Assembly (NCBI GenBank): GCA_017473085.1
Contig: JAFUNF010000013.1
Coordinates: 1 to 55,543 of the forward strand
DNA: 55,543 bases
Direction of reading: 5' to 3'
Source of the DNA: Clostridia bacterium
Lineage (GTDB): Bacteria > Bacillota > Clostridia > Oscillospirales > CAG-272
This document shows, piece by piece, positions 1 through 55,543 of the stretch (position 1 is its first letter; each line of letters starts with the position of its first letter). The notes beneath the pieces were generated by a model. That model did no database searches, was not told the DNA's origin, and saw nothing but the letters and a program-made list of their open reading frames with translations. The position numbers were made by a program, and so were the translations under genes.

Positions 1-113
1 ACCCACGTGACCCATTTAATGGGTAGCAAGTAGAGCATGCGTGACTGGCAGGTCCTTTTTTGACGCACTTGTGCGTAGCCTGTAGTATTAGGGTTATACC
101 CGAAAATGAAATA
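1..113 (+). other. Non-coding stretch with hairpins, possible 3' end of an upstream transcript
   Basis: No open frame is supported here. Two small perfect hairpins are visible: ACCCAT/ATGGGT (10-15 with 19-24) and ACGCAC/GTGCGT (63-68 with 71-76), and the stretch runs directly into a strong plus-strand terminator at 114-137. That order is what the 3' end of a structured RNA or an untranslated mRNA tail would look like. I could not match it to a known RNA family. Confidence 0.3.
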
Positions 114-138
114 CCCCACGTTTTACGTGGGGATTTTT
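114..138 (+). terminator. Intrinsic terminator
   Basis: Perfect 8-bp stem CCCCACGT/ACGTGGGG (114-121 with 125-132), 3-nt loop, then ATTTTT. The U-tract is on the plus strand, so it ends a transcript entering from the left; on the minus strand it could also help to end the GH31 gene. Confidence 0.8.
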
Positions 139-1699
139 ATTGCTTAAGAAAGTATGGAAGTACCTCAAGAGGTGCTTCTATTTCAACAACTTCGCCACCC
201 TCGTAAACAACTCCAGAGGGAGCATACAGCCATTTACCCACTGGCAACACAACACGTCTTTTTGTTTGCCCCTTTTCCAAAACGGGAGCAACTAATACCT
301 TACTACCTAAAAGAAACTGGTCAAGGACTCTTTCATAACCACAATGTGGGTATTCATATTCTAAATGTCTTACAATAGGCTCTCCACTCCTTGCAGATTC
401 CTTTACTAACTTAACAATGTAAGACGCAAAAGCCTTATGCAAATTAGCAGAAGCAAGGCAAAGATTAGCGTGCTTGGAATCAAGCACTCTCCAGGGTGCC
501 CAAGAAAATTGCATCATAGGAAATAGGGAGCTAAGCTGAGCCATTCTAACAAAAAGCTCACCATCGCACTCAAAGTCCTTCATATAATTAAAGGACCACT
601 CTCCACCACCAATCATATCAGGACAAATGAAGGGGTGTCCTATAAGACCCTGTAAAAGTGCAGAGGGAAGTATAGAATTAATACCATATCCCGACCAAGT
701 GTGGTGTCTGTCACGTAGCCTTTGAATAACAGCCTTGCCACCACCCTTGAAGGTGTCCTTGTATTCGTGATACTCATATCTTGTGCCAAAGTCATTCCAA
801 GCAATATTAAGCTCATCTGCTGAAAACTTAGTCTGTGTGCCATTGATTATATTGTTGGGGTTATACATACTAATGTTGCCACCATCGAATTTGAAGCCGT
901 CAACTCCATATTCGTTAATTAATTTTTGTAGCTTGCTATCAAGAAACTCTCTGTCGTACTCCTTGCACAAATTAAGAATAGCACTATAACCATTCCACCA
1001 CTCAACAAGAGCAACACGACCATCATCTGTGCGTAAAAATAGCTCTTTATCTCCACAAGCTCCCTCTAAAAAGCTTAAATAGGGACGAGTAGCCATAACA
1101 AAGTCCTTGCCATCTGCCGAAACAAGAGGCACAACCCATAGCATAACCTTAAAGCCAAGACTATGTAGCTCCTCAATCATTGCACGTGGGTCAGGAAATT
1201 TGGAAAAATCCCATTCCCAAGTGCCATATCTTGTGTGCCAGCCCTCGTCTATCATTAAAACACCAGGCTCATAGCCGTTTTTTACAATGCCACGTGCATA
1301 CTCCAAAATAGATTTTTGATTTTGATTGTAGTCAAGCTCCATCCAAGTGTTATATTGGGCACCTTCAAAAAACATAAGAGGAGGCACCTTGCCACTAAAT
1401 TTAAAATGCTTTTGTGAGGCAGAAAGGTAAGCGTCCTTAAGACAATTACCATTGTGGCAAAGAATAATTTCACTATCGGCATATAAGTCAAATACACCAT
1501 TTTCAATATGGACAACCATAGGCTTTTCGCACCAAATATATCGACCCTGTGTAGATAAAAACAAAGGCATAGTCTGGTTATCGCCCTCATACATATTGTA
1601 ATTGTAAACAGAATTTTTGTCAAAGGGATTGTAGTGCGCCTCGGCAGTAGAGCCACCATACCAATATTCGCCCTCAAGCATTTTTACCTTTAAATTCAT
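137..1699 (-). CDS. Glycoside hydrolase family 31 protein (alpha-glycosidase)
   Basis: A 520-residue cytoplasmic enzyme without signal peptide. It has the GH31 barrel signatures: DEGWHTRYGTWEWDFSKFPD (151-170), a hydrophobic strand ending ..MLWVVP (186-191) and GVDGFKFDGG (265-274), where D272 sits at the nucleophile position. GH31 enzymes remove alpha-linked sugars (glucose, xylose, galactose, sulfoquinovose) with retention. The usual acid/base aspartate in 'WSGD' is not seen: the corresponding stretch is TWSGYGIN (334-341), preceded by D330, so the specificity is not the ordinary alpha-glucosidase one and may lie near the MYORG/YihQ-like branches. The start is supported by TAAGGAGA shortly upstream. 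It lies downstream of, and probably once shared an operon with, the broken HAD gene at 1711-2211. Confidence 0.85.
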   Translation of the reverse strand: MNLKVKMLEGEYWYGGSTAEAHYNPFDKNSVYNYNMYEGDNQTMPLFLSTQGRYIWCEKPMVVHIENGVFDLYADSEIILCHNGNCLKDAYLSASQKHFKFSGKVPPLMFFEGAQYNTWMELDYNQNQKSILEYARGIVKNGYEPGVLMIDEGWHTRYGTWEWDFSKFPDPRAMIEELHSLGFKVMLWVVPLVSADGKDFVMATRPYLSFLEGACGDKELFLRTDDGRVALVEWWNGYSAILNLCKEYDREFLDSKLQKLINEYGVDGFKFDGGNISMYNPNNIINGTQTKFSADELNIAWNDFGTRYEYHEYKDTFKGGGKAVIQRLRDRHHTWSGYGINSILPSALLQGLIGHPFICPDMIGGGEWSFNYMKDFECDGELFVRMAQLSSLFPMMQFSWAPWRVLDSKHANLCLASANLHKAFASYIVKLVKESARSGEPIVRHLEYEYPHCGYERVLDQFLLGSKVLVAPVLEKGQTKRRVVLPVGKWLYAPSGVVYEGGEVVEIEAPLEVLPYFLKQ

Positions 1700-1710
1700 A
1701 ATAAATCTCC

Positions 1711-2211
1711 TTAGAAATTATCAAGCACAAAGTTAATCACGTTGTGCACACGATTACAATGGTGTAATGAAGCGTCTTTTAGCTCCTGACACGCATTTTC
1801 AACAGCAAAGCCGTAAAACTCCTGTATCATAGGAATGTCGGTAACGTTATCTCCTAGTGTAAACACGTTTGCATTGTTATATTTTTGTATAAGCTGGTGT
1901 ATTGAGGTAGCCTTTGTAACACCATATGGGGAAATTTCAATGCAATTGCCATTTCTAAAAAAGCTAATTTCCTTTCAAAGCCATTTTGACGACACAAATT
2001 AGCATAGTAGGTGTTAGTTTCACTCAATTAGATTTCTTGCCTCATCAGGCCCTCTTGTGCTAAGGCTTACAGCCATCATAACATCAGTATCGGCACGCTT
2101 AGCCCACTCCTATGAGCCATAAATTCGACTGTCAAATTTTCCGATTTTTTCGTTTCTATTAATAGTAGTTCTTGCTTTCAAAATAAGCCCTCCACAAAAA
2201 GCATCTATCAT
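1711..2211 (-). pseudogene. Decayed Cof-type HAD-family sugar phosphatase
   Basis: No open ORF survives, but reading the minus strand gives a continuous HAD-IIB (Cof) C-terminal part. The pieces are cap-domain sequence with an in-frame stop (..RIYGS*EWAKRAD..), then EARNLIE, a shift into ETNTYYANLCRQNGFERK, a shift back to FRNGNCIEISPYGVTKA, and finally the motif IV region TLGDNVTDIPMIQEFYGF and AVENACQELKDA, ending in a normal stop. So one nonsense codon and two frameshifts (near 2020 and 1975) are present, and the N-terminal DxD motif is missing altogether. Cof proteins dephosphorylate sugar phosphates, fitting the carbohydrate locus. It stands immediately upstream of the GH31 gene. Confidence 0.8.
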
Positions 2212-2238
2212 TATTCTATCACAGTAGAATTTGTATTT

Positions 2239-2255
2239 CAACAATATAATTGTTG
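2239..2255. promoter_or_regulatory. Perfect inverted repeat, candidate operator
   Basis: CAACAAT-ATA-ATTGTTG, 7-bp arms, overlapping the -35 element of the promoter at 2253-2281. A repressor binding here would block transcription of the deacetylase/heparinase-like pair. The regulator is unknown. Confidence 0.45.
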
Positions 2256-2281
2256 ATTTTAAAATAAAGCTGTGGTACAAT
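2253..2281 (+). promoter_or_regulatory. Promoter of the deacetylase/heparinase-like operon
   Basis: TTGATT (2253-2258), 17-bp spacer, TACAAT (2276-2281), about 78 bp before the start codon at 2359. Confidence 0.55.
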
Positions 2282-2358
2282 GATAGAAAAGAGAATATAA
2301 AGGATTTATCAAGCGAGGATAAGTCATATATATTCTATGAAATGGGAGATTCAAAGAA

Positions 2359-3699
2359 ATGACAGATATAATTTTTTCATTTGACACCGAGGATTTTACC
2401 TCCTCAAGGTCAGCAGATGGAATTTTGTATGAGGCAAATCTATTCCGAGAGGAAGGGGTTAAGGGTTGCTTTTGTGTGGTAGGCTTACTTGCAAAGCACC
2501 TAAAGAAATGGGGAAGAGAGGACGTAATTGAGGCACTTTCCCACCACGAAATAGGTACACACACATACGGACACACCCTTCATCCAATGATAAACGAATA
2601 TACGGACATAGATGACTTCTACAAGGCACAGGACAGACTAATAGAGGAGGAAGCCTTAGGAATTGAATACATAAAAAACACCTTAGGCGTTGATAGAGTA
2701 TGGGCTGCCTGTCCACCTGGTAACCAAAAGTCCTATGTTGCTATGTATGGCTATCACAAAATGGGTATTCCAATATATGCAGACACCTTCTGCGACACAG
2801 AACAGGGGACAGGTTCTTACTATTGCAACATTTTCCATGCAAACTATACCTTTGCTATAGAGTGGTTCCTGCGTGATGCAACCGAGGAGCAAATAAAGGA
2901 AAAGCTAAACGAGCTTGCAAAGAGAGAAAGAGCAGTTATTTATACCCACCCAAATATGATTATAAAAGAGGACTTTTGGGACGCTATAAACTATCACAAG
3001 GAAAACCTTGTTCCCTTCGGTCAATGGATTGAGCCAAAGGATTTACCAAAGGAAGTAACTGACACAGTCCTTAAAAATATGCGTACCCTTGTACGTATGA
3101 TAAAGAAGGACCCAAGGTTTAGGATAATTACCTATTCACAGCTTGCAAGTGAGCTTGAAGGGGACGGAGAAAGAATAGTTAAAAAAGAGCATATAAAGGA
3201 ATTATACGAAGCTCTCAAGGAAAGCATTTTTCCAGTACAGGACCCAATGTCCCTGTCCCTTGCCGATATGATTCTTGCCTGTCGTGATTTTCTCACAGGA
3301 AAAGAGGAGCATATCTGTGGTGACGTTTACGGATTTTTATCTAAGCCCTACGAAATTGAAGGCGAGCTAACACTTACAAAAGAGGAAATAATTTCTGCTT
3401 GCTCTCAAATTAAGGAAGGCGAATTTCTACCTGAAAAAATAAAGGTAGGCGATAAATACATAGGACCAACGGATTGGCTATTAGGAACTATGGAAGTAAT
3501 TTTGGGTGCTGATACTGTAACAGTGACACCAAAGCCACAGCTACCAAGCCTTGATTGTATGCCTGAGGTACGTGACAGTGACTTTAAAGGAACTTGGCAA
3601 CATTCCGATTCCTTTGAGGATAAATACTTGTCCGACAGGCTTCGTTATCAATCCTACACAATGCGCTTCCGTTCATCAAGTCAAAGAATAAAAGGTTAA
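2359..3699 (+). CDS. NodB-like polysaccharide deacetylase family protein
   Basis: 446 residues, no signal peptide. The N-terminal ~270 residues carry the carbohydrate esterase 4 / NodB pattern: the first motif is FSFDTED (D9 and D12) and the second is THTYGH (H68-x3-H72), the usual aspartate plus two metal-ligand histidines. Such proteins remove N- or O-acetyl groups from sugars. The C-terminal ~170 residues are not recognised. It is first in a two-gene operon: the next start is 11 bp downstream with AAGGAG between. The partner is a heparinase II/III-like protein, so deacetylation of the same acidic glycan is a reasonable inference. The ribosome site is GGGAGA before ATG. Confidence 0.75.
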   Translation: MTDIIFSFDTEDFTSSRSADGILYEANLFREEGVKGCFCVVGLLAKHLKKWGREDVIEALSHHEIGTHTYGHTLHPMINEYTDIDDFYKAQDRLIEEEALGIEYIKNTLGVDRVWAACPPGNQKSYVAMYGYHKMGIPIYADTFCDTEQGTGSYYCNIFHANYTFAIEWFLRDATEEQIKEKLNELAKRERAVIYTHPNMIIKEDFWDAINYHKENLVPFGQWIEPKDLPKEVTDTVLKNMRTLVRMIKKDPRFRIITYSQLASELEGDGERIVKKEHIKELYEALKESIFPVQDPMSLSLADMILACRDFLTGKEEHICGDVYGFLSKPYEIEGELTLTKEEIISACSQIKEGEFLPEKIKVGDKYIGPTDWLLGTMEVILGADTVTVTPKPQLPSLDCMPEVRDSDFKGTWQHSDSFEDKYLSDRLRYQSYTMRFRSSSQRIKG

Positions 3700-3710
3700 G
3701 GAGAATAATT

Positions 3711-5408
3711 ATGTTTGATATTGCAAAGGACCCTAAAACATGGGAAAGAGTAAGAAACGATGAGGCTTTTGCCCGTCACAGAAAGGAAATTAAGGAGCAA
3801 TATGATAAGGTTTTTCAGATAAAGCCACGTTGTGCTCCTGCTTGGCACGTGCTTGAATTTCCAAACGGAGGTCCAGGAGGTAGTGACACCTTCCGTCAAT
3901 TGCAAACCTCGGCGTTGCTTGCATTAATTTACCCTGACAATGAGGAATATTACAGAAATCTTGTTGAAACAGTATGGGAAATCTGTAACGAATACACCTG
4001 GGCACCTCTTGGTCACTATAACGACTACTATCAAAGAACGCCAAAGGACTTTGACCCTGGACTTATTGACATTTTTGCAGCCTCACTTGCATTTTCAATG
4101 GCAGAGGTTAAATATCTATTCAAGGATAGATTCCCACAGCTATTAAACGATAGAATCAGCTATGAAATTAGAAGACACACAATTGAGCCATATTTGACAC
4201 GTAAATTCTTCTGGGAACACCACAATAATAACTGGACAGCCGTTTGCACAGGAGCAGTTGGTGGAGTTTTAATGTATGAGGACCCTGAGGAATTTAAAAG
4301 ACAGCTCCCACGCCTACAGGCATCAATGGAGTGCTACCTAAATAGCTACGATGATGACGGAATGTGCGTAGAGGGTACTGCATACTGGGGCTTTGGCTTT
4401 GGCTTCTTCGCTGTATATGCAATGCTACTTCGTGAGTTTTCAAACGGAGAATACGACTGGCTAAAAAATCCAAAGGTAAAGGCAATTTCTCAATTTATTC
4501 AAAAGATGCACCTACAACCAAACATTCTTGCAATGTTTAGCGATGTAAATGCAAGAGAGGGCTATTGGGTAGGACTACCTCATATGCTAAAAACAGTGTA
4601 TGGCGATGCAATCGAGAAGCTACCTCTTGACCAAGCAACAATAGTTGCATATTGCCACTGGGCATTTGCAGTGCGTTCAACCGTTTACTACAATCCAGAA
4701 TACACCACCGAAAAGCTTGCAAATGGTACGTATTCTGCACCAGTTAGCAACTACTTTATTAAGAGAACTGACAATTACGGACTTGCCTTTAAGGGTGGTA
4801 ACCAATGGGAGAGCCATAACCATCAGGACGTAGGCTCCTTCATTCTTGCAAGAAATAACAAGCAAATCTTCTGTGACTTCGGCTATATAGGTCCAGGCAA
4901 CTGGCCAGGCTACCAAGGCTCAAGAAGAAATGAATACTTCCAGCCCTCATCCTTCTCACATAGCCTACCAATCTTTGACGATATGGGACAGGGTGGCGAT
5001 GACACAAACAAGGCAAGAGCAGTATATAATGAGGAAACAGGCGTAGTTTATATGGACTTTACCTTAGGCTACGACAGGAAAAAGCACTCAAAGCTCCAAA
5101 AGGCTGAAAGAAGCTTTAAGCCAATGGACGACAAAATTGAAATGTACGATAAATTTACCTTTAGCGACAAAACAAAGATAGTTGAGCGCTTTGTAACAAC
5201 AATCAAGCCACAGGTAAATGGAAATACTGCTATAATGGGTGACGTTAGATTGAGTGTAACAAGCAACGCAACTCTAAACGTAGTAGAACAGCCATACGTT
5301 GATCAATTACCTGACGAAAACGGCAACTACAACCAAATTTGCTACCTACTTGATTACACCCTAAACGATACAACAGAGTTTAGTGCAGTAATTGACTTCT
5401 TGAATTAA
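3711..5408 (+). CDS. Heparinase II/III-like protein (putative polysaccharide lyase)
   Basis: 565 residues, no signal peptide, so cytoplasmic as called. The first ~330 residues look like the (alpha/alpha) toroid of heparinase II/III and related lyases: EHHNNNWTAVCTGA (169-182) and EGTAYWGFGFG (221-231). The C-terminal half is beta-rich and contains ESHNHQDVGSF (about 367-377), the family's HNHxD-type motif. Relatives cleave uronic-acid polysaccharides by beta-elimination. Which uronate is used cannot be told. It follows the NodB-like gene (11-bp gap, AAGGAG site) and faces the beta-glucuronidase gene across a shared terminator, which supports a glucuronate-containing substrate. Confidence 0.75.
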   Translation: MFDIAKDPKTWERVRNDEAFARHRKEIKEQYDKVFQIKPRCAPAWHVLEFPNGGPGGSDTFRQLQTSALLALIYPDNEEYYRNLVETVWEICNEYTWAPLGHYNDYYQRTPKDFDPGLIDIFAASLAFSMAEVKYLFKDRFPQLLNDRISYEIRRHTIEPYLTRKFFWEHHNNNWTAVCTGAVGGVLMYEDPEEFKRQLPRLQASMECYLNSYDDDGMCVEGTAYWGFGFGFFAVYAMLLREFSNGEYDWLKNPKVKAISQFIQKMHLQPNILAMFSDVNAREGYWVGLPHMLKTVYGDAIEKLPLDQATIVAYCHWAFAVRSTVYYNPEYTTEKLANGTYSAPVSNYFIKRTDNYGLAFKGGNQWESHNHQDVGSFILARNNKQIFCDFGYIGPGNWPGYQGSRRNEYFQPSSFSHSLPIFDDMGQGGDDTNKARAVYNEETGVVYMDFTLGYDRKKHSKLQKAERSFKPMDDKIEMYDKFTFSDKTKIVERFVTTIKPQVNGNTAIMGDVRLSVTSNATLNVVEQPYVDQLPDENGNYNQICYLLDYTLNDTTEFSAVIDFLN

Positions 5409-5411
5409 TAA

Positions 5412-5450
5412 AAAAATACTGTATGGCATCGTGCCATACAGTATTTTTCT
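5412..5450. terminator. Bidirectional intrinsic terminator
   Basis: A 17-bp perfect stem (5412-5428 with 5432-5448), loop TCG, with A-tract on one side and T-tract on the other. It lies between convergent genes at 5408 and 5452. Confidence 0.92.
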
Positions 5451-5451
5451 A

Positions 5452-7173
5452 TTATTTGTTAGAGTAACGACGATATAATTCCTTAACCTTAAAGTAGGAC
5501 GCCTTAGGATTGCGATATTCGTCAAGAATACCCTTATTGTTAAAGTAACGAGCACGGTTAATATCCATTGATGGAGAGGTTCTAATATTGCAGAATTGCC
5601 AAATATACGTGCCTCTCATATAATCGGTTTTATGGAACAATTCAAGACAATGCTCTAAAAGCTCTCTTTGATATTCCTCACTCCAACGAACAGAATCAAA
5701 TGGAGAATGGAAGCCTGCCAAGGCAGCAGCACCAAATTCACTCATAATAACTGGCTTGTTATCCCAACCCATTTCCTTTGCACGTTCACGGAATTTTTCA
5801 ACAAACATATCCCAGTCAGTAAGCTTGCCAGTTGAGTCGCCATAGTTGTACCAGCCGTAATAATAGTTTATACAAATAATGTCGTTATAGCCCATACATA
5901 CGTCGTTGTATGGATGGTTAGATGCGTGGGTAACAAGTCTATTACCGCCAAACTCCTTAAGATGCTTGTAATATTGCTCGGTTAATGGTAGTGTAAACTT
6001 TTGTGAGGTGTCAATTTCGTTGTGCATACCCCAAATAATAATTGATGGGTGGTTGTAGTAATATCTTGTCATTTCCTTGTGCATATTTAGTCCACGCTCA
6101 ATAATAACAGGGTTTTGTAGTGCTTCCCAACTAAAGCCACAGCCCCACATAGGAATTTCGCTCCAGAACAAAATACCTCTTTCATCAAGCATATCAAGGA
6201 AAATTTGTGAGTTAGGATAGTGAGAGCCACGAATAGTATTACAGCCCATATCACAAATCAAGTCAAGGTCCTTCTTCATAAGCTTAGCAGGGAAGGCAAA
6301 GCCCCAATCAGGATGCTCGTCGTGTCTGTTTACACCAAGAAGCTCAATTGAACGATTGTTCAAAAGAATATCACGGTCCTTAACCTCGATTCTTCTAAAG
6401 CCAATCTTATCAACGTAATCGTCAGTGTCAGTTGTAGTAACAACAGTATAAAGATTAGGTGCATCAGTGTCCCAAATCTTAATATTTTCAAGAGCAACGG
6501 CTGGCGTTTCAAGGCTTAGCTTAGAATAGCCCTCAACTGTTACGCTTTCATTGTAAATAACAGTGTCGCCAACCTTAACGCACACGGGGGAGGTAATTGT
6601 CTCGGCATTTGCATTATAAAGCTCAAGCAAGGAGTTAACAGTAGCCTTGGTTAAATTCTGGTCAAGCTCGTAGGCAATATGATTTTTAAGAATAGAAATA
6701 CCCTTTAGCTCGTGAGCGTAAACGTCTCTTGCAATACCACCATAGTTAAACCAGTCGGTATGCCTTTGAGGAAAGGAGTTTTTATCAAATCTATTATCTG
6801 CACGAACAATCAAGGTATGCTCCCCGCAGGTAACGTCATTTACAATAAGCTCAAATTGAGTAAATGCACCATAATGCTCGCCGATTTTTTTGCCATCAAG
6901 CCAAACAGTAGCAAGTGTCATTACACTTTCAAATTCAAAGGAAAGAGTGCCACCCTGTGTAAAGAATTTCCTTTCATACCAGCCACAGCCCTCAAAGTTG
7001 AGAAGACCAAGCTCATTATTCCAAGCAGATGGAACAATAACAGTATCTCCTAAGGGCAGTCCGTTTTGCCACCCCTTTTCCTCGCCACAGCACTCAGCGT
7101 CGATAAGGAATTTCCAAGCTCCGCTTAGTGGAATAACGCTTCTTTTAAAATGGTTTTGAAATAATCTTTTCAT
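5452..7173 (-). CDS. uidA: Beta-glucuronidase (GH2)
   Basis: 573 residues, close to the ~600 of E. coli UidA, without signal peptide. An N-terminal sugar-binding domain and an immunoglobulin-like domain are followed by the catalytic barrel. Acid/base E386 lies in WGMHNEID (381-388) and nucleophile E479 in VIMSEFG (475-481). Near the C terminus N545-N-K547 matches the N-x-K motif that binds the glucuronate carboxylate, and WQFCNIRTSP precedes it as WNFADF does in UidA. The function is removal of beta-linked glucuronic acid from oligosaccharides inside the cell. It has its own promoter (7202-7230) and converges on the heparinase-like gene. Confidence 0.9.
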   Translation of the reverse strand: MKRLFQNHFKRSVIPLSGAWKFLIDAECCGEEKGWQNGLPLGDTVIVPSAWNNELGLLNFEGCGWYERKFFTQGGTLSFEFESVMTLATVWLDGKKIGEHYGAFTQFELIVNDVTCGEHTLIVRADNRFDKNSFPQRHTDWFNYGGIARDVYAHELKGISILKNHIAYELDQNLTKATVNSLLELYNANAETITSPVCVKVGDTVIYNESVTVEGYSKLSLETPAVALENIKIWDTDAPNLYTVVTTTDTDDYVDKIGFRRIEVKDRDILLNNRSIELLGVNRHDEHPDWGFAFPAKLMKKDLDLICDMGCNTIRGSHYPNSQIFLDMLDERGILFWSEIPMWGCGFSWEALQNPVIIERGLNMHKEMTRYYYNHPSIIIWGMHNEIDTSQKFTLPLTEQYYKHLKEFGGNRLVTHASNHPYNDVCMGYNDIICINYYYGWYNYGDSTGKLTDWDMFVEKFRERAKEMGWDNKPVIMSEFGAAALAGFHSPFDSVRWSEEYQRELLEHCLELFHKTDYMRGTYIWQFCNIRTSPSMDINRARYFNNKGILDEYRNPKASYFKVKELYRRYSNK

Positions 7174-7201
7174 ATTTTACCTCTAATATGTAATTTTTTT
7201 C

Positions 7202-7230
7202 ATTATAACATAGCCCAAGCTAAAAAACAA
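7202..7230 (-). promoter_or_regulatory. Promoter of the beta-glucuronidase gene
   Basis: On the minus strand TTGTTT (7225-7230), 17-bp spacer, TATAAT (7202-7207), just before the start at 7173. The gap to the upstream beta-mannosidase is only 64 bp, so read-through is also possible. Confidence 0.6.
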
Positions 7231-7237
7231 TAGACTA

Positions 7238-9637
7238 TCAATATCTTAATGGTATATCGTAAACAGAAAGCAGAGAAATCTCATCAAGAAGCCCATTTTC
7301 TGTTAAATCTGTTTCAACAAAAATTGTGTATGGCTTACCTGTTAGGTCGAAATAGTTGTCACTCAGCACAGGGTCACAATTCTTAAATGAAACCTGAAGG
7401 CTTTTTGCAAATACATTGGTACTAAAGGTTAAATTAACCCCACCCTGTGTCGCTTTTGCCTGAATTTTAATATCAGGCTTTAGAAATTTAAAATGCTTCG
7501 GCTTTGTGCCAAGAACAACGTTTCTTGCAAGAAGTGTATCGTTTTTGTCATAAAGCTCTGCATAGAAAAGCTTATCATTTTGTCCGTCAAAGGCTTCATT
7601 TGAAATACATTCTACGTCAAGAGAGGAAAGTGCATTTACAGAGAATTGCTTTTCTGTTTCAAAAACAGGTGTAAGGTCATTTTTAATAACACCTGCCTTA
7701 ACATAGCCCTTAAACTCACAAAGGGTTTCGTTTGCCACGTTTATTGTTATATCATTTGCTTCATTAAACAAGCCAAGTGCCACACCCTGATAGAATTTCC
7801 TTGCATAATAGTGAAGTGCCTTGTATCTACCAAAGTAATCCACACTGGACCACGAGGCAACAGGCCACGGGTCGTTTAATTGCCAATAAATTGAGCCCAT
7901 TGTGTAGCCACGACACCTTCTGAAATGCTCAACACCATACTTAATTGCGTTAGCTTGATTAAGCTGTGAAGCGTAAACAGTTGTTTCTAAATCCTTAGGC
8001 AACTGATATTCCTCTGCAAGATACTTCAAAAGCTTAACGTTTCCGTGCCAATGCTTTTGATGGCTTTCCATAGTGTAGGAAAGTAGATTTCTTTCCTCAC
8101 GAGGGCAAAATTCATCAATAGTCTTTATAGAAGGCAAGCTTTCAAATCCGTATTCTGAGCAGAAACGGAATTTGTGCTTTCTGTATTCGTCAAACTCACA
8201 ATTTCCATTCCATACGTCCCAAAAATGCACGTCACCAATGCTCTTGTCTTGTGGAGAATCAAAGCCACCCCTTGAGGTTGGACTTGAGGGAGTGTATGAA
8301 ATATAGGGTGCATTTGCCTTGCAAATAGAAGGGAGAATTTCCTCATATAGCTTTAGGTAATCACGTCTTACTAAAGGGTCATTTCCGTCAGCGCATTCCC
8401 AAAAGCAAATGGCCTCCTCCATTTCGTTGTTGCCACAAAGCAAGCCAAGGCAAGCGTGGTGTCTTATTCTTTTTACGTTGTAGGTTGCCTCAAGGGAAAA
8501 CTCTCTTTCCATATCCTCGTTTAACCAAATGTTAGCACAGGCAACCATAAAGTCCTGCCAAACCACAAGACCATATTTGTCACAAAGGTCGTAAAAATAG
8601 TCCTCAGGGTAATAAGCACCACCCCAAACTCTTACACAGTTAAAGTTTGCAAATATGCAATCCTTGATAAGTCGTTCTGTACGCTCCTTATTAACACGAG
8701 AGAGCAAATTGTCAATAGGCACGTAATTTGCACCCATGGCAAATATTTTTATACCATTTACAACAAAGCAAAATTCTTGCCCAAGCTGGTCGTTTTCACG
8801 ACTTAAATTAAGAGTGCGTAAGCCAATGCTTTTTGTAATTTTGTCAAGGAGAGTGTCGTTTTTATAAAGATAAAAGCTAATTTCATATAGCTCCTGCTTG
8901 CCATAGCCGTTTGGCCACCAAAGTCTTGGCTTTTCAATTGTTATTTCGCCCTTGCCATTTTCTAAGATAACCCTTTGACCATCAATTTCACAAATGGTGG
9001 TAAGGTCGTCCTCCTTGTGCTTGGTATCAAGGGATAATTCAAGCCTTACAGTACCATTTTCGTGGTGCTGTACAATAGTAAAATCCTCAATTTTATCAAT
9101 ATCATAAGAGCGAATTTCAACAGGACGGAAAATACCCATATTTGGAAGCTTTGGTGCCCAGTCCCAGCCCGACATATAAAATGCCTTTCTTAAATGGGAG
9201 GCTCCTGGAATTGTGTCTCCATTCATATACAAATGGTGCGCATTTTCCATTTTTTCAAAATAGGCAAGAGGGGACTTGAATTCAAGCCTGATCTCGTTTT
9301 CTTTCCTTGCCAAGGACTTAATATCGTATTCGTATTTGCGGTGCATATTTTTTACGCTATCTAAGAAAACACCATTAAAATATATATCGCAAATAGTATC
9401 AAGACCATAAAACACAAGCTCAAGCCTTTGACGATTAAGCTCCTCGTCACTCAAGCCAAAGCTACTATAAAAAACACAACCCTTACTTGATAATGAGCAA
9501 AGCGTTTCCTCGTTTGTTCCGTAGTAGGGGTCATCTATGTAGCCATGCTCATATAGAACACTATACATATCACAGGGAAGCGTGCAGTCAAGCCCGACCC
9601 AGCCGTTAAAATCCATTTTCCAATTGTTAATAACCAT
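7238..9637 (-). CDS. Beta-mannosidase (GH2)
   Basis: 799 residues with the start placed at 9637, because GGGAGG (9643-9648) sits correctly there; the frame runs 20 codons further up without a ribosome site. The beta-mannosidase hallmark HLRKAFYMSGWDWAP (148-162) is followed by GIFRPVEI. The catalytic barrel has VRVWGGAYYPED (335-346), acid/base E405 in GNNEME and nucleophile E495 in CSEYGFES. It hydrolyses terminal beta-mannose from oligosaccharides. No signal peptide. It is transcribed from the promoter at 9666-9694 and is followed closely by the beta-glucuronidase gene, so the two enzymes probably act on one mannose/glucuronate glycan. Confidence 0.9.
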   Translation of the reverse strand: MVINNWKMDFNGWVGLDCTLPCDMYSVLYEHGYIDDPYYGTNEETLCSLSSKGCVFYSSFGLSDEELNRQRLELVFYGLDTICDIYFNGVFLDSVKNMHRKYEYDIKSLARKENEIRLEFKSPLAYFEKMENAHHLYMNGDTIPGASHLRKAFYMSGWDWAPKLPNMGIFRPVEIRSYDIDKIEDFTIVQHHENGTVRLELSLDTKHKEDDLTTICEIDGQRVILENGKGEITIEKPRLWWPNGYGKQELYEISFYLYKNDTLLDKITKSIGLRTLNLSRENDQLGQEFCFVVNGIKIFAMGANYVPIDNLLSRVNKERTERLIKDCIFANFNCVRVWGGAYYPEDYFYDLCDKYGLVVWQDFMVACANIWLNEDMEREFSLEATYNVKRIRHHACLGLLCGNNEMEEAICFWECADGNDPLVRRDYLKLYEEILPSICKANAPYISYTPSSPTSRGGFDSPQDKSIGDVHFWDVWNGNCEFDEYRKHKFRFCSEYGFESLPSIKTIDEFCPREERNLLSYTMESHQKHWHGNVKLLKYLAEEYQLPKDLETTVYASQLNQANAIKYGVEHFRRCRGYTMGSIYWQLNDPWPVASWSSVDYFGRYKALHYYARKFYQGVALGLFNEANDITINVANETLCEFKGYVKAGVIKNDLTPVFETEKQFSVNALSSLDVECISNEAFDGQNDKLFYAELYDKNDTLLARNVVLGTKPKHFKFLKPDIKIQAKATQGGVNLTFSTNVFAKSLQVSFKNCDPVLSDNYFDLTGKPYTIFVETDLTENGLLDEISLLSVYDIPLRY

Positions 9638-9665
9638 AAAAGCCTCCCTTTTAAGTCTTAAAACA

Positions 9666-9694
9666 ATTTTACCACAAAACCTCAACACTTGCAA
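9666..9694 (-). promoter_or_regulatory. Promoter of the beta-mannosidase gene
   Basis: TTGCAA (9689-9694), 17-bp spacer, TAAAAT (9666-9671) on the minus strand, immediately after the terminator of the GH63 gene. Confidence 0.6.
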
Positions 9695-9722
9695 CAAAAA
9701 AAGGACACAAAGTGCCCTTTTT
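9694..9722 (-). terminator. Intrinsic terminator after the GH63 gene
   Basis: Minus-strand stem AAAGGGCAC/GTGTCCTTT (9712-9720 with 9700-9708, one G-U pair), 3-nt loop, then a run of T. Confidence 0.8.
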
Positions 9723-9729
9723 ATGATTA

Positions 9730-11361
9730 TTAAAGTACTTGATATGCGTTAGCTGCCCAAGCATAGCCCTTACAACGAAGACCCTTGCCCGTAATAGCAC
9801 TTGTATTTTCACTAAAGCCGTATTTACAAATAGAGGTCTTGTAGTTTTCTGCAATTTCGTTTGCAAGCTCAGTGTAGCCAAGGTTACGTAGAGCATAAAC
9901 GAACATAACAACGTCAGGTGCCCAAACTGCACCACGCCAGTAGCCGTTTTCAACAAACATTTCGCTATCAAGAGCCTCACTTGCAATACCACCCTTGCAA
10001 AGATGATGCTCCTTAATTGTCTTAACAATGTACTCTTGAATTTCCTTTGGTAGCATATCCTCAAGAACAATTACACGAAGTGGCATAAGAGCATTACAGT
10101 AGTAAGGCTCGCCTGTTTCTGCCAAACGAACGAATATTTTTTCGCCGTCCCAGTAGTCCTTAACTGCCTTTTCAGCAAGCTCCTTAGCAAGCTGTGCGTA
10201 AACCTTTTTATCAGTTGGATAGTTAAGAGCTTCTGCTGCCTCGGAAAGGAAGGAGCATTGAACGGAAAGGAAAGCGATAAGCTCTGAGGTTTCAATATGC
10301 TCACTCTTGTCAAAGCAGGTAGAGTTGTCCTGTCCTGAGTCGTTACCATGATAGTAGGAGGGAACGTCTCCACGAAGATTGAGCCACCAGTCGGTGTTTC
10401 TCTTCATTTCAAAATATACCTCTTCAAGTGCGTGAGGTGTTGCAAACTCAGGATTTCTCTTAATCATTTGCTTGTACATCCAGCCCTGAACAGGAGGCTT
10501 AACAAAATTCCAAACCTTGTAGGATTGAGAAATAGCATCGGGAACTCTGCCAACACGATTAATATGCTTATACATTATCATAAATTGGTCCATAGCTAAG
10601 CGATAGTCAATGTCAGCCAAGCCAAGTGAGTTAAACGCATTGTCCCAGCTCCATACGTTACTCATACCAGCCTTGCCCATTACAATTGCCTCGGTAGAGA
10701 AGTTACCTAATGGAGCAATAGTGTTTGACCACATTATGTAAGCACATTCCTTTTCGTACTTGTTTTTGCAATTGAACTTCTTTTCCCAAGCAATATAGTC
10801 CTTTTCAGCTAAATCAGCAAAGTAGTCGTAACGCATACCTTGAGCAATAGTTGCACCCTTATCGAGAAAATTGCCCTCAATAGCAAACTCATATTCGCCA
10901 TTTTCGTCGGGCAATACACGTACGTTAACGAAGTCAGCCATAATCACACCAGGTGTACGTTGCTTTTCAACCTTTAATGAGCCCTTGACAGGAACAAACA
11001 TAAGGCTACAATTGTTTTTAAAATCACAAAGCTCAATAATACCATTTTGAATAATTTGATAGTCAAATCTTGTATTTGTCTTTGCAATCTCTACAAGAAT
11101 TTCCTTGCCCTTACCCTTAATAAAGGTGCCGTCAATGTCAAACATCGTAATTTTTGTCTCGCCACCATCAAATTTTGCAGTAGCCTCACGAGGTACAAAG
11201 GAAAACTTTGAGCCAGTACCAAAATTGATAGACAAAACACCATTAAAAATATCCTGACCGTGATTGTGAATCATATCCATTTTAAGTGTGGTTTTGCCCT
11301 TCTTGTCCCATACAAGATATGAGCCTCTGATACTGTAATGAAGTCTTTCAAAAGAATACAT
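9730..11361 (-). CDS. GH63-like glycosidase
   Basis: 543 residues, no signal peptide. An N-terminal beta-rich domain (~1-190) precedes an (alpha/alpha)6 barrel with GH63 signatures: VWSWDNAFNSLGL (236-248), GNDSGQDNS (339-347) with likely catalytic acid D345, YWRGAVWAPD in the last quarter, and E518 in GFSENTS as likely base. GH63 enzymes are inverting alpha-glycosidases (processing alpha-glucosidase, mannosylglycerate hydrolase); the bacterial substrate here is not predictable. It is monocistronic, with its own promoter and terminator, ending just ahead of the beta-mannosidase promoter. Confidence 0.85.
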   Translation of the reverse strand: MYSFERLHYSIRGSYLVWDKKGKTTLKMDMIHNHGQDIFNGVLSINFGTGSKFSFVPREATAKFDGGETKITMFDIDGTFIKGKGKEILVEIAKTNTRFDYQIIQNGIIELCDFKNNCSLMFVPVKGSLKVEKQRTPGVIMADFVNVRVLPDENGEYEFAIEGNFLDKGATIAQGMRYDYFADLAEKDYIAWEKKFNCKNKYEKECAYIMWSNTIAPLGNFSTEAIVMGKAGMSNVWSWDNAFNSLGLADIDYRLAMDQFMIMYKHINRVGRVPDAISQSYKVWNFVKPPVQGWMYKQMIKRNPEFATPHALEEVYFEMKRNTDWWLNLRGDVPSYYHGNDSGQDNSTCFDKSEHIETSELIAFLSVQCSFLSEAAEALNYPTDKKVYAQLAKELAEKAVKDYWDGEKIFVRLAETGEPYYCNALMPLRVIVLEDMLPKEIQEYIVKTIKEHHLCKGGIASEALDSEMFVENGYWRGAVWAPDVVMFVYALRNLGYTELANEIAENYKTSICKYGFSENTSAITGKGLRCKGYAWAANAYQVL

Positions 11362-11390
11362 AAAAAATCTCCTTAAATGTTATTAATTCC

Positions 11391-11419
11391 ATTTTAATAC
11401 GAATTTCAAAATAAGTCAA
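11391..11419 (-). promoter_or_regulatory. Promoter of the GH63 gene
   Basis: Minus strand TTGACT (11414-11419), 17-bp spacer, TAAAAT (11391-11396), about 30 bp before the start at 11361. Confidence 0.65.
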
Positions 11420-11651
11420 TAAAATTAGAAAAAAATTGAAAAAGGTATTGAAAAACAGAACAACATCATTTCATGTATTGGTTGTTGACCGAAAAAATAT
11501 ATAGCTTTATTTGCAATTTTGTGATAAAATATCTTTGAAAATCAAAGTGCTACTATACATTAACAACACAAACAATTCGTGGACTTTGCTTTTATTGTAT
11601 TGTATAATAAAATTACGAAAGTGCTTTTGAATAAATTTTGGAGGACTAAAA

Positions 11652-12740
11652 ATGTCTATTGGCTCTAATATCAAACGATTGCGTAAAGAGAATAATATCA
11701 CTCAAGAACAGCTTGCTGAATATCTTGGGATTACCTCTCGTGCAATTTCTCAATGGGAATGTGGCAGAACCTCGCCAGATATTACTCTCATACCTGCTTT
11801 GTGCCACATATTCAATGTTTCTTCCGATGAGCTTTTAGGAATTGACATTCAAAAAAGCAATGATGAAATTAAGAAATATTTAGAAGAAGCAACCGAATTG
11901 AAAAATCAAGGTAAATGGGAAGAACAAGTCAATCTTCTTAGTGAAGCAAATAAAAAATTCCCTCGGGACTATAAAATTATGTTGAAGCTTGCTAATGCTT
12001 TTGTAAATGAATATTCACGAAAAAGAATTAAGGAATACGACCAGGTCTTTGAGCTTTGTAATAGAATCCTTGAAGAATGTACCGATAGTAACATTCGATA
12101 TGAAGCAACGGACACTCTTGCAATTGCATACGGATACGCTGGCAAAAAGGACGAAATGTTAAGGCTTGCAAAGGAGATGCCAAAATCTCATTTTTCATAT
12201 GAAAATTTTATGCTTTTTAATTGGAATGGAAAAGGTGATTTAGCAGAAATTCAAGAATACATATCGTACCTAATAAACCAATTAATTTGTGCAATTAATA
12301 ACTGTTGTGGATTTTTTGAGAATGGGAAAAAGCTTTTTTCAAACGAGGAAAGAATGAAGCTGCTTGAACTTCAAGTAGAATTGCTTGAAGCCTTGTTTCC
12401 AGACAAGGATTATCAGCTACAAGCTCAGCTTGGCGAAATTGCTTGTAGCCATATAGCTACAATGCTTATAAGAGAGAACAATATCAAGGGAGCTTGGCAC
12501 TATCTTGAAAAAGCCGTAGATTTTGCTATTCATATGGACACGTATGATTTTAATGCACCACACACATCTCTGATTCTGCGTGGATACTCAAGTGGTGGTT
12601 GGATTATGGAATCAAACGGAAATCATTCTCAATGCTTGCTTGAATGGCTAACCACAGACGAAGAAGCTTCCATTTTGCGTTTTGCCCCACGCTATAAGCA
12701 AGTTATCAACCGACTTAAAGAGGTTGCAATAAAACCATAA
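11652..12740 (+). CDS. XRE-family regulator with C-terminal helical (TPR-like) domain
   Basis: 362 residues. Residues ~1-62 form a Cro/C1-type helix-turn-helix (IKRLRKENNITQEQLAEYLG, then ISQWECGRTSPD). The remainder is predicted helical with ~35-residue spaced helices (EEATELKNQGKWEEQVNLL), as in TPR-containing XRE regulators that sense peptides or proteins. The start is supported by TTGGAGGA a few bases upstream. It is divergent from the GH63 gene with a ~290-bp intergenic region, so it may control it, but no clear operator was seen. The following small membrane gene has its own promoter. Confidence 0.8.
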   Translation: MSIGSNIKRLRKENNITQEQLAEYLGITSRAISQWECGRTSPDITLIPALCHIFNVSSDELLGIDIQKSNDEIKKYLEEATELKNQGKWEEQVNLLSEANKKFPRDYKIMLKLANAFVNEYSRKRIKEYDQVFELCNRILEECTDSNIRYEATDTLAIAYGYAGKKDEMLRLAKEMPKSHFSYENFMLFNWNGKGDLAEIQEYISYLINQLICAINNCCGFFENGKKLFSNEERMKLLELQVELLEALFPDKDYQLQAQLGEIACSHIATMLIRENNIKGAWHYLEKAVDFAIHMDTYDFNAPHTSLILRGYSSGGWIMESNGNHSQCLLEWLTTDEEASILRFAPRYKQVINRLKEVAIKP

Positions 12741-12759
12741 AATTAAAGAGTTTACATTA

Positions 12760-12788
12760 TTGAAATGCTTTATAGGGTGTGATATAAT
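12760..12788 (+). promoter_or_regulatory. Promoter of the small membrane protein gene
   Basis: TTGAAA (12760-12765), 17-bp spacer, extended -10 TGATATAAT (TATAAT at 12783-12788). Confidence 0.65.
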
Positions 12789-12816
12789 TTTATTGATAAG
12801 ACAAAAGGAGACGTTA

Positions 12817-13323
12817 TTGAAAATGAGTAAAAGAAAATATATTATAAAATTCCTTTTGATTATAACAATAATTCAAGTTTTATTGGCTTCTGTTGGTGCG
12901 TTGCTAATTTATGAAAGTAAACCGATAAGAAAAGAAGAAACTGAAACAATAATTGTAAAAGTGGAAGAAACAAAATATGAAAGACGACTTGTTTCCGAAT
13001 ATAGATTTAGTGTCATATCTAATTCTATTGAATATCAGTTCGATGAACGTGGAGCTTTTTCAGAATATTCAAACATAGAATTGAATGAAGCAATAAAAAT
13101 TGGCGATGAACTTTCTATCACATACTATAAAAATTTGTGGGGAAAGAAAAAAGTTGTAGATGCTCGTTCAGCAAGTGTTATTTATAGAAGCTTTGAATGT
13201 TATAATTCTCAAAGAGCTTTTGCCTTTTCAATCGTTTTCTTTGCAGTATTAGAAATAGTTTTTATTGCATTCACAGTTGTCTTTGTAATGCTCAATCGAA
13301 AAAAGTTCAAAACAAAAAAATAA
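12817..13323 (+). CDS. Hypothetical two-TM protein with extracytoplasmic OB-like domain
   Basis: 168 residues from a TTG at 12817, chosen because AAGGAG (12805-12810) is 6 bp away; ATG 12823 is the alternative and would be 12 bp away. One membrane helix at the N terminus (FLLIITIIQVLLASVGALLIY), an external ~90-residue charged beta-like segment, and a second helix near the C terminus (FSIVFFAVLEIVFIAFTVVF) before a basic tail. The segment ending IGDELSITYYKNLWGKKKVV resembles the C-terminal domain of the membrane protein at 31788-32717 (GDSMKISYYKG), suggesting a shared DUF3592-like fold. Function unknown. Confidence 0.65.
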   Translation: MKMSKRKYIIKFLLIITIIQVLLASVGALLIYESKPIRKEETETIIVKVEETKYERRLVSEYRFSVISNSIEYQFDERGAFSEYSNIELNEAIKIGDELSITYYKNLWGKKKVVDARSASVIYRSFECYNSQRAFAFSIVFFAVLEIVFIAFTVVFVMLNRKKFKTKK

Positions 13324-13325
13324 AA

Positions 13326-13418
13326 GGGAGAAAAGAGGACGATTCCTTGTCTCCTTTTTATGCTAACAAAACAAGGGAAAATAAGAAAAGCAAGGCTGAA
13401 ATTCAGCCTTGCTTAAAT
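13326..13418. repeat. REP-like repeat copy A with terminator-like hairpins
   Basis: Contains the core ATTCCTTGTCTCC flanked by GGAGA...TCTCC pairing, then TTTTTATGCTAACAAAACAA, then a 13-bp inverted repeat AAGCAAGGCTGAA/TTCAGCCTTGCTT (around 13388-13414). The same ~80-bp arrangement recurs at 19391-19480 and its core at 17254-17293. It follows the small membrane gene directly and could also end its transcript. Confidence 0.75.
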
Positions 13419-13492
13419 TTGTTTTATGTGATACGAGACACTTAACCAAACGATAAAACAAGTTCAAAATAACTTTAAAAAATAATATTTCT

Positions 13493-13525
13493 AAGCCGTT
13501 TGAAAAATAACGGCTTTTGGTTTTG
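13493..13525. terminator. Hairpin, possible terminator
   Basis: AAGCCGTT/AACGGCTT (13493-13500 with 13509-13516), 8-nt loop, followed on the plus strand by TTGGTTTT. It lies between the repeat and the end of the convergent AraC gene; the minus-strand U-tract is weak. Confidence 0.5.
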
Positions 13526-13543
13526 CTTTGAAATTCTAAAAAG

Positions 13544-14347
13544 TCATTTCCGTAAATTGTTTGCAAACTGTTTTTTATATTTTGAAGGTGTTAACCCTGT
13601 TTGATGTAAAAAAGCACGGTTAAATGTATTTATAGAGGAAAAACCACATTGCATAGCGATTTCGAAAATTGTAAACTGATTCGAGATATCCTTTCTCAAC
13701 AGGCACTTTGCGTAATCAATTCTGTATGATGCCAAAAATTCTTGGAAGTTCATTCCTGTAAGGGAATGTAATGTTGAGGAGAGATATTTTTCGTGTAGAC
13801 CTATTTTTTTTGCAATTTGCTTTAATTGTATATCCTCTTTGAAATTATTTGATATAAATTCTATAGTTTTGAAAAGCATATCGTGTCTGTGTAGGGCCTT
13901 GTCGGTGGGAACGAGAATGCTATTTTTCAAAACAATAGAGCAAATAAGATTGAGCAGTCCGCATATTTTCAAAACTTCATTGGAAGATGTCTGGTCAAAC
14001 TCATTTAACAGTGAAATGCTATCAGAAAAATCCACAACAGGACTTTCAAGAACATTTTCCCCTAAGCTTGCATAAAAGAGGGGTACAAAATCATTTGAAA
14101 AGACTGCACAGCGAAGGATAGACAGTGTTTCGTCACTATACTCGTGTATTTGATTGGGACGGATAAATATTAGGTGATTTTCGGGAACAAGGTATTTTTC
14201 TCCGTCAAGATAAATGGTGGAAACGCCTTTTTTTGTGAAAGCTATTTCGCTATATTCGTGTATATGTGGAGGCACAGTCCAGTTTTCGTGACAGTTACTT
14301 CTGTACTCGTAACTGTTGCCTATATTTTCTTTTTGATAAATAATCAT
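13544..14347 (-). CDS. AraC-family transcriptional regulator
   Basis: 267 residues. The N-terminal cupin-type sugar-sensing domain has WTVPPHIHEYSEIAF and FIRPNQIHEYSDE. The C-terminal ~100 residues carry two helix-turn-helix units, the second with the AraC signature IFEIAMQCGFSSINTFNRAF followed by GLTPSKYKK. Such proteins usually activate adjacent carbohydrate genes when a sugar is bound. It is divergent from the GH5-like gene across ~120 bp, so that gene and its secreted neighbour are the likely targets. Ribosome site AAAGGA precedes the ATG. Confidence 0.9.
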   Translation of the reverse strand: MIIYQKENIGNSYEYRSNCHENWTVPPHIHEYSEIAFTKKGVSTIYLDGEKYLVPENHLIFIRPNQIHEYSDETLSILRCAVFSNDFVPLFYASLGENVLESPVVDFSDSISLLNEFDQTSSNEVLKICGLLNLICSIVLKNSILVPTDKALHRHDMLFKTIEFISNNFKEDIQLKQIAKKIGLHEKYLSSTLHSLTGMNFQEFLASYRIDYAKCLLRKDISNQFTIFEIAMQCGFSSINTFNRAFLHQTGLTPSKYKKQFANNLRK

Positions 14348-14381
14348 AGCAAATCCTTTAAAAATCTTACTTTTTGACTAT

Positions 14382-14410
14382 ATTTTATAATGTTTTGGAT
14401 AGAATGTCAA
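14382..14410 (-). promoter_or_regulatory. Promoter of the AraC regulator gene
   Basis: Minus strand consensus TTGACA (14405-14410), 17-bp spacer, TAAAAT (14382-14387). Confidence 0.7.
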
Positions 14411-14419
14411 TATCAAATA

Positions 14420-14428
14420 TGGTAAAAT
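14420..14428 (+). promoter_or_regulatory. Possible extended -10 element for the GH5-like operon
   Basis: TGGTAAAAT with no good -35 upstream, as expected for an activator-dependent promoter controlled by the divergent AraC protein. Confidence 0.35.
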
Positions 14429-14468
14429 TATATTAGGAATCCATAATTTTCATAGAATGGAGAAGCAA

Positions 14469-15569
14469 ATGAACGGCAAATGGAGCAAAGAAAGGGCTTG
14501 GGAATGGTATAATGCTCACCCTTGGATAAGAGGCTGTAACTATATGAGTGCTGACTGTGTTAACAGAGTTGACCAGTGGCAGTCCTTACATTTTGAAGAA
14601 ACATTAAAAACCACAGAGGAAGAATTTAAGGTAATGCAGGAATTAGGCTTTAATTCCGTGCGTCTGATTCTTGAATATGTAGTTTGGAAGGAAGAGCACG
14701 ATAGCTTCCTTGAAAGATTTGAAAGATATGTCGCTCTTTGTGATAAATACGGAATATCTTGTATGATAGTTTTAGCAAACGACTGTATGCCACCAAAAAC
14801 CGAGCTTTGGAAAATGCCATATATTGGTGAGCAAAGCTACGATATAGGCTACCACGGGGGTAAAAAGCATTCACAACACGGCAGACACAACGAATCAGCA
14901 CCTCATTTTTATCTTGATAATGAGGAAAGTGCAAATGACTATTTTAAGATGGTTAAGGAAATCGTCACACTTTATAAAGATGATAATCGTATCTTAATGT
15001 GGGATGTGTTTAACGAACCTGGAAATAGCCAAAGAAGCGGTATCACATTGCCTATTCTTGAAAGAATGTTTGAGGTTGTTAGGGAAATAAACCCGTCACA
15101 GCCACTTACCTGTGCTGCATGGTGTTGTAACAGAAATTTTGAATTTGATATGCCTGAGGATATATTTGCAATTGAAAATTCGGATATTATTACATATCAT
15201 AATTATGGTAGATATGAGGAGCACATAAGAGTCATCAAGTATCTTAAGCAGTTTGACCGCCCATTGATAAACACCGAATGGCTTGCAAGATGTACAGGCA
15301 ATACAGTTTTTGAAAACTTTCCACTTTTCTATCTTGAAAATATTGGATGCTATAACTGGGGCTTTGTTGCAGGAAAGTATCAAACCTATGAGGCACATAA
15401 TTCGCTTTGGGAATGGTATTATAGCGATAAGACCGCGGACATTGACCTTACAAAATGGTTCCATGACCTGTATCGACCAAGCTTTCGCCCATACGATCCA
15501 AAGGAAACTGAGCTAATTAAACGCTTTTGTGATTTGGCTGATAAAGAATTTTGTGAAAAAAACAAATAA
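14469..15569 (+). CDS. GH5-like (cellulase-fold) glycoside hydrolase
   Basis: 366 residues from ATG 14469, preferred over the in-frame ATG 14457 because GGAGAAG ends 4-5 bases before it and overlaps the earlier codon. The fold follows clan GH-A: RGCNYMSAD at the N terminus, GFNSVRLI.. in strand 2, acid/base E183 in WDVFNEPGN and nucleophile E270 in LINTEWLAR. No signal peptide. Substrate unknown; retaining beta-glycosidases of this type cleave beta-mannan, beta-glucan or xylan-derived oligosaccharides. It is 20 bp before the secreted protein gene and divergent from the AraC regulator. Confidence 0.75.
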   Translation: MNGKWSKERAWEWYNAHPWIRGCNYMSADCVNRVDQWQSLHFEETLKTTEEEFKVMQELGFNSVRLILEYVVWKEEHDSFLERFERYVALCDKYGISCMIVLANDCMPPKTELWKMPYIGEQSYDIGYHGGKKHSQHGRHNESAPHFYLDNEESANDYFKMVKEIVTLYKDDNRILMWDVFNEPGNSQRSGITLPILERMFEVVREINPSQPLTCAAWCCNRNFEFDMPEDIFAIENSDIITYHNYGRYEEHIRVIKYLKQFDRPLINTEWLARCTGNTVFENFPLFYLENIGCYNWGFVAGKYQTYEAHNSLWEWYYSDKTADIDLTKWFHDLYRPSFRPYDPKETELIKRFCDLADKEFCEKNK

Positions 15570-15589
15570 CATAAAGGAGAAATGGTAAA

Positions 15590-17125
15590 ATGAAAAAGAG
15601 AATTTTTTTACTAATTGCTACAATGATGGTGCTTGCATGCATTTTTGCATTATCTGTAAGTGCTGAAGTGGTAATACCTGAATTTACAGATGTAATTGAC
15701 GTAACTGTCACAGGAGATGGCGTTGTCTCACCGATTGACACATCAAACCTTGGCACAGCTGCAATGGATGATAACACCTCAAAGGTGCTATTAATAGATG
15801 AAAATGGCAATTATGCAACCTATCTTTCAAAATACATAACACAACCCCAAGGTAAAGCTACCGACTACGGATTGATTTTATATTTTGATGCATTGAATAC
15901 GGCAACAGGAAAAAGCTATACAGCGGCTTCAATTGTAAGATTTGAAATTCCTGAGGGCATACATAGAGTATACTCTACACTCAGCTTTAGTGAGTGTACA
16001 AGTATGATTACAGTCAAGGCATCTACAACACTTTGGATAAATGAGAGTGGTGCTTATTCAAAATGCTCAAGCTTAAAGATTATAGACTATTCCCAAATTA
16101 CTTCATCTGAAATCAAAACAACCACAAGTGCAATGTTTGCAAACAACTCCTCAGTTGAAGAGGTAAGATTGCCGAAAAATCTTGTTTCAATGGGAAAAAC
16201 TGCATTTCATAACGACGGGAGCTTAAAAAGGGTATATATTCCAAGCACATTCACAACAACAACCTCAATAGTGAATACAGGCACAGGAAAATGTGCATTC
16301 TTCTACACAGGAGATATTGAAAAAGCACAGAGCGTTTTCCCAAGCACCATGCCAACCTCATATACAGTAACTCTTGAGTATGTTGAGTGGGATTCGGCAA
16401 AGAGTGATGACTATTATGTTGAGCTTGCACAAAATCATAGCGATAAATATGTTATTTACATCGTTTGTGGTTATAGCGAGTGTAATGCATTTTATTATGG
16501 TGAGCATTTAGCGGAGGACAACCCTTGTGTTGTGAATTGCAATCGTTGCCAACTGACAACTGTTAAGGAAAATCCAATTCATAATGAATGTATTACTATT
16601 TCATATGCTAATGGTTATAACAATGTAGGCTCTGAAGCTACAATTTGTACAAATGCAGGCTGTCCTTACAGTGTAACAAAGGAAGCACCGGCTCTCTTTA
16701 CCTGCCTTGGCTACTCAGCGCAGGAGTACGCAAATGGTGGCATTTCAGTAAGCTTTGTTATCGATCATGATGCAATTGAAACATACGAAGCAATTACTGG
16801 AAACACCTTGAAGTATGGCTTATTCGCAGTAGCAGAAGAAAAGCTTGGTACAAACGAGATTATGAACGCACAGGGTCAAACAGCCGATGGCGTTGCAAGC
16901 GTTGAATTTTCAAGCCGTGACTACGATATGTTCTCAATGAGAATTATAGGCTTCGAAACTGCTGTGCACAAGAGTGCACAGCTTGCAATCGGTGCTTACG
17001 TAATCGAAAAGACTGCTGATAATTCAAGCGTAAGCTATCTACAAGCAAGCGCACCTGCAACAGGCAACACATATCACTTTGTTTCCTTCAACAATTTAAC
17101 TGGTTACCTTCCAGCCGAAGAATAA
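15590..17125 (+). CDS. Secreted protein with BspA-like leucine-rich repeat region
   Basis: 511 residues. A Sec signal peptide is plain (MKKRIFLLIA, hydrophobic core, cleavage near VSA-EV at 25). Around residues 150-220 there is BspA/LRR_5-like sequence (SSVEEVRLPKNLVSMGKTAF, SLKRVYIP). The middle is cysteine-rich (CGYSECNAFYYGEH, DNPCVVNCNRC, CTNAGCPY), resembling repeats common in surface proteins of uncultured Clostridia. No sortase or dockerin motif is seen. It is co-transcribed with the GH5-like gene (AAAGGAG site, 20-bp gap), so it is probably a surface or secreted factor in the same glycan response. Function unknown. Confidence 0.7.
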   Translation: MKKRIFLLIATMMVLACIFALSVSAEVVIPEFTDVIDVTVTGDGVVSPIDTSNLGTAAMDDNTSKVLLIDENGNYATYLSKYITQPQGKATDYGLILYFDALNTATGKSYTAASIVRFEIPEGIHRVYSTLSFSECTSMITVKASTTLWINESGAYSKCSSLKIIDYSQITSSEIKTTTSAMFANNSSVEEVRLPKNLVSMGKTAFHNDGSLKRVYIPSTFTTTTSIVNTGTGKCAFFYTGDIEKAQSVFPSTMPTSYTVTLEYVEWDSAKSDDYYVELAQNHSDKYVIYIVCGYSECNAFYYGEHLAEDNPCVVNCNRCQLTTVKENPIHNECITISYANGYNNVGSEATICTNAGCPYSVTKEAPALFTCLGYSAQEYANGGISVSFVIDHDAIETYEAITGNTLKYGLFAVAEEKLGTNEIMNAQGQTADGVASVEFSSRDYDMFSMRIIGFETAVHKSAQLAIGAYVIEKTADNSSVSYLQASAPATGNTYHFVSFNNLTGYLPAEE

Positions 17126-17174
17126 AACACAAAAAAGCCGACACTTAGTCCAATACCATTAAGTTAAGAAAATT

Positions 17175-17205
17175 GACCTACTTCGAAAGAGGTAGGTCTT
17201 TTTTG
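17175..17205 (+). terminator. Intrinsic terminator
   Basis: GACCTAC/GTAGGTC (17175-17181 with 17192-17198), 10-nt loop, then TTTTTT. Ends the GH5-like/secreted-protein operon. Confidence 0.85.
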
Positions 17206-17253
17206 TTGAAAAAATAAATAAAATTTCAAAAAAGACTTGACAAAGGAAACAAA

Positions 17254-17293
17254 ATGGGAGACACGGCAGGGGACTGTTCCTTGTCTCCTTTTG
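17254..17293. repeat. REP-like repeat copy B (core only)
   Basis: GGAGACA at 17258 pairs with TGTCTCC at 17282; inside is GGGGACTGTTCCTTG. The core matches copies at 13335 and 19396 but lacks their downstream AAGCAAGG hairpin. No gene was found in 17206-17440. Confidence 0.65.
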
Positions 17294-17440
17294 TTATAAA
17301 TGGGGGAGCTTTTACACACGCACACCCCAAAATCACACAAATAAATTAACGAAGCATCATCATTAGTCAAAGCCATCCTTACATACGCTTTTAAACTTGA
17401 TATGAAAATGCCACTGAAACATTAACCTAATAATGAAATA

Positions 17441-17467
17441 GGGCTGACGGTTTATTTCCGTCAGCCC
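17441..17467 (-). terminator. Hairpin terminator after the CarD-like gene
   Basis: Ten-bp perfect stem GGGCTGACGG/CCGTCAGCCC (17441-17450 with 17458-17467), 7-nt loop; the minus-strand tail TATTTCATTA is only moderately U-rich. Confidence 0.6.
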
Positions 17468-17497
17468 TCAAAATTTACATCACAGAAAGCTTATATT

Positions 17498-17800
17498 TTA
17501 CTTCACCTGCGACAAAATATATTCGATTTCTTGTTGCTCCACTTCGGAGAGATTCTTGAAGCTCTCGCTTTCTTTAAGTATTTTGGCATCTTCTGTCGTG
17601 AGCAACTCGCGGAGCAAGGTCTTATGCTCAAGGACGGGGATGTATGCGATTTTTTCAGCATTGAATAGTGATTGCAATTTGTAATACAGAATCGGCTCGC
17701 TCTTCTTGGGAGCTAAATTGGTAATCTCCGATACCTCGCATACACCTAAGGTCTCACAAAATATGATCTGATGCTTTGCAAATTGTGTATTGTGTTCCAC
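17498..17800 (-). CDS. CarD-like RNA polymerase-interacting domain protein
   Basis: 100 residues from a GTG that overlaps the MATE stop codon by one base (TAGTG), indicating translational coupling. The sequence LGVCEVSEIT...LYYKLQSL...IAYIPVLEHKTLLRELLTTEDAKIL follows the CarD/CdnL/TRCF N-terminal (RNA polymerase beta-binding) pattern, which normally has a GVC-x-V strand, YY-x-L and a y-x-PV motif. The longer helical DNA-binding C-terminal domain of full CarD (~160 residues) is absent. It may tune transcription of the exporter it is paired with, but this is inference. Base composition is visibly more G+C-rich than that of neighbours. Confidence 0.6.
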   Translation of the reverse strand: MEHNTQFAKHQIIFCETLGVCEVSEITNLAPKKSEPILYYKLQSLFNAEKIAYIPVLEHKTLLRELLTTEDAKILKESESFKNLSEVEQQEIEYILSQVK

Positions 17801-19215
17801 TACTGTACCGCCGTTTTCTTATCAGCTTTGCTTAGCTCTTTGTACGTCTTTACAATGATGATAGACGCAATGATAACGGTTAAAATATCTGCTGCGGGGA
17901 ATGAATACAGAATGCCGTCAAGTCCCCAAACGATAGGCATCAAAATCGGGAGGAACACACCAAAAATGATCTCACGTGCCATTGAAACAATCGTGGATAG
18001 CACGGGCTTACCGAGTGCTTGCAGATAAATGAAAGTGCCTTTGTTCATCATAGCGAATGGCATCATACAGAGATAGATACGAAAGCTCTTTACGGCAAAA
18101 TCGGTATAATACGCACTTTCATTGCTTGCACCGAAAATACTGATCAGCTGATGTGGCATCAGCTCAACGATAAGCAAGGCAATAACACCAATGGTAAGCT
18201 CTGCTATGAGCAGATAGGTAAAGAGCTGTTTAGCTCTGTCCTTTCGATTAGCACCGATATTGTAGCCAACGATAGGGATACATCTAGCGGCAAGACCTAT
18301 GGAGATAGAAATAGCAATTTGGAAGAACTTCATAACGATACCGAGAACGGCAAGAGGAATCTGTGCGTATTCGGTCTGTCCAAATATAGCATCCATTGCA
18401 CCATACTTGGTACACATATTCTGCACGGCAGCCATAGAAATAACAAGTGAAATTTGTGCGAGAAAGCTCGTAACACCAAGGGAAAGGAATTTTTTCATAA
18501 GCCCACCAAAGAAGCCAAAGCTACTTTGACCGAGCTTAACGGACTTTATACGGAACAAATACCAAAGCGAAAGCGCGGCGGTTACTATCTGACCAATCAC
18601 GGTAGCAATAGCGGCTCCAGCCATACCCATTTTCATAGGATAGATGAAAATTGGATCAAGGACAATGTTTGTCAGAGCACCTGCAAGCACGGCAACCATA
18701 GCGAAGCGAGGGCTTCCATCGGAACGGATGATTGGGTTCATTGCCTGACCGAACATATAAAACGGAATACCGAGGGCAATCCAAAAGAAATATTCTTTTG
18801 AAAGCTCAAATGTTTCGGAATTCACCCTGCCACCGAAGACTGTCAATATTGGTTCCATGAAGATGAGATAAACAGCGGTCAGAACGATACTGCTGATCAC
18901 GCACAGAAGAATTGCATTACCGATACTTTTGTGTGCATCATCTTTTTTATTTGCGCCAAGCGATTGGCTTACGAAAGCACAGCAGCCGTCACCAATCATC
19001 ACGGCGATGCCGAGAGCAATGACGGTTAACGGAAATACAACTGTGTTGGCGGCGTTTCCATATGAGCCGAGATAGTCAGCGTTTGCAATAAATATCTGAT
19101 CGACAATATTATACAAAGCACCGACCAAGAGTGAGATGATACAGGGCACAGCGTATTTGCCCATCAGCTTTCCGACCTTTTCGGTGGCAAGATAGTTTTG
19201 ATTTTCTTTTTCCAT
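17800..19215 (-). CDS. MATE-family multidrug/cation efflux transporter
   Basis: 471 residues with about 12 hydrophobic segments. MATE features include the N-terminal EKVGKLMGKYAVPCIISLLVG, the ADYLGSYGNAANTV loop and the second-half GLAARCIPIVGYNIGANRKDRA repeat of the N-half QSLGANKKDDA. It exports cationic drugs or metabolites by Na+ or H+ antiport. AGGAGG precedes the ATG. It heads a two-gene operon with the CarD-like gene, driven by the promoter at 19296-19324 and preceded by a strong leader hairpin. Codon use (more C/G at third positions) differs from the flanking genes, consistent with horizontal acquisition. Confidence 0.9.
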   Translation of the reverse strand: MEKENQNYLATEKVGKLMGKYAVPCIISLLVGALYNIVDQIFIANADYLGSYGNAANTVVFPLTVIALGIAVMIGDGCCAFVSQSLGANKKDDAHKSIGNAILLCVISSIVLTAVYLIFMEPILTVFGGRVNSETFELSKEYFFWIALGIPFYMFGQAMNPIIRSDGSPRFAMVAVLAGALTNIVLDPIFIYPMKMGMAGAAIATVIGQIVTAALSLWYLFRIKSVKLGQSSFGFFGGLMKKFLSLGVTSFLAQISLVISMAAVQNMCTKYGAMDAIFGQTEYAQIPLAVLGIVMKFFQIAISISIGLAARCIPIVGYNIGANRKDRAKQLFTYLLIAELTIGVIALLIVELMPHQLISIFGASNESAYYTDFAVKSFRIYLCMMPFAMMNKGTFIYLQALGKPVLSTIVSMAREIIFGVFLPILMPIVWGLDGILYSFPAADILTVIIASIIIVKTYKELSKADKKTAVQ

Positions 19216-19239
19216 AATAATACCTCCTAATAAGCGAAG

Positions 19240-19277
19240 AAAAGGCGTAAGTCCTTTAAGCTGGACTTACGCCTTTT
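19240..19277 (-). promoter_or_regulatory. Leader hairpin, candidate attenuator of the MATE operon
   Basis: A 15-bp perfect stem (19263-19277 with 19240-19254), 8-nt loop, its 3' arm ending in CCTTTT. It lies between the promoter and the ribosome site of the MATE gene. It could act as an attenuator or mRNA stabiliser. Confidence 0.6.
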
Positions 19278-19295
19278 GGCTACGCACTAAAAAGC

Positions 19296-19324
19296 ATTAT
19301 ACCACAGAATTTCAAAAAATGCAA
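19296..19324 (-). promoter_or_regulatory. Promoter of the MATE/CarD-like operon
   Basis: Minus strand TTGCAT (19319-19324), 17-bp spacer, TATAAT (19296-19301). Confidence 0.65.
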
Positions 19325-19390
19325 CTGGATTTTTTGACGAAAAATCCCGAGGAAAGAAGAAAACTTTTTTGAATTTTAGAAAAAAACGGA

Positions 19391-19480
19391 AACAGGAGAT
19401 GGTTCCTTGTCTCCCTTTTATGCTAACAAAACAATGAAAAATAAAGAAAAGCAAGGCTTAAATTCGGCCTTGCTTTGATG
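19391..19480. repeat. REP-like repeat copy C
   Basis: GGAGATGGTTCCTTGTCTCC, then CTTTTATGCTAACAAAACAA and the hairpin AAGCAAGGC/GCCTTGCTT (from about 19449). It matches copy A (13326-13418) over ~80 bp in the same orientation and overlaps the 3' end of the four-helix-bundle gene. Confidence 0.75.
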
Positions 19481-19811
19481 TGTTTATAGAGGAAATAAGC
19501 ATAACACGGATGCTTGTGCAAGCATTATTTAATGATTTGAATGTGCTTTCATCAATATAATTTGTTTTGAAAAGTAATTCAAGCCAATAGCCTGTTTCGT
19601 TAGCTTCTTTTAAAGCAATTTGAAGCTTTGCAATAAAGTCAGCTTTTCCGTGTGCGTAATGAGCTTCACGAATGTTTGCACCGATACTTGTACCGCTTCT
19701 GCCAATTTGATTTGAAATGATAGACTCACGCTTTTCCTTTAAGCTTTTTACAAGCTCAATAATAGAGACAGCAAAATCCGTAGATTGAGCTGATAATTTA
19801 TCGTCTTTCAT
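19458..19811 (-). CDS. Four-helix-bundle protein (23S rRNA-intervening-sequence family)
   Basis: 117 residues. The family signature is clear: GRSGTSIGANIREAHYAHG, FIAKLQIALKEANETGYWLELL. These small proteins form pentameric four-helix bundles; relatives include the Avd accessory protein of diversity-generating retroelements and proteins encoded in 23S rRNA intervening sequences, but most have no known function. No reverse transcriptase or template repeat is visible in the window. The last codons lie inside REP-like copy C and upstream DNA is full of short GCGAAGC repeats, suggesting a small mobile cassette. Confidence 0.8.
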   Translation of the reverse strand: MKDDKLSAQSTDFAVSIIELVKSLKEKRESIISNQIGRSGTSIGANIREAHYAHGKADFIAKLQIALKEANETGYWLELLFKTNYIDESTFKSLNNACTSIRVMLISSINTSKQGRI

Positions 19812-19814
19812 AAT

Positions 19815-19991
19815 TTACTCATTTAAATGAAGCATTGGCTCTGCCAATACGAAGTAGTTGCTACGCAACAATGAAGCACTCACTTTGCTCGTATGAAGCG
19901 AAGCACACAAACAAATTAGCGAAGCGACTTCATTAGGCGAAGCCGACTTCATTAGCAAAAGCGTCTTAATACATCGTAGGTGTGCTTCATT
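19815..19991. repeat. Short GCGAAGC-type repeats upstream of the four-helix gene
   Basis: Repeated short words GAAGCGAAGC, TTAGCGAAGCGACTTCATTAG, GGCGAAGCCGACTTCATTAGC and GCTACGCAACAATGAAGC. They form many small palindromes but no ORF with a ribosome site. Such sequence often precedes four-helix-bundle genes in Clostridia. Confidence 0.5.
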
Positions 19992-20037
19992 CACAAACAA
20001 AAATCGAACACCCGAAAGTGTTCGATTTTTGTTTGTG
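19992..20037 (-). terminator. Terminator of the tRNA-Glu gene
   Basis: A 20-bp perfect stem (19992-20011 with 20018-20037), loop of 6, containing T-runs, directly after the encoded CCA end. Confidence 0.88.
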
Positions 20038-20038
20038 T

Positions 20039-20113
20039 TGGTGACCCGTACGGGAATCGAACCCATGTTTCAGCCTTGAGAGGGCCGTGTCTTAGCCGCT
20101 TGACCAACGGGCC
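20039..20113 (-). tRNA. tRNA-Glu (anticodon CTC)
   Basis: 75 nt including encoded CCA (20039-20041). Acceptor stem GGCCCGT/ACGGGTC, D-loop GGTCAAGCGGCTAAGAC, anticodon loop CCTCTCAAG giving CTC, T-arm GGGTTCGATTCCC. The body is nearly identical to Bacillus tRNA-Glu, which usually has TTC; this isoacceptor reads GAG. Confidence 0.93.
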
Positions 20114-20132
20114 GTTTGTCAAATGCTTAGGT

Positions 20133-20161
20133 ATTATAACATAGATTTTTTCTGTTTGCAA
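20133..20161 (-). promoter_or_regulatory. Promoter of tRNA-Glu
   Basis: Minus strand TTGCAA (20156-20161), 17-bp spacer, TATAAT (20133-20138), about 20 bp before the mature 5' end. Confidence 0.75.
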
Positions 20162-20257
20162 TAGTTTTTTGAAAAAATATTAAAAAAATTTATTATTTAT
20201 TTTTTTGTCAAAAAAATCATTGCTGGAGATAATTTGTTCCTTGAATTAAAAAAGTTA

Positions 20258-20286
20258 TTGACAATAAATATTTAATATGTTAAAAT
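20258..20286 (+). promoter_or_regulatory. Promoter of valS
   Basis: Consensus TTGACA (20258-20263), 17-bp spacer, TAAAAT (20281-20286). Confidence 0.8.
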
Positions 20287-20289
20287 AAT

Positions 20290-20528
20290 GCCGTAAAAAC
20301 ACAAGGACAAAGAGGAGTAGTAGCAAGATAGCCTCAAAGAGAGTCGGGGATGGTGGAAGCCGATGGGTAAGGTGCTATGAAGTAGCTTTCGAGTGGTGGT
20401 GGCGAAATAGCTGTAGTCATCAACGGACCCTTCCGTTAAAGAGGTTAGAGTGTGCACCTTCGTGCAAATTCAGGTGGTACCACGCATACTTGCGTCCTGA
20501 TGCGATTTGTCGCATCAGGACTTTTTTT
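20290..20528 (+). promoter_or_regulatory. T-box riboswitch leader of valS
   Basis: A T-box leader controlling valS by uncharged tRNA-Val. The conserved antiterminator T-box AGGTGGTACCACGC lies at 20472-20485. The competing terminator is GTCCTGATGCGA/TCGCATCAGGAC (20494-20505 with 20510-20521) plus seven T. In the large Stem I region the valine specifier is most likely GTC at 20416-20418, followed by A; GTA at 20413 is an alternative. When tRNA-Val is charged, the terminator forms. Confidence 0.93.
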
Positions 20529-20553
20529 ATTTGATTACTAAAAGGAGAAGAAT

Positions 20554-23178
20554 ATGAAAGAACTTGCAAAAACCTATTCCCCAGGGGAATTTGAGGAAAG
20601 AATTTACAAAAATTGGTGTGACAAAAAATACTTCACTCCAACAATTGACAAATCAAAGCCACACTACACAATAGTTATTCCACCACCAAATATTACAGGT
20701 CAGCTTCATATGGGACATGCACTTGATAACACACTTCAAGACATTCTCATCAGATACAAGAGAATGAGTGGTTACTCAACATTATGGCTACCAGGCACAG
20801 ACCACGCATCTATTGCAACTGAGGCTAAAATCGTTGAGGCTATGCGTAAGGAAGGCATAACCAAGGACGATATAGGAAGAGATGGCTTCCTAAAGCGTGC
20901 TTGGGAGTGGAAGGACCAATATGGTGGAAGAATTATTTCTCAGCTTAAAAAGTTAGGCTCATCCTGTGACTGGTCAAGAGAGCGCTTTACTCTCGATGAT
21001 GGTTGCTCCGATGCTGTAAAGGAGGTATTCGTACGCCTTTACAACAAGGGACTTATCTATCGTGGCGAAAGAATAATTAACTGGTGCCCTCATTGCTTAA
21101 CCTCAATTTCTGATGCAGAGGTTGAATACGAGGACCAAGCAGGTCATTTTTGGCACATTAAGTATCCATTCAAGGACGGAAGTGGATATCTTGAATTTGC
21201 TACTACAAGACCTGAAACAATGCTTGGCGATACAGCAGTAGCGGTAAACCCTAACGACGAAAGATACAAGAATATTATCGGCAAAACCCTCGTAATTCCT
21301 CTAATTAACAGAGAAATTCCTGTTGTAGCAGACGAGTACGTTGAAATGGACTTCGGTACAGGCGTAGTTAAAATTACACCTGCCCACGACCCTAACGACT
21401 TTGAGGTTGGTAAGCGTCACAACCTACCAATTATCAACGTAATGACACCAGATGCAAAAATTACCGAGGATTATCCAGCCTATGCAGGTATGGATCGCTA
21501 CGAGGCAAGACGTGCAATTGTTGCCGACCTTGACAAAGAGGGCTATCTAATTAAGGTTGAGGACTACTCACACAACGTAGGCACCTGCTATCGTTGTGGT
21601 ACAACCGTTGAACCAAGAGTTTCACTTCAATGGTTTGTAAAGATGGAGGAGCTTGCACAGCCTGCAATTAAGGCAGTAAGAGAAAAGGACATCAAGTTTG
21701 TTCCTGAAAGATTTGAAAAGAACTATTTCCACTGGATGGAGAACATTCGTGACTGGTGTATTTCTCGTCAGCTTTGGTGGGGACACAGAATACCAGCCTT
21801 CTATTGCGACGATTGTGGTGAGCTTGTTGTAACTAAGGAAAGCCACGTAGCTTGTCCAAAATGTGGCAAGGAAATGCGTCAGGACCCAGATACACTTGAC
21901 ACCTGGTTCTCATCTGCATTGTGGCCATTTTCTACACTGGGTTGGCCAAATAAGACCGAGGACCTTGAATACTTCTATCCAACGAGCACACTTGTAACAG
22001 GCTACGATATTATTACCTTCTGGGTATCAAGAATGATATTTAGCGGTCTTGAATATATGGGAGAAAAGCCCTTTGACACTGTTTTAATTCACGGACTTGT
22101 ACGTGATGCACAGGGCAGAAAAATGTCTAAGTCCTTAGGCAATGGTATCGACCCACTACTTATTATTGAAAAGTACGGTGCAGATGCACTTCGTTTTGCT
22201 CTTGCATCAGGCAACTCTCCTGGAAACGATATGCGTTTCTCTGACGAAAAGATTGAATCTGCTCGTAACTTCGCAAACAAGCTTTGGAACGCAGCACGCT
22301 TCGTTATGATGAATCTTGACATCGAAAAGGTAGAAATGCCAAGCATTGACAAGCTCGGTATTCAAGATAAATGGGTACTTTCTAAGCTTAATACCCTTAT
22401 TCGCAAGGTAAGAAACGGACTTGACACCTACGAATTAGGTATTGCCCTTGGCGAAATTTACGACTTTATTTGGGACATTCTTTGCGACTGGTATATTGAG
22501 CTATCAAAGACAACACTTTCACAAAAGGGTACCGAGCAAAACAAGGTATCACAAAACGTAATAGTTTATGTTCTTGAAAGCACGCTTAAGCTTCTACATC
22601 CATTTATGCCATTCATTACAGAGGAAATTTACCTCTCACTTCCACACTTTGAGGATAGTGAAAGCATTATGATTTCAACCTATCCACAACCTAAGGATGA
22701 GTACGACTTTGTAAATGAGGCTGAAACGATGGAAAGAGTAATTGAGGCTATTCGTGCAATAAGAGCACGCAGAACTGAAATGAACGTTCCACCATCAAGA
22801 AAGGCAAAGCTATTTATCACAACAAAGTACAAGGACAGCTTTAACGACGAAACTGCCGAGTTTTTTAAAAAGCTTGCATCTGCCTCTGAGGTTGAGGTAA
22901 CTGAAGAATTTACTGGTGAAAACGCAGTGCAAATTATTACACACGCAGCAACCATTTACATTCCAATGGCAGAAATGGTTGACACCGAAAAGGAAAAGGC
23001 AAGACTCAACTCTGAGCTTGTAAAGGTACAGGGCGAGATTGACCGTTTGGTTAAGAAGCTTTCAAATGCAGAGTTCGTTAGCAAGGCACCTGAAAAGGTA
23101 GTACAAGGCGAGAAGGCTAAGCTTGAAAAGTACGAAAACACCAAAAAGGGTATTCTTGAAGCTTTAAATGCTCTATAA
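20554..23178 (+). CDS. valS: Valyl-tRNA synthetase
   Basis: 874 residues, the normal bacterial length. A class I synthetase charging tRNA-Val. The HIGH motif is HMGH in PPPNITGQLHMGHALDN (about 43-59) and the second signature is KMSKSLGNGID. A zinc-ribbon pair CDDCG..CPKCG lies in the insertion, and the C-terminal coiled coil (EKEKARLNSELVKVQGEIDRL) is typical of ValRS and binds the tRNA elbow. It starts after AAAGGAGAAG. Expression is under the T-box upstream. Confidence 0.97.
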   Translation: MKELAKTYSPGEFEERIYKNWCDKKYFTPTIDKSKPHYTIVIPPPNITGQLHMGHALDNTLQDILIRYKRMSGYSTLWLPGTDHASIATEAKIVEAMRKEGITKDDIGRDGFLKRAWEWKDQYGGRIISQLKKLGSSCDWSRERFTLDDGCSDAVKEVFVRLYNKGLIYRGERIINWCPHCLTSISDAEVEYEDQAGHFWHIKYPFKDGSGYLEFATTRPETMLGDTAVAVNPNDERYKNIIGKTLVIPLINREIPVVADEYVEMDFGTGVVKITPAHDPNDFEVGKRHNLPIINVMTPDAKITEDYPAYAGMDRYEARRAIVADLDKEGYLIKVEDYSHNVGTCYRCGTTVEPRVSLQWFVKMEELAQPAIKAVREKDIKFVPERFEKNYFHWMENIRDWCISRQLWWGHRIPAFYCDDCGELVVTKESHVACPKCGKEMRQDPDTLDTWFSSALWPFSTLGWPNKTEDLEYFYPTSTLVTGYDIITFWVSRMIFSGLEYMGEKPFDTVLIHGLVRDAQGRKMSKSLGNGIDPLLIIEKYGADALRFALASGNSPGNDMRFSDEKIESARNFANKLWNAARFVMMNLDIEKVEMPSIDKLGIQDKWVLSKLNTLIRKVRNGLDTYELGIALGEIYDFIWDILCDWYIELSKTTLSQKGTEQNKVSQNVIVYVLESTLKLLHPFMPFITEEIYLSLPHFEDSESIMISTYPQPKDEYDFVNEAETMERVIEAIRAIRARRTEMNVPPSRKAKLFITTKYKDSFNDETAEFFKKLASASEVEVTEEFTGENAVQIITHAATIYIPMAEMVDTEKEKARLNSELVKVQGEIDRLVKKLSNAEFVSKAPEKVVQGEKAKLEKYENTKKGILEALNAL

Positions 23179-23180
23179 TA

Positions 23181-23217
23181 AAAAAGTCAATGTGCACGCG
23201 CACATTGACTTTTTTTA
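23181..23217 (+). terminator. Terminator of valS
   Basis: A 15-bp stem AAAAAGTCAATGTGC with its complement (23181-23195 with 23200-23214), 4-nt loop, followed by T. Confidence 0.9.
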
Positions 23218-23261
23218 TTCATAAAATATATACTTCCTTAATAAAATGAAAAAGAAAGGAA

Positions 23262-25919
23262 GTGATTAGAATAGAGGAATTTAAAGGACTAACCAAGGAA
23301 GAGGTACTATCATCACGAGAAAAGCACGGAGAAAATGTTCTTCAGGGGAAGAAGAAAAAGAGCTTTATAAAAAGCTTTTTCTCCAACTTAAATGACCCAA
23401 TAATAAGAGTATTGATAATTGCATTAATTGTAAATGTTTTAGTAATGCTACCTCAAATAAATTGGTTTGAGTGTGGTGGAATACTTGTTTCTATTGTAAT
23501 TTCAACATTAGTTTCAACTATATCTGAATATAGCCAAGAAAACGCCTTTAAAAAGCTAAGTGAGGAAGAGCAAAAACGACAGGTTGTTGTGCAAAGAGCC
23601 GAGGGAGTGACTGAAATTCCTATAACTGAGCTTGTAGTTGGCGACATAATGCTTCTTTCTCAGGGAGACGGAATTTATGCCGATGCTATGCTTTTAGAGG
23701 GAGAGCTTTCAATTGACGAATCAGCCTTGACAGGCGAAAGCACTGAGATAAAAAAAGACTTAAAATCAAGCACTCTGTTTAAAGGAAGTCTAATTTGTGC
23801 AGGCACAGGAAAGGCAATAGTTACGGAAGTAGGGCAAAACACTCATTACGGCAAGGTAGCTAAGGAGTTGGGCGTAGATACACGACCAAGCCCTCTGAAA
23901 AAGCGATTATCTCAGCTTGCAAAAACCATAAGCTTATTAGGTTATATAGGAGCTGTTTTGATTGCATTAGCTTACCTTTTTAATACCTTTATAATAGATT
24001 CACAGTTTGATACAGTGCAAATACTCGCAAAGATTAAAGACGTAAAATTTGTAATATCTCATCTTTTAAGTGCACTAACTTTAGGAATATCAATAGTCGT
24101 GGTTGCTGTGCCCGAGGGACTACCAATGATGATAACAGTAGTACTATCATCAAATATGAGAAAAATGTCACAGGACAATGTTTTAGTAAGAAAGCTGGTC
24201 GGTATTGAAACCTCGGGAAATATAAGCCTGTTATTTACAGATAAAACAGGAACTCTTACAGAGGGGAAGCTAAGGGTAAAAGCACTTCATTTACCCTGTG
24301 GGATAGAGTGTTCCTCGTTAAATAACTCAAAAATTAGCCCGCAAGCAAAAAAATACCTTACCCTGTGTGCAAATTATGCAACCTCTGCATCAATTACTTC
24401 ACGAGGAATAGTAGGAGCAGATGCAACAGACAGAGCAGTTTTATCTTGGGCGATTAAGGAAAGAAAAAATGCAAGAGTAATTAGTAGGGACACATTTGAT
24501 AGCGTAAAGAAATATTGCTCATCAACAGTTGCCTTTGATGGTGTGGAATATACGCTTTTCAAGGGAGCACCTGAAAAAATTTTAGAAGGGTCAAGTAGCT
24601 ACATAGATGAAAATGGGGAAGAAAAGGAATTGACTACCGAGATAGGCATACAAATAAGAAAGAAACAAAAAGAGCTTTGTGATAGTGCCTTTCGTGTTGT
24701 TGCCTTAGGTATAAAAATAGGGAAAAGCGACACTTCCCTTAGTAAAATTACCTTTTTGGGACTTGTTTCTATTCGTGATAGAGTAAGAAAGCAGGTGCCA
24801 ATGGCAGTAAGTGAGGTAAACGAGGCAGGTGTCGGCGTTGTTATGATTACAGGAGATAACAAGGATACAGCCATTGCAATTGCCAAGGAGTGTGGCATTT
24901 TATCTCCAAGAATAAGACGCAATGTGGTTTTAACAGGTAAGGAGCTAAGCACCCTTGACGATAAACAGCTTGCTCAAATTATACCCAAGCTTGCTATTAT
25001 TGCACGTGCCTTGCCACAGGATAAAAGTAGGCTTGTAAGAGTTGCACAAGAGTGTGGCTACGTTGTAGGCATGACAGGAGATGGAATTAATGATGCATCT
25101 TCATTAAAGCTTGCAGACGTTGGCTTTGGTATGGGATCAGGTACAGAGGTTGCAAAGGAGGCATGTGACATTGTAATAAAGGACAATAATTTTGCATCAA
25201 TCGTCAAAGCTATTTTGTATGGTCGAACCATTTTTGAGTCTATAAGAAAGTTTATTGTTTTCCAATTAACAATGAATTTAGGTGCAGTTGGTATTTCTTT
25301 AATTGGCCCCTTTATAGGAATAGACCACCCTGTTACAATTACCCAAATGCTGTGGGTAAATATAATTATGGACACCTTGGGTGCACTTGCCTTTGCAAAG
25401 GAGCCACCTCTTTTAGAGTATCTTAAAATGAAGCCAAAGGATTCAAACGAGAAGATATTAAATAGGGAAATGCTAAGCAAAATTCTGTTCAACGGCATTT
25501 TCATTTTAGCCATATCCGTGTGGTTTTTAAAGAGCGATGGCTTGACTATGCTTTTAACCAAGGCAGATATGAATTATGTTCTAAGCGCTTTCTTTGCACT
25601 GTTTATTTTTATGGGCATTTTTATAAGCTTTGTTTCACGCACGGATAGAATAAATTTACTGTCATCTATTGGTAAAAATAAATCATTCATAATGATTATG
25701 CTATCAATATCTTTAGTCCAAATATCATTTATATATTTTGGTGGTCAGGTATTTAGAGCAATACCACTTGCACCATGCGACCTTGTAACTGTTATCTTAT
25801 TATCATCGACAACCTTACTTTTTGACCTTATAAGAAAGCTTACTATCAAATATAAAAAAGTAAGTAGCTATAAAGCTGAAAAACAAAATGAAAATATTAA
25901 GGAGAAGGAAAATGTCTAA
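23262..25919 (+). CDS. P-type Ca2+-transporting ATPase (P2B/PMCA-like)
   Basis: 885 residues, about ten membrane helices. The actuator motif LTGES, phosphorylation site DKTGTLT with D327, and hinge MTGDGINDASSLKLADVG are present. The M4 motif PEGLP and M6 WVNIIMDTLGALAFAKEPP match the plasma-membrane-type calcium pumps with one transport Ca2+ site. It expels Ca2+ (or Mn2+) using ATP. The start is uncertain: the called GTG at 23262 lies only 1-2 bp after AAAGGAA, and a seven-codon ORF (ATG 23246 to TAG 23269) overlaps it, so coupled initiation or a rare ATA start at 23271 are options. It overlaps the next gene by 8 bp. Confidence 0.9.
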   Translation: MIRIEEFKGLTKEEVLSSREKHGENVLQGKKKKSFIKSFFSNLNDPIIRVLIIALIVNVLVMLPQINWFECGGILVSIVISTLVSTISEYSQENAFKKLSEEEQKRQVVVQRAEGVTEIPITELVVGDIMLLSQGDGIYADAMLLEGELSIDESALTGESTEIKKDLKSSTLFKGSLICAGTGKAIVTEVGQNTHYGKVAKELGVDTRPSPLKKRLSQLAKTISLLGYIGAVLIALAYLFNTFIIDSQFDTVQILAKIKDVKFVISHLLSALTLGISIVVVAVPEGLPMMITVVLSSNMRKMSQDNVLVRKLVGIETSGNISLLFTDKTGTLTEGKLRVKALHLPCGIECSSLNNSKISPQAKKYLTLCANYATSASITSRGIVGADATDRAVLSWAIKERKNARVISRDTFDSVKKYCSSTVAFDGVEYTLFKGAPEKILEGSSSYIDENGEEKELTTEIGIQIRKKQKELCDSAFRVVALGIKIGKSDTSLSKITFLGLVSIRDRVRKQVPMAVSEVNEAGVGVVMITGDNKDTAIAIAKECGILSPRIRRNVVLTGKELSTLDDKQLAQIIPKLAIIARALPQDKSRLVRVAQECGYVVGMTGDGINDASSLKLADVGFGMGSGTEVAKEACDIVIKDNNFASIVKAILYGRTIFESIRKFIVFQLTMNLGAVGISLIGPFIGIDHPVTITQMLWVNIIMDTLGALAFAKEPPLLEYLKMKPKDSNEKILNREMLSKILFNGIFILAISVWFLKSDGLTMLLTKADMNYVLSAFFALFIFMGIFISFVSRTDRINLLSSIGKNKSFIMIMLSISLVQISFIYFGGQVFRAIPLAPCDLVTVILLSSTTLLFDLIRKLTIKYKKVSSYKAEKQNENIKEKENV

Positions 25920-26856
25920 AAACAAATATTTACCAGAGGGAAGCTTAATTTCAACCTCGGAAAACAGAGAATATACAAGCTCGCTTGAGGGACTTGAAAG
26001 GGCAAAGCAGGAGGGAAAAATCCTTGAGGGAGTGGTTAAAATGTGCGATAGTACAGCTATGGATTTGCATTTAGATCTATACGGAATTACAGGAATAATC
26101 CCCAAAAAAGAAGTTCTTTATGGAGAGGAGCTAAAGGATATTGCAATAATAACAAGAGTAGGCAAGGTGTGTGCATTCAAGGTTGTTGGCTTTGAAAAGG
26201 ACGATAAGGGGAAAACAAGGGCAATTTTATCAAGACGACTTGCCCAAATGGAGTGTATGAAGGAGCATTTGCTTGACCTTGTTCCTGGAGATATAATACC
26301 AGGCAAAATAACTCATTTTGAACCCTTTGGAGCCTTTTTAGATATAGGCTGTGGAATAATATCATTAATGTCTGTTGATTCTGTTTCTGTGTCAAGAATA
26401 TCAAGTCCAAGAGATCGTTTTTCTCCACGAGAGGAGCTTGACGTGGTTGTGAAATCAATAGATTATGAAAACGAAAGGCTTTACGTTTCAACCAAGGAGC
26501 TTTTTGGCACATGGGAGGAAAATATAAAGGAATATTCCGTGGGTCAAACTGTTTCAGGAATTGTTAGAAGCATTGAAAATTATGGCATTTTTGTTGAGCT
26601 TGCACCTAATCTTGCAGGGTTAGCAGAGTTAAAAAATGATGTTTGCGTAGGTGACTATTGCGCTGTTTACATAAAAAGCATAATGCCAGAAAAAATGAAA
26701 ATAAAGTTAGTTATCATTGATACTCACGAAAAGGGTGCAATAACAAAGCAACGCAACCAATACTTTATTGATACCAAAAAAACCAAACACATTTCCTATT
26801 GGAAATACTCACCCCAAGGCTGTTCCAAGCTTGTAGAGAGTAAATTTGATTCTTAA
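25912..26856 (+). CDS. S1 RNA-binding domain protein (ribosomal protein S1-like)
   Basis: 314 residues. The start at 25912 has AAGGAGAAGG just upstream; the frame opens 8 codons earlier without a site. Three S1/OB-like units are visible: GKILEGVVKMCD (~35), GDIIPGKITHFEPFGAFLDIG (~130) and GQTVSGIVRSIENYGIFVELAPNLAGL (~215), of which the last two have the classic GaFVel core. It probably binds RNA in the cytoplasm; a role like YugI/S1 in translation or sporulation is possible. It overlaps the Ca2+-ATPase stop codon (ATGTCTAA), so the two are translationally coupled, an unusual pairing. Confidence 0.85.
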   Translation: MSKNKYLPEGSLISTSENREYTSSLEGLERAKQEGKILEGVVKMCDSTAMDLHLDLYGITGIIPKKEVLYGEELKDIAIITRVGKVCAFKVVGFEKDDKGKTRAILSRRLAQMECMKEHLLDLVPGDIIPGKITHFEPFGAFLDIGCGIISLMSVDSVSVSRISSPRDRFSPREELDVVVKSIDYENERLYVSTKELFGTWEENIKEYSVGQTVSGIVRSIENYGIFVELAPNLAGLAELKNDVCVGDYCAVYIKSIMPEKMKIKLVIIDTHEKGAITKQRNQYFIDTKKTKHISYWKYSPQGCSKLVESKFDS

Positions 26857-26858
26857 CA

Positions 26859-26896
26859 AAAAACGTCTCAACGATTAGTCGTTGAGACGTTTTTGT
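26859..26896. terminator. Bidirectional terminator
   Basis: A 16-bp perfect stem (26859-26874 with 26879-26894), loop TTAG, between the convergent S1-domain and histidine kinase genes. Confidence 0.92.
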
Positions 26897-28140
26897 TATA
26901 TTTTTCTTTTTATCGAAAGACTAAATGTCGTACCCTGTGTCGAGCTTTTTACTTGTAAGCTACCACCGATTGCCTCGGTTAAATTTCTCGCTATGGAAAG
27001 ACCAAGTCCGTAGCCTAAGGTGCTTCTTGACTTATCTCCACGATAAAATCTTTCGAAAACCGAATTGATTTCATCTTCAGGAATAGGCTCGCCCATATTT
27101 GTTACACTAAACTGAATTTTACGACCTATTGCAGAAAGGGAAATCGTGACACCCTCACCTTGAGGACTGTACTTTATTGCATTGTCGATTAAAATGTTAA
27201 TAATTCTTGTGTAAAAATCCCCACAGGTGTTTGCTATGAGATCTTTTTCAATATTGTAGTCAAGCACAACACCATTTTCGAAGGCAACTCCCTCAAATTG
27301 CAATATAATTCTATTAGTTAGCTCGCTTATGCTTTCCTCTGTAAAGATAGGAGTGTTATTTTCTGCTTCGCTTTTTGCCAAGTCCAGCATTTTTTCCACA
27401 AGTCCCTTCATTTTTATTGCCTCAAGCCTTGTAGAGTCAATCCACTTTTTTTCCTCCGAAATTGTGGAGTCAGTGTGCGTAATCAGAATATCGTTGTTAG
27501 CTAAGATAACTGTAAGTGGTGTCTTTAGTTCGTGAGAGGCATCTGCAATAAATTGCTTTTGCTTTATCCAGGCATTTTCCACTGGCTTAATTGTATAATT
27601 AGCTAATCTTTCGCTTATAAAAAACATTAAAAGCATACATAAAACAAACAGTGCAACTGACACAAGCGACGAGCTGATTAGGGAGCTTTGAATAGGCTCT
27701 GTTGAGGTGAATGCAACTATTGAATGGCTAAAATAAGTACGCTTTTGATAAATAAGCTTGTGTGAATATAAAAAGCCATTTTCACTGCCACTAAGGGCTT
27801 GATTTATGATTTTGTCAAGCTCACTTTCGTCTATATCAAACTCGTTTTCTAAAATCTCATATTCGCCATCTGGATGCACTACAACTGATATAGCATACGC
27901 AAACGGAAGGAGGAATTCGTCCCTTGGCTTTTCTGATTCAGGTGGGGGAGTGTTGATGCTTGGGGGAGCTGAGCTACCCTCAATTCGATTACTTTCAATT
28001 ACCTGTGTTAAAAACATATTGGTGCTTTTCAGCTGTGAACGATAATTAAAAATATTGATAGTTATAAATATTACCAACAGAATTACACCAACAATTGTCA
28101 TATTAATTATAATAAAATTTCTTTTAAGTCGTCTAATCAT
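26896..28140 (-). CDS. Membrane sensor histidine kinase
   Basis: 414 residues from ATG 28140, which overlaps the response regulator stop by 8 bp; the frame reads 21 codons further up but lies inside the regulator gene. TM helices at ~9-31 and ~155-176 bracket an external sensor loop of ~120 residues with a proline-rich stretch (SSAPPSINTPPPESE). The H-box is FIADASHELKTPLT with phospho-acceptor H203, the N-box NILIDNAIKYSP and the G-box STLGYGLGLSIA. It phosphorylates the OmpR-type partner. A clear HAMP domain is not seen. The stimulus is unknown; divergent transcription of the Cthe_2159-like lipoprotein gene suggests a cell-surface role. Confidence 0.9.
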   Translation of the reverse strand: MIRRLKRNFIIINMTIVGVILLVIFITINIFNYRSQLKSTNMFLTQVIESNRIEGSSAPPSINTPPPESEKPRDEFLLPFAYAISVVVHPDGEYEILENEFDIDESELDKIINQALSGSENGFLYSHKLIYQKRTYFSHSIVAFTSTEPIQSSLISSSLVSVALFVLCMLLMFFISERLANYTIKPVENAWIKQKQFIADASHELKTPLTVILANNDILITHTDSTISEEKKWIDSTRLEAIKMKGLVEKMLDLAKSEAENNTPIFTEESISELTNRIILQFEGVAFENGVVLDYNIEKDLIANTCGDFYTRIINILIDNAIKYSPQGEGVTISLSAIGRKIQFSVTNMGEPIPEDEINSVFERFYRGDKSRSTLGYGLGLSIARNLTEAIGGSLQVKSSTQGTTFSLSIKRKI

Positions 28141-28816
28141 TTTTATCCTCAAGCCTGTAACCAAGCTTTTTGTGTGATATAATTTCAACCCTTGATCCAA
28201 CAAAGCTTAGCTTTTTTCTTATAAAAGAAATGTATGTTTCCACGTTGCTGTCTCCTGCATCTGAGTCGTAGCCCCAAACCTTAGTAATTATTTCATCCTT
28301 TGATATTATAACGTTGGGTTTGGTTAAAAATAGCTTTAATATCTCGGATTCCTTAAAGCTTAATCTTACTGTGTTGCTACTGTTCTTACAAGAAAGGTCG
28401 GCTGTTTCCTTGCAATAAACAATATCGCCATATACCATTTCATTCATAACCACCTCACCCCGTCTGCGAGTAAGGGAACGAAGCCTTGCCAAAAGCTCGG
28501 AGGTTGAAAAGGGCTTAGTCATATAGTCGTCTGCACCCAAATCAAGCCCTTGTACCTTGCTTTGTACAGAGTCCTTAGCACTTAAAATCAAAATTGGTGT
28601 TGAAATTTTTTCATTTCGTAGCATTTTGCACACCTCATAGCCATTTATATGAGGAAGCATAATGTCAAGAATGATACAGTCGTAAATACCCTCACGACCA
28701 AAGGCATAGCCATCGCGTCCGTCATATACGGAATCAACCTGATATTTTTCTGCCTTCAAAATTTCAGTTATTGCATCGTTAAGGCTTTTGTTATCCTCAA
28801 TTACTAAAATTCTCAT
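28133..28816 (-). CDS. OmpR-family response regulator
   Basis: 227 residues. The receiver domain has acidic pocket ED (7-8), phosphorylation site D51 in LDIMLPHINGYEV and K in DYMTKPF. The C-terminal winged helix carries LSFKESEILKLFLTKPN and VETYISFIRKKL, typical of the OmpR/PhoB class, which bind direct repeats with 10-11 bp phase. It heads the operon with the kinase. Three CTTTAA-like direct repeats at 11-bp spacing in the divergent intergenic region are probably its binding site. Confidence 0.93.
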   Translation of the reverse strand: MRILVIEDNKSLNDAITEILKAEKYQVDSVYDGRDGYAFGREGIYDCIILDIMLPHINGYEVCKMLRNEKISTPILILSAKDSVQSKVQGLDLGADDYMTKPFSTSELLARLRSLTRRRGEVVMNEMVYGDIVYCKETADLSCKNSSNTVRLSFKESEILKLFLTKPNVIISKDEIITKVWGYDSDAGDSNVETYISFIRKKLSFVGSRVEIISHKKLGYRLEDKND

Positions 28817-28844
28817 ACTTGCTCCTTTGTTGAATCTTTGTTTA

Positions 28845-28873
28845 ATTATACATTATCTGTTCATACTATACAA
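28845..28873 (-). promoter_or_regulatory. Promoter of the two-component operon
   Basis: Minus strand TTGTAT (28868-28873), 17-bp spacer, TATAAT (28845-28850). Confidence 0.65.
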
Positions 28874-28880
28874 TAAAAAA

Positions 28881-28908
28881 CTTTAAAAAACCTTTAAGCA
28901 TTTTTTAA
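28881..28908. promoter_or_regulatory. Direct repeats, likely response regulator binding site
   Basis: CTTTAA at 28881, CTTTAA at 28892 and TTTTAA at 28903: exact 11-bp spacing, one DNA turn each, as for PhoB/OmpR-class sites. They lie just upstream of the extended -10 TGATATCCT (28917-28925) of the lipoprotein gene and next to the -35 of the two-component operon. Confidence 0.6.
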
Positions 28909-28948
28909 GAAGAAAGTGATATCCTATATGCAAACGGAGGTGTATTAA

Positions 28949-30616
28949 TTGAAAAGGCTAATTCTTGGCGTATTAATTGCGCTAACTTTATTTTTGGTTG
29001 CTTGTAATAATGAAGGCACCGATAATAATATAAATACTGACTTTATAGCAAGTGACGAGGATATGTTTACCGATAAGGATTTATCCTGTGATTATGAATC
29101 AACCGATGTTATCACAATTGAGCTTAAAGGCGATAAAATAGAATCAAGCACCCAGCTTGATATAAACGAAGCAACCTTGACTATTAAGGACGGTAGCACC
29201 TATCTTATAACAGGAAATCTTAACAACGGACAAATAATAATCGATGCTCCAAACCAAAAGCCTACGCTTTTACTTTCAGGCGTATCAATCACCACCCAAG
29301 GCTCTTGCCCGATTTATGTGAAAAGCTGTAAAAAGACCTTTATAACACTTTGTAAGGATACTGCAAATTATCTTGCTTCACAGGGTGAGTATATTGCAAT
29401 TGATGAAAACAATATAGATTCTGTTATATTTGCAAAGGACGACCTTACAATAAATGGTGAGGGCACCCTTGAAATCGACGCACAACAGGGCAATGGAATT
29501 GTAGGGAAGGACGATTTGGTAATTACTAATGGAGCTTATATAATAAAAGCACAAAATCACGGAATTGATGCTAATAACAGTGTTCGTCTTTCAACGCCTA
29601 ATATTACCATAAATAGTGGTAAGGACGGAATTCACGTTGAAAACGAGGATGAGACAAAGGGCTATGCTTATATCAGCAAACCAAGTCTAACTATAGATTC
29701 AGGTGGAGATGGAATTGATGCAAGCTCAAATGTACAAATCGAAAATGGAACAATTAAAATAACAACAACTCAAGGAGAGGAAACAGATAGCTATAAGGGA
29801 ATAAAATCAGGTGCTACTATTCTTTTGAACAATGGTACACTTGAAATAAATAGCTATGATGATTGCCTTCACGGAACCGATATTTTAATAAACGAATGTA
29901 AAGCAATTCTTTCAAGCAGTGATGACGGAGTCCATGCAGATAACACGCTAATAATAAATAACGGCGAGATAACCATTGAAAAAAGCTACGAGGGACTTGA
30001 GGCGCAAAATATAACTATAAACAATGGTAATATTGTCCTAACCTCAAGTGATGATGGAATAAATGCAGCAGGTGGCACTGACAATAGTGGCTTCGGTGGT
30101 GGCTTCTCACCCGATAATTTTGGAAGACCAGGACAACGCCCTGGTGGAATGGGCGGTGACATGGGTGGAGGAATGGGAAGCACCTCATCAGACGGAAGTA
30201 TAATAATAAACGGAGGAACAGTAAATATAACTGCTAACGGAGATGGAATTGATGCAAACGGATACTTGGAGATAAATGGTGGCTTTGTAACAGTTTGTGG
30301 TCCTACACAAGGGGATACTGCCGTTTTGGATTACGACCTTACAGGCACTATAAATGGCGGTAGCTTTATAGGTACAGGCTCAAGCATGATGGCACAAACT
30401 CTGACGAGCACAACTCACGGAATTATCTCCTTAAGCGTAGGAAATCAAAGCTCAGGAAGTACAATAACTGTAACCGACTCACAAGGAAATGTTTTGTTAA
30501 GCTACACGCCAAAGCTCAACTATGCAATATTTATAGTATCAATCCCTGAATTAATTAAGGGCGAAAGCTACACAGTAAAAATAGGTGACCTTGAGGGCAC
30601 CTTTGAGGCACAATAA
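28949..30616 (+). CDS. Lipoprotein, Cthe_2159-like beta-helix carbohydrate-binding family
   Basis: 555 residues from a TTG start with a strong GGAGGTG 7 bases upstream. The lipoprotein signal has lipobox LVAC with C19. The rest is a repeated beta-helix-like array rich in T-I-N-G-D-G words (SSDDGVHADN, SGGDGIDASSN, NGDGIDANG), recognisable as the Cthe_2159 family, in which the structure is a calcium-binding right-handed helix that binds acidic polysaccharides. A Gly/Met/Pro-rich linker (GFGGGFSPDNFGRPGQRP) interrupts it around residue 385. It is anchored outside the cell. Divergence from the two-component genes suggests control by them. Confidence 0.82.
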   Translation: MKRLILGVLIALTLFLVACNNEGTDNNINTDFIASDEDMFTDKDLSCDYESTDVITIELKGDKIESSTQLDINEATLTIKDGSTYLITGNLNNGQIIIDAPNQKPTLLLSGVSITTQGSCPIYVKSCKKTFITLCKDTANYLASQGEYIAIDENNIDSVIFAKDDLTINGEGTLEIDAQQGNGIVGKDDLVITNGAYIIKAQNHGIDANNSVRLSTPNITINSGKDGIHVENEDETKGYAYISKPSLTIDSGGDGIDASSNVQIENGTIKITTTQGEETDSYKGIKSGATILLNNGTLEINSYDDCLHGTDILINECKAILSSSDDGVHADNTLIINNGEITIEKSYEGLEAQNITINNGNIVLTSSDDGINAAGGTDNSGFGGGFSPDNFGRPGQRPGGMGGDMGGGMGSTSSDGSIIINGGTVNITANGDGIDANGYLEINGGFVTVCGPTQGDTAVLDYDLTGTINGGSFIGTGSSMMAQTLTSTTHGIISLSVGNQSSGSTITVTDSQGNVLLSYTPKLNYAIFIVSIPELIKGESYTVKIGDLEGTFEAQ

Positions 30617-30618
30617 AT

Positions 30619-30660
30619 AAAAGCACCTATACGAGTTAATTCTCGTATAGGTGCTTTTTA
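30619..30660 (+). terminator. Terminator of the lipoprotein gene
   Basis: A 17-bp stem (30619-30635 with 30642-30658), 6-nt loop, ends in TTTTT. About 70 unassigned bases follow before the convergent spo0A gene. Confidence 0.92.
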
Positions 30661-30729
30661 TTGTTAAAAACGGGGGAAACCGTTGAAACAAGCTTATTTA
30701 CTATATATGAACAAATGAACAAGTGAGCA

Positions 30730-31506
30730 CTATTTACCGATTTTATACTTTAATCTGATACTATCTGCTATCATTGCAATAAATTCAGAGTTTGTAGGCT
30801 TTCCACGACTATTATGTATGGTGTAGCCAAAGTAATGGTTTAAGGTATCCATATCGCCTCTGTCCCAAGCAACCTCAATAGCATGTCTAATAGCTCTTTC
30901 AACTCTTGAGGTGGTTGTGGAATATTTCTTTGCAACAGATGGATATAGTATTTTAGTTACTGAATTTATAAGCTCATTGTCTGAAATGGTCATTAGAATA
31001 GCAGTTCTTAGATATTGATAGCCTTTTATGTGTGCAGGCACACCAATTTGATGGATTACTTTAGTTACCTGAGTTTCCATATCCTCATCAGCCATAGGTG
31101 TACCATTTTGTGCTTTGTCGAGCCTTGCTCTGTAAATTGTATCAATATGGTCACAAAGACTCGAAAAGTCGAAGGGCTTAATTAGACAAAGAGAAGCACC
31201 TGCGTTTGTTGCATCAACAAATATATTTTGATTAGATACTAAGGAAGCGATAATAAAGGCAGGTGGCTGGTCCTTACCAAAGTTAATTCCCTTTGTGTTT
31301 TTGATTAGACCAATTCCGTCAAGACGGGATAGCCAAATGTCAGCGATTACAATGTCAGGATGAAAGCGGTTAATTTTTATTAGGGCCTCCTCACCGTTGA
31401 AGGCTTCCTCTATAAATCGATAACCCTTTCTTGTAAGCGCTTCCTTTGTTGAGTGACGAGTTTGACTGTTTTCGTCAGCAATCAAGATTTTTGCGTTAAA
31501 TTCCAT
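30730..31506 (-). CDS. spo0A: Stage 0 sporulation response regulator Spo0A
   Basis: 258 residues. The receiver domain (IADEN at 9-13, phosphorylation D56 in [15 protein letters not shown]) is followed by the Spo0A effector domain with its nearly invariant recognition helix: [18 protein letters not shown], then FGYTI and [14 protein letters not shown]. It is the master regulator that commits the cell to sporulation and binds TGTCGAA boxes. It is monocistronic with its own promoter. This gene places the organism in a spore-forming lineage. Confidence 0.97.
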
Positions 31507-31527
31507 ATTTTACTCCTTTTTCCAATA

Positions 31528-31545
31528 TATGTAAATTTTTACATA
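31528..31545. repeat. Perfect inverted repeat in the spo0A leader
   Basis: TATGTAAA-TT-TTTACATA, 8-bp arms, at the transcription start region of spo0A; candidate operator or 5' hairpin. Confidence 0.4.
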
Positions 31546-31548
31546 AAC

Positions 31549-31577
31549 ATTTTATCATATTTTACCATATATTTCAA
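31549..31577 (-). promoter_or_regulatory. Promoter of spo0A
   Basis: Minus strand TTGAAA (31572-31577), 17-bp spacer, TAAAAT (31549-31554). Confidence 0.55.
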
Positions 31578-31662
31578 CAAAAATCTTAATGGCATTGTTT
31601 ACAAAATTTCTACCGTTAAATTGTAAATATTTAACAAAAATGTAAAAATATGGAAAGAATAA

Positions 31663-31669
31663 TGTCGAA
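31663..31669 (+). promoter_or_regulatory. Candidate Spo0A box (TGTCGAA)
   Basis: Exact match to the 0A-box core. It is ~25 bp upstream of the -35 of the 31788 gene and ~150 bp upstream of spo0A, so it could serve either promoter. Confidence 0.45.
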
Positions 31670-31693
31670 ATACATGAACAGGGTCAAATAATA

Positions 31694-31722
31694 TTGAAAA
31701 CATTAAAACCTTGTGATATAAT
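31694..31722 (+). promoter_or_regulatory. Promoter of the membrane protein gene at 31788
   Basis: TTGAAA (31694-31699), 17-bp spacer, extended -10 TGATATAAT (TATAAT 31717-31722). Confidence 0.7.
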
Positions 31723-31737
31723 AATGTAGAAAATCAA

Positions 31738-31790
31738 CGAGGCTTGTAGTAAAAGAAAAACGCCTCGATGAAAAGGAGGCGTATAAATTG
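31738..31790 (+). promoter_or_regulatory. Leader with mutually exclusive stems over the ribosome site
   Basis: Segment B GCCTCG (31762-31767) can pair with upstream CGAGGC (31738-31743), or, as ACGCCTC (31760-31766), with GAGGCGT (31776-31782), which contains the Shine-Dalgarno AAGGAGG (31773-31779). The first pairing frees the site, the second hides it. No known riboswitch class is recognised. Confidence 0.5.
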
Positions 31791-32717
31791 GATAACGAAT
31801 TAGAAAAGACTGAAGTAATAGACAATTTAGAAAACGAAAAAGAAAAAAAGCGCTTTTTTCAGCGATTTAAGCCACAAAGCTACGATTTTATTATGTGGCT
31901 TACAATTGTAGGCGTAATGGTTATCACTGCATCCTTGGAAAACAGAGAACAATTTGATTATTTAACTACCACTTTTGCATTTTTTATAATAACGAGAATT
32001 TTAATTGCATTACCGCTTATTGTTTATGCTATCGTAAAGAAAGAGGAAACGACTATTCTTGCAAGGATAACTATTATTATCTTGAGTACATATTCGTTAG
32101 TGTGTGGACTTGCCGACTCTCTTCAAGCCTTCCAAATATATGCAATGGTTTATTTAATAGTAGGTGGTATTCTTACTCTTGCGACTGTGTTTGCTTTACG
32201 TGATAAGAAGGGAAAGCTTCTATATACCTGCATAGCCCTTCTTATGTATATAATGCTGATGAACTTCAAGGACACAACTCAGTACACGTTTGAAAATGGA
32301 AATGACTCATTAAACTTTTGGCTTGCTGGACTTATAGTAGCAGTGATATTAACCGCCATTACAGCCTTGCTAACCTTTACAGGCATTATAAAGTTAAAAA
32401 ATAATAAAATTTCAGAAAAAATATCAATATGCTTTTTAGTGTTAATGTTTAGCTTTATTGCTTCAAATACATTAATATGTAACGCAAATTATGCCTTTGA
32501 TAATGGTCCTCTCGAAATTGAAGAGCAGGTGATTGTGGAAAAAAGAGAAAGCAAGACAAGCAAAAGCAACAACTACTATTTAATTTTTGAAAAAGATGGA
32601 CAAAAAATTGAAATATCTGTCCCCTTATATATTTTCAAAAAATATGAAGAGGGAGATAGCATGAAAATTTCCTATTACAAAGGCTTTTTCAATGAACCCT
32701 TTTACATTTACGAATAA
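31788..32717 (+). CDS. Polytopic membrane protein with C-terminal DUF3592-like domain
   Basis: 309 residues from a TTG 8 bases after AAGGAGG. About six to seven membrane helices occupy residues ~35-235 (for example FIMWLTIVGVMVITA, IYAMVYLIVGGILTLATVFAL, WLAGLIVAVILTAITALLTF), followed by an ~80-residue soluble domain. The end of that domain, GDSMKISYYKGFFNEPFYIYE, resembles the external domain of the protein at 12817-13323. No catalytic motif is seen. Its promoter has an upstream 0A-box and its leader can hide the ribosome site, so expression seems tightly controlled, perhaps at the onset of stationary phase. Function unknown. Confidence 0.7.
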   Translation: MDNELEKTEVIDNLENEKEKKRFFQRFKPQSYDFIMWLTIVGVMVITASLENREQFDYLTTTFAFFIITRILIALPLIVYAIVKKEETTILARITIIILSTYSLVCGLADSLQAFQIYAMVYLIVGGILTLATVFALRDKKGKLLYTCIALLMYIMLMNFKDTTQYTFENGNDSLNFWLAGLIVAVILTAITALLTFTGIIKLKNNKISEKISICFLVLMFSFIASNTLICNANYAFDNGPLEIEEQVIVEKRESKTSKSNNYYLIFEKDGQKIEISVPLYIFKKYEEGDSMKISYYKGFFNEPFYIYE

Positions 32718-32752
32718 AAAAATCAAGCTCTTAATCGAGCTTGATTTTTTTA
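32716..32752. terminator. Bidirectional terminator
   Basis: A 15-bp stem AAAAAAATCAAGCTC and its complement (32716-32730 with 32737-32751), 6-nt loop, between convergent genes. Confidence 0.92.
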
Positions 32753-32767
32753 GTATATTAAGTAAAA

Positions 32768-34879
32768 TTATTTTGCATCCTTCATAGAGAAGTCAGGACG
32801 GCCCTTCTTGTCAAGGCCAAGGTACTTAACTTTTACCTCGTCACCAATCTTGCATACGTCCTCAACCTTTTCAGTTCTGCCATTTGCAAGCTTAGAAATG
32901 TGAACCATAGCCTCCTTGCCAGGAGCGATTTCAACGAATGCGCCGAATTCAGCAATTCTTGTAACTACGCCTGAGTAGGTAGCACCAACCTCTGGCTCAA
33001 AGATAATACCTGCAATAGTAGCACGTGCAGCCTCAATTGCGTTCTTATCAATAGCAGAGATGAATACACTTCCGTCGTCCTCAATGTCAATTTTAGCACC
33101 TGTATCAGCGATAATCTTTTGAATTACCTTACCACCTGTACCGATAACCTCACGAATCTTGTCAGTAGGAACCTTCATTGAAAGCATCTTAGGAGCATAC
33201 TCAGAAACCTCTTTTCTTGCCTCTGGAATAGCCTTAAGGATTACCTTGTCAATGATTTCGTCACGACCCTTGTGTGTTTGCTCAAGAGCACGCTTAATAA
33301 TTTCAGGTGTTAGACCATCAATCTTAAGGTCCATTTGGATAGATGTAATACCCTTGTGAGTACCGGCTACCTTGAAGTCCATATCGCCATAGAAGTCCTC
33401 AAGACCTTGAATGTCAATCATTGTATCCCAGCTTCCGTCCTCTGCTGTGATAAGACCACAGGAGATACCTGCAACAGGAGCCTTAATTGGAACACCAGCA
33501 TCCATAAGAGCAAGAGTAGAGCCACAAACTGAAGCCTGTGATGTTGAGCCGTTAGAGGAAATAACCTCGGAAACAAGACGAATTGCGTATGGGAATTCCT
33601 CAACAGAAGGAAGAACAGGAACAAGTGATCTCTCGGCAAGAGCACCGTGACCGATTTCACGTCTGCCAGGAGTTCTGGAAGCCTTAGCCTCACCTGTTGA
33701 GTAGCCAGGCATATTGTAGTGATGCATATATCTCTTTTCAGTTTCCTCATCGATGCCGTCAAGCATTTGAGCATCAGAGATAGGACCAAGTGTTGCAAGA
33801 GTCATAACCTGAGTCTGACCACGTGTAAACATACCACTACCATGAACTCTCTTGAATAGACCAACCTCAGCGGTAAGAGGTCTAATATCATTCATACCAC
33901 GACCATCAACACGCTTCTTGTCCTCAAGTAGCCATCTTCTAACAATCTTCTTTTGAATCTTGTAGATAAGCTCTTCCATTCTAACGCCAATATCAGCATA
34001 CTTTCCTTCGAATGTAGCTAAAATGTCAGACTTAATAGGTTGCATCTTAGCGTCACGAGCAGTCTTGTCATCTGTGTCAAGAGCCTCCATAACAGCCTTT
34101 TCACAGTAAGCAAATACCTCGTCAAACATATCGTGATCAAAATCGCTAGACTCATAGCTAAACTTTGGCTTACCAATCTCAGCAACGATACCATTGATAA
34201 ACTTAATAAGCTTCTTGATTTCCTCATGTGCAAGCATAATTGCGTTGAACATATCCTCATCGGATACTTCCTTAGCGCCAGCCTCAATCATAACAACCTT
34301 GCTTTCGGAAGCAGCAACAGTAAGCTCAAGAACGCTCTTAGCTCTTTGCTCAAGAGTTGGGTTGATAATAATTTTACCGTCAACCATACCCATAAACAAG
34401 CCGCCAATAGGACCATTCCATGGAATGTCGGAGATGGAAAGAGCAACGGATGCACCAATCATGGCAGTAATTTCAGGTGAGCAATCGTAGTCAACTGAAA
34501 GAACAGTTAGAGAAAGGTTAACGTCATTTCTTAAATCCTTAGGGAAGAGAGGTCTTACAGGACGGTCAATAACACGACCAGTAAGAACAGCCTTTTCAGA
34601 TGGCTTACCCTCACGCTTTAGGTAACCACCAGGAATTTTACCAACAGAATACATTCTTTCCTCATAGTCAACAGACAAAGGCAAGAAGTCAATGCCCTCA
34701 CGTGGTGCTGCAGATGCAGTAGCACAAGCGAGTACAACAGTCTCGCCGTAACGTACCAAAACGCTACCATTAGCAAGACCAGCCATTTTTCCACTTTCGA
34801 TTACAAGCTTACGACCAGCAAGCTCATATTCATAAACCTTGTAATTGTCAAAGGTTTTTTCGGTGAACATTTCACTCAT
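32768..34879 (-). CDS. pnp: Polyribonucleotide nucleotidyltransferase (PNPase)
   Basis: 703 residues with the start at 34879 after GGAGG (34890-34894); the frame extends 18 codons upstream without a site. It degrades RNA 3' to 5' with phosphate. Two RNase PH domains (first SGKMAGLANGSVLVRYGETVVL, second MTLATLGPISDAQ with GRREIGHGALAERSL) are followed by a KH domain (VIGTGGKVIQKIIADTGAKI) and a C-terminal S1 domain (YSGVVTRIAEFGAFVEIAPGKE). The mRNA leader contains a long inverted repeat and lies next to structured 123-bp repeats, separating it from rpsO, its usual operon partner. Confidence 0.97.
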   Translation of the reverse strand: MSEMFTEKTFDNYKVYEYELAGRKLVIESGKMAGLANGSVLVRYGETVVLACATASAAPREGIDFLPLSVDYEERMYSVGKIPGGYLKREGKPSEKAVLTGRVIDRPVRPLFPKDLRNDVNLSLTVLSVDYDCSPEITAMIGASVALSISDIPWNGPIGGLFMGMVDGKIIINPTLEQRAKSVLELTVAASESKVVMIEAGAKEVSDEDMFNAIMLAHEEIKKLIKFINGIVAEIGKPKFSYESSDFDHDMFDEVFAYCEKAVMEALDTDDKTARDAKMQPIKSDILATFEGKYADIGVRMEELIYKIQKKIVRRWLLEDKKRVDGRGMNDIRPLTAEVGLFKRVHGSGMFTRGQTQVMTLATLGPISDAQMLDGIDEETEKRYMHHYNMPGYSTGEAKASRTPGRREIGHGALAERSLVPVLPSVEEFPYAIRLVSEVISSNGSTSQASVCGSTLALMDAGVPIKAPVAGISCGLITAEDGSWDTMIDIQGLEDFYGDMDFKVAGTHKGITSIQMDLKIDGLTPEIIKRALEQTHKGRDEIIDKVILKAIPEARKEVSEYAPKMLSMKVPTDKIREVIGTGGKVIQKIIADTGAKIDIEDDGSVFISAIDKNAIEAARATIAGIIFEPEVGATYSGVVTRIAEFGAFVEIAPGKEAMVHISKLANGRTEKVEDVCKIGDEVKVKYLGLDKKGRPDFSMKDAK

Positions 34880-34917
34880 TTTTTTGTTTCCTCCGTAAAA
34901 TAGAAATTTAAACTTTT

Positions 34918-34995
34918 GTGAGGGACATAGCATTTAACTAAAAACTAAATACGAAAAGAGAGTGTTTAGCCCTTAGTTAATTGCTATCTCCTCAC
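34918..34995. repeat. Long imperfect inverted repeat in the pnp leader
   Basis: Arms ~34 bp: GTGAGG/CCTCAC, ATAGCA/TGCTAT, TTAACTAA/TTAGTTAA and CTAAA/TTTAG pair in order with small internal mismatches, around a ~10-nt loop. It lies ~25 bp upstream of the pnp ribosome site and abuts the tandem repeats. Confidence 0.75.
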
Positions 34996-35004
34996 TTGAA
35001 GCTT

Positions 35005-35330
35005 GATAAGCTACGAACTTCCTCGTTGCTCCTCGACAGTGACCTCAATGTACGAGAAGTACATTATCGCCCCCTGTCTGTGGTGCGCCTTGAATTTCTT
35101 TCTTCTAAAGCTTCAACTCAAAGCCCTGATAAGCTACGAACCTCCTCGTTGCTCCTCGATAGCGACCTCGACGTACGAAAGGTACGCCCTCGCCCTCTGT
35201 CTGTGGTGCGCCTTGAATTTCTTGCTTCTAAAGCTTCAACTCAAAGCCCTGATAAGCTACGAACCTCCTCGTTGCTCCTCGACAGTGACACGAAAGCACG
35301 TCCAGAAATTCTCGCTTCAATGCTTCACAA
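35005..35330. repeat. Tandem 123-bp repeats with covarying hairpin
   Basis: Units start at 35005, 35128 and 35251 with GATAAGCTACGAAC; the first two are full 123-bp copies, ~90% identical, and the third is internally shortened. Each unit holds a small hairpin on the minus strand whose stem differs between copies by compensating changes: AATGTAC/GTACATT in copy 1, GGCGTAC/GTACGTC in copy 2. It fills the ~470-bp gap between rpsO and pnp. No coding function is supported. Confidence 0.85.
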
Positions 35331-35361
35331 ACCAATGAACCTTCAAAAGAGAAGGGTGCAA

Positions 35362-35396
35362 AAAGAAAACAATGGCTGTGCAGTTTTGCACAGCCA
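35362..35396 (-). terminator. Terminator of rpsO
   Basis: Nine-bp perfect stem GGCTGTGCA/TGCACAGCC (35374-35382 with 35387-35395), 4-nt loop; the minus strand continues ATTGTTTTCTTTTT. Confidence 0.8.
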
Positions 35397-35440
35397 AGTT
35401 CCACGCGCACTGCGTTGTATTCGTTTTCTTAATGCGAGAA

Positions 35441-35695
35441 TTACTTTCTTAAGCCAAGCTTTTCAACGATAGCACGATAACGGTTGATATCGATCTTAGC
35501 AAGGTAGTTAAGAAGGTTTCTTCTGTGACCTACCATTTTAAGAAGCCCTCTTCTTGAGTGGTGGTCATTTGCATTGTTCTTAAGATGCTCGTTAAGATTG
35601 TTGATACGGCTTGTAAGAAGTGCGATTTGTACCTCTGGTGAGCCTGTGTCACCCTCGTGAGCAGCATAAGCCTTAATGATTTCCTGCTTGTTCAT
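35441..35695 (-). CDS. rpsO: 30S ribosomal protein S15
   Basis: 84 residues, slightly shorter than the usual 88-89. It has the S15 core [25 protein letters not shown] and [21 protein letters not shown], which bind 16S rRNA helices 20-22. GAGGTG precedes the ATG. It normally forms an operon with pnp; here a terminator and tandem repeats intervene. It probably represses its own translation through the leader RNA. Confidence 0.96.
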
Positions 35696-35696
35696 T

Positions 35697-35796
35697 TTTT
35701 CACCTCATAAAATTTTATTTAGCCCTAATGCTGTGCAAACGGTGGGTGAATAGCCAAAAAGGCCTTAGTCCGAAAGCTCGGCATAGGTGCTACGCA
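35697..35796 (-). promoter_or_regulatory. Structured rpsO leader, candidate S15 autoregulatory RNA
   Basis: The ~98-nt leader contains paired segments such as GCCGAGC...CGGAC and GGCCTTTTTGGC (between 35753 and 35785). S15 represses its own mRNA through different leader structures in several bacterial groups; this one is not matched to a known class. Confidence 0.4.
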
Positions 35797-35799
35797 ACG

Positions 35800-35828
35800 A
35801 TTATAGCACACACTTTTCCATTTGTAAA
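35800..35828 (-). promoter_or_regulatory. Promoter of rpsO
   Basis: Minus strand TTTACA (35823-35828), 17-bp spacer, TATAAT (35800-35805). Confidence 0.75.
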
Positions 35829-35837
35829 GACTTTTTT

Positions 35838-36206
35838 TTATTTTCTTAAATTTTTTTCTTTAAATAGAGAGAAAATGGTAATAATACCTGAAAGGACAAG
35901 AAGAACACCTAAAGCCTTTCTGGGAATACTCGGGTCAAGAATATTTGCAAGATGAGAAAAAATCAAGCTTCCAAGTATACCTAAGGACGACATGATTAAA
36001 ATTTGCCAGATGTTGAGCTTTCTTTTTCTTATGTGAAGAATAAGAGCACTTGCACCTGCCAAAACAAAGAAAACTAAATTTGTGCCTTGCGCCACTATTT
36101 GACTAAAATTCATACACTCTGTCAAGAAAATTATGAAAAGTCCTCCACCACCAACACCAATTCCCATAAGAATTGATACTAAAAACGCCACTATTGCAAT
36201 TAACAT
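35838..36206 (-). CDS. TauE/SafE-family transporter, half-size subunit 2
   Basis: 122 residues with four hydrophobic helices. The N-terminal glycine-rich motif MGIGVGGGGLFIIFLT and the AQGTNLVFFVLAGASAL segment are typical of one repeat of the TSUP (TauE/SafE/DUF81) family, whose full-length members have two such repeats in one chain (~250 residues). It follows the other half by 4 bp. The two probably assemble into an anion (sulfite or sulfonate type) exporter. Substrate unknown. Confidence 0.8.
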   Translation of the reverse strand: MLIAIVAFLVSILMGIGVGGGGLFIIFLTECMNFSQIVAQGTNLVFFVLAGASALILHIRKRKLNIWQILIMSSLGILGSLIFSHLANILDPSIPRKALGVLLVLSGIITIFSLFKEKNLRK

Positions 36207-36210
36207 AGAA

Positions 36211-36594
36211 TCACCTCAAAATCAAGTTGATGCCAGAGTAAATAATCAAAACAGCAAATAATCCGTTTAGCCATTTAACCTTTAGCTTGTCCACTAAGAG
36301 AGCACCTAAAAGACCACCTAATACAGTTGGAATACTGATATAGGGTAGTGCTTGAAAATCAATCGCACCGGCACGGTAATAGGCAAAAAGTCCTACTATT
36401 GAAATAGGCACAGTTGCACAAAGCGTAATGGCAAAGCTATCCCTTTTGTCGTTTTTAGTAAGATAGGACAAAAGAATAACAAATAAAATTCCACCACCTG
36501 TGCCAACAAATCCATTTATTCCCCCTGCCAAAAAAGATCCTAAGCAAAAGAGAATAGTTACTACAATTTTGTTCTTATCAATTAAATTTAACAT
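36211..36594 (-). CDS. TauE/SafE-family transporter, half-size subunit 1
   Basis: 127 residues, about four helices. GGINGFVGTGGGILFVILLSYL and FAITLCATVPISIVGLFAYYRAG are the TSUP repeat signature. It is the upstream gene of the pair and is matched by the second half at 35838-36206. As separate reading frames with a 4-bp gap and separate starts they look like genuine split subunits rather than a frameshifted single gene. A weak site (CGGAG) precedes the ATG. Confidence 0.8.
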   Translation of the reverse strand: MLNLIDKNKIVVTILFCLGSFLAGGINGFVGTGGGILFVILLSYLTKNDKRDSFAITLCATVPISIVGLFAYYRAGAIDFQALPYISIPTVLGGLLGALLVDKLKVKWLNGLFAVLIIYSGINLILR

Positions 36595-36633
36595 AGCTAC
36601 TCCGAAAATTTTTTTACTTTTGTCAAAAATCTA

Positions 36634-36662
36634 TTGTAATTTTAAATTTATTCTGTTATTAT
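36634..36662 (+). promoter_or_regulatory. Promoter ahead of a possible small RNA
   Basis: TTGTAA (36634-36639), 17-bp spacer, TATTAT (36657-36662). Confidence 0.5.
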
Positions 36663-36668
36663 ATATAT

Positions 36669-36762
36669 AAGAAGATTTTTGGGAAAGACAAAACCCATTT
36701 TATTGACTGTGTTACATAAACCATAAAGAAGAGAGGCTTTGGCAAGTAAGACTCTCTTTTTA
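36669..36762 (+). ncRNA. Candidate ~95-nt small RNA or attenuated ftsK leader
   Basis: The promoter at 36634-36662 would start a transcript near 36669. It contains no ORF, has a small hairpin TGGG/CCCA (36680-36683 with 36694-36697) and ends in AGAGAG/CTCTCT (36730-36735 with 36752-36757) plus TTTTT. That is a complete short transcription unit, about 95 bp before ftsK. Confidence 0.35.
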
Positions 36763-36802
36763 ACACCATTTATTATGACACATAACTAAATTAAAATACA
36801 TA

Positions 36803-36818
36803 TTTTACAATTGTAAAA
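36803..36818. promoter_or_regulatory. 16-bp perfect palindrome upstream of ftsK
   Basis: TTTTACAATTGTAAAA, followed by a further half-site AATTGTAAAG. Candidate operator; a weak TTGTAA/TATAAA promoter overlaps it. Confidence 0.4.
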
Positions 36819-36855
36819 AATAATTGTAAAGGGACTATAAAAGGAGAGGAAAGCA

Positions 36856-39789
36856 ATGAAGAAGAAAAAATACGCAGATAAAAATTTAAACGCAAAGAAT
36901 AAAAAGCCTGAAAAAAAGCCACCACAAAAACGAACAATAAATAAGCTAATGCCTTATTTTCTATCCTTTAGCTTTGCAATTTTACTTTTATCCTTAGTTG
37001 ACTTAGGACTTGTAAATGCTTGGCTTGTACCAGTAGGTAATGCACTTAAGGGTGTACTATCTAACTTTGGCGCCTTTACATTGGTATTTCTCATTTTATA
37101 CCACGCATTCTTTTGGAAATACGATGTTGCGAGAAAAATCTGCACGCGTCGTGTAATTTGTTCAATGGTAATAGTTGCCTTTGTTGGCGGATTACAGCAC
37201 TTATTTGAGTATTCTGCCTATGGCGAGGGTGTTAATACGGTAAATGAGCTTTATTCTCAAGCTGCACTTGTGGGAGATAGCCATGGTGGTGGCGTGGTTG
37301 GTGGATTTTTAGGTAATTTTCTTGTAACCAACACCAGCCTGATTGCCGCTTACTTCATAATCGTATTTATACTTTTGTTTATGTTCTTACAGCTATTCAA
37401 CATAACACCATACACAATGGTTTGTGCCATAGCTCAGAAAAATAAAGACCAAAAAACTGAGGAAAAGAAGCGAAAGAAACAAAAGCCTGCCAAACGTAGA
37501 AAGGTCAATATTTTCGACGATGACGAGGAGGACGATGAAATATTCGCCAATGGTGGAAAGAGTGTTTCCCCTGCCTATGTTGATGTAAGCAAGCTAATCG
37601 AGGATGCAGAAAAGCCCGAAAATAATGATAACGAGGGCAAGAATGCCGAGGACCAAATTATCCATTCAAGAAATATTTTCTCAGGACAATTCCGTCCGTA
37701 CGACGAGAAAAAGGACGGCAAAAAGCAAGAGAAAGAGCCTGAAGAAAAGCCTGAAGTTAAAGATAACAATGAAAATGACGATGCACCCGAGTTTGAATTC
37801 AAGGTATCAAGGGTGGAGCCTGAAAATGTACCATTTGAGCCTTATGAAGAGGACACACCTGACAACGACGAGGCTGACCAAGACTATGAAAATCCAATAG
37901 AGGAGGACCCTGTAAAGGAGCCAATTGAGGAAGAGCCTGTTGAGGATAAGGAAATAGAAGAGGATCCAGTTGATGATTATTCCGATGACGATGACTATTC
38001 TGACGATGACGACTATTACGATGACAACGATGACGACTACGAACAAGACGACATAGACGAGGAAGAATCATACGATGAGGATGAAGAGGACTTGAATGAC
38101 CAAGAGGATGAGGACCTCGAGGAAGAATTCGAAGAGGAGCCCGAGGAAGAGGAAGAGCCTGCACCTGCACCTGTTGTCAATTACAAGCCAATTGTAGAGC
38201 AAAAGCCAGTGGTAGAACAAAAACCAGTGGTAGAGCAAAAACCAATTACTCCTGTTGAGAAAAAGGAGGAAGAGCCTGTATTTGTTCCAAAGCCAAAGAA
38301 GCACTATACCTTCCCACCACTTAGTTTTCTACAAACTCCACCAAATCAAGAGGTAAACGATTCAATACAGGCGGAGTATATGGAAAATGCCAATATTATT
38401 GTTGAAACTCTCAAGAGCTTTAATGTAAGAACAACCGTTTCCAACATTACAAGAGGACCAACAGTAACTCGATACGAGCTCACTCCCGATGCAGGTGTAC
38501 GTGTTCGTTCAATTGCAAATCTATCTGACGATATAGCTCTATCTCTTGCCGCAGAGGGAATAAGAATTGAATGTCCTATTCCAGGAAAGAGCGCAGTAGG
38601 TATCGAGGTGCCAAACAGAATAACAAGCACTGTATTTCTGCGTGAGCTTCTTGAGGACAAAAAATTTGCTCAAGCAAAGAGTCCAATGTACTGTGCAGTA
38701 GGTAAGAGTATCTCAGGTGAAAACATTTTTGTTGATATTGAAAAGACCCCACACTTACTAATCGCGGGTGCGACAGGTATGGGTAAATCAGTATGTATCA
38801 ACTCACTTCTTGTAAGCTTACTTTATAAGTCAACACCAGATGATGTAAGAATGATTCTTATAGACCCTAAGCGTGTTGAATTGTCCAACTATAATGGTGT
38901 TCCACACCTACTTGTACCTGTCGTTTGCGAGCCTAAGAAATCGCTTGGTGCACTTCAATGGGCAGTTACTGAAATGGATAGCCGTTTCGAAACAATTGAG
39001 GCAGCAGGTGTCAGAAACCTTTTGGAATTTAACGAAAAGGTTGATAATGGATACCCAGCTGACAAAATGTCAAGAATTTTGATAGTAATAGACGAGCTTG
39101 CTGACTTAAAGATGGCAGTACCTGATATTGAGGGACATATTACAAGACTTACACAAAAGGCACGTGCTGCTGGTATTCATATTATCATCGGTACACAAAG
39201 ACCATCTGTTGACGTAATTACAGGCTTGATTAAAAGTAACATTCCATCGCGTATTTCGTTTAGAGTACCATCACAGGTTGACTCAAGAACTATACTTGAC
39301 GAGGTAGGTGCTGAAAAGCTTGTATCACGTGGTGATATGCTTGTAAAAATTGTAGGTTCCTTGCGTCCTGCTCGTGTACAAGGCTCCTTCGTAACTGCTG
39401 GCGAAATTCAGCACGTAATAGACTTTTGGAAGGAAAACTCCCCTGCGGAATACGACGAGGAGGTTATGCACCAAATCGACAACAATGCAGCAAAGCTTGC
39501 TAAGAGCGAAAAGAACGACGACTTTTCTGACGGAGAGGGCAAAGGTGATGACGATGCTCTCGACCCAGAATTTTACAACGCACTTGAGCTTGCTTGCGAA
39601 ATGGGTAAGATTTCATCATCCTTCCTACAAAGAAAGCTAAGATTAGGCTTCCAAAGAGCTGCAAGACTTATTGACCAAATGGAGGAATGTGGCTACATTG
39701 GAGAGGCAAATGGCTCCAAGCCAAGAGACGTTCTTGTTAGCAAGGACGAATTCAGAGAAATCATGATGAGACGTAAGGACGAAAATTAA
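36856..39789 (+). CDS. ftsK: DNA translocase FtsK/SpoIIIE
   Basis: 977 residues. An N-terminal four-helix membrane domain (~30-200) is followed by a linker of ~290 residues that is extraordinarily acidic (about 371-435 is nearly all D/E, e.g. DDDDYSDDDDYYDDNDDDY), then the repeat VVEQKP x3. The RecA-type motor has Walker A AGATGMGKS (about 637-645) and Walker B ILIVIDELADL (~741-751). The C-terminal winged-helix gamma domain (DPEFYNALELACEMGKISSSFLQRKL, ~902-965) reads polar DNA sequences. It pumps chromosome DNA through the septum during division or sporulation. It starts after AAAGGAGAGG. Confidence 0.95.
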   Translation: MKKKKYADKNLNAKNKKPEKKPPQKRTINKLMPYFLSFSFAILLLSLVDLGLVNAWLVPVGNALKGVLSNFGAFTLVFLILYHAFFWKYDVARKICTRRVICSMVIVAFVGGLQHLFEYSAYGEGVNTVNELYSQAALVGDSHGGGVVGGFLGNFLVTNTSLIAAYFIIVFILLFMFLQLFNITPYTMVCAIAQKNKDQKTEEKKRKKQKPAKRRKVNIFDDDEEDDEIFANGGKSVSPAYVDVSKLIEDAEKPENNDNEGKNAEDQIIHSRNIFSGQFRPYDEKKDGKKQEKEPEEKPEVKDNNENDDAPEFEFKVSRVEPENVPFEPYEEDTPDNDEADQDYENPIEEDPVKEPIEEEPVEDKEIEEDPVDDYSDDDDYSDDDDYYDDNDDDYEQDDIDEEESYDEDEEDLNDQEDEDLEEEFEEEPEEEEEPAPAPVVNYKPIVEQKPVVEQKPVVEQKPITPVEKKEEEPVFVPKPKKHYTFPPLSFLQTPPNQEVNDSIQAEYMENANIIVETLKSFNVRTTVSNITRGPTVTRYELTPDAGVRVRSIANLSDDIALSLAAEGIRIECPIPGKSAVGIEVPNRITSTVFLRELLEDKKFAQAKSPMYCAVGKSISGENIFVDIEKTPHLLIAGATGMGKSVCINSLLVSLLYKSTPDDVRMILIDPKRVELSNYNGVPHLLVPVVCEPKKSLGALQWAVTEMDSRFETIEAAGVRNLLEFNEKVDNGYPADKMSRILIVIDELADLKMAVPDIEGHITRLTQKARAAGIHIIIGTQRPSVDVITGLIKSNIPSRISFRVPSQVDSRTILDEVGAEKLVSRGDMLVKIVGSLRPARVQGSFVTAGEIQHVIDFWKENSPAEYDEEVMHQIDNNAAKLAKSEKNDDFSDGEGKGDDDALDPEFYNALELACEMGKISSSFLQRKLRLGFQRAARLIDQMEECGYIGEANGSKPRDVLVSKDEFREIMMRRKDEN

Positions 39790-39798
39790 AAAGCAATG

Positions 39799-39834
39799 GG
39801 CAATACCGTTTGCAAGAAAAAAACGGTATTTGCC
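39799..39834 (+). other. Hairpin between ftsK and tmk
   Basis: GGCA-ATACCGTTT pairs with AAACGGTATTTGCC (39799-39811 with 39821-39834). There is no U-tract after it, so it may be an mRNA-stability element rather than a terminator. Confidence 0.4.
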
Positions 39835-39878
39835 TAACCTTACAAAGCACTTTAAATTAATTTAAGGAAAGAATAAAA

Positions 39879-40541
39879 ATGGGAAAATTTATTGCAATTG
39901 ACGGTCTTGATGGCTCTGGAAAGGGCACACAAAGTGAAAAGCTTGTTGAATATTTAAAGGGACAAGGAAAGAAGGTAAGAGTCTTGTCCTTCCCTGTATA
40001 TGAAAACGAAAGCTCAACCTTTGTAAAAATGTATCTTGAGGGAAGGTTAGGGGACAAGCCCTCTGACACAAATGCTTATGCAGCTTCAATGTTTTTCGCC
40101 TCTGACCGTTACATAAGCTATGCAACCGATTGGAAAAAGGATATTGAGGACAAGGACACCTATGTAATAGCAAACAGATACACGTCTGCAAACGCAGTGC
40201 ATCAGCTATCAAAGCTTCCCGAACAGGAATGGGATAAATTTCTTGCTTGGCTATGGGACTTTGAATTTAAAAAGCTTGGCTTACCCGAGCCTGAGCTTGT
40301 TTTGTATCTCGAATTGCCACCAAAGCTATCACTATCATTAGTAAAGTCAAGAAGCCAAGAAACAGGACAAAAAATGGACATTCACGAGCTTGACACTCAA
40401 TATATGGAAAAATGCTACGATGCTGCCTTATATTCCTGCGAAAAGCTAAATTGGAATAGAATACAGTGCTATGACGGAGATAAAATTCGCACACGTGAGG
40501 ATATTTTCGAAGAAATAGCTGGCATTGTTGATAAGCTGTAA
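39879..40541 (+). CDS. tmk: Thymidylate kinase
   Basis: 220 residues. P-loop GLDGSGKGTQ (9-18), FASDRYISY and the NRYTSANAVHQ stretch correspond to the dTMP kinase P-loop, DR(x) and TYR-like motifs. It converts dTMP to dTDP. A lid-region Arg-rich loop follows KSRSQETGQKMDIHE. Site AAGGAAAG upstream. It is tightly followed by the DJ-1-like and 5-formyl-THF cyclo-ligase genes, making a nucleotide/folate-related operon. Confidence 0.88.
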   Translation: MGKFIAIDGLDGSGKGTQSEKLVEYLKGQGKKVRVLSFPVYENESSTFVKMYLEGRLGDKPSDTNAYAASMFFASDRYISYATDWKKDIEDKDTYVIANRYTSANAVHQLSKLPEQEWDKFLAWLWDFEFKKLGLPEPELVLYLELPPKLSLSLVKSRSQETGQKMDIHELDTQYMEKCYDAALYSCEKLNWNRIQCYDGDKIRTREDIFEEIAGIVDKL

Positions 40542-40550
40542 GGAGATATT

Positions 40551-41117
40551 ATGGTATATTTATTTTTAGCAGAGGGCTTCGAGGAGGTTGAAGCCCTTAC
40601 ACCGCTTGATTTTTTAAGACGAGCAGGTGTAGAGGTAACAACCGTATGCGTAGGAGATAACCCTGATAAAATCGCAACAGGCTCTCATAAAATACCTGTC
40701 TTGTGTGATATTAGTGAAGGAGATGTGGACAAGTCTGCCCCCTTTGATATGATAATTCTTCCAGGTGGATTGCCTGGTGCTGATAACCTTAACGCAAGCT
40801 TAGTTGTTAGCCATTTTATTGACAGAGCAGTAAAAGAGGACAAGTACATTTGTGCAATCTGTGCTGCACCCTACATTTTAGGTCAAAGAGGCATTTTAAA
40901 GGGAAGGAAAGCATGCTGTTACCCAGGCTTTGAAGGTAAGCTAACAGGTGCTACTATTTCTCAAAATGGTGTTGTGCGTGATGGAAAAATAATTACCTCA
41001 AGAGCTATGGGCAAGGCAGTTGATTTTTCTCTTGAAATAATTGACGCACTATGTGGTAATGAGATGAAGGAAAAGCTAAGGACATCGGTATTATACGATA
41101 AAGGAGATTTGCTATGA
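40551..41117 (+). CDS. DJ-1/PfpI family protein
   Basis: 188 residues. The sequence FLAEGFEEVEALTPLDFLRRAG at the N terminus and ICAICAAPYILGQRG with the elbow cysteine are DJ-1/ThiJ landmarks; the acidic partner is E in EGFEE. Family members act as glyoxalase/deglycase-like or redox-sensitive chaperone proteins; the function here is not certain. AAGGAGAT precedes the ATG. It overlaps the next start by four bases (ATGA), so translation is coupled. Confidence 0.88.
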   Translation: MVYLFLAEGFEEVEALTPLDFLRRAGVEVTTVCVGDNPDKIATGSHKIPVLCDISEGDVDKSAPFDMIILPGGLPGADNLNASLVVSHFIDRAVKEDKYICAICAAPYILGQRGILKGRKACCYPGFEGKLTGATISQNGVVRDGKIITSRAMGKAVDFSLEIIDALCGNEMKEKLRTSVLYDKGDLL

Positions 41118-41722
41118 CACCGATTAAAAGAGAAAAGGATATCATTAGAAAAGAGTGTGCAGGGAAGCGAAATAGCATAAATCCTGAAGAAAAAAAGCTA
41201 ATGGACGAAAGGGTTTGCAAAACTGTTGAGTCCTTAGTTAGCTTCAGACATGCAGATATAATTTTGCTTTACGCACCTATAAAATCAGAGATAGATATTC
41301 TACCAATATTTGAGTTAGCCAAGAAAAAGGGAAAAAGAGTAGCCTTTCCAAAATGTAACACAGAGGAAAGGACTATGAAGTTTCATTTTGTAGAAAAGCT
41401 TGAGGATATGACCCCACTTGCATACGGAATAAGAGAGCCAAGCGAGGAATCCCCTGTATACGACCCAGAAACTACACAGGGTGTTGCAATTTGCTTAGTG
41501 CCAGGCTTAGCCTTCGATGTATATGGCTATCGCTTAGGCTATGGTAAGGGCTATTATGATAAGTTTATGAATAAATTCCAAGGGTCAACCATTGGAATAG
41601 TATATTCTGATTTAGTTTTACCTACCTTGCCAAGAGGAAAGTATGATAAGCACTGTGACATAATGATTACTGAAAAGGGCATCAAGCCAATTAAACAGGA
41701 AAAGGATACGAGAAGATTTTAA
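41114..41722 (+). CDS. 5-formyltetrahydrofolate cyclo-ligase
   Basis: 202 residues, the usual ~190-200. The active-site stretch LVPGLAFDVYGYRLGYGKGYYDKF is diagnostic, with R.LGYGxGYYD binding ATP and folate. It converts 5-formyl-THF to 5,10-methenyl-THF using ATP, feeding one-carbon metabolism and thymidylate synthesis, which fits its operon with tmk. Overlaps the DJ-1-like gene by ATGA. Confidence 0.93.
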   Translation: MTPIKREKDIIRKECAGKRNSINPEEKKLMDERVCKTVESLVSFRHADIILLYAPIKSEIDILPIFELAKKKGKRVAFPKCNTEERTMKFHFVEKLEDMTPLAYGIREPSEESPVYDPETTQGVAICLVPGLAFDVYGYRLGYGKGYYDKFMNKFQGSTIGIVYSDLVLPTLPRGKYDKHCDIMITEKGIKPIKQEKDTRRF

Positions 41723-41727
41723 AAGTA

Positions 41728-41766
41728 ATGCGTGGACTTGATTTTTCAAGTGCCACGCATTTTTAA
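41728..41766 (+). terminator. Terminator of the tmk operon
   Basis: ATGCGTGG-ACTTGA pairs with TCAAGT-G-CCACGCAT (from 41728 and to 41760), one bulge, then TTTTT. Confidence 0.88.
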
Positions 41767-41785
41767 TTGAAAAAATCAAAAATAA

Positions 41786-41834
41786 TTAACGAGAAAATGA
41801 GAGAAAACGAGAGAAAAATAGAGAAAAAACGAGC
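41786..41834 (+). other. Purine-rich near-repeats upstream of rplM
   Basis: GAGAAAA-type words recur at roughly 10-11 bp (CGAGAAAATGAGAGAAAACGAGAG...). It lies ~40-85 bp upstream of the -35 and could bend DNA or act as an upstream activating sequence. Confidence 0.3.
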
Positions 41835-41870
41835 ATATAACGAAAAAATTAAATTTTCTCAAAAAAGGTA

Positions 41871-41899
41871 TTGACACCAAAACCACTCCGTGCTATAAT
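41871..41899 (+). promoter_or_regulatory. Promoter of rplM-rpsI
   Basis: Perfect consensus TTGACA (41871-41876), 17-bp spacer, TATAAT (41894-41899). Confidence 0.92.
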
Positions 41900-41904
41900 A
41901 ATTG

Positions 41905-41957
41905 AGCAATAAAACAAAGGGCAAAAGCCCAATTACATTAAATTGGAGGATTTCAAA
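41905..41957 (+). promoter_or_regulatory. rplM leader with ribosome-site-adjacent hairpin
   Basis: A GGGC/GCCC hairpin is followed by CCAATT...AATTGG (41929-41946), which sits directly against GGAGGA. This is the place and size of the L13 autoregulatory leaders of Firmicutes; class membership not verified. Confidence 0.45.
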
Positions 41958-42386
41958 ATGTCAACATTTATGGCAAACAACACCATTGAGCGTAAATGGT
42001 ATGTTATTGATGCTGCAAATAAGCCACTTGGTAAGACAGCTGTTGCTGCTGCTAACATTCTAAGAGGCAAGCATCGTCCAGAATTCACACCACATGCTGA
42101 CTGTGGCGAATTCGTAATCATCATCAACGCAGCTAAGGCAGTTCTTACTGGTAAGAAGCTTGAGCAAAAGTACTACAGACGTCACTCTGGTTACATCGGT
42201 GGACTTAAGGAAGTACAGTACAAGACTCTTATGGCTACAAAGCCAGAGCTTGCTATGCAGCTTGCAGTTAAGGGTATGCTCCCACACAACCACATCGGCG
42301 ACAAGTCTATCACAAGACTTAAGGTATATGCTGGTGCAAATCACGAGCAACAGGCTCAAAAGCCTATCGCAGTTGACGTGAAATAA
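41958..42386 (+). CDS. rplM: 50S ribosomal protein L13
   Basis: 142 residues from ATG 41958 after GGAGGA; the frame opens five codons earlier inside the ribosome site. Signatures: [57 protein letters not shown]. An early assembly protein of the large subunit. It forms the standard operon with rpsI (22-bp gap). Confidence 0.97.
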
Positions 42387-42408
42387 TTCTTGGAAAGGAT
42401 AGAAGAAA

Positions 42409-42810
42409 ATGTATACAAGTGCTAAACCATATTACTACGGAACAGGTAGAAGAAAAAAATCAGTAGCTCGTGTTCGTCTTTATCCCGGTACAGGTGCTAT
42501 TACTATCAACGGTAGAGACATCGACCAATATTTTGGTCTTGAAACACTTAAGCTCATCGTAAACCAACCATTTGGTGTTACAGAAACAACAGGTAAGTTC
42601 GACATCGTTGCAAACGTTGTTGGCGGTGGTATCTCAGGTCAAGCTGGTGCAATCCGTCACGGTGTTGCAAGAGCATTGCTCACAGTTGACGAGACATATC
42701 GTGCTTCTCTTAAGAAGGCTGGCTTCCTAACACGTGATCCACGTATGAAGGAAAGAAAGAAGTATGGTCTCAAGGCTGCTCGTCGTGCACCACAGTTCTC
42801 AAAGAGATAA
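42409..42810 (+). CDS. rpsI: 30S ribosomal protein S9
   Basis: 133 residues. [19 protein letters not shown] at the N terminus, [20 protein letters not shown] in the middle, and the conserved C-terminal tail [17 protein letters not shown] that reaches the P-site tRNA. Second gene of the L13-S9 operon. Confidence 0.97.
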
Positions 42811-42814
42811 CATC

Positions 42815-42848
42815 AAAAAGCAAGACCAAGGTCTTGCTTTTTTTGTTA
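42815..42848 (+). terminator. Terminator of rplM-rpsI
   Basis: AAAAAGCAAGACC pairs with GGTCTTGCTTTTT (42815-42827 with 42830-42842), 2-nt apparent loop, T-run. Confidence 0.9.
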
Positions 42849-43028
42849 TTCTTGCGTTCAAAGATGGCTTATACCCCAAGAAACCGAGTCGCAGATAATT
42901 TGCTTTTTATATTTGTCTATTTGTTTTATCAAAGAAGAATTTCCACAAAAAACAAACACAGTCCTCATTATTTTTTTAAATTATTATCATACTATTAGTT
43001 GAAATTCCCGCACTCAACCAATGGTATG

Positions 43029-43057
43029 TTGACTTTCTTTCAAAATTAACCTACACT
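43029..43057 (+). promoter_or_regulatory. Promoter of the XRE/zinc-ribbon regulator gene
   Basis: TTGACT (43029-43034), 17-bp spacer, TACACT (43052-43057). Nothing else was recognised in 42850-43028. Confidence 0.55.
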
Positions 43058-43079
43058 AAAGGTGAAAGGAGGAAGAAAA

Positions 43080-43691
43080 ATGAATCAAGCAAAAATTGGA
43101 AGCTTTATTTCTGAGTGCCGAAGAAATAAAGGCTTAACACAGGCACAATTGGCAGAAAAATTAAACATAACAGACAGAGCAGTGTCAAAATGGGAAACAG
43201 GAAGAGCAATGCCCGATTCCTCGATAATGCTAAAGCTATGTGAAATTTTAGAAATTACTGTAAATGATTTATTAAGTGGGGAGGTAGTTACAGTGGATAA
43301 TTACAATAAGGAATTAGAAAATAAGCTATTACAAATAGTGGAGCAAAAGCAACAGGCTGACAAAAGACTATTAACAATTGAGATTGTAACGGGCGTTTTA
43401 TGTGTAGGTATTTTGCTTGCCTTGTGTATCGTTGTCAGTTGCGTGCAAATGGAAGAATGGCTAAGAATTTTATTAGCAGTAATTGGTTCTGTGCCAATTC
43501 TTTTAGCTACTCCGTTTATGCTAAAAATAGAGCAGACTGCAGGCTATTATGAGTGCGCAAAATGTGGCAATAAATATGTTCCTACTTATAAAAGTGTTTT
43601 CTTGTCAATGCATATGGGTAGGACAAGATATATGAAATGTCCAAAATGTAAGCAAAAATCCTGGAACAAAAAGGTTATATCTAAGGAATAA
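43080..43691 (+). CDS. Membrane-anchored XRE regulator with zinc ribbon
   Basis: 203 residues from ATG 43080 (AAAGGAGGAAG upstream; the frame opens six codons earlier). Residues ~1-65 are a Cro/C1 helix-turn-helix (CRRNKGLTQAQLAEKLNITDRAVSKWETGRAMPD). A charged helix, then two membrane segments (~108-127 and ~137-153), then a zinc-ribbon with two CxxC pairs (CAKCGNKY, CPKCKQK). This architecture is common in Clostridia; the zinc ribbon may sense or bind a ligand. It is terminated by a strong hairpin and not obviously co-transcribed with neighbours. Confidence 0.8.
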   Translation: MNQAKIGSFISECRRNKGLTQAQLAEKLNITDRAVSKWETGRAMPDSSIMLKLCEILEITVNDLLSGEVVTVDNYNKELENKLLQIVEQKQQADKRLLTIEIVTGVLCVGILLALCIVVSCVQMEEWLRILLAVIGSVPILLATPFMLKIEQTAGYYECAKCGNKYVPTYKSVFLSMHMGRTRYMKCPKCKQKSWNKKVISKE

Positions 43692-43703
43692 CAAAAAGCT
43701 CTG

Positions 43704-43739
43704 GCGAGACTTCTCACAAGGAAGTCTCGCAGTTTTATT
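43704..43739 (+). terminator. Terminator of the XRE/zinc-ribbon gene
   Basis: GCGAGACTTC/GAAGTCTCGC (43704-43713 with 43721-43730), 7-nt loop, then AGTTTTATT. Confidence 0.8.
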
Positions 43740-43786
43740 CGCCAAAGGCGAGCTAAATTTTAAAATTTTACTAAAGTAAAAAAATA

Positions 43787-43815
43787 TTGACATAATGTAA
43801 AAAATATGCTATCCT
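43787..43815 (+). promoter_or_regulatory. Promoter of the regulator gene at 43838
   Basis: TTGACA (43787-43792), 17-bp spacer, TATCCT (43810-43815). Confidence 0.65.
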
Positions 43816-43837
43816 AAAATTGAAGGGTGGTGTGTTT

Positions 43838-44455
43838 ATGTATGTAAGCTATTCAAAGCTTTGGAAACTACTTATTGATAAGGATATTACAAAAACGGAG
43901 CTTTTGGAAATTACAGGAATTAGCTCAAGGACAATGTCAAAGCTAAGCAAAAATCAAACAGTCACAACAGATACTCTTTTAACTATTTGTAAGGCACTCG
44001 ATTGTGATATTTCTGACATTATGGAAATTTGCACCGAGGAAGAAAATCTAAGCCTTTATCAAGCCTTTAAAAGAGATAAAAGGTTAATTTGCAAGAATGA
44101 GCTATGCACAACCTACCAACTTACCTATAAAAGCAAGGAATACACTATAAAGATTACGAACAAAATCGCCAATAAGCATACTTGTATTCATTGTAGAGTA
44201 GATGGAATTATGTGGGAGCAATTTTATCCCGTAGGAATTCAACCAGCTAGCGAAATTGCAAATTTATCGAAAAAAAGCTTTGCAAACGAAAATACACGAG
44301 GTGTATTTGTAATAAAAGGAAGTCCTCTTCTTTTGAAGGGACAGGGCGACAATGGTTATTTGCATCCTAAGCAAGCTCCCACAAAAAAAGACGATATTTA
44401 CGTTGTTACACTTGCCGAGCTGAAGTTAGTTGATGCAAAAAAAGAGTGGAATTAA
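43838..44455 (+). CDS. XRE-family regulator with unrecognised C-terminal domain
   Basis: 205 residues from ATG 43838, preceded by AGGGTGGTG; the frame also opens at a TTG six codons earlier. The N-terminal ~65 residues form a compact HTH (LWKLLIDKDITKTELLEITGISSRTMSKL, DTLLTICKALDCDISDIME) of the type seen in small Clostridial regulators next to DNA methyltransferases. The C-terminal ~140 residues (ICKNELCTTYQLTYKSKEYTIKI.., CIHCRVDGIMWEQFYPVG) are of unknown function. It faces the small XRE gene at 44471. Confidence 0.7.
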   Translation: MYVSYSKLWKLLIDKDITKTELLEITGISSRTMSKLSKNQTVTTDTLLTICKALDCDISDIMEICTEEENLSLYQAFKRDKRLICKNELCTTYQLTYKSKEYTIKITNKIANKHTCIHCRVDGIMWEQFYPVGIQPASEIANLSKKSFANENTRGVFVIKGSPLLLKGQGDNGYLHPKQAPTKKDDIYVVTLAELKLVDAKKEWN

Positions 44456-44470
44456 TTCCACTCTCGATTT

Positions 44471-44707
44471 TTATAAATCCTCAAATATCAAAAATTTATG
44501 AACAGGTATATCTAAAGCCTTTGCAATATCAAAAAGGGTGTCTAAAGAAACAGCCTTTTGAATGTTTGGTGCTTCGACATGACCTATAAACGCAGGAGTT
44601 TTATCTATTTTCTCAGCTAATTGCTCTTGGGTAAGACCTCTGTATTTTCTGTAATATGCGATTTTTAGTCCTAATTGCATATATTCGAACTCATAATCAA
44701 GCTTCAT
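44471..44707 (-). CDS. Small XRE-family repressor
   Basis: 78 residues, almost entirely a Cro/C1 helix-turn-helix: IAYYRKYRGLTQEQLAEKIDKTPAFIGHVEAPN, then LDTLFDIAKALDIPVHKFL. The start follows GAGGTGA. It is divergent from the membrane protein gene at 44871, whose perfect-consensus promoter overlaps an inverted repeat at the start site, so it is a natural candidate to repress that gene. Confidence 0.8.
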   Translation of the reverse strand: MKLDYEFEYMQLGLKIAYYRKYRGLTQEQLAEKIDKTPAFIGHVEAPNIQKAVSLDTLFDIAKALDIPVHKFLIFEDL

Positions 44708-44752
44708 ATTTAGTCACCTCACTAATAATATTGTATCAAAAAAAATTATATA

Positions 44753-44781
44753 TTGACAGGAACTAAAAAATATGATATAAT
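44753..44781 (+). promoter_or_regulatory. Perfect-consensus promoter of the gene at 44871
   Basis: TTGACA (44753-44758), 17-bp spacer, TATAAT (44776-44781) with TGA just before the -10. Confidence 0.88.
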
Positions 44782-44794
44782 ATCTGTCAGATAT
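44780..44794. promoter_or_regulatory. Inverted repeat at the transcription start, candidate operator
   Basis: ATATCTG-T-CAGATAT, perfect 7-bp arms, overlapping the -10 end and start site of the promoter at 44753. A second palindrome TGCACGTGCA lies at 44806-44815. Confidence 0.55.
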
Positions 44795-44870
44795 AAAAAA
44801 GTAATTGCACGTGCATTATATCTAAAAAGTGAGAGGCATTAATTAAAATACAAAATAAAAGGAGATAAAA

Positions 44871-45347
44871 ATGAACACAAGTAAAATATTTGATTATAAG
44901 AAAAGCAGGTCAATGTTTTTGACAATTGCTATATTTTCTGTTGTAAATTTGTTCGCAATTACCTTTACCGATAGCTACTTTATTTTTTCATCTTATTTCA
45001 CTCAACTTATTGCTTACATAGGTGCAGACTTATATACGGAGCTTAATCAAGAGATTATGGTGCTTGTGGGCTTTGTTGGTTTAGGAATAGTAAGCATAAT
45101 TCCATATATAGTATGCTTCATTCTATCAAAAAATAAAATTGGCTGGCAAATTGCAGGCTTAGTGCTATTTTCAATAGATTCATTACTATTCTTAATTGAC
45201 TTCTTTGGCCTTTTAGCACAAGGCTATTATGGAGGAATAGTTGATTTATTATTCCGTATAGTAATAATAGCGATGCTTGTTTGTGGCACAATCGGTGGCT
45301 TTAAGGAGAAAAAAGAACAACAAAATCAACAAGCTCCAATAGAATAA
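44871..45347 (+). CDS. Hypothetical four-TM membrane protein
   Basis: 158 residues with four hydrophobic helices (~17-31, ~62-85, ~92-113 and ~121-137), short loops and a charged C-terminal tail rich in E/K/Q (KEKKEQQNQQAPIE). No catalytic or transport motif is recognised. AAAGGAGAT lies before the ATG after an ~85-nt leader. It is driven by a perfect consensus promoter overlapped by an inverted repeat, so it is likely strongly expressed when derepressed. Function unknown. Confidence 0.65.
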   Translation: MNTSKIFDYKKSRSMFLTIAIFSVVNLFAITFTDSYFIFSSYFTQLIAYIGADLYTELNQEIMVLVGFVGLGIVSIIPYIVCFILSKNKIGWQIAGLVLFSIDSLLFLIDFFGLLAQGYYGGIVDLLFRIVIIAMLVCGTIGGFKEKKEQQNQQAPIE

Positions 45348-45384
45348 TTTGCAAATAGGGAAGAGAGTCTATTTAATGTAGTAA

Positions 45385-45428
45385 AAAAGAGGATATAACG
45401 GATTTTATGTCGTTATACCCTCTTTTTC
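45385..45428 (+). terminator. Terminator of the four-TM gene
   Basis: AAAAGAGGATATAACG pairs with CGTTATACCCTCTTTT (45385-45400 with 45411-45426), one mismatch, T-rich tail. Confidence 0.85.
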
Positions 45429-45469
45429 TTTGCTAACAAGAAACAGAAATCTTCCTATTTATATATATA

Positions 45470-45497
45470 ATAAAAAGCTCCCCGAAAAATCGGGGAG
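45470..45497 (-). terminator. Terminator of the rpmG-secE-nusG-rplK-rplA operon
   Basis: CTCCCCG/CGGGGAG (45478-45484 with 45491-45497), 6-nt loop; the minus strand then reads CTTTTTATT. Confidence 0.88.
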
Positions 45498-45512
45498 TAA
45501 TTTTATTAAAGA

Positions 45513-46205
45513 TTAGCCAATCTTAGCACTGTTAACCTTGATACCAGGGCCCATTGTAGAAGCTACTGTACAGCTCTTAATGTACTGACCCTTAGCAGCA
45601 GCTGGCTTAGCCTTGATGATAGCGCCAAGAAGAGTAGCGAAGTTCTCGCCAAGCTTCTCAGAACCGAAGGAAGCCTTACCAATAGGACAGTGAATGATGT
45701 TTGTCTTGTCAAGACGGTACTCAATCTTACCAGCCTTAGCCTCTTGAACAGCCTTAGCAGGATCCATTGTAACTGTACCAGCCTTTGGGTTAGGCATAAG
45801 TCCCTTAGGACCGAGAACCTTACCAAGACGACCAATAACACCCATCATATCTGGTGTAGCAATAACAACGTCGAACTCGAACCAGTTCTCAGTTGTAATC
45901 TTTTGAACGTAATCCTCAGCACCAACATAGTCAGCACCTGCAGCCTCAGCAACAGCAGCCTTGTCGCCACGAGCAAATACAAGTGTGCGAACCTTCTTAC
46001 CGGTACCGTGTGGAAGAACAACAGCACCTCTTACTTGTTGGTCAGCGTGACGGGAGTCAACGCCAAGACGAACGTGAACCTCAACAGTTTCATCAAATTT
46101 AGCAGTTGCAGTCTTGCAAACAAGCTCCATTGCATCAGCTGGATCGTAAAGCTTTGTAGCCTCGATAAGACCAGCGTTAGCGATATATTTCTTTCCTTGC
46201 TTCAT
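45513..46205 (-). CDS. rplA: 50S ribosomal protein L1
   Basis: 230 residues. [31 protein letters not shown] and the domain II stretch [28 protein letters not shown] are diagnostic; the C-terminal block [23 protein letters not shown] completes it. It forms the L1 stalk that moves the E-site tRNA. GGGAGGT precedes the start. It is the last gene of its operon here: a terminator follows instead of rplJ-rplL. Confidence 0.97.
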
Positions 46206-46225
46206 CTCAAATTACCTCCCTAAAA

Positions 46226-46651
46226 TTAGTCCTCAACGGTAACGCCCATAGAACGAGCAGTACCCTTGATCATGCTAATAGCAGCCTCTAAAGAACCTGC
46301 GTTAAGGTCAGGCATCTTCATTTCTGCAATCTTTGTAACTTGCTCCTTTGTGAGCTTAGCAACCTTTGTCTTGTTAGGAGTAGCAGAAGCAGTTTCAATG
46401 CCTGCAGCCTTCTTAATAAGAACAGGAGCTGGTGGAGTCTTTGTGATGAATGTAAATGAACGGTCAGCATAAACTGTAATTACAACAGGAATAATGTAGC
46501 CGATATCGTTCTTTGTTCTCTCATTGAATTCCTTTGTGAAGTTAGGAATTGAAACACCATATTGACCGAGAGCTGGACCGATAGGTGGTTGTGGTGTAGC
46601 TTTTCCGGCAGGGATTTGAAGCTTAATATAACCCTGAATTTTCTTTGCCAT
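46226..46651 (-). CDS. rplK: 50S ribosomal protein L11
   Basis: 141 residues. The N-terminal [29 protein letters not shown], including the proline-rich thiostrepton/factor-binding region, and the RNA-binding [16 protein letters not shown] block are clear. It shapes the GTPase-associated centre. AAGGAGGA precedes the ATG; rplA follows after 20 bp. Confidence 0.97.
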
Positions 46652-46659
46652 TTTAAATT

Positions 46660-46735
46660 TCCTCCTTGGTGGTACTGTACGAGAGAATTAAAGATTTTTC
46701 TCCCTCCCACTTAATTATGTGATAAATCACTGTGA
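46660..46735 (-). promoter_or_regulatory. Structured leader between nusG and rplK
   Basis: Minus-strand segments GTGG...CCAC and GGAGA...TCTC can pair around the region ending at AAGGAGG. The 96-bp gap is larger than elsewhere in the operon. A role in L11/L1 control is possible but not shown. Confidence 0.3.
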
Positions 46736-46747
46736 ATAAATTTGCGA

Positions 46748-47284
46748 TTAAATTTTTTTGACGCTCTTAGCATCTAAGCTGATAGGCATTTCACGACCGA
46801 TAGTAGAAATAATAACGGTAACCTCAGAGCCGTCCTCAGAAATTTCGCTGATAGCGCCCTGGTGACCCTCAAGAAATCCTTCAATGATTTCAACCTCGTC
46901 ACCAATTTGAAATGCGTCAATTTTAACTGCTCCCTCAAGATTTGCCTTAGCAATTTCCTTATCTGTAAGTGGAACAGGCATTGAGTCAGGACCTGCGAAT
47001 GCGGTAACACCAGGCAAGTGTCTGATTAGATACCAGCTGGGTGCAGTCATAATCATCTTTACAAAAACATAGCTTGGGTAAATCTTTTCTTCGATTATCT
47101 TTTCCTTACCCTTTGCATCAGTTGTTACGACTGTTTGAACAGGAACCCTAACATCTAATACGCAATCAGAAAGATTTTTGTTAATAATTCTTTCAATTGC
47201 AAGCATAACCTTGTTTTCGTGACCTGCGCGAGTATGAATGATATACCACTTAGGTCCAACGTTTAGTTCGTTTAAATCACTCAT
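46748..47284 (-). CDS. nusG: Transcription termination/antitermination factor NusG
   Basis: 178 residues. The NGN domain (WYIIHTRAGHENKVMLAIERII, YPSYVFVKMIM, WYLIRHLPGVTAFAG) is followed by a C-terminal KOW domain (IGDEVEIIEGFLEGHQGAISEI). It binds RNA polymerase and couples to Rho or ribosomes. The C terminus is normal. It follows secE at 22 bp. Confidence 0.96.
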   Translation of the reverse strand: MSDLNELNVGPKWYIIHTRAGHENKVMLAIERIINKNLSDCVLDVRVPVQTVVTTDAKGKEKIIEEKIYPSYVFVKMIMTAPSWYLIRHLPGVTAFAGPDSMPVPLTDKEIAKANLEGAVKIDAFQIGDEVEIIEGFLEGHQGAISEISEDGSEVTVIISTIGREMPISLDAKSVKKI

Positions 47285-47306
47285 TGTGCATTCTCCTTTA
47301 AGGGAA

Positions 47307-47582
47307 TTATAACAAATTGTTTATGCCCTTGAATATTGCGTTGAATAATCCACCAAGACCCCAGTCAACAAGACCGATAACCACAGCGGCTGCAACAACA
47401 ATTACAAGAACTAAAACAAAGTTTCTTAATGTGGACTTTTTAGAAGCCCATGTGATCTTTTTAAATTCACTCTTAAGACCCTTAAAGAAATCAACGATTT
47501 TTAGTAAGAATTGCTTAAACCTGCCAGGCTTTTTAGCAGTAGCATTCTTAACCTTTGTTTCTTTCTTTTCCTTTTCTGCCAT
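47307..47582 (-). CDS. secE: Preprotein translocase subunit SecE
   Basis: 91 residues. A lysine-rich N terminus precedes KSEFKKITWASKKSTLRNFVLVLVIVVAAAVVIGLVDWGLG, the conserved amphipathic helix (KkitWpsk motif) and single membrane helix of bacterial SecE. It clamps SecY in the Sec channel. Position between rpmG and nusG confirms it. Confidence 0.94.
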   Translation of the reverse strand: MAEKEKKETKVKNATAKKPGRFKQFLLKIVDFFKGLKSEFKKITWASKKSTLRNFVLVLVIVVAAAVVIGLVDWGLGGLFNAIFKGINNLL

Positions 47583-47593
47583 TTTTCTACTCC

Positions 47594-47755
47594 TTACTTA
47601 GATTCCTTATGCAAGGTGTGCTTACGACAGAAACGACAGAACTTATTTAATTCAAGTCGTTCTTGAGTGTTCTTCTTGTTCTTCTTTGTGTCATAGTTGC
47701 GTTGCTTGCACTCTGTACACACCAATGTAACCTTGACTCTTGCGTCATTAGCCAT
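47594..47755 (-). CDS. rpmG: 50S ribosomal protein L33
   Basis: 53 residues. Minus-strand reading gives [50 protein letters not shown], with two CxxC pairs: the zinc-binding form of L33. AGGAGGTG lies 10 bp upstream of the ATG at 47755. It is the first gene of the secE-nusG-rplK-rplA operon, with no tRNA-Trp gene between. Confidence 0.94.
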
Positions 47756-47893
47756 TTTTTCGGCACCTCCTAATAAAATTTAATTTGTGTGATAGCACAC
47801 TGTACCTCCCTCTTGTAAGGGAACTATTACCTTTGATTGCGACGTTAAGGAAATAGACGTGCAAAAAAAGAACCCCTATTTCGAGGTGTAAAC

Positions 47894-47922
47894 ATTCTAC
47901 CATAAGCAAGTCCTTTTGTCAA
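47894..47922 (-). promoter_or_regulatory. Promoter of the rpmG-secE-nusG-rplK-rplA operon
   Basis: Minus strand TTGACA (47917-47922), 17-bp spacer, TAGAAT (47894-47899). A ~130-nt leader follows; it contains a small CCTC/GGGG hairpin followed by CTTTTTTT near 47865, a possible attenuator. Confidence 0.8.
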
Positions 47923-47971
47923 TACCTTTTTCCAATATTTTTTAAAATTATTATTATAAAATAAAAACCAC

Positions 47972-48000
47972 TTGATATTTTAAAATTATTATGTTAGAAT
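47972..48000 (+). promoter_or_regulatory. Promoter of rimM-trmD
   Basis: TTGATA (47972-47977), 17-bp spacer, TAGAAT (47995-48000), 40 bp before the rimM start. Confidence 0.7.
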
Positions 48001-48039
48001 ACATAATGGAATTTTATGTATTTAATAAGGAATAGATAG

Positions 48040-48546
48040 ATGATTAACAAATATTTAGAGTGTGGTCAAATAGTAAGAAGTCATGGCATAAATGGTGCGA
48101 TGATAATAAATCACTTCTGCGACAGCTACGAGGTTTTTGAAGGAATAAAGCATCTTTATCTAAGGGAAAAGCAGGGTTACACAAAGCTCAATGTTATAAA
48201 ATGCGTGCCTTACAAAAATTCTGCATTGGTGCAGGTTAGAGAAATCACTAATCCTGAGGACGCAACCAAGCTAAGGGGACAAAGTCTTTTTGCACAAAGG
48301 GAAGAAATTACAAAGGATGAAAACGACTTTTTTATTGTTGACCTGATAGGACTTGAGGTAAAAGATGCTGAAACCAATCAGCTTTACGGCGTTTTGAAGG
48401 ATGTTATCAATCGGGGCGCACAGGATATTTATGTAATCGAAAAACAGGACGGCACAGAAGCACTTGTGCCTGCAATCCCACCCTTCCTTGATAGATTATC
48501 ACTTGAGGAGGGTATATTCATAAAGCCAATTGAGGGCATGATATAA
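48040..48546 (+). CDS. rimM: Ribosome maturation factor RimM
   Basis: 168 residues. The N-terminal beta-barrel ([21 protein letters not shown]) and a C-terminal PRC-barrel ([38 protein letters not shown], then LVPAIPPFL) are the RimM pattern. It assists maturation of the 30S head with S19. It is 11 bp upstream of trmD, its usual partner. Confidence 0.93.
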
Positions 48547-48557
48547 AGGAAATAAAA

Positions 48558-49292
48558 ATGAGATTTGATATAATGACTCTTTTTCCAGATATGGTAAGAG
48601 CTGTCTTAGAGGCTAGCGTAATTGGACGTGCCAAGGAAAAGGGCATAGTTGAAATTGAAGCACACGATATTCGTGATTATACAACAGATAAGCATAAAAA
48701 AACCGATGACACCCCATACGGAGGTGGCAAGGGTATGCTTATGTCAACTCAACCAATTTGCGATTGCTATAAGGCTATCTGTGAAAAATTGCCAAAGGGA
48801 ACTAGAAAAGTAATTTACGCATCTCCTCGTGGACGTATTTTCAATCACGAAATCGCTAAGGAGCTTTCCAAATATGACAATCTGATTATTCTATGTGGAC
48901 ACTATGAGGGTGTTGACGAAAGAGTAATCGAGGAAATTGTTGATGAGGAAATTTCCGTAGGCGACTATGTCCTAACAGGAGGCGAGCTTCCTGCTTGCAT
49001 TATAGTTGATGCGATTAGCCGTCTTATTGATGGGGTCCTTTCTGATAAGGAATGCTACGAAAAGGAAAGTATTGCATCTGGACTTTTGGAATATCCTCAA
49101 TATACAAAGCCAAGAGTGTTTAATGGTAGAGAGGTGCCTGAGGTTTTATTGTCAGGACACCACGAAAATATAGACAAATGGAGACTGGAAAAATCTCTCG
49201 AGCTTACAAAAGAGAGAAGACCAGACCTGTATGAAAGGTATATAGAGCTTCATCCACCTAAACCACCAAAAAGAAGAAAAAAACAAGACTAA
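48558..49292 (+). CDS. trmD: tRNA (guanine37-N1)-methyltransferase
   Basis: 244 residues. Trefoil-knot SPOUT methyltransferase: [52 protein letters not shown] and the C-terminal [16 protein letters not shown] are diagnostic. It makes m1G37 next to the anticodon to prevent frameshifting. Downstream of rimM as in most bacteria. Confidence 0.96.
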
Positions 49293-49312
49293 ATTAAAAA
49301 GGAGGTATGAAT

Positions 49313-51316
49313 ATGAGCAGAAATCAAACGGTGCTTGACAAAATTAGCTCAGGCTTCTTTTCTATACTCACAAAATCCTTTATAGGACGTTTCTTTACCT
49401 CCTATGATAAGGATAATGAAAAATTTGCAAAGCATAAGCCGAAAAAACCACATTCCCAAAGGTCCTTGCGTACAAGAATTTTAAAATCAGCAGAAAATAG
49501 CCCTGTGCTTTCTGGAATAAATAAAGCCTTTTCAACATTAATGAGGCTTAGCCTTCGTGATTATGGTATTATGCTTTTTGTTATGGGTGCTATAATTGCA
49601 GGACTTTACCCATTAACAACAAGAGGACTATTGCTTCTTAACATTTCCTTTGAATATTTTATTTATGGTGCAGGAATTTGCATAGTTTCCTTACCATTAT
49701 TGTTCTCAAGCAGGTCCTTAGCAAGTGGAATACTGGCAAGTAAGCTGATGTCGTTTATAGTTATCGACTTTCTTGGTTACGACGAGGAAAGTATTCAAGG
49801 ATTGGCCGAAAAAAATAGAATTTCAATAACTAACTGGTCAATTTTAATAGGATGCGTGCTTGCAGTTGGTGCTTATTTTATTTCTCCGCTTGGCGTGTTC
49901 TTATTGGCATTGATTATAGCAATTACCTTCACAGTCCTTTGCACACCAGAGGTCGGTGCGGTAATTACCATATTCCTGTTGCCCTTTGTTGATGTAAAAA
50001 TCTTGTGCGTAGCGATGCTAATTACAGCTACATCATACTTAATAAAGGTATTTTTCGGTAAACGAGTTTGCCACCTTGAATATTTGGATATCTTTGCAGG
50101 AGTGTCTGTTTTAGCCATTGTTTTGTTTGGAATTAACCCTAAAAATCCAATAGGATCGCTAACAGAAATGCTCCAGCTTCTTGTGCTTGCACTTGCATAT
50201 CTTGTATATTCAAATCTTATTCGAGACAAGGAATGGTTTAGAAAATGCATAAGAGCATTTACCTCAAGCGTTATAATTGTTTCTGTTGTCGCAATAATTC
50301 AAGCAATCCTTGAAAGACTCAGTGAGGCTATCGAGGCGCTATCAATAGCATTCCCATACGACGGAGTGGTAAGTAGCACCTTTGAAAATCCACAAACTCT
50401 TGCCCTGTTCCTTGTTATAGCTATTCCATTTGCACTTGCGCATTTGTTTGCAGAAAAAAATGAGCTTGGAAAATTTGGTGGCTTCATGATGCTTGGAGTA
50501 ATGATATGCTCATTGTTTCTAACAGGCTCAAGATTAGCTGTCATTGGAGTTTTTGTTGGTGCAATATTCCTACTTATCGCATACAATAGAAACTTTATAC
50601 ACGTTGCAACTGCTATATTAATTACAGTGCCAGTAATTTACTTTGCACTTCCTGAGCACATAACCGACCAAATTCTTTCAATATTTGGTACAAATAAAGA
50701 GCTACTTGCTCAGCTTTTTGTTGATTTAAAGGACCAATTCCTTCTTGCAATTAAAAATCCGCTGGGCTATGGCTTAAATGTTGACGTAAACAGTGTTTTT
50801 CCTGAATTTACACAAAGCTATTTCGATAGCTTGCCATTGCAATTCGTGTTCAATTTCGGCATAATTGCTCTTGTAGTGCTTTTGGTGTTTGCAATAGTGT
50901 TTGCAAGACTGGTGTTCTCATATTGTGTTGTAGCAAAAAATAAGTACAGGAAAATTAGTGGCTGTGCAGGAATTTGCGCACTATTAGGCGCCTTTGCAGT
51001 GGGAATATTCGACTACATTTGGCTTGATAATAGAATGTTCTTTCTTTGCACCGTTTGCCTTGCGTTGTCGTTCGCTTATATTAAAATTGAAAGGGAAGGC
51101 GTGGACATTATTCCACAAACCGACTTCTTTACTGCTAATTTAGAGGTTGAATTGTCAGAAGAGGATGATTCTGATTCAAATAACAGAAGTAAATATATTC
51201 ATATGCCCAAAAAGAAAGATTATAATAAAAAAATGGAGGCTAAGGAGTTTTCAAACGCAGAGAATTTAATTAAAAATGAAATGAACAAAATTGAAAATAA
51301 AGACGAAGAAGAATGA
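49313..51316 (+). CDS. O-antigen ligase/polymerase-like membrane protein (Wzy_C family)
   Basis: 667 residues from ATG 49313 (GGAGGT six bases away; ATG 49307 lies against it). A basic cytoplasmic N terminus of ~85 residues precedes about 12 membrane helices. The Wzy_C stretch includes FENPQTLALFLVIAIPFALAH, LTGSRLAVIGVFVGAIFLL and GYGLNVDVNSVFPEFTQSY before a large external loop; the last ~70 residues are charged and cytoplasmic. Such proteins ligate or polymerise glycans on lipid carriers, so a cell-wall or capsule sugar polymer is likely. It is sandwiched between trmD and obgE (short gaps), an unexpected place for it. Confidence 0.75.
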   Translation: MSRNQTVLDKISSGFFSILTKSFIGRFFTSYDKDNEKFAKHKPKKPHSQRSLRTRILKSAENSPVLSGINKAFSTLMRLSLRDYGIMLFVMGAIIAGLYPLTTRGLLLLNISFEYFIYGAGICIVSLPLLFSSRSLASGILASKLMSFIVIDFLGYDEESIQGLAEKNRISITNWSILIGCVLAVGAYFISPLGVFLLALIIAITFTVLCTPEVGAVITIFLLPFVDVKILCVAMLITATSYLIKVFFGKRVCHLEYLDIFAGVSVLAIVLFGINPKNPIGSLTEMLQLLVLALAYLVYSNLIRDKEWFRKCIRAFTSSVIIVSVVAIIQAILERLSEAIEALSIAFPYDGVVSSTFENPQTLALFLVIAIPFALAHLFAEKNELGKFGGFMMLGVMICSLFLTGSRLAVIGVFVGAIFLLIAYNRNFIHVATAILITVPVIYFALPEHITDQILSIFGTNKELLAQLFVDLKDQFLLAIKNPLGYGLNVDVNSVFPEFTQSYFDSLPLQFVFNFGIIALVVLLVFAIVFARLVFSYCVVAKNKYRKISGCAGICALLGAFAVGIFDYIWLDNRMFFLCTVCLALSFAYIKIEREGVDIIPQTDFFTANLEVELSEEDDSDSNNRSKYIHMPKKKDYNKKMEAKEFSNAENLIKNEMNKIENKDEEE

Positions 51317-51367
51317 TAACTCCATTCAGCCTAATAAAATAGGACCTCTTCGGGAGAGGAGAATAAG

Positions 51368-52651
51368 ATGTTTATAGACAAAGTAAAAATTTATGTAAAG
51401 GCAGGAAACGGTGGTAATGGTTGCGTTTCCTTCCGCAGGGAAAAATACGTTGCCAAGGGAGGACCTGACGGAGGCGACGGAGGAAAGGGTGGAAACATCA
51501 TTTTCCAAATAGATAAGGGTACAAACACCCTACTTTCCTTTAGATACAAAAGAAAGTTTGTTGCTGAAAATGGTGGAAATGGTGCAGGTGCAAAATTCCA
51601 CGGCAAAAACGGAGAAGACGTAATAATCAAGGTGCCTGAGGGCACTCTTATCAAGGATGATAAAACAGGAAAAATCCTCAAGGATATGTCGAGCTGCGAG
51701 GAATGGATTTGCGCCAAGGGTGGCAGAGGTGGCTGGGGAAACAGGCACTTTGCCACACCAACAAGACAAATTCCACGCTTTGCAAAAAGTGGCACACAGG
51801 GTCAAGAATGGGAATTGACTCTTGAACTTAAAATGCTTGCTGATGTAGGATTAGTTGGCTTGCCAAGTGCAGGAAAGTCCTCGCTTCTTGCAGCGGTAAG
51901 TGATGCTAAGCCAAAAATTGCCGACTATCACTTTACAACCCTTTCTCCAAATTTGGGTGTTGTAAACGTAAGAGACGGACATGGCTTTGTAATGGCAGAC
52001 ATACCAGGTCTTATCGAGGGTGCTTCTGAGGGCTTAGGCTTAGGACACGCATTTTTAAGACATATTGAGAGATGCAGATTGCTTGTTCACGTAGTAGATA
52101 TTTCTTGCATTGAGGGAAGAAATCCAGTTGACGATATAAGGGTAATAAGCGAGGAGCTTGAAAGGTTTTCCCCTGAATTATCGACACGTCCTCGCATTAT
52201 TTGTGCAAACAAGGTGGATTCACTCGATAGAAGTATAGTAGATATTGAGGAATTCGAGGACTATGTTAAAGCACAGGGCTGGGACCTTATGTATATCTCG
52301 GCATATACAGGCGAGAATACCGACGAGTTAATTGCAAAAATCGATGAAATGCTAAAGAATTTGCCACCACTTACGATTTATGAAACCGATTATGCTCCTG
52401 AAGATACAGTTCTTGTAGATGGTGAGGACCACGCAGTAACAATTACCAAGGACGATAAGGGCACATATGTTGTAGAGGGTGAGTGGCTATTCAATCTTGT
52501 AGGACAGGTAAACTTTGAGGACAGAGAGTCCTTGATGTTCTTCCAAAGAGTTTTGCTTAAGAGCGGAGTGGTAGAAAAACTCAAGGAGGCAGGCTGTAAG
52601 GATGGAGATACTGTCTCTATGTACGATTTTGAATTCGACTTTGTAATCTAA
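51368..52651 (+). CDS. obgE: GTPase ObgE
   Basis: 427 residues. Glycine-rich Obg fold (GNGGNGCVSFRREKYVAKGGPDGGDGGKGG), then the G domain with G1 GLPSAGKSSLL, switch/G3 DIPGLIEGASEGLGLGHAFLRHIERC and G4 NKVD, then the C-terminal OCT domain found in Firmicute Obg. It is essential for 50S assembly and stress/sporulation signalling. AGAGGAG precedes the ATG. Confidence 0.96.
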   Translation: MFIDKVKIYVKAGNGGNGCVSFRREKYVAKGGPDGGDGGKGGNIIFQIDKGTNTLLSFRYKRKFVAENGGNGAGAKFHGKNGEDVIIKVPEGTLIKDDKTGKILKDMSSCEEWICAKGGRGGWGNRHFATPTRQIPRFAKSGTQGQEWELTLELKMLADVGLVGLPSAGKSSLLAAVSDAKPKIADYHFTTLSPNLGVVNVRDGHGFVMADIPGLIEGASEGLGLGHAFLRHIERCRLLVHVVDISCIEGRNPVDDIRVISEELERFSPELSTRPRIICANKVDSLDRSIVDIEEFEDYVKAQGWDLMYISAYTGENTDELIAKIDEMLKNLPPLTIYETDYAPEDTVLVDGEDHAVTITKDDKGTYVVEGEWLFNLVGQVNFEDRESLMFFQRVLLKSGVVEKLKEAGCKDGDTVSMYDFEFDFVI

Positions 52652-52657
52652 GAAAGA

Positions 52658-52681
52658 GGGGAGCGAAAACTCCCCTTTAAT
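52658..52681 (+). terminator. Terminator of obgE
   Basis: GGGGAG/CTCCCC (52658-52663 with 52670-52675), loop CGAAAA, then TTTAAT; short but GC-strong. Confidence 0.65.
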
Positions 52682-52732
52682 ACAAAAAAATCACTACCCA
52701 GTGTCTAAAAATCACATAAAAGAGGAACAAAA

Positions 52733-53572
52733 ATGAAAATTAATATAGGATGTCATTTGTCTGTTTCAAAAGGCTATACCCATATGGGTAAGGAGGCTTG
52801 CTCAATTGATGCTAATACCTTCCAATTCTTTACAAGAAACCCAAGAGGAGGCTCTTTTAAACCACCAACAGACGAGGATATAAACGGACTCATAGAGATA
52901 ATGAAAGAAAATAGCTTTGCTCCAATTATCGCCCACGCACCATACACCTTTAACCCCTGTGCTCTTGACGAGGGCATAAGAGATTACACGAAACGAACAA
53001 TGGCTGAGGACGTAAAGCTTCTTGATAGAATCCCAAATGCTTATTACAACTTTCACCCAGGCTGTCACGTATCTCAGGGCGTTGAAGTTGGAATTGAAAA
53101 AACGGCCGATACAATTAACACAATTCTTTCTCAAACAGAAAAAACCATATTGTTAATAGAAACAATGGCGGGCAAGGGCACTGAAATTGGCAAAAGCTTT
53201 GAGGAAATCAAGGAAATTATCGACAAGGTGGAAAATAAGGATAGAGTAGGCGTTTGCCTTGATACCTGTCACATTCACGACGGGGGCTACGACGTAGTCA
53301 ACGACTTTGACGGCGTACTAAAGGAATTTGACAGAATCATCGGTATTGATAAGCTAAAGGCTATCCACTTAAACGATTCCAAAAATCCACAGGGTGCCCA
53401 TAAGGATAGGCACGAAAAAATTGGCGAAGGGCACCTAACTCTTGAAGCAATCATAAAAATCGTGTCCCACCCTATTGTAGCTAAGCTTCCAATCTGCTTA
53501 GAAACTCCACAGGACTTAGACGGTTATGCAAAAGAAATTGCACTTCTTAAAAACGCAGTAAAAGACCTATAA
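52733..53572 (+). CDS. nfo: Endonuclease IV (AP endonuclease)
   Basis: 279 residues. TIM-barrel with three-zinc ligands: GCHLSVSKGY, HAPYTFNPC, FHPGCH, IETMAG, GVCLDTCHIHDGGYD, HLNDSKNPQGAHKDRHEKIGEGH. It nicks DNA 5' to abasic sites in base-excision repair. Length and motif order match the family exactly. It has its own terminator downstream. Confidence 0.96.
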   Translation: MKINIGCHLSVSKGYTHMGKEACSIDANTFQFFTRNPRGGSFKPPTDEDINGLIEIMKENSFAPIIAHAPYTFNPCALDEGIRDYTKRTMAEDVKLLDRIPNAYYNFHPGCHVSQGVEVGIEKTADTINTILSQTEKTILLIETMAGKGTEIGKSFEEIKEIIDKVENKDRVGVCLDTCHIHDGGYDVVNDFDGVLKEFDRIIGIDKLKAIHLNDSKNPQGAHKDRHEKIGEGHLTLEAIIKIVSHPIVAKLPICLETPQDLDGYAKEIALLKNAVKDL

Positions 53573-53577
53573 AGCAT

Positions 53578-53606
53578 AAAAAAGCGACACTGTGTCGCTT
53601 TTTTAT
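53578..53606 (+). terminator. Terminator of nfo
   Basis: AAAAAAGCGACA/TGTCGCTTTTTT (53578-53589 with 53593-53604), 3-nt loop. Confidence 0.9.
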
Positions 53607-53615
53607 ACTTTCAAG

Positions 53616-53644
53616 TTGCAAATGCTGTGTGAATGTGTTATAAT
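53616..53644 (+). promoter_or_regulatory. Promoter of the gene at 53726
   Basis: TTGCAA (53616-53621), 17-bp spacer, TATAAT (53639-53644). Confidence 0.7.
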
Positions 53645-53725
53645 TTATTTGAAGAAAAATAAGAATACATCAAAGTTTGCTACAAAACAACTGTATATTA
53701 AAAATTCTATGAAGGGGTATTACGT

Positions 53726-54196
53726 ATGAAAAATAAATTTATTGCACACAAGCAAGCCTTTTGGTTTTCTATTTTAACGCCAATCAGCCTAATACTTTTG
53801 ATATGGGTTCCTGTGCTTTTGATATTTCATAAAGATTTAGAATTGTGGTATTTTATTATGCTTGCCGTTCAGCTTTTGTTCTCTTGGATTGTTTGCTACG
53901 GATTTTATAACTATGCCTATAAAATTATTTGTATGAGCGAGGACCAAATCAAAAGTGGTAAAATAGAAATAAAGTGGGAAAATATTCAGAGATATGAGAT
54001 TACAGAAATTAAGCTATTTGAACATTCATTTATTCCTACTATTGCACTAACCTCAAAATTAAGTATTTATGGTACAAGTGGAGAAATAATAGTTCTTTCT
54101 ATGTCGAAAAAACATTTAGAAACAATAGCAGTTCATCAAGACAAAAGTGATATAATAAGGGAACTTGTTTCTAAATATTTGAGGGTAAGCGAATGA
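53726..54196 (+). CDS. Hypothetical two-TM protein with PH-like domain
   Basis: 156 residues. Two membrane helices (~14-34 and ~42-65) are followed by a ~90-residue soluble beta-rich domain (KIEIKWENIQRYEITEIKLFE.., TIALTSKLSIYGTSGEIIVLSM). A W-x-x-I after the helices and this layout resemble bacterial PH-domain membrane proteins (YcxB type). GGGGTATT precedes ATG. It is monocistronic with clear promoter and terminator. Function unknown. Confidence 0.6.
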   Translation: MKNKFIAHKQAFWFSILTPISLILLIWVPVLLIFHKDLELWYFIMLAVQLLFSWIVCYGFYNYAYKIICMSEDQIKSGKIEIKWENIQRYEITEIKLFEHSFIPTIALTSKLSIYGTSGEIIVLSMSKKHLETIAVHQDKSDIIRELVSKYLRVSE

Positions 54197-54197
54197 T

Positions 54198-54231
54198 AAA
54201 AACACCTGACAAAGCTTGTCAGGTGTTTTTA
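54198..54231. terminator. Bidirectional terminator
   Basis: A 15-bp stem (54198-54212 with 54216-54230), 3-nt loop, between the convergent genes ending at 54196 and 54232. Confidence 0.92.
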
Positions 54232-54588
54232 TCAAGATATACTATCCCAGCTAACTTTTTCATGGCTTTGTATTTCTTCTATGCACACAAGTAGCTGTGC
54301 CTTGTATTCGTAAAACCCCTCAAGCTCATCGTTTTCTATTTTCGACTCAAGCACGCATATAGCCTTGTCCATATCGTCAATCTTGGAATGAGGAGTAGTA
54401 ATCGCAATGAAATACTTGCTTTTCTCCCATTCTTCCTTTATTTCACTAAAGGAGTCGCTATTGTTTATTTCAAGTTTTTCTACATTTGCTTTTAAATCGT
54501 CTAAGGTGTTTACAACAAATACACTGCTCCAAATAACAAATACGCATAGCAAAACTAAAATTACTAAGGAAATAATAAATGCCTTCAT
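54232..54588 (-). CDS. DUF4363 family protein
   Basis: 118 residues: one N-terminal membrane helix (FIISLVILVLLCVFVIWSSVF) and an extracytoplasmic helical domain. DUF4363-like features are the EWEKSKYFIAITTPHSKID block and LVCIEEI near the C terminus. It overlaps the upstream DUF421 gene by one base (TAATG), so the two are coupled. In sporulating Clostridia this pair commonly occurs together; a spore-envelope role is plausible but unproven. Confidence 0.8.
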   Translation of the reverse strand: MKAFIISLVILVLLCVFVIWSSVFVVNTLDDLKANVEKLEINNSDSFSEIKEEWEKSKYFIAITTPHSKIDDMDKAICVLESKIENDELEGFYEYKAQLLVCIEEIQSHEKVSWDSIS

Positions 54589-55262
54589 TATTCACTCTCC
54601 TTCATAATAATGCTAATCTTACCACTTTTGTCACAGCTTAACAGAAAAATATCCTCCATTTGTAATTTGTGCTTAGATAGGTAAGACTTGAGCCATTTTT
54701 CGGTTTTGTTTAGGTTTTTTAGATTGCTTAAATCTACACTACCATCTAAAATTATAGGAAGGGAAACGCCACACTCTTCCTTTTTTATGTCTAAATCCCC
54801 AAGAGTTGCAGGTTGTTTTTCTATCTTAGGAAAGACAGACAGCTTTCCGTTTTGTTCGATTATGGCATATTCAATATCTGATATGTCAGCAAACCCCTTT
54901 AATCTCAATTCCCCCAGAAGCTCGTTAATTCCTATACGCAATCTGGATAACTCCTTTTGGTCTAAGAGTCCATCTTTAATAATAATGCTGGGATTACCAA
55001 AGAAAAGCTTTTTTGCAACCTTAGATTTTGTAACCCAAAAGGATAAAATTACTTCGATAGTTAATAATAACAGCAAAGGCACAACTGAATAGGTAAGTGG
55101 AATAGAAATGTCCTGAATAGGATTTACTGCTAATTCAGATAGCATAAAGGTTATAATCAGCTCAGATAATTGAAGCTCACCAACCTGTCTTTTGCCCATT
55201 AGCCTAATAGTTGTGATAAATAAAAAATAAATAATGATAGTTCTTACAAATACAGTAGCCAT
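54588..55262 (-). CDS. YetF-like DUF421 membrane protein
   Basis: 224 residues with three N-terminal membrane helices and a soluble C-terminal part. The family pattern is visible in TIRLMGKRQVGELQLSELIITFMLSELA, NPIQD, then PSIIIKDGLLDQKELSRLRIGINELLGELRLKGFADISDIEYAIIEQNG. DUF421 proteins have several roles in Bacillus and Clostridia, including spore envelope and membrane functions. It heads the operon with the DUF4363 gene; AAAGGAAA precedes ATG. The region 55263-55342 upstream shows no clear promoter for it. Confidence 0.88.
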   Translation of the reverse strand: MATVFVRTIIIYFLFITTIRLMGKRQVGELQLSELIITFMLSELAVNPIQDISIPLTYSVVPLLLLLTIEVILSFWVTKSKVAKKLFFGNPSIIIKDGLLDQKELSRLRIGINELLGELRLKGFADISDIEYAIIEQNGKLSVFPKIEKQPATLGDLDIKKEECGVSLPIILDGSVDLSNLKNLNKTEKWLKSYLSKHKLQMEDIFLLSCDKSGKISIIMKESE

Positions 55263-55342
55263 AAATATTTCCTTTCATATAATAGTTTTTAGAAGAAAAT
55301 AAAAAAAATACACATTAAATAAAAATAATGAAGAAAAATATC

Positions 55343-55371
55343 TTGACAAAGAAAAATTAAGGTGATAAAAT
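55343..55371 (+). promoter_or_regulatory. Upstream (P1) promoter of a putative rRNA operon
   Basis: TTGACA (55343-55348), 17-bp spacer, TAAAAT (55366-55371). Confidence 0.7.
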
Positions 55372-55434
55372 GTAATTCCACTCCACATATTTTGTGTGTA
55401 CTTAAAAAAATTTCAAAAAAAGTAAAAAAAGTAC

Positions 55435-55463
55435 TTGACAAAAGGGAAGTGAAGTGATATAAT
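55435..55463 (+). promoter_or_regulatory. Downstream (P2) promoter of a putative rRNA operon
   Basis: Perfect TTGACA (55435-55440), 17-bp spacer, TATAAT (55458-55463), 92 bp after P1. The A/T-rich stretch before it could serve as an UP element. Confidence 0.85.
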
Positions 55464-55470
55464 AGCAAAG

Positions 55471-55543
55471 CACTGTGCGAGCGGTGCAAAAAAAGATCCT
55501 TGAAAATTGAACAATGAACGAAAAAAGTTTTGAAAGAGAACTA
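55471..55543 (+). other. Leader of a putative 16S rRNA operon (16S gene beyond window)
   Basis: The segment with GATCCTTGAAAATTGAACAA is the conserved pre-16S leader phrase of Clostridia and other Firmicutes. The 16S 5' end itself (AGAGTTTGATC..) is not reached before the window stops, so the operon is inferred from promoters and leader. Confidence 0.7.

What the first reader, a model, noticed from the sequence alone, without database searches (positions are those of the whole stretch)
35005..35330. 123-bp tandem repeats between rpsO and pnp carry a covarying RNA hairpin
Three units start at exact 123-bp intervals (35005, 35128, 35251). In the orientation of rpsO/pnp each holds a hairpin whose arms differ between copies with compensation: AATGTAC/GTACATT in copy 1, GGCGTAC/GTACGTC (with a G-U) in copy 2, and a six-pair GACGTG/CGTGTC version in shortened copy 3. 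An outer GACAG/CTGTC pairing is also visible in copy 1. Compensating change between tandem copies argues for selection on structure, in a gap that separates an otherwise almost universal gene pair. The family is unknown to me: it could be an RNA element, a nuclease-resistant spacer or a mobile repeat.
Basis: seen in the sequence. Interest (0 to 1): 0.75.

Follow-up and report, generated by a model that had tools for sequence, protein, structure and literature searches.

The report
Mobile rod-shaped repeats aligned with replication
The repeats between two bacterial genes are local copies of a widespread, apparently unnamed family of mobile DNA repeats of about 130 bases, whose one strand folds into a conserved rod and which nearly always point against the direction in which the chromosome is copied.

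Summary
In detail: two full copies and one broken copy at 123-bp spacing, with compensating arm changes. The hairpin is only the tip of a ~130-nt rod with seven paired segments and conserved internal loops. The rod is a dispersed repeat family, not an rpsO-pnp element: 21 of 23 genomes of the genus, up to 116-150 scored copies in Selenomonadales MAGs, 49 of 398 genomes sampled from the phylum. The structure covaries strongly, on the strand where wobbles are G-U rather than A-C. Rfam has no match. In one complete genome the copies carry terminal inverted repeats and 5-bp target duplications, so the family is MITE-like; no transposase was identified. Three regularities stand out. The 3' end lies on the stop codon of an antisense gene (61 of 68 arrays). 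The rod points against the regional leading-strand direction (70 of 79; 64 of 64 with clear skew). In tandem arrays the 3'-most copy is best preserved (42 of 43). The window array is a lineage-specific insertion beside a conserved pnp leader hairpin. What mobilises it, and what the fold does, remain open.

The parts
34992..35121 (-). rod copy 1 (3'-most, best preserved), with outer stem
   Evidence: family model R1, 126.6 bits, E 1.6e-36; repeat unit 35004-35126
35115..35244 (-). rod copy 2, tandem, 123 bp upstream of copy 1
   Evidence: R1, 117.6 bits, E 1.4e-33
35238..35332 (-). rod copy 3, decayed (part of the 5' half missing)
   Evidence: R1, 22.3 bits, E 0.017; 51 nt at 88% to copy 1
   Evidence: sequence; apical helix paired in 97.5% of cells over 46 copies
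34918..34995 (-). pnp leader hairpin, conserved in the genus, on whose base copy 1 abuts; not part of the repeat family
   Evidence: present by eye in 14 of 14 printed rpsO-pnp gaps and in the G005 flank
35357..35395 (-). rpsO terminator-like hairpin and T-run, upstream of the array
   Evidence: sequence; hairpin in the fold; similar hairpins in the other gaps by eye
35441..35695 (-). rpsO, 84 aa
   Evidence: ORF; homologues in 24 of 28 genomes
32768..34879 (-). pnp (start read by eye behind GGAGG)
   Evidence: ORF 32768-34933, sequence

Best explanation
The array is a local cluster of a non-autonomous, MITE-like interspersed repeat ('rod'). SHOWN: about 130 nt; one strand folds into a long imperfect rod with covarying stems and conserved internal loops; dispersed through this genus and many other Bacillota; in one genome flanked by terminal inverted repeats and 5-bp target duplications; oriented against the regional leading-strand direction; best-preserved copy at the 3' end of each array, usually on a stop codon. 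INFERRED: the rods arrive by transposition into gene-end spacers with a transposase supplied in trans. They persist mainly in the orientation in which the more stable, folded strand has the polarity of the nascent lagging strand, because in the other orientation the hairpin would form on the lagging-strand template and be deleted by slippage. In the kept orientation a hairpin on the nascent strand favours re-copying, hence tandem arrays. At rpsO-pnp the rods are passengers between the rpsO terminator and the pnp leader hairpin. That the core is itself recognised as a folded single strand (DNA or RNA) is likely from its loop conservation across classes, but not shown.
For: Family and structure; strand. 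Spread. Mobility: G170, 13 rod elements with both ends found, 11 with an exact 5-bp duplication and 2 with 4 of 5; empty asnS sites of 9-20 nt (5 loci) against 8 of 17 asnS loci with a rod on the stop codon. Orientation: 70 of 79 arrays, 64 of 64 with |skew| >= 0.02 (64 of 65 with rounded values); conditional on local gene direction, Fisher p 4e-6 (skew) or 4e-5 (other genes); G170 12 of 15 rods; SL1-B47 42 of 50 against the gene majority. Array polarity: 42 of 43, and 15 of 16 in the three genomes with full lists. The one rod-less 50-bp remnant in G170 lies in the unfavoured orientation, as the deletion idea predicts (n=1).
Against: In the genus most of the GC skew follows coding direction; a symmetric estimate that removes this agrees for only 45 of 62 arrays. 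In SL1-B47 the rods lie on the G-rich strand (44 of 50), the opposite skew sign, although still against the gene majority. Array polarity is not explained by slippage alone; it fits new insertions at the gene-proximal end, or selection on that copy. No autonomous partner was found: Y1_Tnp and IS1182 models do not track the rods and half-element searches found no large copy. Terminal sequences and target duplications differ between lineages. Orthologous sites in several species are counted as separate arrays.
Confidence: 0.6

Rival explanations
1. A cis-acting structured RNA in the rpsO-pnp transcript (leader, processing site or stability element) that controls pnp or separates the two genes.
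For: In the window the folded strand is the transcribed strand of rpsO and pnp; rods or weak rod-like matches occur in 6 of 16 same-genus rpsO loci, all in the direction of rpsO.
Against: Full rods in only 2 of 16; the conserved structured feature of the gap is the separate hairpin 34918-34995; copies elsewhere sit beside unrelated genes and mostly antisense to them (68 of 79 arrays).
Confidence: 0.04
2. REP-like repeats made and moved by a REP-associated tyrosine transposase (RAYT).
For: Structured single strand, 3' gene ends, high copy number; a RAYT-like gene lies about 90 nt from a three-copy array behind infB in G008.
Against: G006 and G015 have Y1_Tnp genes but no rods, while G016, G022, G041, G042 and G044 have rods but no Y1_Tnp match; none of the other 20 Y1_Tnp loci checked had a rod within about 1.5 kb; short GTAG-hairpin repeats seen in the same gaps are better RAYT partners (recalled feature); 5-bp target duplications in G170 point to a double-strand mechanism.
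Confidence: 0.07
3. A functional polar chromosome element (as KOPS or Chi are), kept in one orientation because replication or segregation reads it.
For: Orientation follows the region even against the local genes; best copy kept at one position.
Against: Two of 23 genus genomes have none and several have 1-3; near-identical recent copies with target duplications in G170; 3 of 15 rods there break the rule.
Confidence: 0.1
4. An RNA-level element: the folded strand is transcribed and acts as a structured RNA, for example as an antisense insulator at gene ends or as an RNA needed for transposition.
For: G-U is the commonest type at one pair (49 of 95) and near-invariant at another (94 of 96); conserved internal loops; tandem-G.A-type columns.
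Against: In most loci the folded strand is antisense to both neighbours, so it would need its own promoter; none was looked for systematically and the 5' flanks look unconserved by eye. G.T and G.A pairs also form in DNA.
Confidence: 0.17

Closest known systems
MITEs, incl. enterobacterial RU-1 (127 bp, also called ERIC; that link is recalled)
   Same: Short, non-coding, intergenic, dispersed imperfect palindromes; terminal inverted repeats and target duplications in G170. RU-1 as 127-bp small mobile sequence: abstract in the search listing of PMC2759123.
   Different: Covarying internal-loop rod shared across Clostridia, Negativicutes and Thalassolituus; strict regional orientation; polar tandem arrays.
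REP/BIME repeats with RAYT transposases
   Same: Hairpins at gene ends, many copies, RAYT genes in some of the genomes; general description from the listing of PMC2817692.
   Different: About 130 nt with several conserved internal loops instead of a short hairpin; presence does not track RAYT genes.
BOX and RUP repeats of Streptococcus pneumoniae (PMC3049150, listing only)
   Same: Small interspersed repeats in a Gram-positive chromosome.
   Different: No sequence or structure comparison was made here.
IS1202-family and IS1182-family insertion sequences as possible mobilisers
   Same: IS1202 family: 24-26 bp imperfect inverted repeats, target duplications of 3-5 or over 15 bp, fixed orientation (passages read in PMC10132070), as the two duplication classes seen here; IS1182: variable duplications (recalled).
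   Different: Rod termini in G170 do not start with TGT as IS1202 ends do; IS1182-like elements of G170 have other ends; no IS1182 match in the eight genus genomes searched.

Membership tests
MITE (non-autonomous transposon derivative) | short, non-coding, dispersed copies in one genome | tested here: met
   11 matches in own genome, 30 and 32 in G016 and G022, 50 in 399.5 kb of SL1-B47
MITE (non-autonomous transposon derivative) | terminal inverted repeats and short target-site duplication | tested here: met
   in G170: TIR GTGCGTGTTCAAAAAG / rc GAGGATGTTCAAAAAG, exact 5-bp duplication in 11 of 13 rods, 4 of 5 bases in 2. Not established for the window's own genus
MITE (non-autonomous transposon derivative) | autonomous element with the same ends | tested here: not met
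   30 TIR matches in G170, no paired ends around a transposase; half-element search in 3.1 Mb of loci found none beyond about 400 bp apart. Only one genome and partial sequence examined
REP/RAYT system | RAYT gene in genomes that carry the repeats, flanked by them | tested here: not met
   1 adjacency (G008); 5 of the 12 genomes searched have rods but no Y1_Tnp match, and G006 and G015 the reverse
any Rfam 15 RNA family | match at or above gathering score | tested here: not met
   window, one Thalassolituus copy, one Selenomonadales copy
IS1182-mobilised element | IS1182 transposase with matching ends in the same genome | tested here: not met
   NF033551 in 8 of 19 genomes, 0 of 8 of the genus; ends of one five-copy G170 element differ; other G170 copies not compared
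IS1202-mobilised element | IS1202-family transposase in the same genome | not tested
integron attC site | R boxes (RYYYAAC/GTTRRRY, recalled) and an integron integrase | not tested
   considered because the folded strand is antisense to the abutting gene; no such boxes noticed by eye; integrase not searched
cis-regulatory RNA of pnp | conserved presence upstream of pnp | tested here: not met
   full rods in 2 of 16 same-genus rpsO loci, truncated in 1, weak in 3

The most novel reading that the evidence does not exclude
A class of selfish element that lives at the replication fork: a strand-specific folded rod, its loops conserved across classes, that spreads with interchangeable ends, is propagated as a nascent-lagging-strand hairpin, and grows polar arrays by adding new copies at the stop-codon end.
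Probability: 0.22. Interest if true: 0.87.

Novelty: new variant of a known kind. Interest (0 to 1): 0.68.

Why it matters
A repeat family with hundreds of copies per genome in some bacteria, absent from Rfam, shows covariation as strong as a classical structured RNA while behaving as mobile DNA. Its orientation and array polarity give a natural record of how replication sorts hairpin-forming DNA, a question usually studied with engineered repeats. It also warns that compensating changes between tandem copies do not by themselves show a local regulatory function.

Tried and rejected
A leader or spacer RNA specific to rpsO-pnp (rejected). Coding repeat: 123 is a multiple of 3 and a 163-aa plus-strand ORF crosses the array, but unit spacing varies elsewhere and stems covary. 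RAYT/REP and IS1182 as mobilisers: not supported. An autonomous large element: not found by half-models or terminal pattern. A simple replication reading of GC skew was weakened by the symmetric-skew control (45 of 62) and by the opposite skew sign in SL1-B47. Orientation set only by selection against sense copies in mRNA: disfavoured by the conditional test. Long direct repeats flanking rods: 4 of 76 in the mixed set A4 are whole terminator hairpins of 17-28 bp (0 of 380 shuffled pairs above 10), but in the genus only 2 of 69 exceed 9, and those two are a nested repeat and a GCATTCCGC-type repeat. Chance level of the genome contigs pattern scan was estimated by hand at about 20 hits, so single hits in distant taxa were kept only if the model scored them; Rhabdobacter, Dechloromonas, Alicyclobacillus and Shinella loci gave no match, nor did the two viral loci. 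DBS1-1 had none. Paper searches found no description of this family; only listings were seen, except passages of PMC10132070. Unanswered: why termini differ between lineages.

Full report
What is in the window. On the minus strand, in the direction of rpsO and pnp, 34992-35332 holds two complete and one broken copy of a repeat with 123-bp spacing. Upstream is the rpsO terminator-like hairpin (35357-35395); downstream, flush with copy 1, is a hairpin (34918-34995) that is present in all 14 rpsO-pnp gaps I could print (two of 16 loci were not parsed there).

The family. A blastn-type search found the repeat in 20 of 38 genomes, all of one genus. Iterated nhmmer on 36 loci gave 95 hits, 71 distinct. 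Forty-six copies with flanks were aligned. In the structure I named, 89.1% of cells are standard pairs, 32 of 36 pairs show a double change, and the covariation score is 0.561 against 0.210 in shuffles (0 of 500 as high) and at most 0.146 when partners are slid. Two larger sets, aligned to the models and so leaning towards the structure, give 0.660 against 0.213 (97 genus copies) and 0.360 against 0.135 (50 copies of one Selenomonadales MAG; its lower outer-middle stem is weak, 58%). Covariation includes a pair inside the conserved loop, GGCGY/RCAAC, which is C-G in 29 and U-A in 17 of 46 copies. Columns 56.82 are G.A in 46 of 46, and 57.81 are A.G 33, A.A 5, C.A 4, U.A 3, A.U 1, which looks like a sheared tandem pair (interpretation mine).

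Which strand folds. Over the named pairs G-U outnumbers A-C 137 to 37, or 91 to 37 without one invariant G-U; in the larger sets 274 to 56 and 49 to 18. The modelled strand is more stable than its complement in 82 of 93 genus and 34 of 47 GC-rich copies as RNA, and in 86 of 93 and 40 of 47 as DNA. So the folded strand is identified, but not whether it folds as RNA or single-stranded DNA.

Spread. The model finds 21 of 23 genomes of the genus and one weak match among 15 others of the order. Counts with the broader model, at most 150 candidates scored per genome: 150, 133 and 116 in three Selenomonadales MAGs, 42, 24, 20, 18, 12, 11, 5 and 4 in others, 0 in one; 50 copies in 399.5 kb of one MAG, chosen from contigs with hits. 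In the phylum 49 of 398 genomes and 40 of 267 genera match at 1e-5, with only 8 candidates scored each. E-values are rough. Rfam gave nothing relevant.

Mobility. In G170, a complete genome, eight copies (six with identical cores) lie in unrelated surroundings. Their ends are GTGCGTGTTCAAAAAG and the inverse of GAGGATGTTCAAAAAG. Of 13 rod elements with both ends found, 11 have an exact 5-bp duplication, AT-rich, and 2 match in 4 of 5 bases. One 50-bp element has the ends and a duplication but no rod. At asnS in the genus, 5 of 17 loci have only 9-20 nt between asnS and the next start (L326, L329-L332), and 8 of 17 have a rod directly on the asnS stop codon. In G347 three of six rods are flanked on both sides by copies of a whole terminator hairpin (L407, L408, L410, by eye), as are four of 76 in set A4. 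Termini and duplications therefore differ between lineages while the core is shared.

Position. A codon-based gene caller of my own (a limitation) was run on 60 regions that hold 79 arrays from 16 genomes of the genus. In 68 the gene at the 3' side is antisense; in 61 of these its stop codon lies within 17 nt inside the model end, while the 5' side is open (median 182 nt in the anti/anti class). Eleven lie in the same direction as both neighbours, and none lies between divergent genes. In GC-rich distant loci 31 of 65 hits abut in the same way. The window is one of the eleven exceptions.

Orientation. The rod strand has negative regional skew in 70 of 79 arrays, and in 64 of 64 with |skew| at least 0.02 (64 of 65 when one borderline value is rounded). 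It opposes the majority of the other genes in 68 of 79. Given local gene direction the regional effect remains: rods antisense to both neighbours are at majority sites 47 of 52 times, rods in line with both neighbours only 2 of 11 by skew or 3 of 11 by gene count (Fisher p 4e-6 and 4e-5). All nine in-line arrays with clear skew, the window included, follow the region and not their neighbours. Against this: genus skew is mostly coding skew, and a symmetric estimate agrees in 45 of 62 arrays only; orthologous sites are not independent; in SL1-B47 the rods oppose the gene majority in 42 of 50 but lie on the G-rich strand in 44 of 50. In G170, where skew and gene direction agree, 12 of 15 rods follow the rule; the exceptions are at 2.09, 2.91 and 3.26 Mb (positions; skews; rods).

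Array polarity. Taking scores from the listings, the 3'-most copy scores best in 42 of 43 arrays (P 1.6e-14 if position were random). The listing is cut at 150 rows; in the three genomes with full lists it is 15 of 16. Counting only the inner stems, 16 of 20 arrays favour the 3' copy, 3 tie and 1, at a contig edge, does not.

Mechanism. The best reading has two layers. The first is a MITE-like element moved by a transposase not identified here. The second is sorting by replication: a stable hairpin on the lagging template tends to be deleted and one on the nascent strand expanded, as described for CTG/CAG repeats (my recall; PMC3310812 seen in a listing only). This predicts the orientation, the tandem arrays and perhaps the rod-less remnant. 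It does not by itself explain the best copy being at the stop codon, which fits repeated insertion at that end or selection on that copy. The loop conservation across classes suggests that something recognises the folded strand.

Candidates for the mobiliser. A RAYT-like gene lies beside one array in G008, but across genomes Y1_Tnp genes and rods do not go together. IS1182 models are absent from the eight genus genomes searched, and one G170 element has other ends. IS1202-family duplications of 3-5 and over 15 bp (PMC10132070, passages) resemble the two classes seen here; this was not tested.

Verdict. A real, strongly structured, widespread repeat family, apparently not described in Rfam or in the papers my searches reached; ordinary in being a small mobile repeat, unusual in the covarying core, the regional orientation and the polar arrays. 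At rpsO-pnp it is most likely a passenger.

Noticed in passing
window 34918-34995 (minus strand): pnp leader hairpin with conserved arms (GATAGCARTTAAC... / ...GTTAARTGCTAT) and variable loop in 14 of 14 printed gaps of the genus; possibly a processing or autoregulation site like that of E. coli pnp (recalled).
   Followed up: partly
L217, L219, L220 (pnp leaders of G001, G013, G010): A diverged rod-like repeat (22-26 bits) between leader hairpin and pnp, with AAGGCGGAGCGAG...CGAGCGAGAACGCAG loops.
   Followed up: partly
L013, L003, L034, L325: A second small palindromic repeat (GCGAACCCCC...GGGGTTC type) nested in or beside rods.
   Followed up: no
L317, L318, L320 (asnS spacers): Short GTAG-plus-hairpin repeats (e.g. 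GTAGGGGCGAACATTGTTCGTCCG), REP-like, in the same spacers.
   Followed up: no
L310 3912-4424 (G008), L311, L312, L313: RAYT-like Y1 transposase genes; the G008 one is beside a rod array behind infB.
   Followed up: partly
L401-L404 (G257): Weak rod-like matches in the 16S-23S spacer of four rRNA operons; homology uncertain.
   Followed up: no
L433, L436 (G170): Rods of 230 and 209 bp with a 55-75 nt insert in the middle stem; matches of similar length occur in SL1-B47.
   Followed up: no
L135, L156, L107, L136, L407, L408, L410: Rods flanked on both sides by copies of a whole terminator hairpin, suggesting hairpin-targeted insertion with duplication of the hairpin.
   Followed up: partly
L147 (Thalassolituus maritimus): Two rods, each with a tRNA-like sequence directly at its 3' end (read by eye; Rfam confirms a tRNA next to the rod in L096).
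   Followed up: no
window 20042-20113 and 20295-20502: tRNA (minus) and T-box leader (plus) by Rfam.
   Followed up: no
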